A DNA stretch of 64,000 nucleotides. Origin: Acidobacteriota bacterium (GTDB taxonomy: Bacteria; Acidobacteriota; UBA890; WLXD01). Position 1 is the stretch's first letter; every line of letters begins with the position of its first letter. Both the position numbers and the translations under genes were made by a program. The notes beneath the pieces are model-generated. The model made no database searches. It was not told the origin of the DNA and worked only from the letters and a program-made list of their open reading frames with translations. The stretch lies in NCBI GenBank assembly GCA_029263295.1, contig JAJCXT010000008.1, positions 1 through 64,000 of the forward strand, in the 5' to 3' direction. Below, piece by piece: positions 1 through 64,000 of the stretch.

Positions 1-587
1 CGGGCGGCTGCAAGCATCTCCCGTGAGCTGTCCACGGCGATCACCTTGCCAACGAACGGCGCCAGCGACTCCGACATACGGCCGGTACCGCAACCCAGAT
101 CACCCACGACCCAGTCACTGTCGAGCAGGCCCAGGAGCGCCTGCAGATCGGCACGGTCGCCGAACATATCCCGACGCACGTCGTCCCACGTGGCAGCGGT
201 CTCCGCGAAGAACTCCTGCGAACGCGACTTCCTTGTGGCCAGCACGCTGCGTACTCGGAGCACGTCCTGGCGCGCCGCCGGCAAACCGCCGATCCGATCG
301 CGCACCAGACCCCACAGATCGCTGGCATCCGCGTCGAGTTCGCGGTGCGCCATGCGGTAGTGACGGCTCGTGCCGTCGGGCGTCGACGTCAACCAGCCCT
401 CGTCCACGAGCAGCTTGAGGTGGCGGCTCACGGTCGACTGCGGCAGTTGCAGCACGGTGCAGAGCTCAGACACGGTGAACTCCTGACCCTCGAGAACCAG
501 CAGCAGCCGCGACCGTGTCACGTCGGCCAGGCTGCCCATCCGGTCCAGGATGCGTCCCGGCGCGCTCCGTGCAATTAATCCGTTCAT
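1..587 (-). CDS. ArsR-type HTH regulator fused to SAM-dependent methyltransferase (C-terminus cut by window edge)
   Basis: Reverse-strand reading from ATG at 587: MNGLIARSAPGRILDRMGSLADVTRSRLLLVLEGQEFTVSELCTVLQLPQSTVSRHLKLLVDEGWL...(wHTH) then GDLGCGTGRMSESLAPFVGKVIAVDSS (methyltransferase motif I). Open to position 1, so absent from the ORF track. Confidence 0.85.
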   Translation of the reverse strand, partial: MNGLIARSAPGRILDRMGSLADVTRSRLLLVLEGQEFTVSELCTVLQLPQSTVSRHLKLLVDEGWLTSTPDGTSRHYRMAHRELDADASDLWGLVRDRIGGLPAARQDVLRVRSVLATRKSRSQEFFAETAATWDDVRRDMFGDRADLQALLGLLDSDWVVGDLGCGTGRMSESLAPFVGKVIAVDSSREMLAAA

Positions 588-629
588 GCGGATAAACTGA
601 TGCAACCGTCTCGTGAAGTCAAGCCAGAG

Positions 630-1265
630 TCAGATGTTCTCAGCTGTGAGCTGAACCACGATTCCCGAGTAGGTGCCGGATACCTTGGCTCTGTTGATGT
701 TGACCCGCAGCAGGATCTCGCCCCAGATGTGCCCGCTCGCTCCGGTTGACGGCACGACGATGTTGGTGCCTTCCCTGCCGGCAGCGGCAACTCGAGCACG
801 CTGCACCCTGATTCTGTTGTTGCCGGGACCGGCGATCGTCGCATCCCTCTCGATGATGCTGATGGACACCTGGGTGTCACCGGATGCCGACACCGAGCGC
901 ATCGCCCACGCGTCCGGCACGGTTAGCCACAAACGCGGACCGCCAGTGAGTGGATTGCCGGTCGCGCTCCTGATGTCGGCATCGACACCCAGCGTACTGC
1001 CGGCCAGGCCCACGGTGGCCGACTGGTGGCCGACATTGGCCGGCTCCTTCCCCACGATGTAGTTGGTCAACTCGGCCGTGGTCAGGTCGAAGGTAATCTG
1101 ATCCCAGTACCACAGGACGACGTAGTCGGGAAAATCAACGCCAACGTCGTACACCAAGGTCTGTGCCGACGCCGGTGCCACCTGAACCACGGTGGCGATG
1201 GCCAGCAGCAGGCACACCGCGGCCGATATCATCCAGGCGGTCACACGTTGTCGGGTTCTCGGCAT
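630..1265 (-). CDS. Secreted hypothetical protein
   Basis: ORF 630..1334; likely start MPRTRQRVTAWMISAAVCLLLAIATVVQVAPASA (signal peptide). Confidence 0.65.
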   Translation of the reverse strand: MPRTRQRVTAWMISAAVCLLLAIATVVQVAPASAQTLVYDVGVDFPDYVVLWYWDQITFDLTTAELTNYIVGKEPANVGHQSATVGLAGSTLGVDADIRSATGNPLTGGPRLWLTVPDAWAMRSVSASGDTQVSISIIERDATIAGPGNNRIRVQRARVAAAGREGTNIVVPSTGASGHIWGEILLRVNINRAKVSGTYSGIVVQLTAENI

Positions 1266-1510
1266 CACTGATCCCTTACTCCAAGGGGCACTCCTACTCC
1301 AAGCGGCACTCCGCGCCCCAAGCCTGCGTTTCATCGTACCCAGCGTGAACGCCCAGCTTCAAACAGAAAACACTGACCCTGCATAATCGTGGCAACTAAT
1401 GGTCAGCAATAGACATGAAACAGCATCCATGTCCCTGCTTGCGTGCCCGAGCGATCTCCTGGCGGCGGTGGGCGCGCCTCTTCTGGAATCTGCCGGCATG
1501 AGTGCCCGGA

Positions 1511-2647
1511 CTACGGCACGGGTTGCTGGCCCGCACCCGCCGCTGCCGAGGAGCGGTGGATTCGCCACAGACCGTAGGTGAGCAATGGCAAGGCAAACAA
1601 CGCCAGGAATCCATAGGCCATCAGCGTATATCCCTGCGCCACCAGCGCGATGATGCCGAAGCGCGAGAGCAGGGCGGCCAGCAGCAGCACCGCGAAGGTC
1701 AGCGCTCCGGCCTGCCGGCCGCTCAACGGCTCGCGACCAGCCTCGCGTAGATTGGCCGAGATCCGATCGGTGATCGCGTGGATCATGCCGACGCTCGTCT
1801 CGACCAGGGTCCAGAGCACAACGATCGCGTAGAGCGCCACCAGCCACCCGCCGTTGGTGCGTTCGAGCATGACCAGCCACGGCACCTCGGCGCCGAGAAC
1901 CTCCGGGTCCGGATAGAAGCCGAGCACCGCCAGGTAGGTCAGCAGAAACGGTACGGTCGACAGCACGCCGGTGAGGATCCCCGCAGTGACCGCCTGCCAG
2001 CGCGCGGTCTGCCGGTCGAGCACGAACAGGGTGCTGGGCAATCCCGCCAGGTTGTAGCCCGCGTAGAGCAAGCCGATACCGAGAAGAGCGGCGATACCCG
2101 GCCCGTCGACCGGGTCGTGCGTGCCGGCTAGCGCCGGGCCGATGTTGGCAGAGGTCGCGCGAATGACGGATCCCGCGAAGAGCAGATAACCCGCGTACAG
2201 GACCACGGACCCGATCGACTTGAAGTGCTCGATCACGCGGCGGCCGGAAGCGTTGATCAACGCCACCAACACCATGATCAGGCCGACCCCAACCGCGTGC
2301 GGAAGCCCCAGCACCTGCTCACCGATCGCACCCGACGCAGCACTGACGACCGCGATGACAACAACGACCATCGTCACGTAGAGAACGTCGAACAACGGCC
2401 ACAGCGGACCGATGAGTTCCCTCACCAGGCTGCGATAGTCGAAGGCGCGCGTCACCCGCGCAAACTCGTAACACGCGGCGGTAATCACCGAGAAGCCGGC
2501 GCCGATCGCCACCAGGCTCCAGAGGCCGCCGCGGCCAAACTGGGCGCCGTACTCGACAATCTCCCGGCCGGTAGCGTACGCGCCGCCAATCAACACCGAC
2601 TGGAAGATGATCGCGGGAAGGAGCACCTGCTGCAGGGTTCGCTTCAT
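1511..2647 (-). CDS. YkvI-like multi-pass membrane transporter
   Basis: Internal start MKRTLQQVLLPAIIFQSVLIGGAYATGREIVEYGAQFG; about 10 hydrophobic segments; YkvI-like N-terminus. The longer ORF start (2995) overlaps the upstream gene. Confidence 0.75.
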   Translation of the reverse strand: MKRTLQQVLLPAIIFQSVLIGGAYATGREIVEYGAQFGRGGLWSLVAIGAGFSVITAACYEFARVTRAFDYRSLVRELIGPLWPLFDVLYVTMVVVVIAVVSAASGAIGEQVLGLPHAVGVGLIMVLVALINASGRRVIEHFKSIGSVVLYAGYLLFAGSVIRATSANIGPALAGTHDPVDGPGIAALLGIGLLYAGYNLAGLPSTLFVLDRQTARWQAVTAGILTGVLSTVPFLLTYLAVLGFYPDPEVLGAEVPWLVMLERTNGGWLVALYAIVVLWTLVETSVGMIHAITDRISANLREAGREPLSGRQAGALTFAVLLLAALLSRFGIIALVAQGYTLMAYGFLALFALPLLTYGLWRIHRSSAAAGAGQQPVP

Positions 2648-2652
2648 CGCGC

Positions 2653-4611
2653 TCACTGGACCGGCCGCGACACGGGACGATCCAACTCCAGCTTCCACAG
2701 GCTGTGAGATTGGTCTGCCGGGTTGCGGTAAATCTCGACGGCGTAGCGGCGCATGAAGTCGATGAACTTCCGCCGCTCCGCCGGGCCCAGGCCATTCGCC
2801 TCGAGTGTCGCGAACTCGTTCACGAGCAGATGGGTGATGCCCATGTCGCGGAAGAAGGTGACGATGTCCGCGGGCGAGAATGCCGCGGTGAGGACCTTTT
2901 CGAGTCGAAAGTGCCCGAACGTATAGTCTGCGCGCCAGCCGTTCGGGAAAGGCGTCATCGCGCCGTCGCCAGGCATGTCGTAGTAGTAGCCCCACGTCTG
3001 CCCGTTCACCAGGAACAGTCGGTCGCCCGGGCCAAGGACACGATTCGCCTCCGCAATCCCCCCGTAGGGTGGCAGCCTGCTGATGATGTACTCCTCCCGC
3101 GTTACTTCCCCACGCCAGTACGCCAGGTCCTTGTCCAGGTACGCCTCGGCATAGGCCTCGTTCAGACTGAGACCGATGAACACCAGCATCGCCGCCTGGG
3201 CCAATCGCCCACGCCGGCCGGTGGCGAGCACGGCCAGCAACGCCGAGGCCGCCGGGAGAATCGGCAACATGAAGCGCACCTGCGTCGTGGTCAAGGCCCA
3301 GGTGAACACGAACACGCTTCCGAAGACCGCGATCATGCGCAGGTCGCGCTCTCGCGAGCGCAGCAGCGCCAATGGCGCGAGCAGATAAACGGGGGTGAGG
3401 ATGCCGTCGTAGAAGCGGTAGTCAAACTTCGCATCCACGAACACGCGGTAGATCGAGGATAGGCGTTCGCCCAGCGTACGTTCGTACCCGGCGCCGTACT
3501 GTTGTTGCCAGGCCATGGCGAGCCTGGCCTGCTCCCCGCTCCAGTTCACCGCATCAGTGAGTTCGAGGGGCAAGACCTCGAACGGGAAGAAGGGCCAGCC
3601 TGTGATCCACCAGGTGCGTGCCAGGTGTGGCAGGAACATCACGAACCCGACCCCACCTAGCGCCACCAATCCGAACGGAACCGTGGGTGGCCGGCTGACC
3701 AGGTGTTCCACCAGCACCATCAAAGACAGCAGGAGCACTAGCTGCAGGCCCGTGTACTTCAGCGACCAGGCTCCCCCGGCGAGCAACCCTGCGAGGACCG
3801 CCCACTTCCACGCCGCCCATTCACTCTCCTGTCGCTCGCGGACGTAACGAATCGTCACCACCAGAGCAAGGAAGACGTAGAGGGTGTACGCCAGGTCGAT
3901 GTAAGCCAGGTGTCCCACGATGAGGATCTGCGGGATCGTCAGGAAGGTAGCGGTTGCCAGCACGGCCGCTGGTCGATCGGCGAGCGTGCGCGCGTAGCCG
4001 TAGATCGCCAGCATGCCGAGGAAGCCGAACAACAGGTGAAACAGGTGCGCCGCGGCCTCGCCCCCGAACTCCAGAGCGAACATGTAGAGCATCTGCACGT
4101 TCATCGGGTAGTAGGCCAGCACGTTGTCGGTAAACGGCGGCAGGAAACCTACCTGCAGGATTCGTTTCGGAACCTCGAGGTGATAGACGATCGCGTCGAT
4201 ACCCACCGCTGGCAGGTAACACCACACACCCATGGCGACGAAATAGGCGACTGCCCCGCCCAGACCGACCGCCAGGGCACGATCCTGTCGCGCTTCGCGC
4301 AGCACTGCTACAACGGCGCTCCGGGCCTGAGGCAGTGCGAGGCCAGCCAGCAGAATCACCGCGGCGAACATGGCCAGCAATAGCGGACGGCCGACGATCG
4401 GCACGCCAGTGAGGTACCCGAACATGGACGCGCCATAGAGCGCGTAGCAAAAAACCAGGATGCCCAGGGCGGTCTCGACAGCGACCTGAAGACCAACGTG
4501 GCGCAGAGTCCACCGCGGCCTGACGAGCCTGCTACCGACGTACCAGGACGCCAGTGCCGTACATACCACCTGCACGAGCGCGATCAAGAAGCTCCCCTCC
4601 CCTGGACGCAC
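2653..4611 (-). CDS. Polytopic membrane protein, GT-C / glycosyltransferase-39-like
   Basis: 652 aa, many TM segments, 'VGIDAIVYHLEVPKRILQVG' and 'YYPMNVQMLYMFAL' resembling GT-C lumenal motifs. Confidence 0.65.
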   Translation of the reverse strand: MRPGEGSFLIALVQVVCTALASWYVGSRLVRPRWTLRHVGLQVAVETALGILVFCYALYGASMFGYLTGVPIVGRPLLLAMFAAVILLAGLALPQARSAVVAVLREARQDRALAVGLGGAVAYFVAMGVWCYLPAVGIDAIVYHLEVPKRILQVGFLPPFTDNVLAYYPMNVQMLYMFALEFGGEAAAHLFHLLFGFLGMLAIYGYARTLADRPAAVLATATFLTIPQILIVGHLAYIDLAYTLYVFLALVVTIRYVRERQESEWAAWKWAVLAGLLAGGAWSLKYTGLQLVLLLSLMVLVEHLVSRPPTVPFGLVALGGVGFVMFLPHLARTWWITGWPFFPFEVLPLELTDAVNWSGEQARLAMAWQQQYGAGYERTLGERLSSIYRVFVDAKFDYRFYDGILTPVYLLAPLALLRSRERDLRMIAVFGSVFVFTWALTTTQVRFMLPILPAASALLAVLATGRRGRLAQAAMLVFIGLSLNEAYAEAYLDKDLAYWRGEVTREEYIISRLPPYGGIAEANRVLGPGDRLFLVNGQTWGYYYDMPGDGAMTPFPNGWRADYTFGHFRLEKVLTAAFSPADIVTFFRDMGITHLLVNEFATLEANGLGPAERRKFIDFMRRYAVEIYRNPADQSHSLWKLELDRPVSRPVQ

Positions 4612-4704
4612 ACGTTGCCCTGTCGGCGGGCGGTGGCGTATCGTCCCCTGGAATCAGCCAGCGAAACGCGGCGGCATCCCCCAATCCCCGACACCAGGAC
4701 CAAC

Positions 4705-5988
4705 ATGCGCAGACTGCTCGCCTTTTCGGCCGCCATGCTACTCGCTTCCGCCACGCTGAGCCAGGCGGTCGCCGGCCCTGCCGACGAAGGCGACAACTGG
4801 CCTAACTGGCGTGGCCCTTCTCGCGACGGCAGCAGCGCCGAGACGGGACTCCCACTGGAATGGACCACCACCGAAAACATCGCATGGAGTCTGGAGTTGG
4901 ATTCCTGGAGCGGGTCCACGCCGATCATCTGGGGCGAGACGGTTTTCCTGAGCGTCGCGGACGGCGAGAGCCTGTGGCTCTGGGCCCTGAATCGCGATAG
5001 CGGCGAGAAGCTCTGGCAGGGATTTCTCTCTGACGGAGATCACACGGAGCGCAAGCAGAACATGTCCTCGCCGTCGCCGGTGACCGATGGCGAGCACGTC
5101 TGGATCATGACCGGCACAGGCATCCTGAAGGCGTTCGACTTCGAGGGCAACGAGCGCTGGAGCCGTGACATCCCGGCCGACTACGGCGACTTTGGACTCC
5201 AGTGGGGGTACGCCTCTTCGCCCCTGCTGTACGACGGCGCCTTGTACGTGCAGGTACTGCACGGGATGAAGACGGACGATACGCCGTACGTGCTACGAAT
5301 CGATCCGGCCACCGGGAAGACCGTGTGGAAGGTCGAGCGCCCCACCGAGGCGATCATGGAATCTCCTGATTCCTACACGACCCCGGCGCTGCTCGAGCAC
5401 GAGGACGGCGACGAGATCATCATTACCGGTGGCGACGTCGTTACTGGTCACGACCCGGCTAGCGGAGAAGAACTATGGCGGCTGGACGGCCTCAACCCCG
5501 ACAACCAACGGAACTACAGAATCGTCGCTTCACCGTTGATCCACGACGACATCATCTACGCGCCCACGCGGGAGCGACCTCTACTCGCGATCCGGGCGGG
5601 CGGGCGCGGTGATATCACCGAGACGCACAGGCTCTGGTCGTTCAACAACGGCCCGGATGTGCCCACGCCGGTGACCGACGGCAAGTACTTCTACAGCATC
5701 AACGACAAGGGCATCGCCTACTGCCTGGATGCCAGGACCGGCGAGAACATCTACGGTCCGGTCCGCCTGGCAGTAGCCACCTACAGTGGCTCTCCTGTGC
5801 TGGCCGACGGCAAGATCTACATCACCAACGAGGATGGCTTGACCAGCGTGATGAAGGCCGGACCGGAGTTCGAGGTGCTGGCCGAGAACGACCTCGGTGA
5901 CTACACCTTGAGTTCACCGGCGATCTCCGACGGCCAGATCTTCATCCGCACCGCCAGCGCCCTTTATGCGATCGGCCAGCGCCGCTGA
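4705..5988 (+). CDS. Secreted PQQ/BamB-like beta-propeller protein
   Basis: Signal peptide [24 protein letters not shown] then [23 protein letters not shown] and repeated WxLDxxSG-type blades. Confidence 0.85.
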
Positions 5989-7285
5989 GTTGCCCGCGCG
6001 GGCGGGCCGAGCGGCGCGTGCTCTCGGCCTTGGGCTTGGCCTCTGCCTGAGCCTCGCCGCGAACGGGTGCAGCAGTGAGCCGCCCCACCCCGGGCCCGAC
6101 TCGGCGCTGCAGGTGGACATCGACGTTCTTGCTGAAGGCACCGTGATCCGCAATACGGACGGCTCGATGTGGCAAGGGCCCGCGCGGCTCGTGCCCGAAG
6201 CCACCATTGGTTCTACGGATGGCCCGAGCGAGCTCATGTTCGGCCGCATCGCGGATTTTGAAGTTACGGCAGAGCACATCTACGTACTCGAGGCCCAACC
6301 ACCACTCGTGCGCAAGTACGATCACGACGGCAACTGGATTGCCGACCTCGGCGGTCGCGGCCAGGGGCCGGGGCAGTTCGAATGGCCGGCGGGGCTAGCG
6401 GTGGACGCGACACAAGAGCAGGTCTACGTCCAGCATAGAGAGCCGTGGAGGCTCGCGAGAGTCAGCACCAACGGGGGCCGCCCCGGCACCCTCGAGGTCG
6501 AACTGCCCGCGGCCGAGGCGGACATGGTGCTCACGCCCGCCGGTCTTGCCCGTGCCGTCGTGCTGGAGCGCGCCGAAGGGCGGTTCGAACGGAGTATCGC
6601 CCTCGAGTGGCTACCTCTCGACACGCTCGATCCCACGCGTGTGCCGCTGGAGGGCGCCGGATTGTCAGCGATCTGGACAGCCACCTGTGATGGTGGGGGC
6701 GCTATCGCCATACCGATCCCATTCGCGCCCGAAGTCCAGTGGCTGCTGTTCCGCCACGGCGGGTACGCACTCGGCAGGTCGGACGAGTATCGCTTCGTCA
6801 TCCACTCGGCGGACGGTTCTACGCGGACGGTGCACAGGTACTGGACACCGGTCCTCGCCAGCGCCGCAGAGCGTGAGTGGCGAACTCGCCTAGCGCGCAG
6901 CGGAGCCAGCTGCGGAGGAGGAGCGTCCCCGTGGAATGGTCCGGACGCACCAGCTTCCAAGCGCGCCTTTGACTCCTTGTTCAGCGATGGGGCCGGGCGG
7001 ATTTGGGTCGTTCGCGAGGGAAACGGCCAGCCACTTGGCGACTGCGCCACCGCGGGCGAGCCGCTCTCGGAGTGGCGGCAGCGCCCCTGCTGGGAAGCTC
7101 CGGTGCTGGTCGATATCTTCGACGAGGAAGGTAGATTCCTCGGCCCGCTCAACCTGCCCGACGGGCTACGCCTCCACCCGCGCCCCGCCGCGAAAGGCGA
7201 CCGCATTCTCGCTGTCACCCTCGACGCGGGGGGAAACCCCAACCTGACCTGGTATCGGCTGCAACGACCGACCGCGTCACCCTGA
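5966..7285 (+). CDS. Lipoprotein, NHL/6-bladed-propeller-like hypothetical
   Basis: Lipobox-like LAANGC; 'VRKYDHDGNWIADLGGRGQGPGQFEWPAGLAVDA' NHL-like repeat; overlaps upstream CDS by 23 nt. Confidence 0.7.
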   Translation: MRSASAAELPARAGRAARALGLGLGLCLSLAANGCSSEPPHPGPDSALQVDIDVLAEGTVIRNTDGSMWQGPARLVPEATIGSTDGPSELMFGRIADFEVTAEHIYVLEAQPPLVRKYDHDGNWIADLGGRGQGPGQFEWPAGLAVDATQEQVYVQHREPWRLARVSTNGGRPGTLEVELPAAEADMVLTPAGLARAVVLERAEGRFERSIALEWLPLDTLDPTRVPLEGAGLSAIWTATCDGGGAIAIPIPFAPEVQWLLFRHGGYALGRSDEYRFVIHSADGSTRTVHRYWTPVLASAAEREWRTRLARSGASCGGGASPWNGPDAPASKRAFDSLFSDGAGRIWVVREGNGQPLGDCATAGEPLSEWRQRPCWEAPVLVDIFDEEGRFLGPLNLPDGLRLHPRPAAKGDRILAVTLDAGGNPNLTWYRLQRPTASP

Positions 7286-7301
7286 CCCGCGGCCCTTCAA
7301 C

Positions 7302-10037
7302 TCACCGCGTGCGCAGCGCCGACGAGGGCTCCACGTGTGAGGCGCGCAGTGCTGGAACCAGGTTGGCGATCACGCCGACCATGCACAGCGCCGCGGCGGC
7401 CGCCACGTACGCCAGCACGTCGACCGAACTGACGCCGTAGAGCAGCGCGCCGAGCATGCGCGTGGACGCCAGGCTCAGCACGATGCCGATTCCCGCGCCG
7501 ATCAGGATCAGGCGCATGCCTTGGCCGAGCACCATCCGGACGACGCTGCGACGATCCGCGCCGATCGCCATCCGTATGCCGATCTCGCGTGTCCGCTGGG
7601 ACACCGCGAAAGCGATCACTCCGTAGACGCCGACCGATGCCAGCAGAGCGCCGATGACACCGAGCAAGCCCAGCGCCGCGGCCGCGAGGCGAACCGGGAA
7701 AAGGCTCAGAGCCAGATGCTCGCTGATGGTCTCGACCTCCATGACGGCCAGACCCGGGTCCATCTCCCGGAGGATCTGACGCATGGCTGTGAGTACGGCC
7801 GCCTGGTCTCCCTGGGTACGCGCAAGCAGGCTGCCAAAGCCACTGGCGTTGTCCTGGGCGTAGGGCACGTAGATGTTCCGTGTCGGTCCCTCGCCCAGAG
7901 TCGACACCTTGTGCTCGCTATGGATGCCAACAACTTCGGCAAAGGGACCGTCGGCGCCACTCACGGAGAGTCGCTTGCCGATGGGGGCTTGCCCGGGCCA
8001 GAGATCGGCCGCCAGCACCTCGTTGATGATCACCACGGGCGGCGCCTCTTTGACATCCGCCGCGGTGAAGCGTCGTCCCTGGTCGATGCCGATGCCCATG
8101 ACGTCGAAGTAGTTGGGATCCACCGACGTCGTCATCACGGAAGGAGGGTCCTCGCCGGGCGCCAGTTGCTGCCCCTCGAGGTATACGTCGCGGCTCGTCA
8201 CCATGGTGGACTCGAGCGGCAGCCGCTCCGCGAATGCCACCTGCGTGACACCGGGAAGCGCCGCGATCCTGTCCATGGCGCGGAGATAGAAGTCCTGGGC
8301 CTCGTCCGGGCTGTAGCCCTGGAACGCGAGGGCGGCGCCCATATTGACGACGGACTCGGTAGCGATGCCCGGGTCGATCGACTGCGCGTTCTGCAGGCTA
8401 CGCACCATGAGGGCGGCTGCGACCAGCAACACGAGCGAGAGCGTCACCTGGGCCACGACCAGGCTGCTGCGCAAACGCGACCCTCTCAGTCGGCCGCTAT
8501 CACCCGCCTCGTCGCCACGCAACGACTGTGAAAGATCGGCGCGCGTCGACCGCAATGCCGGCACCAGGCCAAACGCGAGCCCTGTGAGCATCGCGACGAC
8601 GGCGGTGAACAGCCACACCCGCCCGCTAACATCCACGGCCAGCGAAATGGGCACCATGATCGGCGGCTGTATTGCCAGCAGCAGTTGCAGAGCCGACTTG
8701 GCGATCACCACGGCCAGGAGGCCTCCGATGAGCGACAGCATCATGCTCTCGGTGAGCAACTGACGAACAAGTCTGCCGCGACCGGCTCCCAGGGCCAGGC
8801 GGATGGCGATTTCCTGCCTTCGCACCGAGCCGCGCGCCAGCATCATGTTGGCCACGTTCGCGCATGCAAGCAGCAGGACCAGCCCAACGAGTCCCATGAG
8901 CACGCCGGCAGCAGGCAACATTGCCTTGTCGATCCCAGGCTCGATGCGCAGATCCGAGGCCTGGAACAGGGTGAATCCCATCTCGCCATTCGTGTCGGGG
9001 AAGTCCTGGCCGAGCTGGACACCGATCGATACCACATCCGCCGTGGCCTGTTCGATCGTCGTGCCCGCGCCCAGGCGGCCGATCACATGAAAGGAGTGCG
9101 AGCCGCGCCGCTCGAGGCCACTGGTCGCGCCGGTAACCGGCCGCAGGGCCTCCCCCGCGAATGTCGGCAGCCAGAAGCTGACTTCCAGCGGCGGGACGAG
9201 CCCCGTGTAGCGGTCGTCCACGACGCCGATGAGCGTGTGAGGACTGCCCCCGAAACGCAGTTCGCTACCCAGCGCCGCCTCGGTACCACCAAGGCGATCG
9301 CGCCAGAACTTCTCGCTCACCATCGCCACGTTGTGGTTTCCCGCGACGTCTTCCTGCGGCGCGAACGTCCTGCCCACGAGCGGCGGAATTCCGAGGACAC
9401 CGAAGTAGTTCGCCGACACCGACTCGCCGAATACGAAATCAACCTCGCCGTCGGCGTTGTACGTGGCGATCTCGGTGCGCACGGCGGCCAGGCCGGTGAA
9501 GGACCCGGCGTTCTCACGCACATCCAGAAAGTCTGGATAGGACATGAACATGTCGCCGAATTCCGTTCCGTCGCGGCCCAGGCGCACGACCGAGTCCGGA
9601 TCGGCGGCCGGCAGGGGCGTGAACAACAAGGCATCGACGAGGGTAAACATCGTCGTGTTGAAGCCAATGCCCACCGCCAGCGACACGATCGCGACGGTCG
9701 AGAACATCGGGCTCTTCACGAGCATGCGGAGGCCAAAACGAATGTCGGCAAGAAGATCGGTCATCAGGCTCGCACCGGGGGATCGGTCGGTTCGGTTGGG
9801 GAACTGGCCCAGGGGGTCTCGACGATCGCGCTTGGCGTGCCCTCCCTCCAGGACCATGTGATCGAGGTTGCCGAAGCGGCGCTCGGCGTCGCGTCGCGCG
9901 GATGCCGGGTCCATGCCCGCCGCGACGTTGTCGTCGGCGCACAGGGCGATATGAGCCAACATCTCTTCGCGGATCTCGTGCTCGAGACGGCGCCCACCGG
10001 CACCGGTCGCGAACTGCCGCCGCAGGAAGCTCAGCAT
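7302..10037 (-). CDS. MacB/FtsX-type ABC permease, ADOP-like (no ATPase domain), copy 1
   Basis: MLSFLRRQFATG...EEMLAHI N-terminal region; 'DIRFGLRMLVKSPMFSTVAIVSLAVGIGFNTTMFTLVDALL'; two FtsX-type halves; ends VPALRASHVEPSSALRTR. Confidence 0.9.
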   Translation of the reverse strand: MLSFLRRQFATGAGGRRLEHEIREEMLAHIALCADDNVAAGMDPASARRDAERRFGNLDHMVLEGGHAKRDRRDPLGQFPNRTDRSPGASLMTDLLADIRFGLRMLVKSPMFSTVAIVSLAVGIGFNTTMFTLVDALLFTPLPAADPDSVVRLGRDGTEFGDMFMSYPDFLDVRENAGSFTGLAAVRTEIATYNADGEVDFVFGESVSANYFGVLGIPPLVGRTFAPQEDVAGNHNVAMVSEKFWRDRLGGTEAALGSELRFGGSPHTLIGVVDDRYTGLVPPLEVSFWLPTFAGEALRPVTGATSGLERRGSHSFHVIGRLGAGTTIEQATADVVSIGVQLGQDFPDTNGEMGFTLFQASDLRIEPGIDKAMLPAAGVLMGLVGLVLLLACANVANMMLARGSVRRQEIAIRLALGAGRGRLVRQLLTESMMLSLIGGLLAVVIAKSALQLLLAIQPPIMVPISLAVDVSGRVWLFTAVVAMLTGLAFGLVPALRSTRADLSQSLRGDEAGDSGRLRGSRLRSSLVVAQVTLSLVLLVAAALMVRSLQNAQSIDPGIATESVVNMGAALAFQGYSPDEAQDFYLRAMDRIAALPGVTQVAFAERLPLESTMVTSRDVYLEGQQLAPGEDPPSVMTTSVDPNYFDVMGIGIDQGRRFTAADVKEAPPVVIINEVLAADLWPGQAPIGKRLSVSGADGPFAEVVGIHSEHKVSTLGEGPTRNIYVPYAQDNASGFGSLLARTQGDQAAVLTAMRQILREMDPGLAVMEVETISEHLALSLFPVRLAAAALGLLGVIGALLASVGVYGVIAFAVSQRTREIGIRMAIGADRRSVVRMVLGQGMRLILIGAGIGIVLSLASTRMLGALLYGVSSVDVLAYVAAAAALCMVGVIANLVPALRASHVEPSSALRTR

Positions 10038-10354
10038 CAGTTCGACTCCAGTACCTTGCCCACGGCGCTCGAGAACTCGCTCCAACTACTGCTCTCGGCG
10101 TCCAACTGCGTCCGCCCTTCAGGCGTCAGTTCGTAGAACTTCGCTCGACGCTTCGTGTCGGTGACCCCCCAGTCGGCGACGATCCAGCCGCGCTTTTCCA
10201 TGCGGTAAAGCGCCGGATCCATAGAGCCTTCCTCGACGTCGAGCACCTCGTCGGTGGCGGCATGGATCGCCTTGGCGATGCCGTAGCCGTGCGCCGGGCC
10301 GCCGCGGAGCGTCCTCAACACGAGCAAATCCAGGGTTCCTCTCAGCAGGTCCAT
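10037..10354 (-). CDS. PadR-family transcriptional regulator, copy 1
   Basis: MDLLRGTLDLLVLRTLRGGPAHGYGIAKAI...YRMEKRGWI; TGATG overlap with downstream permease. Confidence 0.9.
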   Translation of the reverse strand: MDLLRGTLDLLVLRTLRGGPAHGYGIAKAIHAATDEVLDVEEGSMDPALYRMEKRGWIVADWGVTDTKRRAKFYELTPEGRTQLDAESSSWSEFSSAVGKVLESN

Positions 10355-10514
10355 TCCATCGTCTCCAGGAGTCGATTCGGCCGGCGCCGCCAATCCTTAG
10401 GCTTCCTATACTTAGAAACTCTAGGGATGTTACTTACCTACTAGAACGGTGGCAAGCGGCCATTAGTTTCATGTTGTTCGCCGAGCCCCTCGCTTTTGTC
10501 CCGCGGACGATACG

Positions 10515-11234
10515 ATGGCTCCAGCCAACGACACCCTGACGGATGCCCTCATGCCGCTTTCCTCCAGAACCATGCGTCCTCGCCCGTCCCTGGTGGCCAT
10601 GGCCGCACTGGCGATCGCGGCGACACCGAGCCTCGCGCACGATCTCGGCACCACCGAGACGTTGATCACGCTGGGTGAACAACGGTTCGAAATCGTCATG
10701 GAATGCGACCTCGATGCGCTCGCCCTCGGCGCCGCTCCCACCGCCGACGATGCCGAGTTGCTGGCGGCCCTCGAGGCCATGGACGGTGCGCGCCTGGCCG
10801 AGACCATCACCGACCTGCGCCAGCTTTTTGCCCGCAGGGTGCGGCTGTTCGCGGGCGACGCGCGCATCGACTTCGAGGTGGAATTCCCCGACCGCGAAGC
10901 CGGCCACACACTCGGCATGACGCCGCCGACCTTTCTTGGTCTCTCAGCCCGGCTTCGAGGGGCCCTCCCGTCCAGCTACGAGACCCTGCGCTTCCGGCTG
11001 TCGCGCGCGTTCCCCTCGGCACAACTCACCGTGATCGATGCGAACGGCGAGATCCTGCTCGAGGAGTTCGTGCCCCGAGGCGAGGACAGTTCCTACTTCA
11101 CGGTAGGAGCTGGATCGGCCCCCGAACGAGGCCAACGGAAGCGAGCAACCGGATTCGGCTATTTGCTCCTGGCTGTGGCCCTGATCGCAGCGGCCGGCAC
11201 CATGGCCTGGCGCCGAGCAAGCTTGCACGCGTAG
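10515..11234 (+). CDS. Secreted/membrane-anchored protein resembling the periplasmic N-terminal half of HupE/UreJ-2-like proteins
   Basis: Signal-like region, AHDLGTTETLITLGEQRFEIVMECDLDALALG..., single C-terminal TM (GYLLLAVALIAAAGTMAW). Confidence 0.55.
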   Translation: MAPANDTLTDALMPLSSRTMRPRPSLVAMAALAIAATPSLAHDLGTTETLITLGEQRFEIVMECDLDALALGAAPTADDAELLAALEAMDGARLAETITDLRQLFARRVRLFAGDARIDFEVEFPDREAGHTLGMTPPTFLGLSARLRGALPSSYETLRFRLSRAFPSAQLTVIDANGEILLEEFVPRGEDSSYFTVGAGSAPERGQRKRATGFGYLLLAVALIAAAGTMAWRRASLHA

Positions 11235-11316
11235 CGCCGTCGCACGTACGATCAACCCTCTGGACGCCGACACGCTCGCGCGTCCTCCCTAGCGCGATTC
11301 CCTTCTCGCTCCCGAG

Positions 11317-13551
11317 ATGATGCCCATGCCTAGCCGTTCTTCTGCCTCGATGTTCCGAACCACGGCGATATGCATGGCTGCTCTCTGCGCCACGCTCGCG
11401 ATCGCCGCCTCCCCGGCCGCGACCGACGCCACCGAAGAATGGAGTTCATGGCGTGGCCCGTCGCAGAACGGCGTATCTCCAGCGACCGGGCTGCTGTCGG
11501 AATGGACCGTGGACGGGCCGGGTCAGCTCTGGCGCGCGGAACTCATCGGACGTTCCACGCCTGTCGTGTTCGATGGCCGCGTGTGCGCCAACGGGCGCGC
11601 CGGCGAAGGCGTCGAGATGCGCGAGACTGTCGCCTGTTGGGACGCGGCCTCGGGCGATCTGCTGTGGCAACGCTTCTACAGCGTCTACAACACCACCGTG
11701 CCCTTCACTCGCGTTGGCTGGGGCAGCATCGCGGGCGATCCGGAGACGGGCAACGTCTACGTGCTCAACATCGACGGTCACTTCAGCGCCCTCGATCCCC
11801 ACGGCAACACGGTCTGGGAGATCCGCCTGTACGAGGACTTCGGCCGCGCTTCGGGCTACGGCGGGCGCACGAGCACCCCGGTGATCGACGAGGGTCGGGT
11901 GCTCCTGGGCATCATCGCCAACAGCTGGGGCCCGTTCGGACCGCCGCGCCACCGTTATTACGCCTTCGACAAGCACGATGGCAGCGTGATCTGGACGTCC
12001 AACCCGACCACGGAGAACGTCAAGGACCGCAATACACAGGCCGTCCCGATCGTCACTGAGATCGACGGCCAGCGCCTGATGATCGGCGGCGCAGCCGACG
12101 GCTGGATCTATGCGCTCCAGGCCCGCACCGGCGCCCTGGTGTGGAGGTTCCAGCTCTCCAAGCGCGGCATCAATGTTTCTGTCGTCGAGCAGGACGGAAT
12201 CGTCTATGCCGCTCACAGCGAGGAGAACCTCGACGAAGGCGTCCTCGGGCGAGTGGTCGCTATTGATGGCCGCGGCGAAGGTGACATCACCCGCACCCAC
12301 GAGTTGTGGCGCGCCACCGAGGTCCCCATCGGCTTCGGCTCGCCGTTACTGCATGACGGCACACTCTACGTGCTCGACAACTCGGCCAACCTCATCGCTT
12401 TCGACGCCAGCACTGGCACGCAGCGGTGGGAGCAGAACATCGGCAACGTGGGCAAGAGTTCGCCAGTGTGGGCCGACGGCAAGATCTACGCTACGGAGGT
12501 CAACGGCACCTTCGTGATCCTGCGCCCCGGCGCCGACAGCGCCGAGGTTCTCGACAGCGAACGTGTCGAGATGCCCGACGGGCGACATGCCGAGATCTAC
12601 GGCTCTCCCGCCATTGCCTACGGTCGAATCTTCTTCACTACCGAAGCTGGGATCTTCGCCATCGGCGACGGCTCCGTGCCGGCAGTCCCGGCCCCGCTGG
12701 CGACACAGGCGCGCCCGATCGCGCCTGTCGGAGCTGAACCGGCCACCCTGACCGTGGTACCCGCCGACGTGAACGCCGACCCCGGCCAGGCCATCGACTT
12801 CGAGGTTCGCGCCTTCGATGCATCGGGCAACCTCATCGGCACGCGTACCGCCGAGTGGTCGCTGCAGGGCCTCACCGGCGATGTCGATGGCGACGGGCAC
12901 TTCGTCGCCGACGCGAACGCCGGCAGCCAGGCGGGTCATCTCGTCGCGACGATCGGCGAACTGACGGCGCGCGCTCGCATTCGTGTCACCGGCTCGCTGC
13001 CCTACTCCGAGGACTTCACCTCCGGCCAACGACCCGGATACTGGATCGGCGGGGGACGCTTCAATACCGCGGAACTCGAGGGTGAGCCGGTACTGCAGAA
13101 GCCCCAGTCGCCGAGCGGCATCCACCGCCACGTCGCCTTCACAGGTCGCGACAGTGCAACGGGCGTGACGGTGCAGGTAGACCTCTACGGTACTCAGGAA
13201 GGCCGTCGGCGCCCTGACGGCGGCGTCGTGAACAGCGGCTACACGCTCGATCTGGCCGGCAACCATCAACGCCTCGAGATCCGTTCGTGGGCCTCGGAAC
13301 TGCGCATGATGCAACGCGCGCCGTTCGCATGGGAGATGCACACCTGGTACACCGTCAAGCTACGGGTAGACCAGGAGGCAGACCGTGCCGTGATTCGTGC
13401 CAAGGTCTGGCAGCGAGGCACTCCGGAGCCCGCCGATTGGACGCTGGAAGTCGAAGATCCGTTCCCTGTCCGCAACGGCGCGCCGGGCATCTATGGCTAC
13501 TCTCCGGTTGATATCTACTACGACAACTACAAGGTGACGGTGAACGAATGA
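11317..13551 (+). CDS. Secreted PQQ/BamB-like beta-propeller protein with C-terminal extension
   Basis: EEWSSWRGPSQNGVSPATGLLSEW; multiple blades; C-terminal YSEDFTSGQRPGYWIGGG... laminin-G/concanavalin-like region. Confidence 0.85.
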   Translation: MMPMPSRSSASMFRTTAICMAALCATLAIAASPAATDATEEWSSWRGPSQNGVSPATGLLSEWTVDGPGQLWRAELIGRSTPVVFDGRVCANGRAGEGVEMRETVACWDAASGDLLWQRFYSVYNTTVPFTRVGWGSIAGDPETGNVYVLNIDGHFSALDPHGNTVWEIRLYEDFGRASGYGGRTSTPVIDEGRVLLGIIANSWGPFGPPRHRYYAFDKHDGSVIWTSNPTTENVKDRNTQAVPIVTEIDGQRLMIGGAADGWIYALQARTGALVWRFQLSKRGINVSVVEQDGIVYAAHSEENLDEGVLGRVVAIDGRGEGDITRTHELWRATEVPIGFGSPLLHDGTLYVLDNSANLIAFDASTGTQRWEQNIGNVGKSSPVWADGKIYATEVNGTFVILRPGADSAEVLDSERVEMPDGRHAEIYGSPAIAYGRIFFTTEAGIFAIGDGSVPAVPAPLATQARPIAPVGAEPATLTVVPADVNADPGQAIDFEVRAFDASGNLIGTRTAEWSLQGLTGDVDGDGHFVADANAGSQAGHLVATIGELTARARIRVTGSLPYSEDFTSGQRPGYWIGGGRFNTAELEGEPVLQKPQSPSGIHRHVAFTGRDSATGVTVQVDLYGTQEGRRRPDGGVVNSGYTLDLAGNHQRLEIRSWASELRMMQRAPFAWEMHTWYTVKLRVDQEADRAVIRAKVWQRGTPEPADWTLEVEDPFPVRNGAPGIYGYSPVDIYYDNYKVTVNE

Positions 13552-15032
13552 CGTCTCTCAAGGGGATCTCGATCCTGACTCTGACCGCCGCCCTCGGCCT
13601 CGCGGGCAGCATGGCCGTACGCGCCGGCGCGCCGGCGTTCGCCGCACAGCAGGAACGAAGCATGTTCGCCGGGCAGCCGAGCCGCAACATGGTCTCGTCC
13701 GAGACGGGACTGCCGGACGAGTGGGACGTGCGCTCGGGCCTGAACGTGAAGTGGTCAGCCTCCGTCGGCTCGCAGACCTATGCGGGCCCGGTCGTCGCTG
13801 GCGGCAAGGTGTTCGTTGGCACCAACAATGAGGGGCTCCGTAACCCCGACTTGCCCAACGACCGTGGTGTTGTCATGGCGTTCGACGCGGAGACCGGCGA
13901 GTTCCTGTGGCAGTACGCCACCGACAAGCTGTCGGCGGGCCGGGTCAACGACTGGCCGTTGCAGGGTGTCTGCTCGACCCCTTACGTGGACGGCGACCGC
14001 CTCTGGTACGTGTCCAACCAGGCTCATGTCGTGTCCCTCGACACCGAAGGACACCGCGACGGCGAGAATGACGGCGCGGTGAAAGACGAGGTCCACAACT
14101 CGCCGATCGATGGCGACGTGCTCTGGTCGTACGACATGATCGGCGAGGTCGATGCCTTCCCGCACAACCTCGCAACCAGCTCGCCCCTGATAGTCGGCGA
14201 CCTGGTGTTCGTATCGACCGGCAATGGCGTGGATGAGGGACACATCAACGTTCCCTCGCCGTTCTCGCCCAGCTTCCTCGCGCTCAACAAGAACACTGGC
14301 GAGTTGGTGTGGGAGAACTCCGACGCCGGCGAGGACATCCTGCACGGGACATGGACCAATCCCACCTACGCGGTGGTCGGCGGAACACCGATGGTGATCT
14401 TCCCGGGCGGCGACGGATGGGTGCGCGCGTTTGTGCCTGAGACGGGCGAGGTCATCTGGACGTTCGATGCCAACCCCAAGGACTCCGAATGGGCCCTGGG
14501 CGGCCGCGGCACGCGCAACAACATCATTTCGACCGCCGTGGTCTACGACGACAAGATGTACATCGGCGTCGGTCAGGACCCCGAGCATGGTGAGGCACCT
14601 GGGCACTTCTGGGTCGTCGACATCAACGGCACCGGCGACATCACCGACAACGTGGTGTGGCATCGCGGTGGCGAGGAGTTCCATCGCACGATCTCGACAG
14701 CCGCGATCCAGGACGACATCCTCTACATCTCTGACCTCTCCGGCTTCCTGTACGCGCTCGATGCGCAGACGGGCGAGCACTACTGGACCTACGACACCTT
14801 TGCGGCGGTCTGGGGATCGGCCTTCGTGGCCGACGGCAAGGTCTACCTCGGCGACGAGGACGGCGACATCATCGTGCTCGAGGCGGGCAAGGAAATGGTC
14901 GAGTTGAACGAGATGAACATGGGCGCCTCGGTCTACACCACCCCGTACGCGAAAGACGGTGTGCTGTACGTGCTGTCGCGCAACCGCCTGTTCGCGCTCG
15001 AGGTTGGCGCCCAGTCGGAGCCGATGAACTAG
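13548..15032 (+). CDS. Secreted PQQ-like beta-propeller protein
   Basis: ATGA overlap with previous CDS; signal peptide; PSRNMVSSETGLPDEW and repeated propeller blades. Confidence 0.85.
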   Translation: MTSLKGISILTLTAALGLAGSMAVRAGAPAFAAQQERSMFAGQPSRNMVSSETGLPDEWDVRSGLNVKWSASVGSQTYAGPVVAGGKVFVGTNNEGLRNPDLPNDRGVVMAFDAETGEFLWQYATDKLSAGRVNDWPLQGVCSTPYVDGDRLWYVSNQAHVVSLDTEGHRDGENDGAVKDEVHNSPIDGDVLWSYDMIGEVDAFPHNLATSSPLIVGDLVFVSTGNGVDEGHINVPSPFSPSFLALNKNTGELVWENSDAGEDILHGTWTNPTYAVVGGTPMVIFPGGDGWVRAFVPETGEVIWTFDANPKDSEWALGGRGTRNNIISTAVVYDDKMYIGVGQDPEHGEAPGHFWVVDINGTGDITDNVVWHRGGEEFHRTISTAAIQDDILYISDLSGFLYALDAQTGEHYWTYDTFAAVWGSAFVADGKVYLGDEDGDIIVLEAGKEMVELNEMNMGASVYTTPYAKDGVLYVLSRNRLFALEVGAQSEPMN

Positions 15033-15062
15033 GCGCGACCGTGGACGGCCGGCGGCAGCGGA

Positions 15063-17150
15063 TCAGGCGGCGCGGTGGAGCTTGTGAAAGAATTCCGCGT
15101 CCTCCGCCACGAGACCTTCGAGCGCTTCGGCGACATGTGCGTCGAAGTGACTGCCCGAACCCTCGCGGATGATGCTCATCACGCGTTCGATGGGCATGCC
15201 CTCACGATAGGGCCTGTCTGAGCTGCACGCGTCGAACACATCGGCCACGGCCACGATACGGGCGTTGGGGTCGAATTCCTCCGGCCCGATGCCGTAGGGG
15301 TAGCCGCGCCCATCCATGCGCTCGTGATGCTGGAGCACGATGGGCAGAACGTCGGCGTAGGCCCGGATGGGCTCGATGATGCGGGCGCCAATTACCGGGT
15401 GCGCCTTCATCGCGTCGTACTCCTCGTCGGTGAGCTTGCCCGGCTTGTCCAGGACCGCGTTGGGAACGCCGATCTTGCCGATATCGTGCAGGAGGCCACC
15501 ACGGTTGATGATGTCCAGTCGGACGGCGGATACGCCCATGTACGTACCGAGTCTCAGCGAGAGGCTGGTCACACGCTCCGAATGGCCGGTCGTCCAGGTG
15601 GACTTGGCATCGACCGCCCCAGCCAGTGCCAGCAGGGCGCCCTGCTTCATGTCGTCCAGTTCAGTCACCAGCGTGGCATTGGCCAGCGCCACACCAAGCT
15701 GATCGGCGACCTGTCGCAGTTGAGTGAGGTCATCGGTGTCCAGCGCAGCGCCCGAGGCGTCGCCCACGAGCAGCGCGGCGACACAATGGCCGTCGGTTTC
15801 GATGGGCATCGCTACGACCGTGCGCGCGCCATGGTGGAGCAGCGGCGCAGCGCAGGCGGGCATGGCTGCCGGATCACCGAACACGACCCAGTGTCCATGT
15901 CCGGCTGCCAGCTTCGCTTCCATCTCGCCAATCACACGCTCGCTGTGCAACAGACCCATCTCGCCGCCCACGTACACCGTGGCCTCCTCGGGCGACTCGC
16001 CGGCCATGGCCACGCCGAACACGAGATCCGGATAGGTCTTCTGCAGGGCACCCAGGGTGCGGGTCCGGACCGTGTCCATTTCCACCGACGACAGAATGGC
16101 GCGATCGATCTCCGCCACAGTCGACAGGTGGGCAAACTGGCTCTCGAGCCGCGACGACATGAAGTTGAACGACTCTCCCAGTTCGCGAAATTCGTCATTA
16201 CTGTTGATCTGGACGCGGTGCGTGAAGTCCCGCTCACTTATCCGTTTCGTCGCCGCGAACAGGTCGTCCAGCGGCGTCAGACTGCGCCGGATCTGGCTGA
16301 TCGAGAGCAACAGTACGATCCAGAGGCTGGTGAGCCCCAGGAGCACGTATTCGCGGCCGAAGCCGGCAGCCCGCTGCATGGCGGTGGTCTTCTCGGTTAG
16401 CGAGATGAGCACCAGACCGGGATGACCGAAGTTGTGCCGCAGCGGCAACGACCAGCGTCCGCCGAAGTAGTCCATGCCCAGAATCTTGGTATCGAACTGC
16501 CTGCCGGCGGCCCTGGAGCCAATGATCGACAGCGTGTTCGTGTACTCAGTCGCCAACGTCGACAACAGCGGCGCACCGGCCGGGGTGAGCACGATGACGT
16601 CGGTATTGCTCGGTAGAACAGCCTGCAGGCCCGCCCCCCAGCCGTAGCCGGGCTCTATCGCGGCCACAAGGTGCGTACCGTCGGCGAGCGGATACCAGAT
16701 GACGGCTGCCGTCGACTCGGACTCCAGCGCCCGAGGGAAGGTGATCGCCGGAAGGCCGGCGGCCAGCCGCGCCTGGTCGACGGGGCGTAGTCCGGCCAGG
16801 GAGAACTCGGCACCCACGCGCGCAGCGAGTCGCTCGCCATCGACGTGAACGATACCGACGAGGCGGTCCGGAAACTCCTGAACCATCGTCAGGGGCAGAC
16901 CCTGATCGAGCCGTTCGCCAGCAAACTCGAGCTCCTCGAGAACAAACAGGAAGCGCTCGAGCATCGACATGCCGAGGTTCTTCGTGGCGTCATGCAGCCG
17001 CTCGCGTGCCTGCCCCTCGAGGTCCGCACGCGCTGCCCGATAAGACACGACTGCCAGCGCGGTCACCGGCAGCACAGCGCATAGCGCGAACACGCCGAGC
17101 ATGCGGCGGCCAAGCCGGCTGGTCAGGTAGTGCGTTCCCGTGTAGGCCAT
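15063..17150 (-). CDS. HD-GYP domain protein (predicted c-di-GMP phosphodiesterase) with periplasmic sensor, HAMP and GAF regions
   Basis: LLHDIGKIGVPNAVLDKPGKL...HPVIGARII...LQHHERMDGRGYPYG; N-terminal TM/sensor; HAMP-like FAATKRISERDFTHRV. Confidence 0.9.
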   Translation of the reverse strand: MAYTGTHYLTSRLGRRMLGVFALCAVLPVTALAVVSYRAARADLEGQARERLHDATKNLGMSMLERFLFVLEELEFAGERLDQGLPLTMVQEFPDRLVGIVHVDGERLAARVGAEFSLAGLRPVDQARLAAGLPAITFPRALESESTAAVIWYPLADGTHLVAAIEPGYGWGAGLQAVLPSNTDVIVLTPAGAPLLSTLATEYTNTLSIIGSRAAGRQFDTKILGMDYFGGRWSLPLRHNFGHPGLVLISLTEKTTAMQRAAGFGREYVLLGLTSLWIVLLLSISQIRRSLTPLDDLFAATKRISERDFTHRVQINSNDEFRELGESFNFMSSRLESQFAHLSTVAEIDRAILSSVEMDTVRTRTLGALQKTYPDLVFGVAMAGESPEEATVYVGGEMGLLHSERVIGEMEAKLAAGHGHWVVFGDPAAMPACAAPLLHHGARTVVAMPIETDGHCVAALLVGDASGAALDTDDLTQLRQVADQLGVALANATLVTELDDMKQGALLALAGAVDAKSTWTTGHSERVTSLSLRLGTYMGVSAVRLDIINRGGLLHDIGKIGVPNAVLDKPGKLTDEEYDAMKAHPVIGARIIEPIRAYADVLPIVLQHHERMDGRGYPYGIGPEEFDPNARIVAVADVFDACSSDRPYREGMPIERVMSIIREGSGSHFDAHVAEALEGLVAEDAEFFHKLHRAA

Positions 17151-17642
17151 CTAGAACTCCGAGGCCGGGCCGACATAGATGCCGTTGTTGGCGCGGATGA
17201 TGTCGTCGGCCGACACGGGAGTGTTGAGCGGTGCCAGAGTCTGCCCGTCGGGGCCCATGCTGTAGAGGTCATAGTCGGAGTTCAACGGCACGAGGAAGCG
17301 ATCCTTCCTGAGACCCCCGACGCCGTTGCGACCCTCGATCACCAGGTACCGATACGCGCCACCCCACGGGTCGATCTGGCCATCGAGTCCAGCCTCCGCC
17401 AGCGAGGTAGGGTAACGCCCGTTCAGGTCCCGATAGCGCTGCAGATCGAGGCTGATCGCGGTAATGACCATCGAGGCCTCGGTGACCCTGCCGCGTTCAC
17501 GAGCGTCGATCAGCGACGGGACCACGATCGCCGACAGCGTCGCGATCAAGGCGGTGACAATCATCATTTCCAGCAGCGAGAAACCCGAGCTTTCGTTGCA
17601 CCATCTCGAGAACCGGCTCGCGCGGGCCACGGGCGCCTTCAT
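17151..17642 (-). CDS. Type II secretion/T4P major pseudopilin-like (GspG-like)
   Basis: SSGFSLLEMMIVTALIATLSAIVVPSLIDARERGR prepilin motif; YPTSLAEAGLDGQIDPWGGAYRY GspG-like C-terminus. Confidence 0.85.
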   Translation of the reverse strand: MKAPVARASRFSRWCNESSGFSLLEMMIVTALIATLSAIVVPSLIDARERGRVTEASMVITAISLDLQRYRDLNGRYPTSLAEAGLDGQIDPWGGAYRYLVIEGRNGVGGLRKDRFLVPLNSDYDLYSMGPDGQTLAPLNTPVSADDIIRANNGIYVGPASEF

Positions 17643-18022
17643 GGCCTGCCCGCCTTGAGCCACTCGAAGCTCGACTGATTGTGCAGCCGAATCGTCGAGT
17701 TGGATGCGTCGTAGTGGAAGGCAAACTGCATGTCCGCGCCATCGACGAGATAGGTGACTCTGAACAGGCGCCCGCGAGGATGGGGCTCCGTGGTGACGCG
17801 AGTAATCGAGTACACCTCCAGGCCATCGCCACCGGTGCCGAAGCGGAGAATCTCGGTCTGGATCTCGAAGAAGCGATCCGCATAACGAGGCTCGGTGGTC
17901 GCCCAGCGACCAAGGACCTCCGCCGGGAGATTCTCGCTCGGGGTCGCGCAGCCGCTCGCTAGCAGGCCGAAGGCGAGGATCAGCCCTGCCAGGTAGAAAC
18001 AGGAGCCGCGTCTGGCCATCAT
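17639..18022 (-). CDS. Small lipoprotein, hypothetical, embedded in pseudopilin operon
   Basis: LILAFGLLASGCATPSENL lipobox; overlaps both neighbours. Confidence 0.7.
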   Translation of the reverse strand: MMARRGSCFYLAGLILAFGLLASGCATPSENLPAEVLGRWATTEPRYADRFFEIQTEILRFGTGGDGLEVYSITRVTTEPHPRGRLFRVTYLVDGADMQFAFHYDASNSTIRLHNQSSFEWLKAGRP

Positions 18023-19356
18023 CAGTGCTCCTCGCGCCACTCGATGGCGAGCAGGCCGCCGCCGCTACCGCCCCAGGCCAGCGCCGTGTCGAGATCGGGC
18101 CAGATGACCGTGTTGTCAGTCAAGTGCGTCCCTTCGGCGACCCGGTTCAGCAGGCTGAAGTTATCGGCCGCGTCCTCGACCACGACGACTCCGTTCAGCG
18201 TCGATGCGCCCTGCATCTTCAGTTGCTCATGAACGATGAGGCTGCCCCGATAGTCCGATACCCCGCTGACGAAGACGTCCCCGCCGGTCACTGCCAGCAG
18301 GCCGCCGTAGCGCGAGTTCAGATGGAAGTCGCCGGCGAATTCCACGGATCCTTCCGCGAACAGAGACAGCTCGACCGGGGCGCCCGCCGTGCCCCCAGAG
18401 CCGGCCACCTTGACGCTACCTTCCACATAGAATGCGCCCGCATCGCCGCTGGCAGGGTCATCGAGCAGCCAGTCGCCGGAGCCCTGATAGTGCCAATTGC
18501 CCCACGGGTTCGTGCCGCCAACGGTGTCGAACTGCACCGTCCCGTCGGGAAGGCAGATCTTGCCGTCGACGCTCAGCGTGTACTCGGCGTACTGGGCGAA
18601 CTCAGCCGGGTCGACAGGGGAGATGTCCGTGGGCGGTTGACCGTCGTGGGCCATCTCGTAGTCGTTGACCGCGGCGGCATCCAGAACGCTGCCCTGAATC
18701 TCGGGGTTACTGGAGTAGATGTCGAAGAGGCCAGCCGACCAGGCGCCGCCGTCGACACGGCGGTTGTTGATCGACACGTTGTCATTGGAGAACACGGACG
18801 ACAGGGCACCAACCAACTCGACGCCCGCGTCGATCGTCACGTCGTTGTTCGTGAGGACTCCGTAAGGCGGAGCCCATCCAGCGCCCGCTCCATCCTCGAG
18901 CACGACCCTGACCGTCTGCGTGACCCCGCGTATCGCCCCGGTTGCGAGCAGATGGTAGCGGCCGTCAGCGTCCACGCTGGTGTCGCTGTCACCGTCGTCG
19001 TTGTCGGTTAGCACCGCGGTGTACGAACCGCCAGCAGCTCCTATGGCGATCGCGCTGGCGCCAATCACGAGCCCGTCGTCGGTGGTGCCCGCGGTGCCAT
19101 CGGTACCGGCCAGCAGACCGGCAAGATCACCCTCAGCGGCAGTGATCTCGAGCATCGCATGTTCGATGCCCGACTCTGCCAGCGCCAGTGCCTGGGCCTG
19201 GCGCAGGCTGTTGTTGGCCAGCGACCACTCGACGCTGCCAACGATCATGCTGGAGAAGGTGAGCACCGTGAGACACATGACCAGCAGCAGGGAAATCAGG
19301 ATGCTGCCGCGGCAATCAGTGCGCGCGCGAAGGCGTGTGTCAGACGACGGCAACAT
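18022..19356 (-). CDS. PilX-like pilus assembly protein with large C-terminal region
   Basis: GSILISLLLVMCLTVLTFSSMIVGSVEWSLANNSLRQAQALALAESGIEHAM; downstream beta-rich 'VEFAGDFHLNSRYGGLLAVTGGDVFVSG'. Confidence 0.75.
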   Translation of the reverse strand: MLPSSDTRLRARTDCRGSILISLLLVMCLTVLTFSSMIVGSVEWSLANNSLRQAQALALAESGIEHAMLEITAAEGDLAGLLAGTDGTAGTTDDGLVIGASAIAIGAAGGSYTAVLTDNDDGDSDTSVDADGRYHLLATGAIRGVTQTVRVVLEDGAGAGWAPPYGVLTNNDVTIDAGVELVGALSSVFSNDNVSINNRRVDGGAWSAGLFDIYSSNPEIQGSVLDAAAVNDYEMAHDGQPPTDISPVDPAEFAQYAEYTLSVDGKICLPDGTVQFDTVGGTNPWGNWHYQGSGDWLLDDPASGDAGAFYVEGSVKVAGSGGTAGAPVELSLFAEGSVEFAGDFHLNSRYGGLLAVTGGDVFVSGVSDYRGSLIVHEQLKMQGASTLNGVVVVEDAADNFSLLNRVAEGTHLTDNTVIWPDLDTALAWGGSGGGLLAIEWREEH

Positions 19357-19357
19357 C

Positions 19358-20041
19358 TCAGCCCCCGTCCACGAGTTTGGTCAGGAAGGCGTCCTGGTTG
19401 CGCACCAGAACATCAGCGAAAGACTGGTAACTTGGTGTGGCCTCGCCCTGAATCGCCCGGGCCGCATCGGCGAGCGCCACCGAGACACGAATCGATCGCA
19501 CCTGGTCGCGCTGGGCCTCGGCAAGGCTTCCTCCGCCGGCGGTGATCTCGGCGCCCGCCGCATCGAAGTACCGGAAAGAGGCCGCGGTCACGTTCTGGGC
19601 CACGGGTGTGTACGGGATCTCCTGCACCCAGACACCGGAAACCCAACACTGGACACGGCGCTCGATCCGCCCGGTGGCAACGCGGTAGGTGACCTGTTCC
19701 ACACCGTCGTCGCCCACCTCGAGCGTGCAGGGCCGGTCGCTGCTGCCGCGATCCAGGTCGAGCGCGATCGTCAGCTCCGTCGCACTGGCCTGAGAGATGC
19801 CTTCGAGCGAACCGACGATGCCGTGACCGGCGCCGCGAACCTCGTCGCCCATGCGCATCAGCAACACGCGTGCCTCTTGGCGCAGCGACATGGTCGAAGC
19901 CATCGTGGCGTGGCTGAGGTGCACGCGTACGAGAATCTGGGTTACGGCCAGATAGATCACCGCCATGATCCCGATGGCGATCATCATCTCGATGAGGGAG
20001 AAGCCCCTCTCGTCGCGACGTAGGGGCGGGCGTGTGATCAA
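19358..20041 (-). CDS. PilW-like minor prepilin
   Basis: DERGFSLIEMMIAIGIMAVIYLAVTQILVR prepilin motif. Confidence 0.85.
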   Translation of the reverse strand: MITRPPLRRDERGFSLIEMMIAIGIMAVIYLAVTQILVRVHLSHATMASTMSLRQEARVLLMRMGDEVRGAGHGIVGSLEGISQASATELTIALDLDRGSSDRPCTLEVGDDGVEQVTYRVATGRIERRVQCWVSGVWVQEIPYTPVAQNVTAASFRYFDAAGAEITAGGGSLAEAQRDQVRSIRVSVALADAARAIQGEATPSYQSFADVLVRNQDAFLTKLVDGG

Positions 20042-20472
20042 CCGCCACCTCCACCGCCAGACAGGGCAGTCCGACTGGCAAGCACGAAGTCGATCCCGGC
20101 CCGCCGAGCGTCGACACTATCGCGCTCGAAGGCCACCACCGTGATGGTCTTGGTCGACACTACGGGCTCGGCGTTGCGGACGGTCCACTCGCGCGTAACG
20201 ACCCGACCGTCCGGAAGCATGCATTCGTCCTGTCCGGCTGCGACACCCGCGTAGCCGATCGCGCGAAGTTCTTCGACCTTGGCCTGTGCGGCCCACATGG
20301 CGTGGTCGAGTTCACCTGCGTCGCCGTTGAGTTTGAGCGCACCGATTTCCAGCGCCACCATGAATGGCACTGTCAGCAGAATCAGCACAACCGAAACGAG
20401 CACTTCAAGAAGGGACATCCCCTCCTCGCGTGCCCCGCGTCGGCAGACACGTTGGCCGTCACCAGCCCGCAT
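20038..20472 (-). CDS. PilV-like minor prepilin
   Basis: AREEGMSLLEVLVSVVLILLTVPFMVALEIGALKLNGD; AGGAGG ribosome-binding site upstream of ATG at 20472. Confidence 0.8.
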   Translation of the reverse strand: MRAGDGQRVCRRGAREEGMSLLEVLVSVVLILLTVPFMVALEIGALKLNGDAGELDHAMWAAQAKVEELRAIGYAGVAAGQDECMLPDGRVVTREWTVRNAEPVVSTKTITVVAFERDSVDARRAGIDFVLASRTALSGGGGGG

Positions 20473-20505
20473 ACGGGGTCCTCCTGTCATGCAGCTTACG
20501 CCCAC

Positions 20506-20900
20506 AACTAATTATGCGCGGCCCACGGTAGCTTCTCGAAGCCTCAAAACCTCTCTTATAGCCAGAATTAGTGATTTCTGCCCATTAATGATCACTTTGA
20601 TCATGAAAAGCGGCGGCCGAAATCGGGTCCACTGGCCAATCTCACGATTCAGCCACCGATTTCGACCGCCGCTGCGAGCAGGCAGGAATGGCCTCCCGCC
20701 AGTGGAGAGCGCTTCTTGGGTCGAGGTGTTTAGTAATCTCGCTTCCACTGCCACCACGGTAGAAGCACCCGGCGTGCAAGGCTTGATGAAGACCTTCGCT
20801 TTGTCGGAGGAATCCTTGATGAAGCCCGCGGGCGCCTGTAGCGTGGCGACCAGACCTCGTGCACACGAGCCACGACCGTTCTGACCGCGTTCCCCGATCA
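20506..20900. other. AT-richer intergenic region with several hairpins; possible decayed mobile-element terminus or structured element
   Basis: Imperfect inverted repeat 20609-20628/20654-20673 and perfect hairpin 20588-20604; overlapping short ORFs without convincing domains. Confidence 0.35.
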
Positions 20901-20901
20901 G

Positions 20902-22263
20902 ATGGAGTTCCCGTTGATTCGACATCGCAACGCCCTAGGCCTGCTCCTGGCTGTCTCGCTCTTGGCACCAGCGGCAACCACCGCCTTGCGGGCCGCGCCG
21001 GATAACAACTGGCCCGCGCTGGGTGGTCCCGAAGGGACGTCGATCTCGTCCGAAACAGGGTTGCCGATCGAATGGAGCCCCACCAAGAACGTCGCGTGGA
21101 AGACACCCATCGCAGGGCGTGGCTACTCATCGCCGGTCGTCTGGGGCAATCGCATCTTCCTGACGACAGCGATCAAGGGCGAAGAGAGCCCGGGCCACGA
21201 GCCTGCCGAGCACATCCTCGGCGGTAACCCCTTCCTGCACCCGGACGCGGTCGACGCCGAGTTCAGCCACCAGTACCGGGTACTGGCGATCGACGTCGGC
21301 AGTGGCGACATCGTCTGGGACCGGCTCGCCGGCGAAGGCCTCCCCTACGACGATCGCCACCGAATGAGTTCCTACGCGGCGCCAACCGTGGCAACCGACG
21401 GTGAGCTCGTGTACGCGTACTTCGGCACGCCGGGGCTGTTCGCGTACGATTTCGAAGGCAGCATGGTGTGGTCGGCCAAGGTCGGCGACATCCCAACCCT
21501 CGGCATGGGTGTCGGCACCTCGCCCGTTCTCGCTGGTGATCTCGTAATCATCCAGGCCGATGAGGATCTCGGCGACCACTCGGCGATCGTCGCGTTCGAC
21601 AAGAAGACCGGCGCGGAGGCGTGGCGCGTCAGCCGGCCTGTGTCGGTCACATGGGCCACGCCGACACTCGTGACTGGGACCGCGCGTGACGAGTTGGTGG
21701 CCATCGGCAACGAATGGATCATCTCCTACGACCCAGTGACCGGCGACGAACTCTGGCGCATGCAGGGCCTGGAAGCCAACGCCATCCATCGGCCGCTCAT
21801 CCACGGCGACACCATCATCGCCACGGCCGGCTACCCGCAGAAGGCCATCAAGGCGGTAAAGCTCGGTGGCAGTGGCGATCTCACCGACACCGACTACCTG
21901 GCCTGGGCCTACAACAAAGGCACCGCGTACATACCCTCCAACCTCGCCTACGACGGCTATGTCTACCTGCTGAACGACCAGGGCATCCTCACGTGCCTGG
22001 ATGCCGACACGGGCAAGATTATCTACGAGGGTGGCCGCATGCCGGTGGCGCAGCGCTTCTCGGCCTCGCCGGTGGCCTTCGACGGCAAGTTCCTGATGTC
22101 GGGCAACGACGGCGACGTGTTCGTGATCCAGGCCGGCCCGGAATTCGAGGTCCTGTCGGTCAACTCGATGGGCGAGGGGATCTGGGCGAGTCCCGCGATC
22201 GCCAACGGCCGCATCTACATCCGCACGCTCGACCACCTGTGGGCGATCGAGAAGATGGATTGA
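20902..22263 (+). CDS. Secreted PQQ/BamB-like beta-propeller protein
   Basis: Signal peptide; NNWPALGGPEGTSISSETGLPIEWSPTKNVAWKTPI; blades to C-terminus. Confidence 0.85.
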   Translation: MEFPLIRHRNALGLLLAVSLLAPAATTALRAAPDNNWPALGGPEGTSISSETGLPIEWSPTKNVAWKTPIAGRGYSSPVVWGNRIFLTTAIKGEESPGHEPAEHILGGNPFLHPDAVDAEFSHQYRVLAIDVGSGDIVWDRLAGEGLPYDDRHRMSSYAAPTVATDGELVYAYFGTPGLFAYDFEGSMVWSAKVGDIPTLGMGVGTSPVLAGDLVIIQADEDLGDHSAIVAFDKKTGAEAWRVSRPVSVTWATPTLVTGTARDELVAIGNEWIISYDPVTGDELWRMQGLEANAIHRPLIHGDTIIATAGYPQKAIKAVKLGGSGDLTDTDYLAWAYNKGTAYIPSNLAYDGYVYLLNDQGILTCLDADTGKIIYEGGRMPVAQRFSASPVAFDGKFLMSGNDGDVFVIQAGPEFEVLSVNSMGEGIWASPAIANGRIYIRTLDHLWAIEKMD

Positions 22264-22715
22264 GTCGCCCCGAGGTCTGCGTCCAGGTGAAGCGTCTCGC
22301 CGGTTCGGAAGACCTACCGCTGCCCGAATACCAGACTGCCGATTCGGCGGCGGTAGATCTGCACGCCGCGGTCACCGAAGCCGTGGAGTTGCAGCCCGGC
22401 GACATCAAGCTGATCCCGAGCGGGTTGGCGATCGCGCTACCGCCGGGCTATGAGGCACAGGTCCGGCCACGCTCGGGCCTGGCGGTAAAACACGGCCTGA
22501 GCCTGCCGAACACTCCAGCGACGATAGACGCCGACTACCGCGGCGAGATCCGAGTGCCGATGATCAACCACGGCAAAGCCGCCTTCACGATCGAGCGCGG
22601 CATGCGCATCGCACAGATGTTGGTAACTCCGGTCCCGCGCATCGTGTGGGACGTTGTCGATGAACTTCCCGACTCGACCCGCGGCGCCGGCGGCTTCGGC
22701 CACACCGGCAGCTAG
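22260..22715 (+). CDS. dut: dUTP diphosphatase
   Basis: TTG start overlapping previous stop (TTGA); EYQTADSAAVDLHA, VRPRSGLAVKHGLSLPNTPATIDADYRGEI, STRGAGGFGHTGS dUTPase motifs. Confidence 0.93.
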   Translation: MSRPEVCVQVKRLAGSEDLPLPEYQTADSAAVDLHAAVTEAVELQPGDIKLIPSGLAIALPPGYEAQVRPRSGLAVKHGLSLPNTPATIDADYRGEIRVPMINHGKAAFTIERGMRIAQMLVTPVPRIVWDVVDELPDSTRGAGGFGHTGS

Positions 22716-22833
22716 CAGATCACATGAGACCGGCGTAGCGACACCGACCATCCGCTGCCCGCTGGAAACGCAGCAGGGCGTCCCGTGGTACCTATGTGCG
22801 CTCTCTGAGGTGGGGACCTCTTCGACGGGGCGA

Positions 22834-24786
22834 ATGGTGGGCAAGCTCGATTTCGAAGCATCGCTGAGCGAGGCGCAATTCCGTGCGGTGACGCACGCGA
22901 AGGGGCCGCTGCGTGTCGTGGGTGGCCCCGGCGGCGGCAAGACTCGCGTGCTCACCTATCGCATCGCGTGGCTGATTCGTGAGGTCGGTGTAGCCCCGGA
23001 ACACATCCTGGCGCTGACCTTCACGAAGAAAGCGGCCGGCGAGATGAAAGAGCGACTGACCGGCCTGTTGGGCGAGGAGATCGCCATCGGCGCGGCGACG
23101 ATCCACTCGTGGGCTTACCGTTTCCTGTGCATTCACCGCGGCAAGAACGCCGAGGGCATCCTCGGGACCTGGAACCCGAACGCCAAGAACGCCATCCTTG
23201 CCGACGCGCGGCAGTATTTTGCCTGGCAGAAGTCGGTGCAGGCGGCCAAGGTCGACATCGCTCCGGCGTTCGCGCTGCACACGGTGTCGCGCGCCAAGAA
23301 CAACGGGGTATCGCGGGAAGCCCTCCGGGCCACGGCCGAAGAAGGCAGCGATCACAAGGTGGTGCGGGCCTGCGACGCGTGGCTCGAGTACGAGCGCTGG
23401 CAGGAGCGCATGCGGGTCATCGACTTCGATGACCTCCTGATCCTGGCCAACGAATTGCTCGTCCATAAGGACACCATCAAGAGTGTCCGCGACCAGCATC
23501 GCGTGATTCTCCTGGATGAGAGCCAGGACACCAACCTGGTGCAATGGGGTGTTGTGCGCAAGCTGGCGCCACCGCCAAAGTCGGAACTCACGGTGGTCGG
23601 CGACTACGACCAGAGTATCTACGGCTGGCGTGGCGCGGCCGCCGCCAGCTTCCTGGAGTTCGTCCAAGACTACAAAGCCAAGACCGTGACGCTCGAGACC
23701 AATTATCGTTCGACGCGCAACATCGTAGCCGCCGCGAATACGCTCATCACCCGCAACGGCAGCCGCGAAGACAAGGTGCTCGAGGCGGCCGGCAAGAAGG
23801 GCACGGAGTTGATCGTGCGCATCGAATCAGATGCTGGCGTCGAGGCCTCGCGCGGCGTCGAGCAGGTACGCCGCTGGCTGGCCGACCACGAGCCCGGTGA
23901 GATCGCGGTCCTCGTGCGCGCCTGGTGGCTGACACGTGGGTTCGAGGAGCGTCTGCTCAAGGACCGCATTCCCTACCAGGTCGTCGGCGGCCCTGCCTTC
24001 TTCGGCCGCCGCGAGATCGCCGATATTCTGGCCTACGTCACGCTGTCGGTAGACGCCACCAAAGACGCCTCCCTGAAGCGTGTCCTCAACGTGCCCAACC
24101 GATTCCTCGGCGCCGCCGCCTGGCGCGCTATCGAACGACACGCCCTGAAGCGCGAGATGCCCGGACTGGCCGCGATCTCCGACCCGGGGCTGCGCTGGCC
24201 CAAGCAGTACATGCGCGATAAGGCCATGGATCTTTACGTTCTCGTACAGAGGCTGCGGCGGTTCGAGGGCACCACGGTGGAGTTGATCGAGCACATACTC
24301 GAACGCACTCGCTACCTCACCTGGCTGAAAGAAGAATGCGAGCCTGCGGAGTTCCGCAACCGCAAGGAGAACATCGACGAGATGTTTGAAGCTGCAGAGG
24401 AGCACCCTGATCCGGCCGACTTCGTCTTCTACGCCGAGCAGCTGGCTCCCAAGAAGGACGATTCCGAGGAAGGCGTGGTGCTGACCAGCATCCACGGTGC
24501 CAAGGGATTGGAGTTTCCCTGCGTCATCGTGGCTGGCTGCGCGGAGGGCATCCTCCCGCACGAGCGCTGCGAGGACGTCGAGGAGGAGCGCCGCCTCGCC
24601 TACGTGGCCATTACGCGGGCCGAGAAAGAGCTGATGCTCACCAGCGCCACGCTCTACCGCAACCGCGGCTATACGCCGAGCCGATTTCTGGAAGAGGCCG
24701 GGCTGGAAGTGCCCGAATACGAGATCGCCACCGCAGAGTCAGGGGGCGAAAGCGCGACCGCCCCGACCGCGGTCGTGACGACCTAG
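22834..24786 (+). CDS. UvrD/PcrA-like superfamily 1 DNA helicase
   Basis: LSEAQFRAVTHAKGPLRVVGGPGGGKTRVLTYRIAWLI; LDESQDTN; VVGDYDQSIYGWRGA; TSIHGAKGLEFPCVIV. Confidence 0.92.
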   Translation: MVGKLDFEASLSEAQFRAVTHAKGPLRVVGGPGGGKTRVLTYRIAWLIREVGVAPEHILALTFTKKAAGEMKERLTGLLGEEIAIGAATIHSWAYRFLCIHRGKNAEGILGTWNPNAKNAILADARQYFAWQKSVQAAKVDIAPAFALHTVSRAKNNGVSREALRATAEEGSDHKVVRACDAWLEYERWQERMRVIDFDDLLILANELLVHKDTIKSVRDQHRVILLDESQDTNLVQWGVVRKLAPPPKSELTVVGDYDQSIYGWRGAAAASFLEFVQDYKAKTVTLETNYRSTRNIVAAANTLITRNGSREDKVLEAAGKKGTELIVRIESDAGVEASRGVEQVRRWLADHEPGEIAVLVRAWWLTRGFEERLLKDRIPYQVVGGPAFFGRREIADILAYVTLSVDATKDASLKRVLNVPNRFLGAAAWRAIERHALKREMPGLAAISDPGLRWPKQYMRDKAMDLYVLVQRLRRFEGTTVELIEHILERTRYLTWLKEECEPAEFRNRKENIDEMFEAAEEHPDPADFVFYAEQLAPKKDDSEEGVVLTSIHGAKGLEFPCVIVAGCAEGILPHERCEDVEEERRLAYVAITRAEKELMLTSATLYRNRGYTPSRFLEEAGLEVPEYEIATAESGGESATAPTAVVTT

Positions 24787-24809
24787 CCGGGGCAGTTGCT
24801 CTCTGAGCC

Positions 24810-24914
24810 TGCTACGCGTTAACCGGCTTGGAAACCCCTGAGCCAAAGGCGACCGCCCCATGCTCCGGGTCGGTTGGCCCAGGGGCCTCCGCCGGAAAAA
24901 CTTGCGTAGCAAGT
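24810..24914 (+). ncRNA. Candidate structured RNA element (nested multi-stem with alternative hairpin)
   Basis: Nested complementary arms: TGCTACGC/GCGTAGCA, CCGGC/GCCGG, CCCCTG/CAGGGG, GCCAA/TTGGC, CGACC/GGTCG; alternative ACTTGC-GTA-GCAAGT. Confidence 0.4.
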
Positions 24915-25093
24915 CCTCTTTGATTGGAACAAACTGCGAGGCGTTTCGCCGTCGAAACGGGGCAAAGATCTGTAAAGAGTTGTCAATGTGACGATGCGCG
25001 AATCGGCTTCGGATCGCGCCGCCGCCCGGGCTACCCTGCAAAGAGAGCCTGACGCGCCTGAAGTGCGCTCGCCGAGCGCTGACCTGTACGGGT

Positions 25094-26938
25094 ATGCGAA
25101 ACAACCGAGCACCTCGATCGATCAACCGCGCCGTCACCGTGGCCGCAGCTGTGGCGTGCGTACTGGCCACCGGCCAACCCGGCCGCGGAGCGACGGACGA
25201 CGGGCTGTTGAAGCTCGACATCGATGCGAACGCCAGTCTTCGACTCGACGATCTCGAAAAGGGTGAACTGAGGATCACCTGGCGCAAGGACGGACCTGTT
25301 CTCAGCGTGGGCGAACTGCGAACCCCCGCCGACTCCGACCGCGAGTACGAGAAAGGATCAGCGGCGCCGCCTATCGACGGCTGCTTCCTTCTTGCCCCAT
25401 TCGAGCACACGATGAGCAACCGTCTCGGCGGCGGCAGTCGGGTGGCGGGCCGGGCCAGGAAGGAACTCGTCAACGCCGACACGGACACCACAAGCCACGC
25501 GCTGCGATTCGAGTTCGAGGATGGCCCGGCGACGCAACGCGTCGAGCTCGCCCTCTACGATGACGAGCCTGTCGGCGACACCGTCTACTACCTCGATGGT
25601 CGCCAGTTCGACGCTTTCGAACTGCGTGTACGCGGCACCGGTACTGGCCGCGTCACCGCAACGTTCGCCGACGCGCACGGACGGCGGAGCAGCGTTACTG
25701 ACCTGTCTTTGTCCGACGAGTCGCTGGAAGACGAATGGCGCCGTGTGCGTATAACCGCCGAAATGGAAGGAGTCCATCGCCACCATCTCGCGCAACTGGA
25801 ACTGCGCGGCCATGGATCCGGCGCTCTGGAGGTCGACGACATCTATCTGTGCGACTCCAACTCGACGCCCGAGCGTTCGCGACCGGGCCGCCGGGACACG
25901 ACCAATTCGCTGTGGGTATGGCATACCTCCGACCTGTTGGCAGGCGGTGACGAGGCCGTCGACGAACTCGCCAACCTTGCCGAGCAGGCCGACATCAGCA
26001 GGATCTACCTACAGGTACCCGGCAGCTTCGACGAAGCCGACACGCGGCTGGCGCTGCAGAGAGCAGCCACTCGACTCAACGCCTCCGGCATCGACTTGCT
26101 CGCCCTCGATGGCGCGCCCGAGTACGCGCTGCCGAGTGAGCACGATGATCTCCTCAACACCATGGCCGAGGTCCTCGACTACAACGGCAGCGTCCCGCCA
26201 GGGGCTCGCTTTGTCGGCGTGCATCTTGACGTTGAGCCCTACCTGCTCGAGGACTGGGGCAAAGCGCGTGCAGACGTCGTGGACGGCTATCTCGGCATGC
26301 TCGATGCCGTTCGCTCGCGTACGGCCGCAGCGGGCCTGGAACTCGACGTCGCCGTGCCCTTCTGGTTCGACTCCGTCCCGGTCCATAGCCAGCGCGGAGA
26401 CCGTGTCGAACGGCTGTCGCTCACCGACGAGGTCCTCACGCGGGTCGATTCGATCGCCGTGATGGACTACCGCACAGAAACCTCGGGCAGCAACGGCCTC
26501 CTCGCCCTTGGCGCTGGTGAACTCGCCGCGGCGGCCGAGCAGGACCGCGACGTCTGGATCGGACTCGAGACCACGTGGTTACCTGATCAGACGTTCGTTC
26601 GCTTCCGCGGAGAGCCACGTGCGGGGCTCCCCGACTCTGTCGGACCAGAATGGTGGGTTGTCGAGACGCCTGGGACCCTATGGGCAGTGCGCGGTGACGC
26701 GATCCGCAGGCTCGAGGATCGCATGCAGACCATCGACGCGAGCGATGCCAGACACTGGTCCGCTCACGCCGTCGAGGTACCTGCCAGCCGTCAGACCTTC
26801 TACGATCTCGGCTTCGACGCACTGCTCAACGCGATGCGGGAAACGGCAGCTCAGCTCGACGGACACCCCGCCTTCGCCGGCCTCGCGCTCCACTACGACC
26901 GGCCGCTGCGACGACTCCTCGACGCCGCTGGCGAGTGA
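25094..26938 (+). CDS. Secreted protein with possible TIM-barrel glycosidase-like C-terminal region
   Basis: Signal peptide; beta-rich N-terminal region; FVGVHLDVEPYLLEDW and DSIAVMDYRTETSGSNG resemble beta-strand ends of glycosidase barrels. Confidence 0.6.
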   Translation: MRNNRAPRSINRAVTVAAAVACVLATGQPGRGATDDGLLKLDIDANASLRLDDLEKGELRITWRKDGPVLSVGELRTPADSDREYEKGSAAPPIDGCFLLAPFEHTMSNRLGGGSRVAGRARKELVNADTDTTSHALRFEFEDGPATQRVELALYDDEPVGDTVYYLDGRQFDAFELRVRGTGTGRVTATFADAHGRRSSVTDLSLSDESLEDEWRRVRITAEMEGVHRHHLAQLELRGHGSGALEVDDIYLCDSNSTPERSRPGRRDTTNSLWVWHTSDLLAGGDEAVDELANLAEQADISRIYLQVPGSFDEADTRLALQRAATRLNASGIDLLALDGAPEYALPSEHDDLLNTMAEVLDYNGSVPPGARFVGVHLDVEPYLLEDWGKARADVVDGYLGMLDAVRSRTAAAGLELDVAVPFWFDSVPVHSQRGDRVERLSLTDEVLTRVDSIAVMDYRTETSGSNGLLALGAGELAAAAEQDRDVWIGLETTWLPDQTFVRFRGEPRAGLPDSVGPEWWVVETPGTLWAVRGDAIRRLEDRMQTIDASDARHWSAHAVEVPASRQTFYDLGFDALLNAMRETAAQLDGHPAFAGLALHYDRPLRRLLDAAGE

Positions 26939-26985
26939 CCTGGGCACGCCGCTCGATCCATCTTCCGGGCCGTCGTCCTTGCACC

Positions 26986-27000
26986 CATAAGATTCTTATG
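26986..27000. promoter_or_regulatory. Candidate regulator operator (perfect palindrome CATAAGA-T-TCTTATG) upstream of padR
   Basis: 7-bp perfect arms about 80 bp upstream of the PadR start. Confidence 0.4.
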
Positions 27001-27080
27001 CATAACTCTTCACAGGTACAACGTATCGATCGTCCGCGGGGACCCCGATCCGCGGCGGCCCCGGCGATTGTGGAGATTCA

Positions 27081-27404
27081 ATGGACCTGCTCAAAGGCAC
27101 GCTCGACGTCCTGATTATGAAGACCGTCGCCGACCGGCCGGCGCACGGCTACGCCATCGCACGGGCCATCCTCGAGCAGTCGGGCGAAGCGCTGATCGTC
27201 GAGGAAGGAGCGCTGTATCCCGCTCTCCGCAGGCTCGACAAGCGCGGTCTCTTGACCGCGAAGTGGAGCAAGACCGACACCGGGCGAGACGCCAAGTTCT
27301 ATCGCCTCACCACCGCGGGCCAGCGCCAACTGAGCAAGGCGGTCGGCGATTGGGATCGCTATGTAGAGGCCATGGGCCTCGTCCTGAAGGGACCACAATC
27401 GTGA
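27081..27404 (+). CDS. PadR-family transcriptional regulator, copy 2
   Basis: MDLLKGTLDVLIMKTVADRPAHGYAIARAI...YPALRRLDKRGLLTAKW. Confidence 0.92.
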   Translation: MDLLKGTLDVLIMKTVADRPAHGYAIARAILEQSGEALIVEEGALYPALRRLDKRGLLTAKWSKTDTGRDAKFYRLTTAGQRQLSKAVGDWDRYVEAMGLVLKGPQS

Positions 27405-30049
27405 GTGATCTCACGGGCCGCCGCCCCGCTCCGGTGTCTACCGACGAGGATGTCGAACGCGAGCTTCGCGCCCACGTAGCCCTGCACGCCGAGCGCCTCA
27501 TGCGCGAGGGCATCGACCCCCTCGAGGCCCGCGAGCGGGCCAAGCAAGCGTTTGGCAACTACCCCGCCATCTCCAGACAGTGCCGCAACATCGCCGCATC
27601 CCCCACCCCGCGCGAGGCCTTCGCCAGCATGCTCGAATCCATCCTGGCAGACACCCGTTTTGCCTGGCGCACGCTGCGCAAGAGCCCAGCGTTCCTGGTC
27701 ACCTCGGTACTCACGCTGGCGCTCGGCATCGGCGCCAATACGGCAATCTTCGGCATCATCAACGGCATCCTGTTGCGGCCGCTGCCCTACAACGAGCCCG
27801 ATCGAATCGTGGCGCTATGGGAGCGTACTGCCGACGGACGGGACAACAGCATCGCCGCCGCCAACTTCTGGGACTGGCAGGCTCAGACGAGTCTCTTCGA
27901 ATCGATGGCACTGGTTCCGGACCATCGTTTCAGCGGTCGCACCACGGTGCTCGGCGGGAGTGCGCCCGCGCGGGTATACGCGGGCGCGGTGACCATCGAC
28001 TTCTTCCGTACTATCGGGGTCGAGCCCTTCCTCGGGCGCACGTTTGGCGTGGAAGAAGCCATGGAGGGTGTCGCGCCGACTCTCGTCGTCGCCTACTCGG
28101 TCTGGCGCGACCTGCTCGGCGAAGTGAACGATCTCACCGGCGTGACCCTGAGCATGCTCGGCACGGAGGCGGCCGTCATCGGCGTCATGCCGGCGGGCTT
28201 CAACTACCCCGGCCAGACGCAGATCTGGTTCCCGTTCGAGCTGTACCCGAGCAACGAGCACCGCACCGCACACGGCAAGTCGGCGATCGCCCGGTTGCGC
28301 CCGGACACGACTCTCGAAGCGGCCGCGGCAGAGATCGACGCCGTAGGGGTGGCGTTGTACGAGCAGTTCGGTGAAGACACCGACGCGGTGGGCGTGAATG
28401 TCTACCCGCTCAAGGAGGAACTGGTCGGTGATGCGAGCCGGCCGCTGGCGATTCTGCTGGGCGCCGCGGGACTGGTCCTGCTCGTCGCCTGCACGAACCT
28501 GGCGAGCGGGCTCCTGGCGCGAGGCACCCGTCGCAGTTCGGAAATCGCGCTGCGGGCGGCACTTGGCGCCGGGCGGGCGCGACTGGTCCGTCAGATGTTC
28601 ACCGAATCGATCCTTCTCACCACACTCGGTGCAGTGGCCGGACTGGTCACTGCGCAGTTCGTTACCGCGGCCCTGCTGCGGGCGGCTCCGGGCGAGGTGT
28701 GGCGCTACGCGACAGCCGACCTCGACATCGCTGTTCTGGCCTTCACCGTTCTGGTGGCATTTGCCACCTCGCTGTTGTTCGGTCTGCTCCCCGCGCTCCG
28801 CCTCACTCGCAAGAGCGATAGCGAAGCCATGCGCGCCGGCACGCGTTCGGTGGCAGGAGGGCAAGGCGGCCGCGTTTGGTCCGCGCTCGTGGTGGCGGAG
28901 GTCGCCCTCGTGGTAGTCCTCCTGATCGGCTGCGGCCTGCTCATCCGTAGCTTCCAGGCGGTGCTGGATGTCGATTCGGGGTTCCAGCCGGCCGGAGTCC
29001 TCACCGTTGACCTCGAAATGCCCGCGGAGAACTACTCCAAGCACGAAGAGGTGGCGCAGTTCCTCGACGCTGCAATGACAGATCTGCGCACCCTCCCTGG
29101 GGTGACCGACGTCGGCATGATCAACCATCTACCGCTCGGCGGGTTCGGCCTCAATGGCGCCTTCGAAGTCGAAGGGCGCGAGCCTCAGGCGGGGTATGGT
29201 GACTATCGTGTGGCGAGTGCCGAGTACTTCTCTGCCATGGGCATTCCCCTGCTGGACGGCCGCTTCTTCGTCGACGATGATGCCGACGGAGCGGAACCGG
29301 TGGTCATCGTCAACCAGACCCTGGCGCGCGAGTTGTTCGGACAGGAACCCGCAGTGGGCAAACGGATCGGCAGTCTGGCCAACGACAACTGGGTCTACGG
29401 TGACGACTGGATGCGAATCGTAGGAGTAATAGGCGACGTGCGGCACCGCTCGCTAACGCGGACCTCCTCGCGTGAGGTCTACGTGCACTACCTCCAGCGC
29501 CCGATGCGCGCGAGGACCTCGGCAATCACGATTCGAACGGACGGCGACCCCGCCGGCCTCATCAATGTCGTCCGCGACCGACTCACGGCACTCGATCCGC
29601 AGATTCCGGCGGAGTTGACGCCCATGCGCGAACTGGTTTCGGCGTCGCTCCACGACCGCCGTTTCACGGTGACGGTCCTGGGCGTGTTCAGCCTGGTAGG
29701 CCTGCTACTGGCTTCGGTCGGGATCTACGGAGTCGTCTCGTACGCCGTCGCCCGCCGGCAGCGTGATATCGGCATCAGGCTCGCGCTGGGGGCTGCGCCT
29801 CTGCGGGTACGCCAAGAGGTCATCCGCGACGCTCTCACGCCGGTGCTCATCGGCCTGGGCGTGGGCGTCCTTGGCGCTCTGGCGCTGAGCAGGACTCTCT
29901 CCAGCCTGCTCTTCGAGGTCGCGCCGACTGACCCCGCCACATTCGTCTCCGTCGCCGCGCTGCTCCTGGCTACCGCGGTCATCGCGTGCTGGCTACCGGC
30001 GCGCCGCTCGTCGAAGATCGACCCGATCGTGACCATGCGCGCCGACTGA
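27401..30049 (+). CDS. MacB/FtsX-type ABC permease, ADOP-like (no ATPase domain), copy 2
   Basis: GTG start in GTGA overlap with padR; VERELRAHVALHAERLMREGIDPLEARERAKQAFGN; ADTRFAWRTLRKSPAFLVTSVLTLALGIGANTAIFGIINGILLRPL. Confidence 0.9.
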   Translation: MSDLTGRRPAPVSTDEDVERELRAHVALHAERLMREGIDPLEARERAKQAFGNYPAISRQCRNIAASPTPREAFASMLESILADTRFAWRTLRKSPAFLVTSVLTLALGIGANTAIFGIINGILLRPLPYNEPDRIVALWERTADGRDNSIAAANFWDWQAQTSLFESMALVPDHRFSGRTTVLGGSAPARVYAGAVTIDFFRTIGVEPFLGRTFGVEEAMEGVAPTLVVAYSVWRDLLGEVNDLTGVTLSMLGTEAAVIGVMPAGFNYPGQTQIWFPFELYPSNEHRTAHGKSAIARLRPDTTLEAAAAEIDAVGVALYEQFGEDTDAVGVNVYPLKEELVGDASRPLAILLGAAGLVLLVACTNLASGLLARGTRRSSEIALRAALGAGRARLVRQMFTESILLTTLGAVAGLVTAQFVTAALLRAAPGEVWRYATADLDIAVLAFTVLVAFATSLLFGLLPALRLTRKSDSEAMRAGTRSVAGGQGGRVWSALVVAEVALVVVLLIGCGLLIRSFQAVLDVDSGFQPAGVLTVDLEMPAENYSKHEEVAQFLDAAMTDLRTLPGVTDVGMINHLPLGGFGLNGAFEVEGREPQAGYGDYRVASAEYFSAMGIPLLDGRFFVDDDADGAEPVVIVNQTLARELFGQEPAVGKRIGSLANDNWVYGDDWMRIVGVIGDVRHRSLTRTSSREVYVHYLQRPMRARTSAITIRTDGDPAGLINVVRDRLTALDPQIPAELTPMRELVSASLHDRRFTVTVLGVFSLVGLLLASVGIYGVVSYAVARRQRDIGIRLALGAAPLRVRQEVIRDALTPVLIGLGVGVLGALALSRTLSSLLFEVAPTDPATFVSVAALLLATAVIACWLPARRSSKIDPIVTMRAD

Positions 30050-30310
30050 TACGAAGCAGCAATAGTCAGGCAGCTAGCACCGCGATCGATCGCGAGTGCC
30101 GCCCCGGCTAGCGGGAGACCCTGCGCGGCGTACGCTGAAGACGAGACGGCCGAAGCCACCGGGACCGGCTGATAGTCTCGGGAGCGCGCTGGTGCCGAGT
30201 GCAGCTGCGCGGAACAGTGCGCCTCAGCGGGTCCTGCTAGCCCTGTCGCTCGACTTGGCAGCGCCTCACGGAAGAAGTGCAGCTCCACTTGCCGAGAAGG
30301 CACCAGAAGA

Positions 30311-30961
30311 TTGAAAGAGCCAGAGCCTCTCAAGCCGCCGCAGCAGGAGCGAAGTCGCGAAACGCTCCTGCGCATCGTATCCGCCGCGAGGAGCCTCCTG
30401 GCAGAGCGCGACTTCGCGAATATCTCCGTCGACGACATCGTCCGACGAGCTGCCTCCTCCAAGGGGTCCTTCTATCAGCGCTTCTCGAACAAGGACAGTC
30501 TGCTCGTCCTCATCCTCAGGCAGGAACACGACGCCGCGATCAGAGAATGGTCGGAGTTCCTCGCGCCCGAGCGCTGGCGTCACCGTTCGCTCGAGGCAGT
30601 CGTCGAGGCGTTTCTGGATCGATTGCTGCGCATCTATCGGCGCCGCCCCACGCTCATGCGAGCGTACGCCGCCCAGGCGGCCGTCGTCGAGGGGGAGATC
30701 CGGGGCCAGACCGCTCAGCTCAACCGTCACGTCCTCGAACTGCTTCGGCAGATCGTTCGCCAGCACGCCGGGGAACTGAAGCACCCCGACCCGGAGAGAG
30801 CGACGGCGTTCCTGATCACAGCGCTCATCACGCTCCTCCCGCCTCTCTTTCTCTCGCCGACGCAGGAGCTCCTGCCGGAGCCGATGAGCCACGCTGAGTT
30901 GGAAAACGAACTCCGCCTCCTCGCTCGGCGCTACCTGGGTCTGAGGGACGCCAAGCCCTGA
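30311..30961 (+). CDS. TetR/AcrR-family transcriptional regulator
   Basis: RETLLRIVSAARSLLAERDFANISVDDIVRRAASSKGSFYQRFSNKDSLL HTH; TTG start. Confidence 0.88.
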   Translation: MKEPEPLKPPQQERSRETLLRIVSAARSLLAERDFANISVDDIVRRAASSKGSFYQRFSNKDSLLVLILRQEHDAAIREWSEFLAPERWRHRSLEAVVEAFLDRLLRIYRRRPTLMRAYAAQAAVVEGEIRGQTAQLNRHVLELLRQIVRQHAGELKHPDPERATAFLITALITLLPPLFLSPTQELLPEPMSHAELENELRLLARRYLGLRDAKP

Positions 30962-31020
30962 GGCCAGGCGACCCGCTCCTGGTAGAGACCTTGCATCGTG
31001 ATACCGTGCAGCCTTAAACT

Positions 31021-31044
31021 AGACTGAATTGCCTATCTCAGTCT
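31021..31044. promoter_or_regulatory. Candidate TetR operator AGACTGA-N10-TCAGTCT
   Basis: Perfect 7-bp inverted repeat in the 106-bp gap between tetR and the hydrolase. Confidence 0.55.
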
Positions 31045-31067
31045 GATTACGAAAAGGAAGTGCCAAA

Positions 31068-32507
31068 GTGAAGACCGCGGGTGTCAGTCGCAACACTCGT
31101 TTTGTGGGAATCGGGGTGTGCTGCGTGCTCGCGGCAGCCCTTTGGGCGGGCCGCAGCGAGGCCCAAAGCTCGCTGGCTGGCACATGGCGGGGCGACCTGA
31201 ACACGCCAGCGGGCGCGTTGACCCTGGTGCTGTCTTTGGATGGGAGCTCCGGCGGGACGATTGCTGTGCCCGCCCGGGGCGTCGCGGGGATTCCCGTCAC
31301 CGACGTGACCATCCGCGAAGACGGATCCTTGGAATTCCAGGTGCCTGCTGACCTGTCGGCATTCGAAGGTCAACTCCGCGGTAGCACCCTGATCATCGGC
31401 GAGTGGATCCAGGCAGGTCAGCGAATCCCGATCCAATTCGAGCGGACGAGCGAAACGCTGGCGCAACCTGTTGTCCGCCCGCGCCATCAGACGCCAAAGC
31501 CGCCGCACCCCTATGCGGTGCAGGAAGTTGTCGTGGCCGGAGAAGTGCCGTTGGCGTGCACGCTCACTCGTCCACACGGCTCCGAGTATCCCGTCGCCGG
31601 CGCGGTGCTTCTCACCGTCGCCGGGCCGAACGACCGGGACCAGACCCATAGCGGACACAAACCCTACATGGTTCTGGCGGACAACCTGACCAGGCGAGGG
31701 TTGGCCGTCCTCCGGTGCGACGACCGAGGAGTAGGAGGGTCCGGCGACGAACTCCTGCCAACACCGATCGAGGGAATGGTCGCCGACGCCCGCGCGATGG
31801 CCGAGTATCTCGCGGACCTGGACGGCATCGGTCCTGTCGGGATTATCGGGAACAGCGAAGGTTCCGTCGTCGGTGCCATAGCAGCCGCCAATGGTGACGC
31901 CGCATTCGTTGTATTGCTGGGCGGAGTGGGAACGCGCGGCGATGATGTGATTCGCGAACGACTGCTGGACATGGCGTCCCGCTCCGGCCTCTCCGAGGAC
32001 GAAGCGGATACTCTGATCGCCCCGTTCGATGCCCTCGTGAGCGTGGTTCTCGAGGCGGGTGGGGTCGGCGCGAGCGAACTCGAACGAACAGACCCGGCTC
32101 TCTATGCCCGGCTGGCGGACATCGCCGCCACCCCAGGCGTGGCTGATCCCTTCCTCCCTGCCGATGTGGAAGACCGCATAGCGCTGTTTGCCGGTTCCTG
32201 GTACCACGCCCAGGTATCGCTCGATGGGGGCGCCATACTGGCGCAAGTCCAGGTCCCGGTACTCGCGCTCACGGGCAGCAAGGACAGAACCAACCTCGCG
32301 AGTCAGAATCTGCCTGCCATTCGCAGTGCGCTCGTCCGTGCAAGGAACCCGGACTTCGAAGTGATCGAGGTCCCCGGCCTGAACCACGTGTTCCAGACCG
32401 CTGTCGAGGGAGGGATCGCAGAGTATGGACAGCTCGACGAGAGTTTCTCTCCGATAGCCCTGCAGCTAATCGGAGACTGGATCATAGAGCGGTTCGGCGA
32501 CGAGTAG
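31068..32507 (+). CDS. Secreted alpha/beta hydrolase
   Basis: GTG start, signal peptide; LLTVAGPNDRDQTHSGHKPY, IIGNSEGSVVGAIAA nucleophile-elbow (GNSEG), C-terminal VPGLNHVFQ. Confidence 0.85.
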   Translation: MKTAGVSRNTRFVGIGVCCVLAAALWAGRSEAQSSLAGTWRGDLNTPAGALTLVLSLDGSSGGTIAVPARGVAGIPVTDVTIREDGSLEFQVPADLSAFEGQLRGSTLIIGEWIQAGQRIPIQFERTSETLAQPVVRPRHQTPKPPHPYAVQEVVVAGEVPLACTLTRPHGSEYPVAGAVLLTVAGPNDRDQTHSGHKPYMVLADNLTRRGLAVLRCDDRGVGGSGDELLPTPIEGMVADARAMAEYLADLDGIGPVGIIGNSEGSVVGAIAAANGDAAFVVLLGGVGTRGDDVIRERLLDMASRSGLSEDEADTLIAPFDALVSVVLEAGGVGASELERTDPALYARLADIAATPGVADPFLPADVEDRIALFAGSWYHAQVSLDGGAILAQVQVPVLALTGSKDRTNLASQNLPAIRSALVRARNPDFEVIEVPGLNHVFQTAVEGGIAEYGQLDESFSPIALQLIGDWIIERFGDE

Positions 32508-32802
32508 CGCGGCACCATCCCGAGTTCGCCGGGGGTGGCGACAGATCGGCCTAGGCACTCCCGGTGCGCGCGCTGCAACTATGGCGCATGGCGGCGAAGC
32601 CAAGCCGAGTGAGGCAGTTCGTCCCCAGGGAAGGCAGCCTGGGGCCGTAGACCCACCGCAGTTCGTCTTCGTTCTGTGGGCCAGCACACTACGCCATCGA
32701 CGAATCCCTTGACATCGACGCGTGGCGTGGCGCAGCTTGCGGCAACTGTGCGCCCGTATCCGCACGCGCGGTGACCACCCGGACACCAGAAAGGGAGCGA
32801 CC

Positions 32803-33678
32803 ATGCGACCACAGCGCCAACAACGCGACTTCCCGATCCGATTCACTAGCGAGCGAAACGTTCGTCTACTGGCTTACTTCTTCGTAACGCTGCTCCTTCT
32901 GCACGGAGGTATAGCAGACGCGCAGGAACGCGGACGCGCCCGCACGACCAATGGGAGCGCCCACATCGAGCATGCCGGCGAGGACGACCCGGATGACCTT
33001 GGCTGCGGTCGCGGTTGCGTCGCGCCGCTGGCCAATACGCTAGACACATACTTCGACAAGTGGGCGAAAGCCTACAAGAAGATCACCAAGAACGCCGAGC
33101 TCAAGAGCAAGCTGACCAGGGCCACGGATGTCCTGAGAGACGCAGCGAACACGGGCGACTTCTGCACCGTCGACGGCGTCCTGAAAGGCCTGACCGCCGG
33201 GATCGCTGGGGCCCAAGAGAACGGCATCCTCAAGAAGAACAAGAAAAAGGTGTCCGCCGCACTTGCTGCGTTGACGAATATGGGGAGGGCAGCCGCGGTG
33301 ACTGGTCCCCCACCGGTACCGGTGTTCCCCCCCCCACCCGTCGGCATGTGCACTGTGGACCTTTACGCCCAGATGTCGAGTGGTGAGTTGGCCGCCCCTG
33401 TCGGCGATTCCGTCATCACCTTTCCGAGGCTCGCTTCGGTCCAACTCGTGGCGGAGGGCAAGCCCGCGGGCGGCACCTATGCGTGGTCCTTCAAGTACAC
33501 GACGCCCGCGCTCGAGGACGGAGTTCTGGCCACCAACGCGTCCTTCGTAGGGATGGGGTCGTCGGCCCGGTGGACCAGTGTCGCGAGGAGGACCATCGTC
33601 GTGACCGTCACCTACACCTGCCCGCCTGGATACAGCCCGGCGACGGTAACGGACGACATCACCCTCCGAGTCCGCTAG
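32803..33678 (+). CDS. Secreted hypothetical protein with internal C9 tract
   Basis: MRPQRQQRDFPIRFTSERNVRLLAYFFVTLLLLHGGIADAQ signal; PPPVPVFPPPPVG linker; C-terminal beta domain. Confidence 0.55.
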   Translation: MRPQRQQRDFPIRFTSERNVRLLAYFFVTLLLLHGGIADAQERGRARTTNGSAHIEHAGEDDPDDLGCGRGCVAPLANTLDTYFDKWAKAYKKITKNAELKSKLTRATDVLRDAANTGDFCTVDGVLKGLTAGIAGAQENGILKKNKKKVSAALAALTNMGRAAAVTGPPPVPVFPPPPVGMCTVDLYAQMSSGELAAPVGDSVITFPRLASVQLVAEGKPAGGTYAWSFKYTTPALEDGVLATNASFVGMGSSARWTSVARRTIVVTVTYTCPPGYSPATVTDDITLRVR

Positions 33679-33802
33679 GCGATAAGGGCGACCACTCCGG
33701 GGCCTCGGCCTCGGGCTGGTCGCCGACGTCATCGCCGGAGGGCACAGGAAGCGGTAGCATGATGGGTGCCCGCTACCGCGTGAACCTCCCACTCGATGAC
33801 GA

Positions 33803-34906
33803 ATGACGAATTCTGAAGGCGACCTGCAAGCAAATGCCCATGCCGCGCGTGAGGCGCTCGATGCCCACGTGCGCGAGATCGTAGCCTGGCACTTCGATCC
33901 GGCAACCGGATGCCCCTTCTGGCTCGACTGGGCCGCAGGAGCGGACTGGGACCCGCGCGTAGAGATCCAGGGGTTCGACGACCTGAGCAAGTTCGGACTG
34001 TTCGAGGACGAGGCTCTGCGCGGCGGACCCGTGCGCCGCTGGGTTCCCAAGGCCTATGCCGACCGCCCGATCTACACGTTCGAGACCGGTGGCACCACAG
34101 GAACGCCCAAGTCGCGAATCAGCGTCGACGACTTCCGCATCGACTACGAGATGTTCGCCGATAACCTGCCCGACGAGTACTTCCCCCGTGGGGCCAACTG
34201 GCTGATGCTCGGACCGAGCGGCCCGCGACGGTTGCGGCTCGCGGTGGAGCATCTGGCGCAGTACCGCGGCGGCATCAGCTTCTGTGTGGATCTCGATCCC
34301 CGCTGGGTGATCAAGCTCATCAAGAAAGGCTGGACCGAGCACCTGGAGGCGTACCAGGAACACGTCGTCGACCAGGCCGTCACGATCCTCCAGGCAGGGC
34401 ACGACGTGCGCTGCATGTTCACGACCCCGAAGCTGCTTGAAGCGCTGGCACTGCGCCTCGATGACATGGACACCACTCTCCACGAGATCGGTATCACCGG
34501 CATCTTCTCGGGGGGCACGGAATTCACGCCGCAGTGGAATCGCTTCGCCCACGAGGAACTCCTCGACGGCGCCTACATGACGCCAACCTCCGGCACCACC
34601 CTCATGGGCCTGGCCGCGAGTTCGCCCAGCACCCCCGAGAACGGCTACAAGATCACCTACTACGCACCGCAGCCGCGCGCCGTCATCCAGGTCGTCGACC
34701 CCGACGACCCGGACACGCTCGTCGACTACGGCACGACCGGGCGCGTGAAGCTGACGACTCTGACCAAGGAGTTCTTCATGCCCGCCTTCCTGGAGCGCGA
34801 CGAGGGCGAGCGCGAGATGCCCTACGCGGCGTATCCGTGGGATGGCGTGAGTGGAGTGCGGCCCTTCGCGAAGTTCGCCAAATCGACCACCGTGGGCGTG
34901 TACTAG
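33803..34906 (+). CDS. ANL-superfamily adenylase, EhpF-like (carboxylate-activating)
   Basis: YTFETGGTTGTPKSRI (ANL P-loop), ITGIFSGGTEFTP, GAYMTPTSGTTLMG, DYGTTGRVKLTT; length 367 aa. Confidence 0.75.
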   Translation: MTNSEGDLQANAHAAREALDAHVREIVAWHFDPATGCPFWLDWAAGADWDPRVEIQGFDDLSKFGLFEDEALRGGPVRRWVPKAYADRPIYTFETGGTTGTPKSRISVDDFRIDYEMFADNLPDEYFPRGANWLMLGPSGPRRLRLAVEHLAQYRGGISFCVDLDPRWVIKLIKKGWTEHLEAYQEHVVDQAVTILQAGHDVRCMFTTPKLLEALALRLDDMDTTLHEIGITGIFSGGTEFTPQWNRFAHEELLDGAYMTPTSGTTLMGLAASSPSTPENGYKITYYAPQPRAVIQVVDPDDPDTLVDYGTTGRVKLTTLTKEFFMPAFLERDEGEREMPYAAYPWDGVSGVRPFAKFAKSTTVGVY

Positions 34907-34969
34907 GAGGGGGGATTCCCTCCGGTAGCCCGGGAGTACCAACGCGATGATCCACTCGGAGTTGCTGTT

Positions 34970-36388
34970 TTGATTCACTTTCCGGCCCTTCGTTGGGGCA
35001 AGCCGTACGAGAGCCTCGAGACCGAGGAAGTCCTTCACTTCGCCACCGGCGAGCCGATCGCCAGAGTGAGCCAGGCCAACCCGGGCATCGTGGCCCGTGA
35101 CCTGCGCAAAGCGCAGAAAGCGCGCAACGCACTGCGCGCGGTGCCTGCCGTCGAACTTCTGGAGCGAGTGCGGAAGGCGGCCGATCTGTTCATGACCGCG
35201 GACTTGCCGCTCGGCGATGGGACTCAGTCGCCCGAGGACTTCGTGCGTCAGCAGTCGGCGACAACGGGCCTATCCGAGCACATGGCGCGGATGAATATGG
35301 ACAAGCTGCGCTTCGTCCTCGAACATCTCGACGAGATCCTCGACTCGCTCACCCGCGGACTCGATCTGGAGATCCTCACGCGCGGCTACGGCGAAGAGAG
35401 CGGCCTGATGCGTTCCTACCAGGCCACCACACCGGCGCTGGGCATGGTGCTGCCCTCGAACTCGCCTGGCGTCCACACCCTATGGCTGCCGGTCATCCCG
35501 ATGCAGATCGGCCTGGTGCTCAAACCCGGCCCGCAGGAGCCATGGACCCCATGGCGCATGGCGCAGGCCTTCTTCGCGGCCGGCGTGCCGTCCGAGTCCA
35601 TCTCGATCTATCCGGGCGGCGCCGATGTCGGCGCTGCCGTGCTCAAGAACACGCCACGAAGTCTGATCTTCGGCGGATTGCCGACGGTCAACGCCTATCG
35701 CGGCAATCCCGGCGTGCAGGTGCACGGCCCCGGCTTCAGCAAGATCCTCATCGGCGAGGACTGCGTCGATGATTGGGAACAGCACCTCGACCTGATGGTC
35801 GACTCCGTACTGGTGAACTCGGGCCGATCTTGCATCAACTGCTCCGGGATCTGGGCGCCACGTCACACGCGCGAGATCGCGGCCGCTCTGGCTGAGCGTC
35901 TCGCCGGGGTCGAGGCGCTACCGCCCGACAACGACGCCGCACAACTGGCTGCCTTCACGGTGAAGGGGCAGGCTGAGGCCATCAACGGGGACATCGACGA
36001 AACACTCAAGACACCGGGCGCCGAGGACATGACCGCCGCTTTCCGAAGCGCAGATCGTTGGGTGGAGCAGGAACTCTGCGACTACATGCTGCCGACGATC
36101 GTCCACTGCGACTCACCGGAGCACCCGATGGCAGCCAAGGAATACATGTTCCCGTTCGCCACGGTCGTGCAGTGTCCGCAGGACAAGATGATCGGCGCCA
36201 TCGGCGACACGCTGGTCGGCACGGGCATCACCAACGACGACGCCTTCCGCCAGCAACTTCTGGACGCGGGCAATATCGACCGCCTGAACCTGGGGCCGGT
36301 GCCGACGATCAGCCTCAACTGGCTGCAGCCACACGAAGGCAACATCGTCGACTTCCTGTACCGCGCACGAGCCTTCCAACAGGGCTAG
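34970..36388 (+). CDS. Aldehyde dehydrogenase-superfamily protein, EhpG-like
   Basis: TTG start with GGAG 8 nt upstream; GMVLPSNSPGVHTLWLPVIPMQIGLVLKPGPQEPWTPWRMAQAF; NSGRSCINCSGIW catalytic-Cys region. Confidence 0.78.
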   Translation: MIHFPALRWGKPYESLETEEVLHFATGEPIARVSQANPGIVARDLRKAQKARNALRAVPAVELLERVRKAADLFMTADLPLGDGTQSPEDFVRQQSATTGLSEHMARMNMDKLRFVLEHLDEILDSLTRGLDLEILTRGYGEESGLMRSYQATTPALGMVLPSNSPGVHTLWLPVIPMQIGLVLKPGPQEPWTPWRMAQAFFAAGVPSESISIYPGGADVGAAVLKNTPRSLIFGGLPTVNAYRGNPGVQVHGPGFSKILIGEDCVDDWEQHLDLMVDSVLVNSGRSCINCSGIWAPRHTREIAAALAERLAGVEALPPDNDAAQLAAFTVKGQAEAINGDIDETLKTPGAEDMTAAFRSADRWVEQELCDYMLPTIVHCDSPEHPMAAKEYMFPFATVVQCPQDKMIGAIGDTLVGTGITNDDAFRQQLLDAGNIDRLNLGPVPTISLNWLQPHEGNIVDFLYRARAFQQG

Positions 36389-36390
36389 GA

Positions 36391-36531
36391 GTACCGAGAG
36401 AGGAAGCGCGGGGAGAACGTTGTTCGAGCGCCCCGCGGTTGTTTGTGTCGGTAGTGGGACCTTGGTAGGGCGGCGAAGGGCGTCTCACAACATCCTCCCC
36501 GCGCTTCCAGGTACCACCGTGCCGTGGTACC
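36391..36531. repeat. Inverted-repeat module: GGAAGCGCGGGGAG (36402-36415)/CTCCCCGCGCTTCC (36495-36508), plus hairpin GGTACCAC-CGTGCC-GTGGTACC (36510-36531)
   Basis: Direct reading; additional GTTGT/ACAAC (36419-36423/36487-36491) and GTACC/GGTAC pairing. Confidence 0.85.
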
Positions 36532-36563
36532 CGCGCCCGGTCCCGGCCATGCTCAGTGGAACG

Positions 36564-36669
36564 GGGGCGCCGCACACATAGTGCATGCGAGCGCCCTTCG
36601 CTGCCTGGGCGCTCCGCAACCTCGCAACACCGAGCGGGGCGGCCGCATGCACTATGTGTGCGGCGCCCC
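36564..36669. repeat. Perfect 26-bp inverted repeat GGGGCGCCGCACACATAGTGCATGCG, 54-bp spacer with two subsidiary hairpins
   Basis: Arms 36564-36589 and 36644-36669; inner AGCGCCC/GGGCGCT and CTCG/CGAG hairpins. Confidence 0.92.
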
Positions 36670-36679
36670 TGCTCGGAAA

Positions 36680-39600
36680 CTAGTTGCTGGTGTTGGCGGC
36701 GATCGTCTGCAGGTACCCGTGCAGTTCAGCCGCCAGTTCCTCGTAGCGCGCTTTCATGTCGCCACTCGGGCGCTGGTCCGCGCTCTGGATGTTGAAGTAC
36801 AGGTACTGGAGCTGGTCGACCAGCATTGGCGGCGAGTACCGCGGGCCGGTGGTGATCATGGCGTCGTGGACAGCCTGAAGCGCCTTCGGCAGCGTTCCGC
36901 CGTTGGCCTCACTGATCGCCTCGAGATCGACCACCGCGTGCTGGGCTGCGCTGTAGGCGTCGCGTACGCGTTTGACGAACTCCGCCTGCACCGTGACATC
37001 GGCGACACCGATGCCTTCGCTTGCTACGCGGGGATCCATCGTTACCTCGAAGTCGTGCGACAGCCGTACGTCGTCGATCATCAAGGTCGCCGTGTAGGTG
37101 CCTGGCGGCACCAGCGGACCGCCTTGGCCGGAACGGCGTTCGTTCGCGGCCCAGGGGCCCGCGTAGCGCAGGTCCCAGGTGAAGCGGTGCATGCCCACGG
37201 CGGCTGGCAAGTTCGGGGTGCCGATGGCAGCCATCTGCCACTCCCGCATGCCCGGCTCCGCGTCCTCGATGACCTGGCCAAGGTCTTCGCTGCTGAAGGC
37301 CCGCACGAGCTCGCCGTCGGCCGCGCGAATCTCGAGTTGAACAGCCGCTGAAGGGACGGCCTCGAGGTAGTAGTCGATGTTGGCACCGCCGGCCGGATAC
37401 TGCGGATCGGCCGGGCCCGGGGCGCGGAAGAAGAATCCGCGGCCGCGTGTCCGTACCGCGTCGCTGACCGGGTACAGATGCGCCAGCCCGGCGATGTTGT
37501 CCGCGTCGCGAATGGGCGACACGTCGTACAGAATCCAGAAGCCCCGGCCCATGGTCGAGAGCACGAGATCGTCACCGACGACCTTGATGTCGCTCACCGG
37601 CGTCGCTGGCAAGTTCAGCTGCAACGACTGCCAGTTGGCGCCGTCATCAAACGATACGAACATGCCGAACTCGGTGCCGGCGTAGAGCAGCCCCCGGCGC
37701 GTCGGATCTTCACGCACCACACGTACCGGATGGTCACCCGGAATGCCGTTGTCGCCGGACGTGAGCAACGTCCAACTGGTGCCATAGTCAGCGGTCTTGA
37801 AGGCGTAGGGAGCGAAGTCGCCCACCTGGTAGCGCATGATGGTGGCGTAGGCCGTGCCCGCATCGTGCGGCGAAACCTCGATGTTCTGCACTCGGCCGTG
37901 CGGCCCGATGCCGGGCGGGGTGACGTCGGTCCAGTTGGCGCCGCCATCGCGCGTCACGTGGATCGGACCGTCGTTGGCTCCAGCCCAGATCACGCCGGGC
38001 TCGTGCGGCGACTCCTGCACGTCGTACAGGGTGGAGAAATGTTCCTCGCCCGTAACATCCAACGTGATCGGCGAGCCCGAGATGACCTGCGTCTCCGGAT
38101 CGAAGGCGGTGAGATCCGGCGAGATCGTCTGCCAGGTCAGGCCGCCGTCTTCGGTCATGTGCACATACTGTGAACCGTGGTACACGCGCACCGGGCTGTG
38201 CGGCGATACCGCGATCGGCGAGACCCGCTGGAAACGGTAGGCCAGGTCCTTGGGATTACGCCCGTAGATGTTCCAGTAGCCGACGTAGTTCTGCTGCTCC
38301 TGGCCGGTGCGCCGGTTGTAGAACCCGAAGCGACCCTTGCAATTGGCGTAGACGATGTCGGGGTCGCCAGGCTTGGGCACCGCGGGACCGGTCTCGCATC
38401 CGCCGTGGGACTCCCAGTACGCGGCGGGGCCGCCAGGTCGACCGCTCAGCGCCCGGCTCGGTACCGAGATCGTCGAGTTGTCCTGCTGTCCCGCGAATAG
38501 CCGATACGGATACTCGTCGGAGATGTCTACCTGGTATAGCTCGGCGGTGGGTTGGTTGCTCTGTGTCGACCAGGTCGCGCCGGCGTCGCGCGTAACGTTG
38601 GCGCCGCCATCGTTGGCCTGCACCCAGACCATCGGGTTGTCCGGGTTGATCCAGAGGTCATGGTTGTCGCCGTGCGGTACTCGCCTCGACTGCCAATTCT
38701 GGCCGCCGTCGGTGGACTCGTAGAAGCCCTCGGCCATTCCCCAGATGGTGTCCGGATCGACCGGATGAGCATGCAGGTTGGTGTAGTAGAAGGGACGATT
38801 GCGGATCGGCTGGAAGTCCGTGACCTGGCTCCAGCTGTTGCCGCGATCATCCGACCGATACACGCCACCCTGCTCTTCAGGCGCCTCGATCAACACGTAG
38901 ACACGATCAGGATCGCCGGCCGAAACCGCCAGGTCTGCCTTGCCACGGAGTCCCGTCGGCAGACCGTCCGTCAGCTGTTCCCAGCTGTCACCGCCGTTGG
39001 TGGTACGGAAGACACCGCCTTCCATGCCGCCCGAGAGAATCGTCCAGGGCTTACGTTCCGCTTCCCACATGGTGGCGTAGATACGGCGCGGGTCGTCGGG
39101 GGCGAACTCGAGATCCACAGCGCCGGTCTTGTTCGAGACATGCAGCACCAGTTCCCACGTACCGCCGCCGTCCTCGGTTCGGTAGACGCCGCGTTCCGGG
39201 TTGGGCGCGAAAGGGTTGCCTATCGCTGCCACGTACACGAGATCCGGGTTGTCTGGATGGATCAGCACCGCGCCACTATTGCCCGTGTTCTCCAGGCCGA
39301 CGTGCTCCCAGCTGGTCCCCGCGTCCGTCGACTTGTAGACACCCTTACCGATAATCACGTTGCTGCGCAGGCCGTCCGATCCGGTGGCCACATAGACGAT
39401 GTCGGGGTCGGACTCCGCCACGGCAATCGCGCCGATCGAACCTGTGGCGAAGAAGCCGTCGGAGATCGGCCTCCAGTTCTGTCCGTAGTCCGTCGTCTTC
39501 CAGAGCCCGCCGCCGGTGGCTCCCATGTAGAAGGTCCCGGGCTGGGCGCGGTGCCCTGCTACTGAGGTAACGCGACCGCCGCGAGAGGGGCCCACCATGT

Positions 39601-39742
39601 TGTACTGGAGCGCCCCGAAGCGGGCCGGCGGCACAACGCCGAGGTCCATTTCCTGGGCCAGCGGCCCGGGCCCGGTCGGCACTGCCGCGAGCGGCGCGAG
39701 AAGGGCGACGAGGGCGAGCAGGCCGAGAGCACGATTCTTCAC
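36680..39742 (-). CDS. Secreted BNR/VPS10/WD40-like glycosyl-hydrolase-type propeller protein, copy 1
   Basis: GTG start VKNRALGLLALVALLAPLAA; many 'SxDGGxxW' blades (TTNGGDSWEQL, STDGGQNWQSR, TRDGGANWTDV). Confidence 0.88.
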   Translation of the reverse strand: MKNRALGLLALVALLAPLAAVPTGPGPLAQEMDLGVVPPARFGALQYNMVGPSRGGRVTSVAGHRAQPGTFYMGATGGGLWKTTDYGQNWRPISDGFFATGSIGAIAVAESDPDIVYVATGSDGLRSNVIIGKGVYKSTDAGTSWEHVGLENTGNSGAVLIHPDNPDLVYVAAIGNPFAPNPERGVYRTEDGGGTWELVLHVSNKTGAVDLEFAPDDPRRIYATMWEAERKPWTILSGGMEGGVFRTTNGGDSWEQLTDGLPTGLRGKADLAVSAGDPDRVYVLIEAPEEQGGVYRSDDRGNSWSQVTDFQPIRNRPFYYTNLHAHPVDPDTIWGMAEGFYESTDGGQNWQSRRVPHGDNHDLWINPDNPMVWVQANDGGANVTRDAGATWSTQSNQPTAELYQVDISDEYPYRLFAGQQDNSTISVPSRALSGRPGGPAAYWESHGGCETGPAVPKPGDPDIVYANCKGRFGFYNRRTGQEQQNYVGYWNIYGRNPKDLAYRFQRVSPIAVSPHSPVRVYHGSQYVHMTEDGGLTWQTISPDLTAFDPETQVISGSPITLDVTGEEHFSTLYDVQESPHEPGVIWAGANDGPIHVTRDGGANWTDVTPPGIGPHGRVQNIEVSPHDAGTAYATIMRYQVGDFAPYAFKTADYGTSWTLLTSGDNGIPGDHPVRVVREDPTRRGLLYAGTEFGMFVSFDDGANWQSLQLNLPATPVSDIKVVGDDLVLSTMGRGFWILYDVSPIRDADNIAGLAHLYPVSDAVRTRGRGFFFRAPGPADPQYPAGGANIDYYLEAVPSAAVQLEIRAADGELVRAFSSEDLGQVIEDAEPGMREWQMAAIGTPNLPAAVGMHRFTWDLRYAGPWAANERRSGQGGPLVPPGTYTATLMIDDVRLSHDFEVTMDPRVASEGIGVADVTVQAEFVKRVRDAYSAAQHAVVDLEAISEANGGTLPKALQAVHDAMITTGPRYSPPMLVDQLQYLYFNIQSADQRPSGDMKARYEELAAELHGYLQTIAANTSN

Positions 39743-39829
39743 TTGGGCGTCTCCTTCGAAGGGTGGTTCGGCGCATTCTGCCACGGCCCGGCCATCGAGG
39801 CGGCGGCGGGGCGGCACGCGGAAGGTGCG

Positions 39830-40987
39830 CTATGTGCGAGCGAGCACAGCGGTGGCGATGCCGGCATACCCGCGACATGCGCTGGCGAGCTCGTCGAGTT
39901 CGATGTACTCGTCGATGACGTGGGCGAGTTCCTCGTGCGACGGCCCAAAACCGATCGTCGGGATGCCCGCGTAACCCGCGCTGTAGGCGCCGTTGGTGCA
40001 GAACTGGTAACTGCTGAATACCGGATCGAGACCCGCGGAGCGCAGCCCTGCCAGCGCCTTCTGCACCAGCTCGGAATCCTCTTCCATCTGCCAGGGTGCG
40101 AACCACTTCGGCTCGCGCCAGTGCACACCGGTGTACGAGGTGTAGTCGGTAAGCGCGAACTCGATCTCGGTTTCGGGGTGGCCCGCCCGTTCACACGCAT
40201 CGTGCATGGCGGCCGTCACGTCTTCCTGCGTCTCACCCGGCAGCAGGCGCCGCTCGTAGGTTGCGCGGCATGCGCTCGGCACGACGGAGTGCGCCGGGTG
40301 GGGAATCGAGATGATGTCAGTGAGGCACATGACGCCCTCGCCAACGAATGCATCGTTCGCCATGGGCAGCCGCTCGACCTCTTCGATCACCGCCCGCATC
40401 ACGTGCACCGCATTCACGCCACGGTGAGGGCTCGACGCGTGCGCCGGAGTGCCTCGCGTCGTGATCACGAATTCCGCGCGACCGCGCCCGGCGCGGACAA
40501 GGTTGAGGCTCGATGCTTCGCCGATAACGACGAAGTCGGCGCCCTGCCGTTGCATCACGGCGCGCAGCGCCGCCCCCTCGATCAATTCCTCGCCCACCGA
40601 GGCCGAGACCACGATGCGGCCAGCCAACGTCTCACGATCCAGCATCCCCGCGGCGTGAACCATCGCGGCGAGAGCCCCTTTCATGTCGCTGCTGCCGCGG
40701 CCGTACAGCCTCCCGCCCATCACTTCGCCCCCGAATGGGTCGTGGCTCCACTCGCCCCGCGGCATCACGTCGACGGTGTCCATGTGCGCGTCGAACAACA
40801 GCGTCGGGCCCTCCGCCACCCCCGCAAGGACACCCACCGCGTTACCGGCTTCGTCCAGATCAACCTCGTCGAATCCCAGGAGCCGCATCTCCGCCAGCAC
40901 ACGCTCGGCCACGCGATGCTCGTCACCGAGCACGCTCGGGAGCCGCACAAGATCACGGGTAAAGCTGATGAGAGCGTCGTTATCCAC
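39830..40987 (-). CDS. M20-family metallopeptidase/deacylase, YgeY-like
   Basis: LLFDAHMDTVDVMPRGEWSHDPFGGEVMGGRLYGRGSSDMKG; SVGEELIEGAAL; FCTNGAYSAGYAGIPTIGFGPS. Confidence 0.85.
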   Translation of the reverse strand: MDNDALISFTRDLVRLPSVLGDEHRVAERVLAEMRLLGFDEVDLDEAGNAVGVLAGVAEGPTLLFDAHMDTVDVMPRGEWSHDPFGGEVMGGRLYGRGSSDMKGALAAMVHAAGMLDRETLAGRIVVSASVGEELIEGAALRAVMQRQGADFVVIGEASSLNLVRAGRGRAEFVITTRGTPAHASSPHRGVNAVHVMRAVIEEVERLPMANDAFVGEGVMCLTDIISIPHPAHSVVPSACRATYERRLLPGETQEDVTAAMHDACERAGHPETEIEFALTDYTSYTGVHWREPKWFAPWQMEEDSELVQKALAGLRSAGLDPVFSSYQFCTNGAYSAGYAGIPTIGFGPSHEELAHVIDEYIELDELASACRGYAGIATAVLART

Positions 40988-41171
40988 GATGATGAGGCCC
41001 AGGGGGAGGGGTCTGAGGCTTCGGCCGCAGCGAATCACGACCGAGCATGCTGGCCTGCTAGGTTAGCCTGAGTTGCCCCCCGGAAACGGTCGCGCCTGGC
41101 CGCTCACTTCACGGCCTGCCTACCTCCGGAGCTACCATGGCCCTCAAGTCAGTCGGCTTCGCCCGCCGCCC

Positions 41172-41191
41172 CGCCCGGCAGTAGCCGGGCG
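41172..41191 (-). terminator. Terminator-like hairpin CGCCCGGC-AGTA-GCCGGGCG downstream of the amidohydrolase stop
   Basis: 8-bp perfect stem, 4-nt loop, no clear U-tract. Confidence 0.35.
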
Positions 41192-41209
41192 AGGCAGGAC
41201 CGAAAGTGG

Positions 41210-43102
41210 CTACCAGACGCGGAGCTCGTCGACCTGGAACGCGAAATCTCCGGGATCGGTGCCCGAGAACAAGATCGCTTGCAGTCCGCTCGCCTCGATG
41301 CCGGCGAAGTCTGCAAAGGCCAGCGTGTGTTCGGTCCACTCGGTCGTGACGGGCACGATCTTTAAAGAAGGCGCCTGCCCGAGACTCTGCGCGAACAGCA
41401 TGATGGCGATGGTGGCGCCATCCCCACGAACCCAGAATGAGAACCCCTCGTGCGCAGACATGTCCGCGGGAGCGAACTGCTGGATACCGGGGAAGAACAT
41501 GGGCCCGGCCCAGGCCGCCGGCCCGGCGCCGCTCACTATCGTCCCCGCAACACGCATCGACATATTCGTGTCGGCCGCGCCGCCCTCGACGGTGCTCATC
41601 TCGCCGGTCGAAGACCCGCCGATCATCGAGTCGGTGGACATCATCCAGCCGGCTCCGAAGCTGCCGCCGATCTCGCCGTCCTCGAAGCCGGTGATGAGGC
41701 CGTCCTCGTTCACCTGCGCCTGCTCCGCCGGCTCCTTCGACGCCTCCACCTCGGCCCGGTAGTCATCACGAGCTGCCTCGACCCCCTGCTTCCACACACC
41801 GACGATCTCGCGGCTCGCGGTCACGTCATAGTCGGGTTCGCCCTTGACGAGAACCAGGTCGGCGCGCAGACCCACGGCGACCCGACCACGGTCGTCGATT
41901 CCAAACGCGGCAACCGGACCCGCGGTCGCCGCTGTCAGAGCTTCCTCCGCCGACAGCCCTGCACGCACCAGCAACTCCAACTCGCGGTGCATGCTGGCAC
42001 CATGCGCGGTGCCTGGATTCGGAGCGTCCGTACCGGCGAGAATCGGGACACCGGCCGCGTGCAATCTCGAAATCGTTGTCAGCGCGTTGTCGAACAACTG
42101 TGCGCGCCCCTCGGCAAACGGGAACCCGTTCTCGAGCCCGGTGCGCTCACTGCCCGCAATATCGGGGGCCAGGCGCTCGTCGGCGCGGATCTCCGCGCCG
42201 CCGGCACCGCCGCCGACACTCTCGAGCACCGACAGCGTCGGAATCACGAACGCGCCGCTGGCGCTGATCCTGGCTACCGCTTCATCACTCGCCGGCTGGT
42301 CATAGAACACGTGGGCGATGCCATCGGCGCCCGCGTCGATCACCGCCAGTGCGTCGGCCTCGCGACCGACGTGAACCACCGCCAGAAGGTCGCGTTCGTG
42401 AGCGGCCTCGATAAGCGCAGCGATGGTCGGCAGGTCAAGAGTGGTGAACTGGCGTCCGATCGATCCGTTGTCGTAGACGATCTTGATGTAGTCGGACCCC
42501 TCGTCGACCCGCGCCTGCACCCAGGCGTCGGCCTCCTCCGGCGAGGTCAGCGTCGGGATCTCCATCCCGTACTCCGTACCGTGACCGCCGGGCGTGGTTG
42601 CCAGGACGCCGGCCGAGAACAGATCCGCTCGTCCGGTTGCCTCGCCGCGCTCCTGCTCGGCGCGCAGCACGGCCGCCCCGTTGGGCCCGGTGAACATATC
42701 CAGCTCAGTGGTGACGCCGACCATCAGCGCTGCGCGAAGGACGGGGCCAAATGCGTGAGTGTGCGCGTCGATCAGCCCCGGCATGAGGGTCTTCCCGTCG
42801 CCATCGACCACGCGCACACCCGCTGGCGTCTCCAACTGTTGCCCGATGGCGGCGATCCTTCCGTCGGCGATCAGCACATCGGTCGCGGGGAGCGTCGTCT
42901 TGCCGTCGAAAACGCGCACGCCGCGGAACAGCGTCGGCGCGGGGTCGTCTACCGCGCGAACCGTCGCCTCGGCGGTGGCGGTGCTGAACCACGCGCCGCC
43001 AGCGGTGCCGCGCACCACGTCGGCTGAGCCCAGCACGAGGAAGAGCGCGAGAAGAAACCCGCCAAGGCTGCGAAGCGTGTAGTCGCCGGACTGAGCGTTC
43101 AT
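41210..43102 (-). CDS. Secreted amidohydrolase with C-terminal CIA30-like domain
   Basis: GKTLMPGLIDAHTHAFGPVL, LLAVVHVGREADALAVIDAGADGIAH, ILAGTDAPNPGTAHG; C-term GLITGFEDGEIGGSFGAGWMMSTDS...DEL. Confidence 0.88.
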   Translation of the reverse strand: MNAQSGDYTLRSLGGFLLALFLVLGSADVVRGTAGGAWFSTATAEATVRAVDDPAPTLFRGVRVFDGKTTLPATDVLIADGRIAAIGQQLETPAGVRVVDGDGKTLMPGLIDAHTHAFGPVLRAALMVGVTTELDMFTGPNGAAVLRAEQERGEATGRADLFSAGVLATTPGGHGTEYGMEIPTLTSPEEADAWVQARVDEGSDYIKIVYDNGSIGRQFTTLDLPTIAALIEAAHERDLLAVVHVGREADALAVIDAGADGIAHVFYDQPASDEAVARISASGAFVIPTLSVLESVGGGAGGAEIRADERLAPDIAGSERTGLENGFPFAEGRAQLFDNALTTISRLHAAGVPILAGTDAPNPGTAHGASMHRELELLVRAGLSAEEALTAATAGPVAAFGIDDRGRVAVGLRADLVLVKGEPDYDVTASREIVGVWKQGVEAARDDYRAEVEASKEPAEQAQVNEDGLITGFEDGEIGGSFGAGWMMSTDSMIGGSSTGEMSTVEGGAADTNMSMRVAGTIVSGAGPAAWAGPMFFPGIQQFAPADMSAHEGFSFWVRGDGATIAIMLFAQSLGQAPSLKIVPVTTEWTEHTLAFADFAGIEASGLQAILFSGTDPGDFAFQVDELRVW

Positions 43103-43301
43103 GCCGAATCTCCAAGGGAAGAAAGGACGCGATTATCCGGGCGACCGGCGTGTCCCGGCAACGGCGAAAACCGCGGCCGGGCGGCGCGGCGGGTGAGCGG
43201 TCCGTTACTGGCACCGAGCGGCGGACACGTCGGCCAGCGGCTCCTGGCCTCGTTCACGACCCCGCGGCGGAAGAAGCGCCGCGCCGACCACGATCAATCT
43301 G

Positions 43302-44006
43302 TTACCAGATTCGCAACTCGTCGATCTGATACTCGAAGTCGCCGGGCTCCGCGCCTGAGAAGGAGATCGCGTTTATCCCATCGGCTTCCACCATGTCGAA
43401 GTCGGAAAAAGCCACCCTGTGCTCCGTCCACGCGTCGGTGGTCGGCAGCAACAACCTCGAGGGTGCGTCCTGGAGATTCAGTGAGAATAGTCCGACGGCG
43501 ACCTGAGCCCCGTCGCCACGCAGCCAAAACGAGATCCCCTCGTAAGCCGACAGGTTGGCCCGCGCGAACTGCCGTCGACCCGGCGAGAACACGGGTCCGG
43601 CCCACGAGGGCTCACCCGGGCGCGGAGTGAGCGTGCCCACAACCCGCAGCGACAGGCTGGAATCGGCCGCGCCATCTTCGACGACCGTCACCTCGGCTAC
43701 GGAGGCGCCACCAGCGCTGCTGTCAGTGGCGATGTGCCAGCCGGCCCCAAAGGTGGCGCTCATCTCGCCGTCCTCGAACCCGGCGATGAGCCCGTCCGGG
43801 ATTACCGGCACACGCGGTCCGCGCCGTTGCGCCTTGACCCGAGATCGATGCCCAGTTTCGGCGGCACCGGCTGTGTCCCATCGAGCATAGCCCGCGATAC
43901 CGGCCAGCAACAGGATCGCGAGCAACCCGAGGTTGGCAATACGCAGGATTCCCGTTCTCGCCAGCTTGTCCATGTTCGACCTCGGTTGAGAGGCGCGCCC
44001 CGACAA
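43302..44006 (-). CDS. Stand-alone CIA30-like domain protein, paralogous to C-terminus of adjacent amidohydrolase
   Basis: GLIAGFEDGEMSATFGAGWHIATDSSAGG...DAWTEHRVAFSDFDMVEADGINAISFSGAEPGDFEYQIDELRIW. Confidence 0.8.
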   Translation of the reverse strand: MSGRASQPRSNMDKLARTGILRIANLGLLAILLLAGIAGYARWDTAGAAETGHRSRVKAQRRGPRVPVIPDGLIAGFEDGEMSATFGAGWHIATDSSAGGASVAEVTVVEDGAADSSLSLRVVGTLTPRPGEPSWAGPVFSPGRRQFARANLSAYEGISFWLRGDGAQVAVGLFSLNLQDAPSRLLLPTTDAWTEHRVAFSDFDMVEADGINAISFSGAEPGDFEYQIDELRIW

Positions 44007-44026
44007 GCGCCCGAGCGCCCCGCGTG

Positions 44027-44521
44027 TCAGATGGCCGCCATCGCGGCGTCGTAGTTCGGTTCCTGAACGATCTCCGGTACGAGTTCCGTGTACTTCACCG
44101 TCCCGTCTCCGGCGATGACGACCACCGCGCGGCCCAAGACGCCAGCCAGGGGCCCGTCGACGATGCGCACGCCGTAATCGTCGCCGAACTCAGCGTGGCG
44201 AAAGGACGACAACGTTTTCACGTTCTCGATGCCCTCTGCGCCGCAGAAGCGAGCCTGCGCGAAGGGGAGGTCGGCGGAAACACACAGCACCGTGGCATTC
44301 CGGTCGGCGGCCAATTGATTGAATTGTCGCACCGAGGTAGCGCAAACGGGCGTATCCAGGCTGGGGAAGATATTCAGCACAACGGTCTTGCCTGCGTAAT
44401 CCGTCAGCCCGCTCTCGCCCAACTCTGCGCTGGTAAGCGTGAACGCGGGCGCCGCAGCGCCGACCGCCGGAAGATCGCCAACAGTGTTGATCGGGCTGCC
44501 TTTCAATGTGATCTGGGCCAT
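44027..44521 (-). CDS. tpx: Thiol peroxidase (Tpx-type peroxiredoxin)
   Basis: MAQITLKGSPINTVGDLPAVGAAAPAFTLTSAELG...NIFPSLDTPVCATSVRQFN...SADLPFAQARFC. Confidence 0.93.
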   Translation of the reverse strand: MAQITLKGSPINTVGDLPAVGAAAPAFTLTSAELGESGLTDYAGKTVVLNIFPSLDTPVCATSVRQFNQLAADRNATVLCVSADLPFAQARFCGAEGIENVKTLSSFRHAEFGDDYGVRIVDGPLAGVLGRAVVVIAGDGTVKYTELVPEIVQEPNYDAAMAAI

Positions 44522-44800
44522 TCGTGAGACTCCGGGTTTAGTGTGACGATCGCGTCCACTTGAAGGTCTGGTTGGGGTGGCGGGCATCCCGACACCGCTC
44601 TTCTTTCTACACCGAAGCGCGCCGCTGTGCCCGCAGAAGCTGACTGAGCATCCGAGGTCGGCTGCCGGCCGAAGTGTACTACCCGATGCTGGACCGACCC
44701 CGAGCTCGACGGTTCTGTCTGTCGGTTCCCTGAGCCACTCGTGAGTTGGGTCACACGTTCGTCTTGATCATGGAACGCAGAGCCTACAAAGTAGACTGCC

Positions 44801-45829
44801 ATGGAAGGAACGATAAGGTCCCCCACTACGCTGACCATGCGCCCCATGGTCCTGTTGGCCGTGGTGACGCTGCTCGCAACCGCAGCTGCGACCTCGACGC
44901 ATGCGGCTCAGACAGAGGGACCGCCGGCAACGCACAAAGAAGCCGTGGCGGCGTTCCTAGCGGGCGACCTGGTGCGCGCTCTCGATCTGTTCGAGACACT
45001 GGCAGGCTTCGATCCGAGTGACGGCTGGGCGCCCCTGTACGTGGGACGGATCGCAATCGAGATGGGCCAATGGGACGTCGCGGTCGCGAGTCTCGAGCGA
45101 GCGATCGAGCTCGGTCCGGTGCGACCGAGCGCACATGCGTACGCAGGAGAGGCCTATGTCGGCAAACTCGACACGGTGGGCATGTTCAGCAAGCTCGGCT
45201 GGGCGAAGAAGGCGCGTGCGGCGTTCCTGCTCGCGGTCGAGCTCGAACCTGACAACCTCGAGTCACGCCGAATGCTGATGGAGTTCTACGTATTCGCTCC
45301 CGGAATCGCAGGTGGCAGCATCGCGAAGGCCAGCGAGTTAGCCGAACAGATCGCGTCCCAGGACCCGTTGCAGGGCCACCTCGCCTGGGCGCAGATTCAC
45401 GAATCATCGGAGCGACTCGACCTGGTCCGTAATGACCTGCGTGCGGCCATCGAGCTGAGCCCCGACGATGTCGGGCTACGGCTGCGGCTCGCGATCCAGC
45501 TGCACCAGGCCCGACGCTTCGAGGAAGCGTGGAGCAACCTCGCTGCGGCGCTCGCATCAACCCCCGACCACCCCCAGGTCTTGTACCAGCAAGGTCGTAC
45601 CGCCGCGCTGTCGGGCAAGCATCTGGAGGATGGCGGCGCGGCGCTCGAGCGATACCTCGCGACGGCTGGTAGCAGCCCTCCGCTGAGTCTCACGTGGGCC
45701 TGGTACCGACTGGGGCAGGTACGCCAGCACCAGGGCAACCCAGAGTCGGCGCGCTTGGCTTTCGAAGAAGCCCTGAAGCTCGACCCCGAGCACGACGGCG
45801 CCCGCGACGCCATCAAGAACCTGCGCTAG
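44801..45829 (+). CDS. Secreted TPR-repeat protein
   Basis: Signal peptide; repeated TPR-like helices (GWAPLYVGRIAIEMGQWDVAVASLERAIEL; ESARLAFEEALKLDPEHDGARDAIKNL). Confidence 0.8.
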   Translation: MEGTIRSPTTLTMRPMVLLAVVTLLATAAATSTHAAQTEGPPATHKEAVAAFLAGDLVRALDLFETLAGFDPSDGWAPLYVGRIAIEMGQWDVAVASLERAIELGPVRPSAHAYAGEAYVGKLDTVGMFSKLGWAKKARAAFLLAVELEPDNLESRRMLMEFYVFAPGIAGGSIAKASELAEQIASQDPLQGHLAWAQIHESSERLDLVRNDLRAAIELSPDDVGLRLRLAIQLHQARRFEEAWSNLAAALASTPDHPQVLYQQGRTAALSGKHLEDGGAALERYLATAGSSPPLSLTWAWYRLGQVRQHQGNPESARLAFEEALKLDPEHDGARDAIKNLR

Positions 45830-45871
45830 CGGTTCGTGACAGCAAGAACGGCCTGACTATCCGCCGAGTTC

Positions 45872-46630
45872 TCAGGTGCGAAGGTATGAGGCACCGTTGG
45901 CATCGATCACGCAGCCCGTCAGGTAGCCGATTCCTTCGCTCGCCAGGAAGGCCACCGCGCGCGCGATCTCCGATGGTTCAGCGACGCGGTTGAGCGGGCT
46001 CTGCGCACGAATCCCGTCTCCTTCCGAGCCCCCGAGCAGGTCCGCGGCCATCTCCGTGGCGACGAACCCCGGAGCCACGACACCGACAAATATGCCGTGC
46101 GGCGCCAGTGCCTTGGCAAAGGATTGGCTCAGCGAGTTGAGTCCGGCTTTGCTGGCGCCATACGCCGAGGCGTCGGGCTCGCCACGGAACGCGCCGCGCG
46201 AGGAGACGTTGATGATCTTGCCGCCGCCGTTCTCGACCATGCGGCGCGACGCGCAATACATGAGGTTGGCCGGGCCGATCAGATTCGTGGCGAGCGTGCT
46301 CTGCCATGCCTGCTGCCAGTCCGCATAGTCGACTTCCAGCACGTTGTGCAGGTCGTAGATCCCCGCGTTGTTCACCAGCACATCCAGCCCACCGAGAGCC
46401 TCGGCAGCGTCATCGATCAGACCGCGACACGCGTCGGCACCCGCAACATCCGCCTGCACAACCGCGTGCCCCGCGCCCGGCAGATCGGCCAGCGTCTTTT
46501 CGGCGGCCTGCTGATTCGAACAGTAGTGCACCGCCACGTGCGCCCCACCGGCGGCGAACTCCTGTGCGATAGCGCGACCGATGCCGCGCGAGGCTCCTGT
46601 CACCAACACTTTCTTGCCGTGGAAGTCCAT
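45872..46630 (-). CDS. SDR-family oxidoreductase
   Basis: MDFHGKKVLVTGASRGIGRAIAQEFAAGGAHV; NNAGIYD; YGASKAGLNSLSQ. Confidence 0.92.
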   Translation of the reverse strand: MDFHGKKVLVTGASRGIGRAIAQEFAAGGAHVAVHYCSNQQAAEKTLADLPGAGHAVVQADVAGADACRGLIDDAAEALGGLDVLVNNAGIYDLHNVLEVDYADWQQAWQSTLATNLIGPANLMYCASRRMVENGGGKIINVSSRGAFRGEPDASAYGASKAGLNSLSQSFAKALAPHGIFVGVVAPGFVATEMAADLLGGSEGDGIRAQSPLNRVAEPSEIARAVAFLASEGIGYLTGCVIDANGASYLRT

Positions 46631-46765
46631 ATGATCCTGCTTGCTGCCCGGGCGTGAAACAATCTGTCGGTCGGGCACGCGAAAATACTGTGCCCAAGGG
46701 AACTCTGTGCGCGTCCGAAGCGTATCCCAAGGAAACCATCAGACTCTCACCACGGACTGCAAGAC

Positions 46766-47188
46766 ATGGCGACCAACAAGTTACTCGGCTGCTTGGGCTT
46801 CATCGTTGGCGCCATAGTCACCGTGATCGTCGGCTGGATGGCGTTCGAGTTACTCATCGCGTTCCTGGCTGGGCTGCGCATAGAGGGTCTGTCAGCGTTC
46901 ATCGATCCACTCTTGTGGCACAAAGCCGGCGAGCTGTTGATCATCGGACTCGCGATTCTCGGGATCTACGTATGGGTTTTTCGCGGTCCAGGACTCCCCC
47001 GCTTCGCCGCTACCACCCGCTATGTGTTCTGGGTCGGCGCGCTTCTCAATCTGGCCGCCTGGGGCATGTTCCCGGCGGGATCGCGCTGGTCATGGTGGGC
47101 GGTGATCCTGGTCATCCTCGGGGTGTCGGTGCCAGCGATCCTCGCCCGTCTGGAGCCGCCAGCGGCGGAAACCCCGCCGGCCCCCTGA
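46766..47188 (+). CDS. Small multi-pass membrane protein, hypothetical
   Basis: 140 aa with about four hydrophobic segments. Confidence 0.6.
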   Translation: MATNKLLGCLGFIVGAIVTVIVGWMAFELLIAFLAGLRIEGLSAFIDPLLWHKAGELLIIGLAILGIYVWVFRGPGLPRFAATTRYVFWVGALLNLAAWGMFPAGSRWSWWAVILVILGVSVPAILARLEPPAAETPPAP

Positions 47189-47263
47189 CGGGGCTGCTGG
47201 CGGGATGCGTGATAGCGCCCCTTGCCGTACGACAACCGGCCCGACCGGTGACGACGTGACGCG

Positions 47264-47818
47264 ATGACACGCCTTCCACCCGTCGGGATCAGCCAGTGCC
47301 TGCTCGGCGAAACAGTACGTTACGACGGTGGCCACAAGCGCGACGAGAACGTGCTGGCGTTCCTCGACGACCACTTCGATTGGGTGCCCGTGTGCCCGGA
47401 GGTCGAGGTGGGTATGGGCATCCCACGCGAACCTGTCCAACTGATAGACGAGGCCGACAACGTGGCGCAGACCGAAGGGGTCCGGATGGTCGGCGAGCGA
47501 TCGGGTCGAGACTGGACCGATCCGATGCGAAACTACTCCGCGCAAAGGGCCGACGCGCTGGCGACTGGGCGGCTCTGCGGGTTCGTGTTCAAGAGCGGTT
47601 CGCCAAGCTGTGGCCTGACCGGGGTTGAACTCCGAGACAGTCAGGGCGATCCCACACGTACGGGAGTTGGGTTGTTCACGGAAGAGCTGAGACGACGAAT
47701 GCCGAACCTGCCGGTGGTTGAAGAAGGGGAACTCGCGGACGCGGCTGCCCGCGAACGATTCATCAGCCGCGTCCGAGCCCACTGGCGACTGTTGGATCGA
47801 GGAGCAAAGGAATGGTGA
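47264..47818 (+). CDS. DUF523-family protein
   Basis: VGISQCLLGETVRYDGGHKRD...VPVCPEVEVGMGIPREP; GFVFKSGSPSCGL. Confidence 0.88.
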   Translation: MTRLPPVGISQCLLGETVRYDGGHKRDENVLAFLDDHFDWVPVCPEVEVGMGIPREPVQLIDEADNVAQTEGVRMVGERSGRDWTDPMRNYSAQRADALATGRLCGFVFKSGSPSCGLTGVELRDSQGDPTRTGVGLFTEELRRRMPNLPVVEEGELADAAARERFISRVRAHWRLLDRGAKEW

Positions 47819-50800
47819 GCGTCCTTCCGGGTCGGCCGAGCTTCGTCGCTGAAGACGCCGCGGCGCTGGCCAGTACGCTATTCGGCGCCCAGGGCTCGGC
47901 GGTCGAGTTGGTCAGCGAGCGAGACCAGAACTTCGTCGTCGACACCGGCACCGCCCGCTTCGTGTTGAAGATAGCCAACAGCAACGAGGGCCACGATGCC
48001 CTCGAGTTGCAGCGAGCGCTCCTCGATCGTCTGCAGGGCACCGGCTACCTGGTACCCGAAGCTCTGCATACACCCGACGGGGACACGATCGTCGCCGCGG
48101 CGCATAACGGCACGGAGTACTTCGTCCGTCTGCTCACCTGGGTACCCGGCACTCCTCTGGCGGCGGTGCGGCCTCACACCGAGACCCTGCGGCGACAACT
48201 CGGTGCCCTCACAGGACAGGTCGCCGCAGCCTTCGCCGGGTTCGAGCACCCAGCTGCCAGGCGCCATCTCAAGTGGGATCTACAGCACGCCCCGGGGCGG
48301 ATTCGCGAGCAACTGGGACAGATCGCATCCGGCAAGCATCGCGCGCTGCTCACGGCAACGCTGGAGCGCTTCGAGCAGAGCACCGTGCCGCTTCTCGGTG
48401 ACTTGCGAACCGGCGTGATTCACAACGACATCAACGATCACAACGTCTTGACGGGCGATATCTCTGTGGCTGGCGGCTGGCCCGAACGGCGGGTCACGGG
48501 CCTCATCGACGTGGGCGACGCGTTGCATGGATGGGTGGTGGCCGATCTGGCGATCGCCATCGCCTACGCCATCTTGGGGTACGACGACGTTCTCGGCGTG
48601 AGTCGTGACATAACGGCGGCATACCACGGAGTATTCCCTCTCGAAGACGACGAGATCGCAGCACTGACCGGGCTGGTTTCCCTACGCCTGGCACTCAGCG
48701 TCGCTAACTCGGCCGAGCAGGCTGCGGCGGAGCCGGGCAACGACTACCTGACCGTGAGCGAGACGCCTGCGTGGATCGCGCTCGCGCATCTGGCCGCGAT
48801 CGATCCCACGCTCGCCACCTGCCATCTCCGGGCCGCCTGCGGGCTGGAAGCCTCCCCCAACGGCGCGGCCCTGCAGAGCTGGCTCGCAGCCACCGAGCTC
48901 CAGTTCGCCAGCGTGGTCGACGCCCCACTTGCGGGCCACGACGTCCACGTCTTCGATCTCGGCGTCGGTAGCACGGAGATGGGAATCGGCGCCCCAGGCG
49001 ATTTCGTGACGGCGGACCTCAGCGACATGTTGTTCGGCCATATGCGCGCCGCTGGCAAGACAGTCGGGCTCGGTCGCTACGACGAGGTGCGGTCGTGGTA
49101 CGGCGGCGAGTTATTTGCCGCACCGAGCGACGAAGCTCCCCGTCGCCGCACCGTGCACGTCGGCGTTGACGTGTTCCTCGAACCTGGAGCAGCCGTATAC
49201 GCGCCGCTCGCCGGCACAGTTATCAGTGCGGCCGTCAACGAGGGTCGGCTCGACTACGGCCCGACGCTGATTCTCGAGCACGAGCCCGAGGCCGGGCCGC
49301 GATTCTGGAGCCTGTACGGACACCTGACGGCGGACTCACTCGACAACATGGCGCCGGGACAACGGGTTGCCGGCGGCCAGCGCATCGCCGCCATCGGCGA
49401 CTATCCGATAAACGGCGACTGGCCTCCGCATCTGCACTTTCAGCTGATCGCCGACAGACTCGACTACACCACGGACTTCCCGGGGGTCTGCGCGCCGCAG
49501 GACCGTGAGGTGTGGGCCAGCCTCAGCCCGGATCCAGGCCGAGTCCTGGGTCTCGATCAGGCGCAGGTCGCCCCGGTGGGAATGGCGGCCGCAGCGATCG
49601 CGAACCGCCGTCAATGGGTAATCGGGCCGTCACTGAGCATTTCCTACCGCCGACCACTGACTATCGTGCGCGGCTACCGGCAATACCTGTATGACATGGA
49701 GGGGCAGCCGTTCCTCGACGCGGTGAACAACGTGCCTCACGTGGGCCATTCGCACCCGCATGTGGTGGCTGCGGCGGCCGCCCAGAACGCGGTGCTAAAC
49801 ACCAATACTCGTTACCTGCACGAGAACATCGTGCGCTACGCGGAACGCCTTGCCGGCAGGCTGCCGGATCCGCTGGAGGTCTGCTACTTCGTCTGTTCGG
49901 GTAGCGAGGCGAACGAGTTGGCAATCCGCATGGCCCGAACCGCCACGTCGCGTTGCGACATCGTTGCCCTTGATGGCGCGTACCACGGCAACACATCGAC
50001 ACTGATCGACATCAGCCCCTACAAGCACGCCGGCCAGGGCGGGCGCGGTGCCCCGAACTGGGCTCACATCGCCACCATGCCCGATCCGTACCGCGGCGAA
50101 TTCGCCGGGCGAGAAGACGCAGGCGCTCTTTTTGCCGAAGACGTGCGCCGTTGCTGCGTCGATGCGGAGAGGAACGGAGGCGTCGCCGCGCTCATGGCCG
50201 AACCCCTGCTCGGTTGCGGCGGCCAGATCGTGCCGCCTACCGGCTACCTCGCCGCGGCGTTCGACCACGTTCGCGCCGCGGGTGGACTTTGCGTCGCCGA
50301 CGAGGTGCAGGTCGGCTTCGGCCGTACTGGATCCCATTTCTGGGCCTTCGAGACACAATGCGTCGTGCCCGACATCGTGACCCTGGGCAAGCCCATCGGC
50401 AACGGATTCCCGTTGGCCGCGGTCGTCACGACACGCAAGATCGCCGACGACTTCGCCAACGGAATGGAGTACTTCAACACCTTCGGCGGCAGCCCGGTGG
50501 CCTGCGCTGTCGGCAACGCTGTGCTGGATGTCATCGAGCAGGAAGATCTACAGGCCAACGCCCTGACAGTTGGCACTCGCCTGCTCGAAGGTCTGGCCGA
50601 AATCGCGAGCCGCCACTCGATCATCGGCGATGTTCGCGGCATCGGCCTGTACCTCGGCGCCGAGATGGTGCGCGACCCCGACACCAGGGAACCCGCGGCG
50701 GCCGAGGCGAACTACGTGATCAACCGCATGCGCGACCATGGCATTCTGATCAGCACCGATGGTCCACACCACAATGTACTCAAGCTGAAGCCGCCCCTGT

Positions 50801-50874
50801 GCTTCAGGCTCGCCGACGCCGAACGTTTCCTGGCTATCCTCGACCGGATCCTCGGCGAGAACTTCGTCTCTTGA
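47812..50874 (+). CDS. Trifunctional fusion: APH-fold kinase, M23 peptidase-like domain, class III PLP aminotransferase/phospholyase-like
   Basis: GVIHNDINDHNVL (APH loop), HVGVDVFLEPGAAVYAPLAGTV...LYGHL...HLHFQL (M23), VCSGSEANELAIRMAR...VADEVQVGFGRTG...VTLGKPIGNGFPLAAVV (class III AT). Confidence 0.93.
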   Translation: MVSVLPGRPSFVAEDAAALASTLFGAQGSAVELVSERDQNFVVDTGTARFVLKIANSNEGHDALELQRALLDRLQGTGYLVPEALHTPDGDTIVAAAHNGTEYFVRLLTWVPGTPLAAVRPHTETLRRQLGALTGQVAAAFAGFEHPAARRHLKWDLQHAPGRIREQLGQIASGKHRALLTATLERFEQSTVPLLGDLRTGVIHNDINDHNVLTGDISVAGGWPERRVTGLIDVGDALHGWVVADLAIAIAYAILGYDDVLGVSRDITAAYHGVFPLEDDEIAALTGLVSLRLALSVANSAEQAAAEPGNDYLTVSETPAWIALAHLAAIDPTLATCHLRAACGLEASPNGAALQSWLAATELQFASVVDAPLAGHDVHVFDLGVGSTEMGIGAPGDFVTADLSDMLFGHMRAAGKTVGLGRYDEVRSWYGGELFAAPSDEAPRRRTVHVGVDVFLEPGAAVYAPLAGTVISAAVNEGRLDYGPTLILEHEPEAGPRFWSLYGHLTADSLDNMAPGQRVAGGQRIAAIGDYPINGDWPPHLHFQLIADRLDYTTDFPGVCAPQDREVWASLSPDPGRVLGLDQAQVAPVGMAAAAIANRRQWVIGPSLSISYRRPLTIVRGYRQYLYDMEGQPFLDAVNNVPHVGHSHPHVVAAAAAQNAVLNTNTRYLHENIVRYAERLAGRLPDPLEVCYFVCSGSEANELAIRMARTATSRCDIVALDGAYHGNTSTLIDISPYKHAGQGGRGAPNWAHIATMPDPYRGEFAGREDAGALFAEDVRRCCVDAERNGGVAALMAEPLLGCGGQIVPPTGYLAAAFDHVRAAGGLCVADEVQVGFGRTGSHFWAFETQCVVPDIVTLGKPIGNGFPLAAVVTTRKIADDFANGMEYFNTFGGSPVACAVGNAVLDVIEQEDLQANALTVGTRLLEGLAEIASRHSIIGDVRGIGLYLGAEMVRDPDTREPAAAEANYVINRMRDHGILISTDGPHHNVLKLKPPLCFRLADAERFLAILDRILGENFVS

Positions 50875-50898
50875 GTCCAGACATTTGTCTGCTATAGT
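50871..50898 (+). promoter_or_regulatory. Candidate promoter TTGAGT-16-TATAGT with palindromic operator CAGACA-TT-TGTCTG in the spacer
   Basis: Direct reading upstream of the VOC gene (start 50956). Confidence 0.45.
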
Positions 50899-50955
50899 CA
50901 AGCCGCTGAAGAACCGCCCACACCCGACTACCCCGAGACTTCTGGAGGCCACCCT

Positions 50956-51741
50956 ATGTCCGATCAAGGTCGTTTCACCTGGTACGAGTTGATGTCGACT
51001 GACCCAAAAGCGGCGCTCGACTTTCACGCCGGCATCACGGGCTGGACGCACCAGCCCTTCGGCCCCCCACCCGCCGACGGTGGAGCGGTCGAGTACAACA
51101 TGTGGATGAGGGGAGAGGAGCCGATTGCCGGTTGCTTCCAGTTGCCCGCCGAGGCCCAGGAGCAGGGCGCTCCGACTCACTGGGTGGGCTACATCCACTG
51201 CGACGACCTCGACGCCACCAAGGCACGCGCGATCGAGCTGGGTGCCACGGAGCTCGTTTCCATGGACCTCCCGGATATCGGCAGGTTCTCCATGATGCAC
51301 GACCCCCTGCACGCCGTGATCGCCTTCTTCCAGCCGGCCAACGAGCCGGGGCCGGAACAGGATGCCGCGCCGGGCCGGTTCTCATGGCATGAACTGATGA
51401 CGACCGACTATGAGGCCGCGTTCGGCTTCTACTCCGAGTTGTTCGGCTGGGAGATCATGGACGACATGGACATGGGCGACGGCTGGATCTACCGACTCTA
51501 CGGTCGCAATGGCAAGCAACTGGGCGGCATGTTCAACAGGCCGCCGGAGGTGCCCGCGTCGTGTTGGCTGTACTACGTCGATGTCCCTGACGTCGACGAA
51601 TCCGCCGCGGCGATCACCGCAGGCGGCGGCAAGATCGTGCACGGCCCGATGGAGGTCCCGGGCGGGGGCCGCATCGTGCAGGCGACGGACCCTCAGGGCG
51701 GCATGTTCGCGCTGCACACGCCGGCGCCAGCCGAGGGCTAG
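50956..51741 (+). CDS. Two-domain VOC (glyoxalase-fold) protein
   Basis: GRFTWYELMSTDPKAALDFH...; repeat GRFSWHELMTTDYEAAFGFYSELFGWE; PGGGRIVQATDPQGGMFALH. Confidence 0.9.
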   Translation: MSDQGRFTWYELMSTDPKAALDFHAGITGWTHQPFGPPPADGGAVEYNMWMRGEEPIAGCFQLPAEAQEQGAPTHWVGYIHCDDLDATKARAIELGATELVSMDLPDIGRFSMMHDPLHAVIAFFQPANEPGPEQDAAPGRFSWHELMTTDYEAAFGFYSELFGWEIMDDMDMGDGWIYRLYGRNGKQLGGMFNRPPEVPASCWLYYVDVPDVDESAAAITAGGGKIVHGPMEVPGGGRIVQATDPQGGMFALHTPAPAEG

Positions 51742-51888
51742 TAGAGCTTCCGGGCCACTGACTCGAAACGGGGCGGGATCGCGAGGGCGGTCCCGCTCCT
51801 TTCTTGTCCGGCGCCTATCGGCAGGGTAGCTCGGCGTGCCGCCGGGATCGGTTCCGTCGATCTGTTGCCGTTCCGCGCTGGGCGCTAG

Positions 51889-52644
51889 CTAATCGCGGCC
51901 CGTCAAGATCTCGGCGCCGTCCTTGGTGACGACGATCGTGTGCTCGAACTGCGCCGCCAGCCCGCCAGCCGCGGTGCATAGCGTCCATCCGTCGTCGGAT
52001 TCCACTGCGCGATCGGAATTCGTCGACAGGAACGGCTCGATGGTAAGCACCTGGCCTTCAGCGAAACGTCGCCGATCGGCGGGCTCGTAGTAGTTGAGTA
52101 CGGCACGCGGCTCCTCGTGCAGGCCACCGCCGACTCCATGGCCGCACAGGTTTCGCACGATGAGGAATCCGCGGTCATCCGCCACCTTCTGAACAGCCCT
52201 GCCGACGCCGTTGAGCAACTCGCCAGGACGCACCGTCGCCAGCGCGGCCGTCAGCGCTTCCTGGGTGGCCGCTAGCAGTGCCCGCGCCGCATCGCTTACC
52301 TCGCCAATCGGAAAAGAAGCGCCCGAGTCCGCGAAGTAGCCGGCCTTCTCGGCAGAGACATCCAGGTTCACCAGGTCGCCGTTCTCGATGATACGGCCGC
52401 CAGGTATCCCGTGCGCGGCCTCATCGTTGACGCTGATGCAGGTGGCGCCGGGGAAGCCGTACACGGTCTCCGGCGCCGACTTCGCGCCGCAGCCCGCGAG
52501 CGCCGCGCGTCCGATCACGTCGAGTTCCGCCGTCGTTACTCCCGCCGTCAGCCGGGTCGCCATCGCCTCGATGGCGCTGGCGACCGCCCGGCCGGCCTCG
52601 CGTACGCCACGAAGCTCCTCGCTGTCCGGCAGTGTCACGACCAT
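51889..52644 (-). CDS. map: Type I methionine aminopeptidase
   Basis: CISVNDEAAHGIPGGRIIENGDLVNLDVSAEKAGYFADSGASF; NLCGHGVGGGLHEEPRAVLNY; LTIEPFLS. Confidence 0.92.
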   Translation of the reverse strand: MVVTLPDSEELRGVREAGRAVASAIEAMATRLTAGVTTAELDVIGRAALAGCGAKSAPETVYGFPGATCISVNDEAAHGIPGGRIIENGDLVNLDVSAEKAGYFADSGASFPIGEVSDAARALLAATQEALTAALATVRPGELLNGVGRAVQKVADDRGFLIVRNLCGHGVGGGLHEEPRAVLNYYEPADRRRFAEGQVLTIEPFLSTNSDRAVESDDGWTLCTAAGGLAAQFEHTIVVTKDGAEILTGRD

Positions 52645-52671
52645 GTTGACTCCAACCTCAGCCGCCGCGCG

Positions 52672-55341
52672 TTAGCGCGACAGTTCGATCGCCACCCAGG
52701 CCGACTCTCCGTTGGCCGCGATGGTGATGCGGTAACTGCCCGCGGAGGCCGTCGGCGGGAAACTGCGGCCACCAAAGCTGCGGCCCTCGCCCTCTACCGT
52801 CAGGTCCCAGAGGATCATGTTGTGACCGCCAATTCCTTCGCCCGCCAACGTCTGCACGATCTCACCGTCGGCGTCCTCGATCTTCACCTCGTAGTCGCCG
52901 GCTTCGGCCATCCAGACGTGCAGGGCGGCCGTAGGACGGGATCCGAAGAATCCGAAGCGGCCACGTGGCATCTGCACCGCCTCCGGTTCAAACACGTGCA
53001 GCGGCTTGGCCTGGATCTCCTCGCTCAGTTGCTGAATCGGCCGCACGTCGAGCGCGAACACACCGCGTCCGTGCGTCGCGGCAACCAGGATGTCGTTCTC
53101 CGGATGGATCACGATGTCGTGTACGAAGGTGTTCGGCATGCCGTTGGATAACGCTTCCCAATGCTCGCCGCCGTCGATCGACACATACGCGCCAACGTCA
53201 GTACCGGCGTACATCACGTTCGGGTTCTTCGGGTCCTCTTTGACTACGTTGATCGGGCCGCTCGGGATGTTGGTCGCGAGGTCCTGCCACGTCGTGCCGC
53301 GATCGGTCGACTTCCACAGATAGGGTCGGAAGTCGTCCTCGCGCTTGCCGTTCTGCGCCGCGTACACCGTGTCGGGGTCCCAGCGCGACGCCACCAGCTC
53401 GGAGATGAATTTGCCCTGCGGCAGTTCACCGGTGATCTCTGCCCAGCCCGTTCCACTCGCATCGGTCGTCCACACGCGGCCGTCGTCGGTGCCCACGTAC
53501 AAAAGACCGAATTCGAATGGCGACTCCGAGATCGAGTAGATCGTCTGGTACTGGATGTCGCCGATCTTGTCGATGTCGTTGTAGGTGAGATCGTCGCTCA
53601 TGATCTCCCAGTTATCGCCCCGGTTCATGGAACGAAACAGCTTGTTGAGCCCGAGGTAGATCACGCGCGGGTTGTGCGGCGAGATGATGAATGGCGCCAG
53701 CCATTGACCGCGATACGGGGGCTCACCCTCGGGAGCTTCCGGCATCAGCGTGACCTCTTCGTCCGCCGCCAGATCGGCGCGCAGGAAGCTACCGTAGAAG
53801 CGCGCCGCGTAGACGATGTTGGGGTCGGTGGGATCGACGACGTGGTTGTTGCCCTCGAAACCCGGGGCGCCTTCCCACTCGACCGCCGGGATATTGTGAC
53901 GACCGCGGCTCAGATCGACCCTGCCACGGCGGCTACCGTGGTCCTGGATGGAGCCATAGGCCCAGAACTCCTCGCCCATGTCGTGGGCAACGTTGAAGAA
54001 CTGCACCAGCGGTAGGTTGTCGTAGAAGGTGCGCCAGTTCTCTCCGCCGTCATATGAGATCGCCAGCCCACCGTCGTTGACGTTGGCGAGGTAGTCAGAA
54101 TTGTCGGGGTCGATCCACAGACCGTGATGGTCGCCGTGCATGCCGCTCAGCCGCCGGAAGGTCTTGCCACCATCCTCGGAGACGTTGAGCGCGAGACCCA
54201 TCACATAGATCTTGTTTTCGTCGTTCGGGTCCACTCGGAGCTGCCCGAACACCCAGCCATAGGTGCCGCCCAGGCTGAGCATGTAGTCGTTGTATTCCGA
54301 TGTCCTTTCCCAGTTGTCCCCTCCATCCGTGGAGCGATACACGGTCGCGCCCCGAATCACCGGGCCGGCCGGGCGACCGTACGCGTCCGTATCACCCTCA
54401 TCGGGCTCACGCGCCGTCTCGTAGCTGTCGATAAACGCGTAGACGACATCCGGGTTCGATCGTGCGACGTCCAGCCCGATGCGGCCGCGGAACTTCGCCT
54501 CGGGAAGTCCGACGCTGAGCTCCTGCCAAGTCGCGCCGCCGTCGGTCGTCTTGTAGATCGCGGAACCGTCATAGTGGCTGCTGTTGCGCGGGTCATTCCA
54601 CTTCTCGCGCACGCGCTGCCATGTGGCGATGTACAACGTGTCAGGGTCGGTCGGGTGCATGACCAGGTCAATCGCACCGGTGCGCTCGTCGCGGTAGAAG
54701 ACCTTGTCCCAGGTCTCGCCGCCGTCGGTGGTCTTGTAGATGCCGCGATCGGGGTTCTCGGTCCACTCGTGCCCGGAGGCCGCCACGTAGACGATGTCCG
54801 GATTCGTGGGATGAATTTCGATGCGCGGGATCGTGTGGGTGTCTCCCAGGCCCTTGTGCTCCCAGGTGTCACCGCCGTCGGTCGACTTGTAGACACCCGC
54901 GCCAGCCATGGACGACCTGAAGATGTTGGCTTCACCGGTGCCCACCCAGACGATGCTCTGATCGGACGGAGCCAGCGTCACATCCCCAACCGAGGTCGAG
55001 GCGGCCTGCTCGAAGATCGGCTCCCAACTCACGCCCTCGTTCTTGCTGCGCCACACGCCACCCGACGCGCCGGCAACATAGATCGTGTAGTTGTCGCCCT
55101 TGGGCGTGACGATGTCGACATCGGTCATGCGGCCGGAAATGTTCGTCGGCCCCACGAACTGCCACGGCAGGTTGCGGAAGCGAGACATGTCAGCGTTCGC
55201 CACATGGTCCGCGTACCAGGTCAGGCGCTCCGCGGAGGGAGTCTGTTCGCTCGCCTCCTGTGCGACCAGCGGGCCACCCGCCCCCAGCAGCAGTACCAAG
55301 GTCAGGGCCAGACTCAGAACAGGTCGCATGCGGTCGAGCAT
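52672..55341 (-). CDS. Secreted BNR/VPS10/WD40-like glycosyl-hydrolase-type propeller protein, copy 2
   Basis: Signal peptide MLDRMRPVLSLALTLVLLLGAGGPLVAQ; repeated KTTDGGETWDKV, STDGGDNWERT, SIDGGEHWEAL. Confidence 0.88.
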   Translation of the reverse strand: MLDRMRPVLSLALTLVLLLGAGGPLVAQEASEQTPSAERLTWYADHVANADMSRFRNLPWQFVGPTNISGRMTDVDIVTPKGDNYTIYVAGASGGVWRSKNEGVSWEPIFEQAASTSVGDVTLAPSDQSIVWVGTGEANIFRSSMAGAGVYKSTDGGDTWEHKGLGDTHTIPRIEIHPTNPDIVYVAASGHEWTENPDRGIYKTTDGGETWDKVFYRDERTGAIDLVMHPTDPDTLYIATWQRVREKWNDPRNSSHYDGSAIYKTTDGGATWQELSVGLPEAKFRGRIGLDVARSNPDVVYAFIDSYETAREPDEGDTDAYGRPAGPVIRGATVYRSTDGGDNWERTSEYNDYMLSLGGTYGWVFGQLRVDPNDENKIYVMGLALNVSEDGGKTFRRLSGMHGDHHGLWIDPDNSDYLANVNDGGLAISYDGGENWRTFYDNLPLVQFFNVAHDMGEEFWAYGSIQDHGSRRGRVDLSRGRHNIPAVEWEGAPGFEGNNHVVDPTDPNIVYAARFYGSFLRADLAADEEVTLMPEAPEGEPPYRGQWLAPFIISPHNPRVIYLGLNKLFRSMNRGDNWEIMSDDLTYNDIDKIGDIQYQTIYSISESPFEFGLLYVGTDDGRVWTTDASGTGWAEITGELPQGKFISELVASRWDPDTVYAAQNGKREDDFRPYLWKSTDRGTTWQDLATNIPSGPINVVKEDPKNPNVMYAGTDVGAYVSIDGGEHWEALSNGMPNTFVHDIVIHPENDILVAATHGRGVFALDVRPIQQLSEEIQAKPLHVFEPEAVQMPRGRFGFFGSRPTAALHVWMAEAGDYEVKIEDADGEIVQTLAGEGIGGHNMILWDLTVEGEGRSFGGRSFPPTASAGSYRITIAANGESAWVAIELSR

Positions 55342-55438
55342 CGGTGGGCCTCCGAGAAGAAAGCGGACAGACGTGAGGGATTTCCGCAGGTTAGTGAGCG
55401 CGGAGGGCGGCGTCAACGCGCCCAGCGGGGTCAACCGG

Positions 55439-56170
55439 CTAGGTCGTTGCGGTGCACGCCAGGACCTCCGCGGCGAGAGGTCGCAGCGCCTCGACGTAAT
55501 GGCGCGAATCGTAGTGACCGACTTCGTCCAGCGGCATGAAGACGATCCGTCCGCCACGTCGCTGCATGCTTTTGACGGCCTTCTCCACATCGGCGAACGG
55601 GATCAACTCGTCGGCGCGGCTGTTGACGACCCACAGTGGGAACCGCGCGAGTTCCTCGCGCCATCCGACAGCCCCGCGGCCAACGAGATCCCGGAATCGC
55701 ACGAGCCCCGGATCGTCGGGATCCTCGGCAGCAAGCACGGGCACGGCAGCCACCGCGATACCCGCAGCGAAACGATCCGGATAGCGAGACCCCAGGTACC
55801 ACGTTCCCATGCCGCCGAGGCTGTATCCGGCCAACACCACGTGATCCGCGGCCGTTTCGAACTCCGCGATCACCTGCCGACGCAGGGCCAGTACGGCATC
55901 CTCACTGCGCGGATGATGCCAGGTTCGTTGCGGGCAGTTGGGAGCCACGAGGACCACTTCCTGCCCCCTGAACACCGGCTCGAGAAACGCGCGCATGAAA
56001 TCCCGGCCGTGACGCGGCGACATGTCGCCTTCCCATCCGTAGTGCAGCCCGATGACCAACGGTAAGACGCGGTCGTCGCCAGGAGCGCGCGGGTCGATCA
56101 ACGCATACCGCAGGTCCTGGCCGCCGTCGAAGGACAGCTCGTGATCGGTGATCGTCGCGCGCTCGCTCAT
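55439..56170 (-). CDS. Alpha/beta hydrolase (esterase/PHB-depolymerase-like)
   Basis: VLPLVIGLHYGWEGD; VVLAGYSLGGMGTWYLG (GYSLGG); FMPLDEVGHYDSRHY. Confidence 0.85.
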   Translation of the reverse strand: MSERATITDHELSFDGGQDLRYALIDPRAPGDDRVLPLVIGLHYGWEGDMSPRHGRDFMRAFLEPVFRGQEVVLVAPNCPQRTWHHPRSEDAVLALRRQVIAEFETAADHVVLAGYSLGGMGTWYLGSRYPDRFAAGIAVAAVPVLAAEDPDDPGLVRFRDLVGRGAVGWREELARFPLWVVNSRADELIPFADVEKAVKSMQRRGGRIVFMPLDEVGHYDSRHYVEALRPLAAEVLACTATT

Positions 56171-56206
56171 CCCCGCAGTCTGCCACGTGCCAATCAGGTC
56201 CGGCCG

Positions 56207-57439
56207 TCACTCGTAGCGCAGGGCCTCGATCGGGTCGAGCTGCGCGGCGCGAGTGGCAGGATAGATGCCCGACACCAGGCCGGCCGCCAGCGACACGCTC
56301 GTCGACAACAGGATCGACGAAGGAGTGACAACGGTTTCCCAGCCGGCCGACGCGGCAACGACTCGCGCGATGATCACGCCCATCGCTACCCCGGCCAGTC
56401 CGCCCATGAGACTGATGGCGAAGGCCTCAATCATGAACTGGTCGCGGATCTCCTTGCGGCGCGCTCCGACGGCCCGCCGAATCCCGATCTCGCGAGTTCG
56501 CTCGAGGACGGTAGCCAACATGATGTTGGTGATGCCGATACCACCAACGAGCAGAGAGATGCCCGCGATGCAGCCCATGACGATATTGAACAGCCGCTGC
56601 GTGGCGCGGCTCTGGTCGAGCAACGCCTCAGGCACGACAAGCTCGAAGTCGTCTTCACCCCCGTGGATACGCTCGAGCAGTCGCCGGATGGCCACAGCGC
56701 TGGCTTGCACGGAGAGGTCGGCCTCGAGCTGCACGATGATCTCATCGACCGGCGCCCGCAGCGGTGGACGATCGAACTTGCGAACCGCCGTGGTAACGGG
56801 AATGTAGATCTCGGTCGCAGTGGTGCCGATATCGACGCCCTCGAACTGGCCGCCGCCACCGAGATCCTCGAGGACGCCGATGACCTCGAACCAGACATCA
56901 TTGATCTTCAGCCGCTCGCCGATAGCCGCACCGACGCCGAAGAGGTCGCGCCGCACGGCACCGCCCACAACAGCCACCTGCGCGTGACGGTCCTCGTCCA
57001 GACGATCGAGGAAACGGCCCTCCGCGACCCGCAGGTCTGACAACCGTCGCTGATGCCACGACACCCCGAGAACACTCGCCGCGGTGCGGCCGCCGACTGC
57101 CATGATCTTGTAGCTGGCTATTTCGACGCGTGGCACCGCCAACTCCACTCCGGGAATGCCGTCGCGGATCACGCTCGCGTCGCGCAAGGACACGCCCAGG
57201 GAGTTGCGGCGAATCTCGTTGAGCTCGTCCTCAGTGCGATCGACGTCGCGCACCAGTACGTTGCGCAGACCCATGCGATCGATCAATTCCATCGCCTGCA
57301 GTTCGGCGCCAGCGCCGATCGACAACATCGCGATCACCGCGCCCACGCCAAAGATCATGCCGAGCATCGTCAACAATGAACGCAGCTTGTGCGCCGCGAG
57401 ATTGTTGAGCGCGCTGACGAACGACTCCCGAAAGTTCAC
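56207..57439 (-). CDS. MacB/FtsX-type ABC transporter permease (no ATPase domain)
   Basis: MNFRESFVSALNNLAAHKLRSLLTMLGMIFGVGAVIAMLSIGAGAE; GGIGITNIMLATVLERTREIGIRRAVGARR. Confidence 0.93.
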   Translation of the reverse strand: MNFRESFVSALNNLAAHKLRSLLTMLGMIFGVGAVIAMLSIGAGAELQAMELIDRMGLRNVLVRDVDRTEDELNEIRRNSLGVSLRDASVIRDGIPGVELAVPRVEIASYKIMAVGGRTAASVLGVSWHQRRLSDLRVAEGRFLDRLDEDRHAQVAVVGGAVRRDLFGVGAAIGERLKINDVWFEVIGVLEDLGGGGQFEGVDIGTTATEIYIPVTTAVRKFDRPPLRAPVDEIIVQLEADLSVQASAVAIRRLLERIHGGEDDFELVVPEALLDQSRATQRLFNIVMGCIAGISLLVGGIGITNIMLATVLERTREIGIRRAVGARRKEIRDQFMIEAFAISLMGGLAGVAMGVIIARVVAASAGWETVVTPSSILLSTSVSLAAGLVSGIYPATRAAQLDPIEALRYE

Positions 57440-58717
57440 TCAACGCCCCCCTGTGGGGCCGGTCGATATCTCGGTGGATGCCGCAGCGGCCCCAGCCTGC
57501 GAGCGCGTCGGATCCTGGAGAGCCACGACGTCGCCAGGCTCCAGTCCGGAGGCGACCACCACACGGCCGAGCGCGATCGGCCCTAGCGTCACGGCAACCC
57601 GATCGTACTCGCGCCCGGTCCTGCGAAATACGTACGGATTGGCCTCGTCGTCGCGGAATATGGCCTCGCGCGGCACGGCGATCACGTCTTCGAGATCTTG
57701 GACGAGAAGCGTTGCACGTACCCGCTGGCCGGGTTTCATCTTCGACGGGTCGGTCATCGCCAGCGTCAGATCAACATCGAAGTACTGCACTGGCGACCAA
57801 CGGTTGCGACGCTTGGCCACCGCGGCTACAAGCCCGACCTCCGCCTCGACGACCTCGCCGGGATGCGCTTCGAGAACCACGGCGGCCGCGATGCCCACCG
57901 CAACACCACCGGCATCAGCTTCGAGTACGTAGACCTGAGCCTTCATCACGTCGAGTTGAGGGATCTCTGCGATCGACTGGCCAGGCCAGGTCACCGAGCC
58001 AACCTGAGCTGCTTCGCCCCAATCGCGACGCAGAACAAAGATGCCGTCATGGGGCGCGCGCACTTCGAGTTCGCGCAGGCCTGACTCGGCCTTTTCGATC
58101 GTCAGCTGCGCCTGCCGTTTCTGCAATTCGAGCAAGTCCAGTTCGACCTGCCCCTGCTCGGCACTGATGCCACGCGCCTGACTGGCGTTCTCCTTGCGCT
58201 GCGTGGCTAGCTTCTCGTCGATCTGCGATTCGATGATCTCGCTGCGCGAGTAGATATCCGCATTGGTGCTCTGAAACTCCCGCGAGTGCTCTAGCTGCAG
58301 GTCGGCGAGCTGCTCATCGCGCTCGAGGTTGTCGAGCGTCGTCCCCTGCTCGATGTTCCTCTGGTCCACCCTGCTCAACGCCTTGTCGCGCTCCGCCTCG
58401 CCGTCGAACAACTCGTGTTGCATGTCTGTTGGATCGAATCGAATCACCACCTCGCCTTCTTCGACGGCCGACCCGTCGCGGGCGAGCCACGCTATTCTCA
58501 TCGGGCCGTTGGCGGCGGGGGGGGTCGCGAGAGGTGTCGCGTTCTCCGCCACGAGAATGCCTTCCGCATCGACTCTGTGAACGAACGATCCCCGCTCGGC
58601 GCGGAATGTGGGAACCGCGTCGCCGCCGGAGATCGCCCCGGCGAAAGTGGTCGTCACGAGCCAGCCCGCACCGATGACCCCAGCGCCCAATAACAACGGG
58701 GTCCGCAGTCGCATCAT
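57440..58717 (-). CDS. HlyD/MacA-like periplasmic adaptor, paralog C
   Basis: N-terminal TM, coiled-coil, ELEVRAPHDGIFVLRRDWGEAAQVGSVTWPGQ lipoyl/barrel motif. Confidence 0.85.
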   Translation of the reverse strand: MMRLRTPLLLGAGVIGAGWLVTTTFAGAISGGDAVPTFRAERGSFVHRVDAEGILVAENATPLATPPAANGPMRIAWLARDGSAVEEGEVVIRFDPTDMQHELFDGEAERDKALSRVDQRNIEQGTTLDNLERDEQLADLQLEHSREFQSTNADIYSRSEIIESQIDEKLATQRKENASQARGISAEQGQVELDLLELQKRQAQLTIEKAESGLRELEVRAPHDGIFVLRRDWGEAAQVGSVTWPGQSIAEIPQLDVMKAQVYVLEADAGGVAVGIAAAVVLEAHPGEVVEAEVGLVAAVAKRRNRWSPVQYFDVDLTLAMTDPSKMKPGQRVRATLLVQDLEDVIAVPREAIFRDDEANPYVFRRTGREYDRVAVTLGPIALGRVVVASGLEPGDVVALQDPTRSQAGAAAASTEISTGPTGGR

Positions 58718-59961
58718 GCTTCAGGATTCCTTTCAGCAACCCGGTCGCCGGCCCGTAATCCATCGATTACCTGCACCGACTCGGCATTGCGCTGCCCCAA
58801 CTCCACTGGCACTTGCTCGTAGCCGAGCACCGTCTTGCGATAGACGACGGGGCCTGAGGCCGTAGGGAACACCGTGTGTCCCGGCACCACCAGAACGGCC
58901 TCGAGCCGCGCGGTCTCGATCGTGCCCCGGAACCGCATGCCTGGCCGCATTCGTTCCTGATCGGTCTCTTCCAGGTCAAGGTCGAGGCGAACAACCTTGA
59001 TCGGGTTACGCGAGAAGGACTTACGCTGCACCGTGCGCCAAATCGATTCGATGTTCGCCCGGTACAGAATGTCCGGATGTGCGTCGAGTCGAATCGACAC
59101 CGACTGTCCTTCGGCGACCCTTCCGGCGTCGGACTCGTCAACCTCTCCGTTGGCCATCATCGTGGACAGATCCGGCAGTTCGATGATGCGTTCGCGACGC
59201 CACACCTGATCGCCGACCTTCTTCTTCTCACCACGCCAGTTGGTCATGTAGATGACCGTGCCCGCTCGCGGAGCGGTGACGGTCATGCGCCGCAGCGCAT
59301 CCTCAGTTTCCCGCACGAGACGCTGAGCGCGGTCGCGTTGGGCGACGAGGGCCGACCGCCGCGCCGCACCCGCTTCGCGAGCCGCCTCGAGTTGCCCGTC
59401 CAACGATGCGACCTCGAGCGTCGCCAGTTCGACGTCCAGGCCCGCGATCTCAGCGTCATTGGCTGAACGCAGATCGTCAGGAACCTCGTCGTTCAAGCCG
59501 GCGCGCCGCTCCTTGGCCTCGGCTTCGGCCAGTTGCAGGTCCAGCGCCATAAGCTGTTGCTGCAGGTCGACATCGAGCTTCTCTATGTTCTTCGCTGCCT
59601 GTTCAGCATCCGTCTGCAGCTGCAACAGCTCGCGCTCCAGCGACGCGGTGTCGAAGGAGAGCACGGGAGCCCCCTCAGCGACCTCGCTCCCTTCCGGCGC
59701 CATGAAACGGATCTGGAAGTCCCGGACGCTGACCCCCTGGGGTGGCGTGAGGATGCTGGCGTCGCGCGAAGCCAGCGTCCCCTCTACGTCCACGCCGAGG
59801 ACGAGATCGTCCACGACGACATCTGCCCAGGTGATCTCCGAGTCGGCCGCGAACACACGCGTGAGCCCCCAGCCAACCGCCAACAAGCCGGCCAGCACGC
59901 CTACGCCGAGCCGCAGAAGCTGCGGCCGCCCCGTCCTGGCTCCAAGACCGGGAGAACTCAT
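58714..59961 (-). CDS. HlyD/MacA-like periplasmic adaptor, paralog B
   Basis: RRMTVTAPRAGTVIYMTNWRGEKKKVGDQVWRRERIIELPDLSTM; 4-nt overlap with neighbour. Confidence 0.85.
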   Translation of the reverse strand: MSSPGLGARTGRPQLLRLGVGVLAGLLAVGWGLTRVFAADSEITWADVVVDDLVLGVDVEGTLASRDASILTPPQGVSVRDFQIRFMAPEGSEVAEGAPVLSFDTASLERELLQLQTDAEQAAKNIEKLDVDLQQQLMALDLQLAEAEAKERRAGLNDEVPDDLRSANDAEIAGLDVELATLEVASLDGQLEAAREAGAARRSALVAQRDRAQRLVRETEDALRRMTVTAPRAGTVIYMTNWRGEKKKVGDQVWRRERIIELPDLSTMMANGEVDESDAGRVAEGQSVSIRLDAHPDILYRANIESIWRTVQRKSFSRNPIKVVRLDLDLEETDQERMRPGMRFRGTIETARLEAVLVVPGHTVFPTASGPVVYRKTVLGYEQVPVELGQRNAESVQVIDGLRAGDRVAERNPEA

Positions 59962-61268
59962 TGGCCCCCCTCTACCGCCACCCCTGCCTCGGGTCCGTCA
60001 TGCAGCACGCAGGCGCTGGCGTTGCATGGGCCGAGTTCGACCGACTGCCGCGCACCTCCCGCGAGGACGACAACCACTCCGTCATCGGTGAATTCGAGCG
60101 CATGCCGCGGCACGAGAACGACATCTTCACGCACGGCGGTCTCGACCTCCACCAGCACGGACATACCCGGTCGCATGATTTCCTGATCGGCCTCGTCAAG
60201 GTCGATGCGAGCCAGAAAATGCCGCTGGTCCGATCGCCGGCCGGACTCTTGCGCCACCGGGCTGATCGAGCGCACGATGCCGCGGAAGAGCCGGCCGGGA
60301 TAGGCATCGAGTGCGCACATGACGATCATCCCCGGCGTGACCTTGCCATCATCGACGTCAGACAATCGCGCCTCGACCGACATCGAGCGGAGGTCCGGAA
60401 TCTCCATGACAGTGGCTCCCATCCAAATGCTGTCGCCCACCTGGAACTTGCGATCCTCGCGACGGTTCTCTGCGGCCACCGCGATCCCTGACTGCGGCGC
60501 CCGCAGCGCCATTGCTTCGATCGCCTGCCGCGCCTCGCCGACCTCGCGCTCGGTCTTACGAATGTCCACCCGGAGAATCTCCAACTCGGCCTCCGAAGCC
60601 TCTTCATGACCTTCGAGTTCGGCAACAGCCTTGTCGTATTCGACCTGCGCCTGCCGAAGGGTGAGCTGCGCTTCTTCGTAGCTCTTGCGGTCGGTGATGT
60701 CCGCGGGGACATCGGCAGCGATCTCTGCGCGGCGCAGGGCGATGCGACTACCTTCGTAGCCAAACTGTTTCGCTGCGAGCTGCCCGTTGATCTCCGCCCG
60801 CTTGCTGGCGAGCGCGTCGATCGCCTGCTGCTGTGCGGTGATCTTGTTCTCGATCTCGCTCGCGATCTGCGCCGTGTCCAGTTCCACGAGTCGATCGCCT
60901 TCGAGCACGTAGGCGCCATCGTCGACCATCCAACGAATCGTGGTCTCCCACTCTGGCATCCGGGGAATGATTATCGCGTCGCTGTTGCGAGCTGTCAGCG
61001 TGCCGCTGAGCAAGAGCGTCTGCCTGAAGTCCCCGCGCCCGATCGCACGCATCTGCGATGACGCTTCGCGCCCCTGGCTGGGTTCGGCACCGACCGTCGG
61101 CTCACCTGCGCAAGCTCCGACCGTGCCGCAGAGCAGCACAATCGCGAGCGCGCATCGAACGCGCACTGTGGCACCGGAGTTAGTTTCGATCATGGCTGGT
61201 CGACAACGCTCCGGATCCGTCGGGGAACGGTACTGGACATTCTCTCTCATGCGGCCCACTTCGCGCAC
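59958..61268 (-). CDS. HlyD/MacA-like periplasmic adaptor, paralog A
   Basis: MALRAPQSGIAVAAENRREDRKFQVGDSIWMGATVMEIPDLRSM; signal/lipobox-like VGACAG. Confidence 0.85.
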   Translation of the reverse strand: MREVGRMRENVQYRSPTDPERCRPAMIETNSGATVRVRCALAIVLLCGTVGACAGEPTVGAEPSQGREASSQMRAIGRGDFRQTLLLSGTLTARNSDAIIIPRMPEWETTIRWMVDDGAYVLEGDRLVELDTAQIASEIENKITAQQQAIDALASKRAEINGQLAAKQFGYEGSRIALRRAEIAADVPADITDRKSYEEAQLTLRQAQVEYDKAVAELEGHEEASEAELEILRVDIRKTEREVGEARQAIEAMALRAPQSGIAVAAENRREDRKFQVGDSIWMGATVMEIPDLRSMSVEARLSDVDDGKVTPGMIVMCALDAYPGRLFRGIVRSISPVAQESGRRSDQRHFLARIDLDEADQEIMRPGMSVLVEVETAVREDVVLVPRHALEFTDDGVVVVLAGGARQSVELGPCNASACVLHDGPEAGVAVEGGQ

Positions 61269-61426
61269 TCCTGACGCGCGGAATTCCTCGCGCCGAGACT
61301 CTCTACTTGTCTAGAACCCTCGAGAACTCGAATTGTCGACGTCGATGGAACTTATTGAGGCTATTCACCGTATGAATTATTCGATTGTAAAGTTTGACTC
61401 TTCGACCTCTGGACACGGAAGCCACG

Positions 61427-61750
61427 ATGCCCGGGAAGTTCCTTGCTGAATTCGAACTCTATGTGATGCTAGCCGTCGCCCGTCTGGGCGACGATGCCTA
61501 CGGCGCGGCCATCCGCGACGAGATCGAGGGGCGCGTGAGCCGTCCCGTGTCGATCGGCGCCCTGTACGCCACGCTGCACCGACTCGGTAGCAAGCAACTC
61601 GTGCGTTTCGAGGAAGAATCCGACAGCGGAAGGTCCGGACGCGCCCGCAAGTACGTCCACTTGACCCCCGAGGGGCGCGAGGCTCTGGAGCATTCCAGCG
61701 CGATGCTGCACCGCATGATGGATGGAGTGACGGTCGGAGGTCAGCGATGA
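61427..61750 (+). CDS. PadR-family transcriptional regulator, copy 3
   Basis: MPGKFLAEFELYVMLAVARLGDDAYGAAIRDEI...GALYATLHRLGSKQLVRFEEE. Confidence 0.92.
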   Translation: MPGKFLAEFELYVMLAVARLGDDAYGAAIRDEIEGRVSRPVSIGALYATLHRLGSKQLVRFEEESDSGRSGRARKYVHLTPEGREALEHSSAMLHRMMDGVTVGGQR

Positions 61751-64000
61751 ACACCCCTGGAACGCCACAGCACTGGGCCGCCCTGTTACGACTGGTCTTG
61801 CATCCCGATGATCGCCGCTACGCGTTGTCGGATCTCGAGGACGGCTTCGCCCGTCGCGCAGCCGAGACTGACGCCCGCAGCGCAGGCGCCTGGTACAGGC
61901 GCCAGGTGTTCCGGTCGATCGCCCCAGCCCTGGGCAGCCGCTGGTCACGTCGGCCACGGCTGGTCGCGCTCGCCTTCGACGACCTGCGCTTCGCCCTGCG
62001 CTCGTTGGCCAAGACGCCGGTCGTCGCCCTGGTCGTAGTGACGTCCCTGGCGGTCGGGATCGGCGCCACGACTGCCGTGTTCTCAGCGGCCAACGCCTTC
62101 CTGCTGCGGCCCGCGAGCGCGGCGATCGCGGACCCCGACCAGCTGGTCACGATGTTCACGAGCGATAACGCCGGCGGGCTGTACGGCCGCAACTCGGTGC
62201 TCGACGCGCAGGAGGTAGACGCGGCAACCGAGGCGTTCTCGGGTCTGGCCACGCACAGGATCGGGGTAGTGGAGATCGAGGGCAGAGACTGGGTCCGCAG
62301 CTCGATGATCGAGATCGTCAGCGGCAACTACTTCGACGTCCTCGGCGTGCGTGTCGGCATGGGCCGTGGGTTCACGCCAGAGGAGACGAAGTTCGGCTCC
62401 GCTGAGCGCGTTGTCATCATCAGCGCGCGCCTCTGGAACGACCAGTTCGGCGGCGATCCGGCGGCGATCGGCAACACCGTCATCCTCGACGGAGCGCCGT
62501 TCACGGTGATCGGCGTCGCCCCGGTCGAGTTGCGTAGCCGCTTTATGGCTTTCGAGGTCGACGCATGGGTGCCGATCGGAATTCCCGGCGGCGTGTTCAT
62601 TTCGAACGAAGCCGAATGGAGCGGCCGTGGGAACCGCGACCACGGCGTCGTGGCGCGGCTAGTTCCGGGTGCTTCCATGGAGCAGGCAAGCGCACAGCTC
62701 GACGTCATCGCAGCCCGGCTTCACTCCGAGTACCGCGACGACTGGGAAGATCAGCGCTCGCAGGCGCGGCAATTCACGCTCCTCGACGAGCGCGCCGCAC
62801 GAGTTCCGCCCGATACCGCCACCGCCATGACGGCGGTGAGCACGATCTTCGTGCTGGCCGCGGGGCTACTTCTGGCGGTCGCCTGCTTCAACGTGGCCGG
62901 GATCATGCTCGCCAGAGCCGACGCGCGACGCCAGGAGATGGCCATTCGCCTGGCACTCGGAGCGCGACGCCGGCGGATCGCCGGACTACTGCTAGTCGAG
63001 TCACTGATTCTCGCCGCCGTGGCCTGCGTCGGAGGAATCGTGCTGGCAAAGCAGCTGGTGGGCAGGTTCAGTCAGGTATCGCTGCCCATCGCGAACCTCG
63101 TGGTGCGCTTCGACGTCGGGATCGACGGACGCGTGCTGACATTCGCCCTCGTGACCGCGGTGCTGACGAGCGTGGCCTTTGGCATGGTGCCCGCATGGCG
63201 AGGCGCTCGGCCGGACCTCGTACCTGCACTGAAGGGACTGCGTACCACCCGAACAGGAGCGCGCCGGCGCTTGAGCTTCCGCGGCGCCCTCGTCCTCGGT
63301 CAGGTTGCCGTCGCAATGATCTTCGTGGTCGGGGCTGGCACGACGCTGAGCAGCTTCACGGAACTCATGGCGATGGATTGGGGGGTCGAGGTGGAAGGTC
63401 TGGCCGTGATGACCAAAGACATGCCCGCCGACACCACCTTTGAGGCGCGGGCCGCGGAGTACGCCACCCTGCTGCAACAGGTCGGCGAGCGGCCTGAGAT
63501 CTCCGACGTGCAGATCGCTTCGGCGGTCGAGGGTACGAGCTTCGCCTTCGATAACGGGGCCGACGTGGCGCCGTTCGGCTACGAGCGCGCGCCGGGCGAG
63601 TCGATGCGCATCTCGGTCAACGCCGTAACGCCGGGCTACTTCGAGCTCCTGCAGATCCGGATGCTGTCAGGCCGGACGTTCACGGCGGCCGACCACTCGG
63701 ACGCCGATCGGGTTGCGATCGTGAACGAGTCCTTCGCGCAGCGATTCTGGCCCGACAGTTCGGCTCTGGGCCGCCAGTTCAAGATCGGGCAGTTTGCCGA
63801 AGAAGGCGGTGACAGCATGCGCGCCGACGGCAACACCTACACGGTGATCGGCCTTGCGGCAGACGCCAAGTATCAAGGGTTCGAAGGGACCGAGTCCGAG
63901 TTCTTCTGGACCGCTCTACTGCAGGAGCCACCGGCGCGCGCGATGGTGGTGGCGCGTGCCTACGGCGGCGTCGACGAGGCGATCGAGAGTCTTCGCGAGG
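61747..64000 (+). CDS. MacB/FtsX-type ABC permease, ADOP-like, copy 3 (3' end beyond window)
   Basis: ATGA overlap with padR; reads MNTPGTPQHWAALLRLVLHPDDRRYALSDLEDGF...DDLRFALRSLAKTPVVALVVVTSLAVGIGATTAVFSAANAFLLRP... open to 64000, so absent from ORF track. Confidence 0.9.
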   Translation, partial: MNTPGTPQHWAALLRLVLHPDDRRYALSDLEDGFARRAAETDARSAGAWYRRQVFRSIAPALGSRWSRRPRLVALAFDDLRFALRSLAKTPVVALVVVTSLAVGIGATTAVFSAANAFLLRPASAAIADPDQLVTMFTSDNAGGLYGRNSVLDAQEVDAATEAFSGLATHRIGVVEIEGRDWVRSSMIEIVSGNYFDVLGVRVGMGRGFTPEETKFGSAERVVIISARLWNDQFGGDPAAIGNTVILDGAPFTVIGVAPVELRSRFMAFEVDAWVPIGIPGGVFISNEAEWSGRGNRDHGVVARLVPGASMEQASAQLDVIAARLHSEYRDDWEDQRSQARQFTLLDERAARVPPDTATAMTAVSTIFVLAAGLLLAVACFNVAGIMLARADARRQEMAIRLALGARRRRIAGLLLVESLILAAVACVGGIVLAKQLVGRFSQVSLPIANLVVRFDVGIDGRVLTFALVTAVLTSVAFGMVPAWRGARPDLVPALKGLRTTRTGARRRLSFRGALVLGQVAVAMIFVVGAGTTLSSFTELMAMDWGVEVEGLAVMTKDMPADTTFEARAAEYATLLQQVGERPEISDVQIASAVEGTSFAFDNGADVAPFGYERAPGESMRISVNAVTPGYFELLQIRMLSGRTFTAADHSDADRVAIVNESFAQRFWPDSSALGRQFKIGQFAEEGGDSMRADGNTYTVIGLAADAKYQGFEGTESEFFWTALLQEPPARAMVVARAYGGVDEAIESLRE

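Follow-up and report, generated by a model that had tools for sequence, protein, structure and literature searches.

Introduction

REP sequences are palindromes of 20-50 nt, and in E. coli their cleavage by TnpA-REP requires unpaired bases in the stem (PMC8266576). The REP/BIME systems with TnpA-REP (RAYT; PMC8266576, PMC2817692) resemble the repeat family described here in consisting of dispersed intergenic imperfect palindromes, in forming opposite-orientation pairs and in keeping conserved unpaired stem bases, and differ from it in having a GTAG-type foot, a Y1 transposase and usually hundreds of copies (versus approx. 107 nt and about 6 copies here, with a foot that is not constant and no Y1 transposase found in the host genomes). 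Strict REP membership was considered and rejected: we do not file the family as REP because no Y1 transposase was found in either genome, the size (101-112 nt versus 20-50 nt) does not fit and the foot motif is unsettled. SMR-A of the archaeon Haloquadratum (PMC3119063) is comparable in size (about 110 bp), in its prominent inverted ends, in the lack of a transposase or target duplication and in its enigmatic mobilisation; it is set apart, by its description, by copies of one type that are alike in sequence and by targets that are other mobile elements, whereas in our family conservation is confined to the core and the copies sit in gaps between ordinary genes. The ERIC and NEMIS stem-loop families (surveyed in PMC2267715) are likewise intergenic repeats (approx. 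100-160 bp) with a common stem-loop. They differ in being described by conserved sequence across the element, and their sequences were compared with ours through Rfam only. The attC sites of integrons are imperfect palindromes in which structure, with its extrahelical bases, outweighs sequence. Their length is similar to that of our copies, but they carry conserved outer boxes around a variable centre, whereas the present family shows the reverse layout, and its copies lie among ordinary chromosomal genes and do not flank gene cassettes.

Results

The window (i.e. the whole 64,000-nt stretch of DNA analysed) contains a 291-bp gap between convergent ORFs (36389-36679) that holds two imperfect palindromes, A and B (Table 1), whose arm pairs are the two strongest close inverted repeats of the entire 64 kb. 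The fold z-scores of the gap against shuffles were -8.7 (plus strand) and -10.0 (minus strand), with none of 200 shuffles as stable as the plus strand, and both strands of the cassette folded about equally well. These values place the fold beyond chance. Neither a U-tract nor a terminator-like match was found in the gap, in agreement with the initial annotation, which had noted that a U-tract is missing. All the repeats listed there were recovered in place, including the 26-bp arms of B (36564-36589 and 36644-36669, exact reverse complements), the exact arms of A, GGAAGCGCGGGGAG (36402-36415) and CTCCCCGCGCTTCC (36495-36508), and the short hairpin that adjoins A. An intrinsic terminator was ruled out, as no U-tract follows the hairpin. 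No promoter-like site was found at the cassette, and a search of Rfam 15, a check that had been proposed for it, returned no family above the gathering score (permissive thresholds gave merely generic hairpin models).

Table 1. Positions of the two hairpin modules, their cores and the neighbouring genes in the window
Feature	Position	Strand	Remarks
Left neighbour, aldehyde dehydrogenase family protein	34970..36388	+	3' end toward cassette
Module A, ~107-nt imperfect palindrome, A-type copy of family	36402..36508	-	core on minus strand; 90% identical copy at G000:C81:16348-16474
Core of A, conserved: CGCCCTTCGC ... GCGGGGCG	36429..36482	-	unpaired TT = 36476-36477 (minus strand)
Short hairpin GGTACCAC-CGTGCC-GTGGTACC, adjoins A	36510..36531		partly similar sequence after C81 copy
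Module B, ~106-nt palindrome, perfect 26-bp outer arms, B-type copy	36564..36669	+	core on plus strand
Core of B, conserved	36592..36641	+	CGCCC 36592-36596; unpaired TT 36597-36598; CGC 36599-36601; loop; GCGGGGCG 36634-36641
Right neighbour, sortilin/BNR-repeat protein	36680..39817	-	3' end toward cassette

The source genome (G000; a metagenome-assembled genome of 3.36 Mb in 122 contigs, 78% complete, whose nearest named relatives are acidobacterial) was searched by BLAST with the cassette, as had also been proposed, and further copies were found: besides the copy of module A on contig C81 (Table 1), another A copy is divided between contigs C120 and C104, at their ends, and C84 and C81:19783 give shorter matches. 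Comparison of the copies revealed a common motif (CGCCCTTCGC...GCGGGGCG), on the minus strand in A and on the plus strand in B; both modules belong to one repeat family (approx. 107 bp) and lie on opposite strands. The core pattern retrieved five copies in G000 and five in a sister species (G002, 92% complete, taken to be Acidobacteriota bacterium OFTM137, since matches in the genome that contains locus L045 agree with it in position and score), and none in the reversed control, while a covariance model added a sixth, degenerate copy in G000 (C24:609-705). The census (six copies and one deletion chimera in G000, five copies in OFTM137) derives from pattern and model searches that scored the best candidates only. 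The short hairpin beside A may, judging from the similar stretch after the C81 copy, be part of the A unit in the source genome.

At C81:19783-19827 (L021 11784-11828) the left arm of B runs straight into the right arm of A. By inspection, this chimera looks like the product of a deletion inside a B-A pair resembling that of the window, which suggests that an A-B dimer existed at a second locus. Contigs C120 and C104 (L022 and L023, first bases) end inside one element copy with a 53-nt overlap, and are therefore probably neighbours; in the sister species the two genes of this site adjoin each other.

The element is 101-112 nt long, and the aligned copies consist of an outer stem (20-28 bp), a small irregularity, CGCCC:GGGCG, an unpaired TT on one strand, CGC:GCG and a loop that carries a partly conserved TTCCAYTACC. 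The core layout (CGCCC-TT-CGC...GCG-GGGCG) is surrounded by arms of variable sequence: in ten copies the core stem and the TT are invariant while the outer arms vary, and the C24 copy departs from the invariant core (CGCCCTAAGC). Two sub-types can be distinguished by what adjoins the core, a one-base bulge in A and a mismatch in B. This anatomy modifies two proposals of the initial annotation. The complementarity between the modules, in which CGAAGGGCG (36474-36482) and CGCCCTTCG (36592-36600) are exactly complementary, is real, but what had been taken for an alternative fold is the family core, present once per strand. Similarly, the three-way junction with two inner hairpins is indeed the fold of lowest energy when B is considered singly (-85.6 kcal/mol, 6.5 kcal/mol better than the -79.1 kcal/mol of the family fold), but the other copies support one bulged stem. 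Just outside the stem, on its 5' side, several copies (e.g. window 36509-36520, minus strand) carry a GGTGGTRCC-like sequence, GGTG being present in 6 of 11, which is reminiscent of the REP foot tetranucleotide. A GT[AG]G motif occurs in the foot region of 6/11 copies, at variable distance, against a background of 10.6% (the copies are not independent and the motif was sought afterwards).

The copies were chosen by core pattern and not by arm pairing, and their arms covary strongly. In the family structure 94.9% of the cells pair, and both sides have changed in 49 cells (against a mean of 15.5 after shuffling; 0/500 shuffles reach 49), while in slid registers pairing drops to 33-52%. Furthermore, a covariance model built from the five OFTM137 copies alone (R2) recovered both window modules (B, E 4e-13; A, E 5e-7; in 123 kb, the values being rough because the calibrations were short). 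Three A copies in G000 have common arms, and therefore the arms travel with the core; several pairs of copies of one sub-type show weak arm similarity, which would be consistent with gradual divergence. The C24 copy of G000 and the B copy on C104 of G002 occupy the same site in both species (flank 81% identical over 162 bp). These orthologues have very different arms, but the G000 copy keeps 20 of 21 positions paired, and of 22 pairs 10 have changed on both sides from one orthologue to the other without losing their pairing (hand count outward from the core, ungapped); therefore, the arms change in place and stay paired. Selection on the fold could keep the arms complementary, as could hairpin-templated correction, in which one arm is copied from the other during replication, or both could act. 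We argue that at least the core is under constraint, because an invariant unpaired TT would tend to be erased by templated correction.

As far as searched, the family is restricted to one acidobacterial genus. A congener (G001, 95% complete) has no copies, among 396 genomes sampled from the phylum the exact B-type core was found in the two species only, and the surroundings of the neighbouring gene gave no matches in 50 other genomes. A looser core, searched in the class, yielded no further well-paired copy save a shorter candidate in a genome of the same order (G007:C69:4643-4703; L111 1501-1561), which forms a clean hairpin with CGCCCTTCG...GGGCG (34.9 bits with R1, 34 bits with R2) and is a possible distant relative. 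In viral contigs the strict B core was found 0 times, and the loose core in 103 stretches, 80 of which were scored with R1 (best 31 bits, arms not well paired).

Between the two host species the presence of the element is patchy. At the site orthologous to that of the cassette, the two stop codons of OFTM137 lie only about 20 bp apart, with no cassette between them (flanks 82-85% identical), the element of the C120/C104 site is likewise absent there, and several OFTM137 copies are without counterpart in G000. In some cases such absence could represent loss or decay, not insertion. No target-site duplication is certain, the empty sites being too diverged, and the sole repeat seen is a 4-bp GTGC at one site. 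The genes between paired G002 copies were considered as transposon cargo and dismissed, since they are ordinary genes with element-free relatives in G000. Upstream of a rex-type gene, the right arm (GTGCCTGCTCGCCCTGCCGGGA) of the G002 copy C171b (L096, G002:C171 170-325) is found at the same place in G000, where the element is absent (L134, G000:C9 7320-7375); the relative may have lost the element by deletion between short GTGC repeats, or the arm may have been copied from the target. The idea that arms in general are native host sequence was dismissed, being significant at C171b only.

The copies lie mostly at the 3' ends of genes: of the ten loci seven are in convergent gaps, two have tandem neighbours and one has divergent neighbours (assigned partly from start and stop codons), against a background of about 20/96 convergent pairs among adjacent ORFs in the DNA examined (a rough ORF count). 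Such a bias is expected either from tolerance where promoters are absent or from usefulness at transcript ends, and the data fit both.

Discussion

Taken together, we consider it probable that a small dispersed hairpin element, non-autonomous and with REP-, MITE- or SMR-like behaviour, forms the cassette as two back-to-back copies. This element would be of a known general kind and have an unusual layout. Among the readings offered by the initial annotation (ncRNA, MITE/REP-like element or DNA-hairpin substrate), the repeat element is the one supported, by multiple copies in two species and by the empty orthologous site, an ncRNA being less probable. The rule it gave for telling these apart (several copies with conserved arms for a MITE/REP, a single copy with covarying arms for an ncRNA) does not separate the cases, because the family is both multi-copy and covarying. 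We propose that an enzyme supplied in trans would recognise the folded, bulged core and spread copies, for which single-stranded DNA would be the most economical form (as with REP and attC), that the arms would be carried along with the core, and that inserted copies would be tolerated mainly at 3' gene ends, where the hairpin may, going by location, act two-way at transcript ends. Selection on the fold, hairpin-templated correction or both would uphold the pairing. A Y1 transposase was rejected as the mobiliser, since PF01797 had no match in any of 5 genomes, among them G000 (78% complete) and G002 (92%), while controls were positive. This result, the low copy number, the uncertain target-site duplications and the chance that some empty sites reflect loss or decay count against the reading. 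More tentatively, and with low confidence, the family may be a candidate mobile hairpin element unrelated to REP/Y1 that is read by structure through its bulged core and whose arms are rewritten in step at a high rate; hairpin-templated correction, or transposition itself, would then give each copy a private, nearly perfectly paired stem.

The rival that survives best, although we hold it to be unlikely, is a structured RNA family (a small ncRNA or a conserved 3'-end or processing hairpin) that was duplicated to several loci and acts as RNA, for instance as a bidirectional transcript-end hairpin or an RNase III site. The covarying arms around an invariant core would be expected of it, as would the frequency of convergent 3' ends (7/10 loci versus about 20/96 ORF pairs, a rough figure); however, both strands fold about equally well, neither a promoter-like or terminator-like site nor an Rfam family was found for the cassette, and a functional ncRNA would not usually be present so patchily in sister species. 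A classical MITE of a DDE insertion sequence, in which the arms would be the terminal inverted repeats of the parent transposon, accounts for the long inverted repeats, small size, dispersal and lineage-specific presence, but we regard it as very improbable: in a MITE the arms would be the conserved part, opposite to the variable arms and conserved centre seen here, the BLAST search of the source genome (only 78% complete) showed no IS end among its matches, and no clear target duplication was seen. An assembly artefact or chance palindromes, for which a metagenome-assembled genome with one copy split over two contig ends would speak, is barely credible, because independent, related palindromes with different arms lie inside unbroken contigs of two separately assembled species, the R2 model matches across species and the fold is far beyond shuffles.

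The small non-autonomous hairpin element favoured here, low in copy number (about 6 in G000), displays a fixed centre and fast but co-changing arms, which is the reverse of the usual layout, as bacterial dispersed hairpin repeats are usually known by conserved sequence. The orthologous C24 and C104 B copies allow the tempo of paired change to be measured against the flanking genes, and represent a compact natural test of selection versus templated correction in keeping long palindromes paired. Moreover, since sequence searches see only the short core, our observations suggest that families of similar layout are under-detected.
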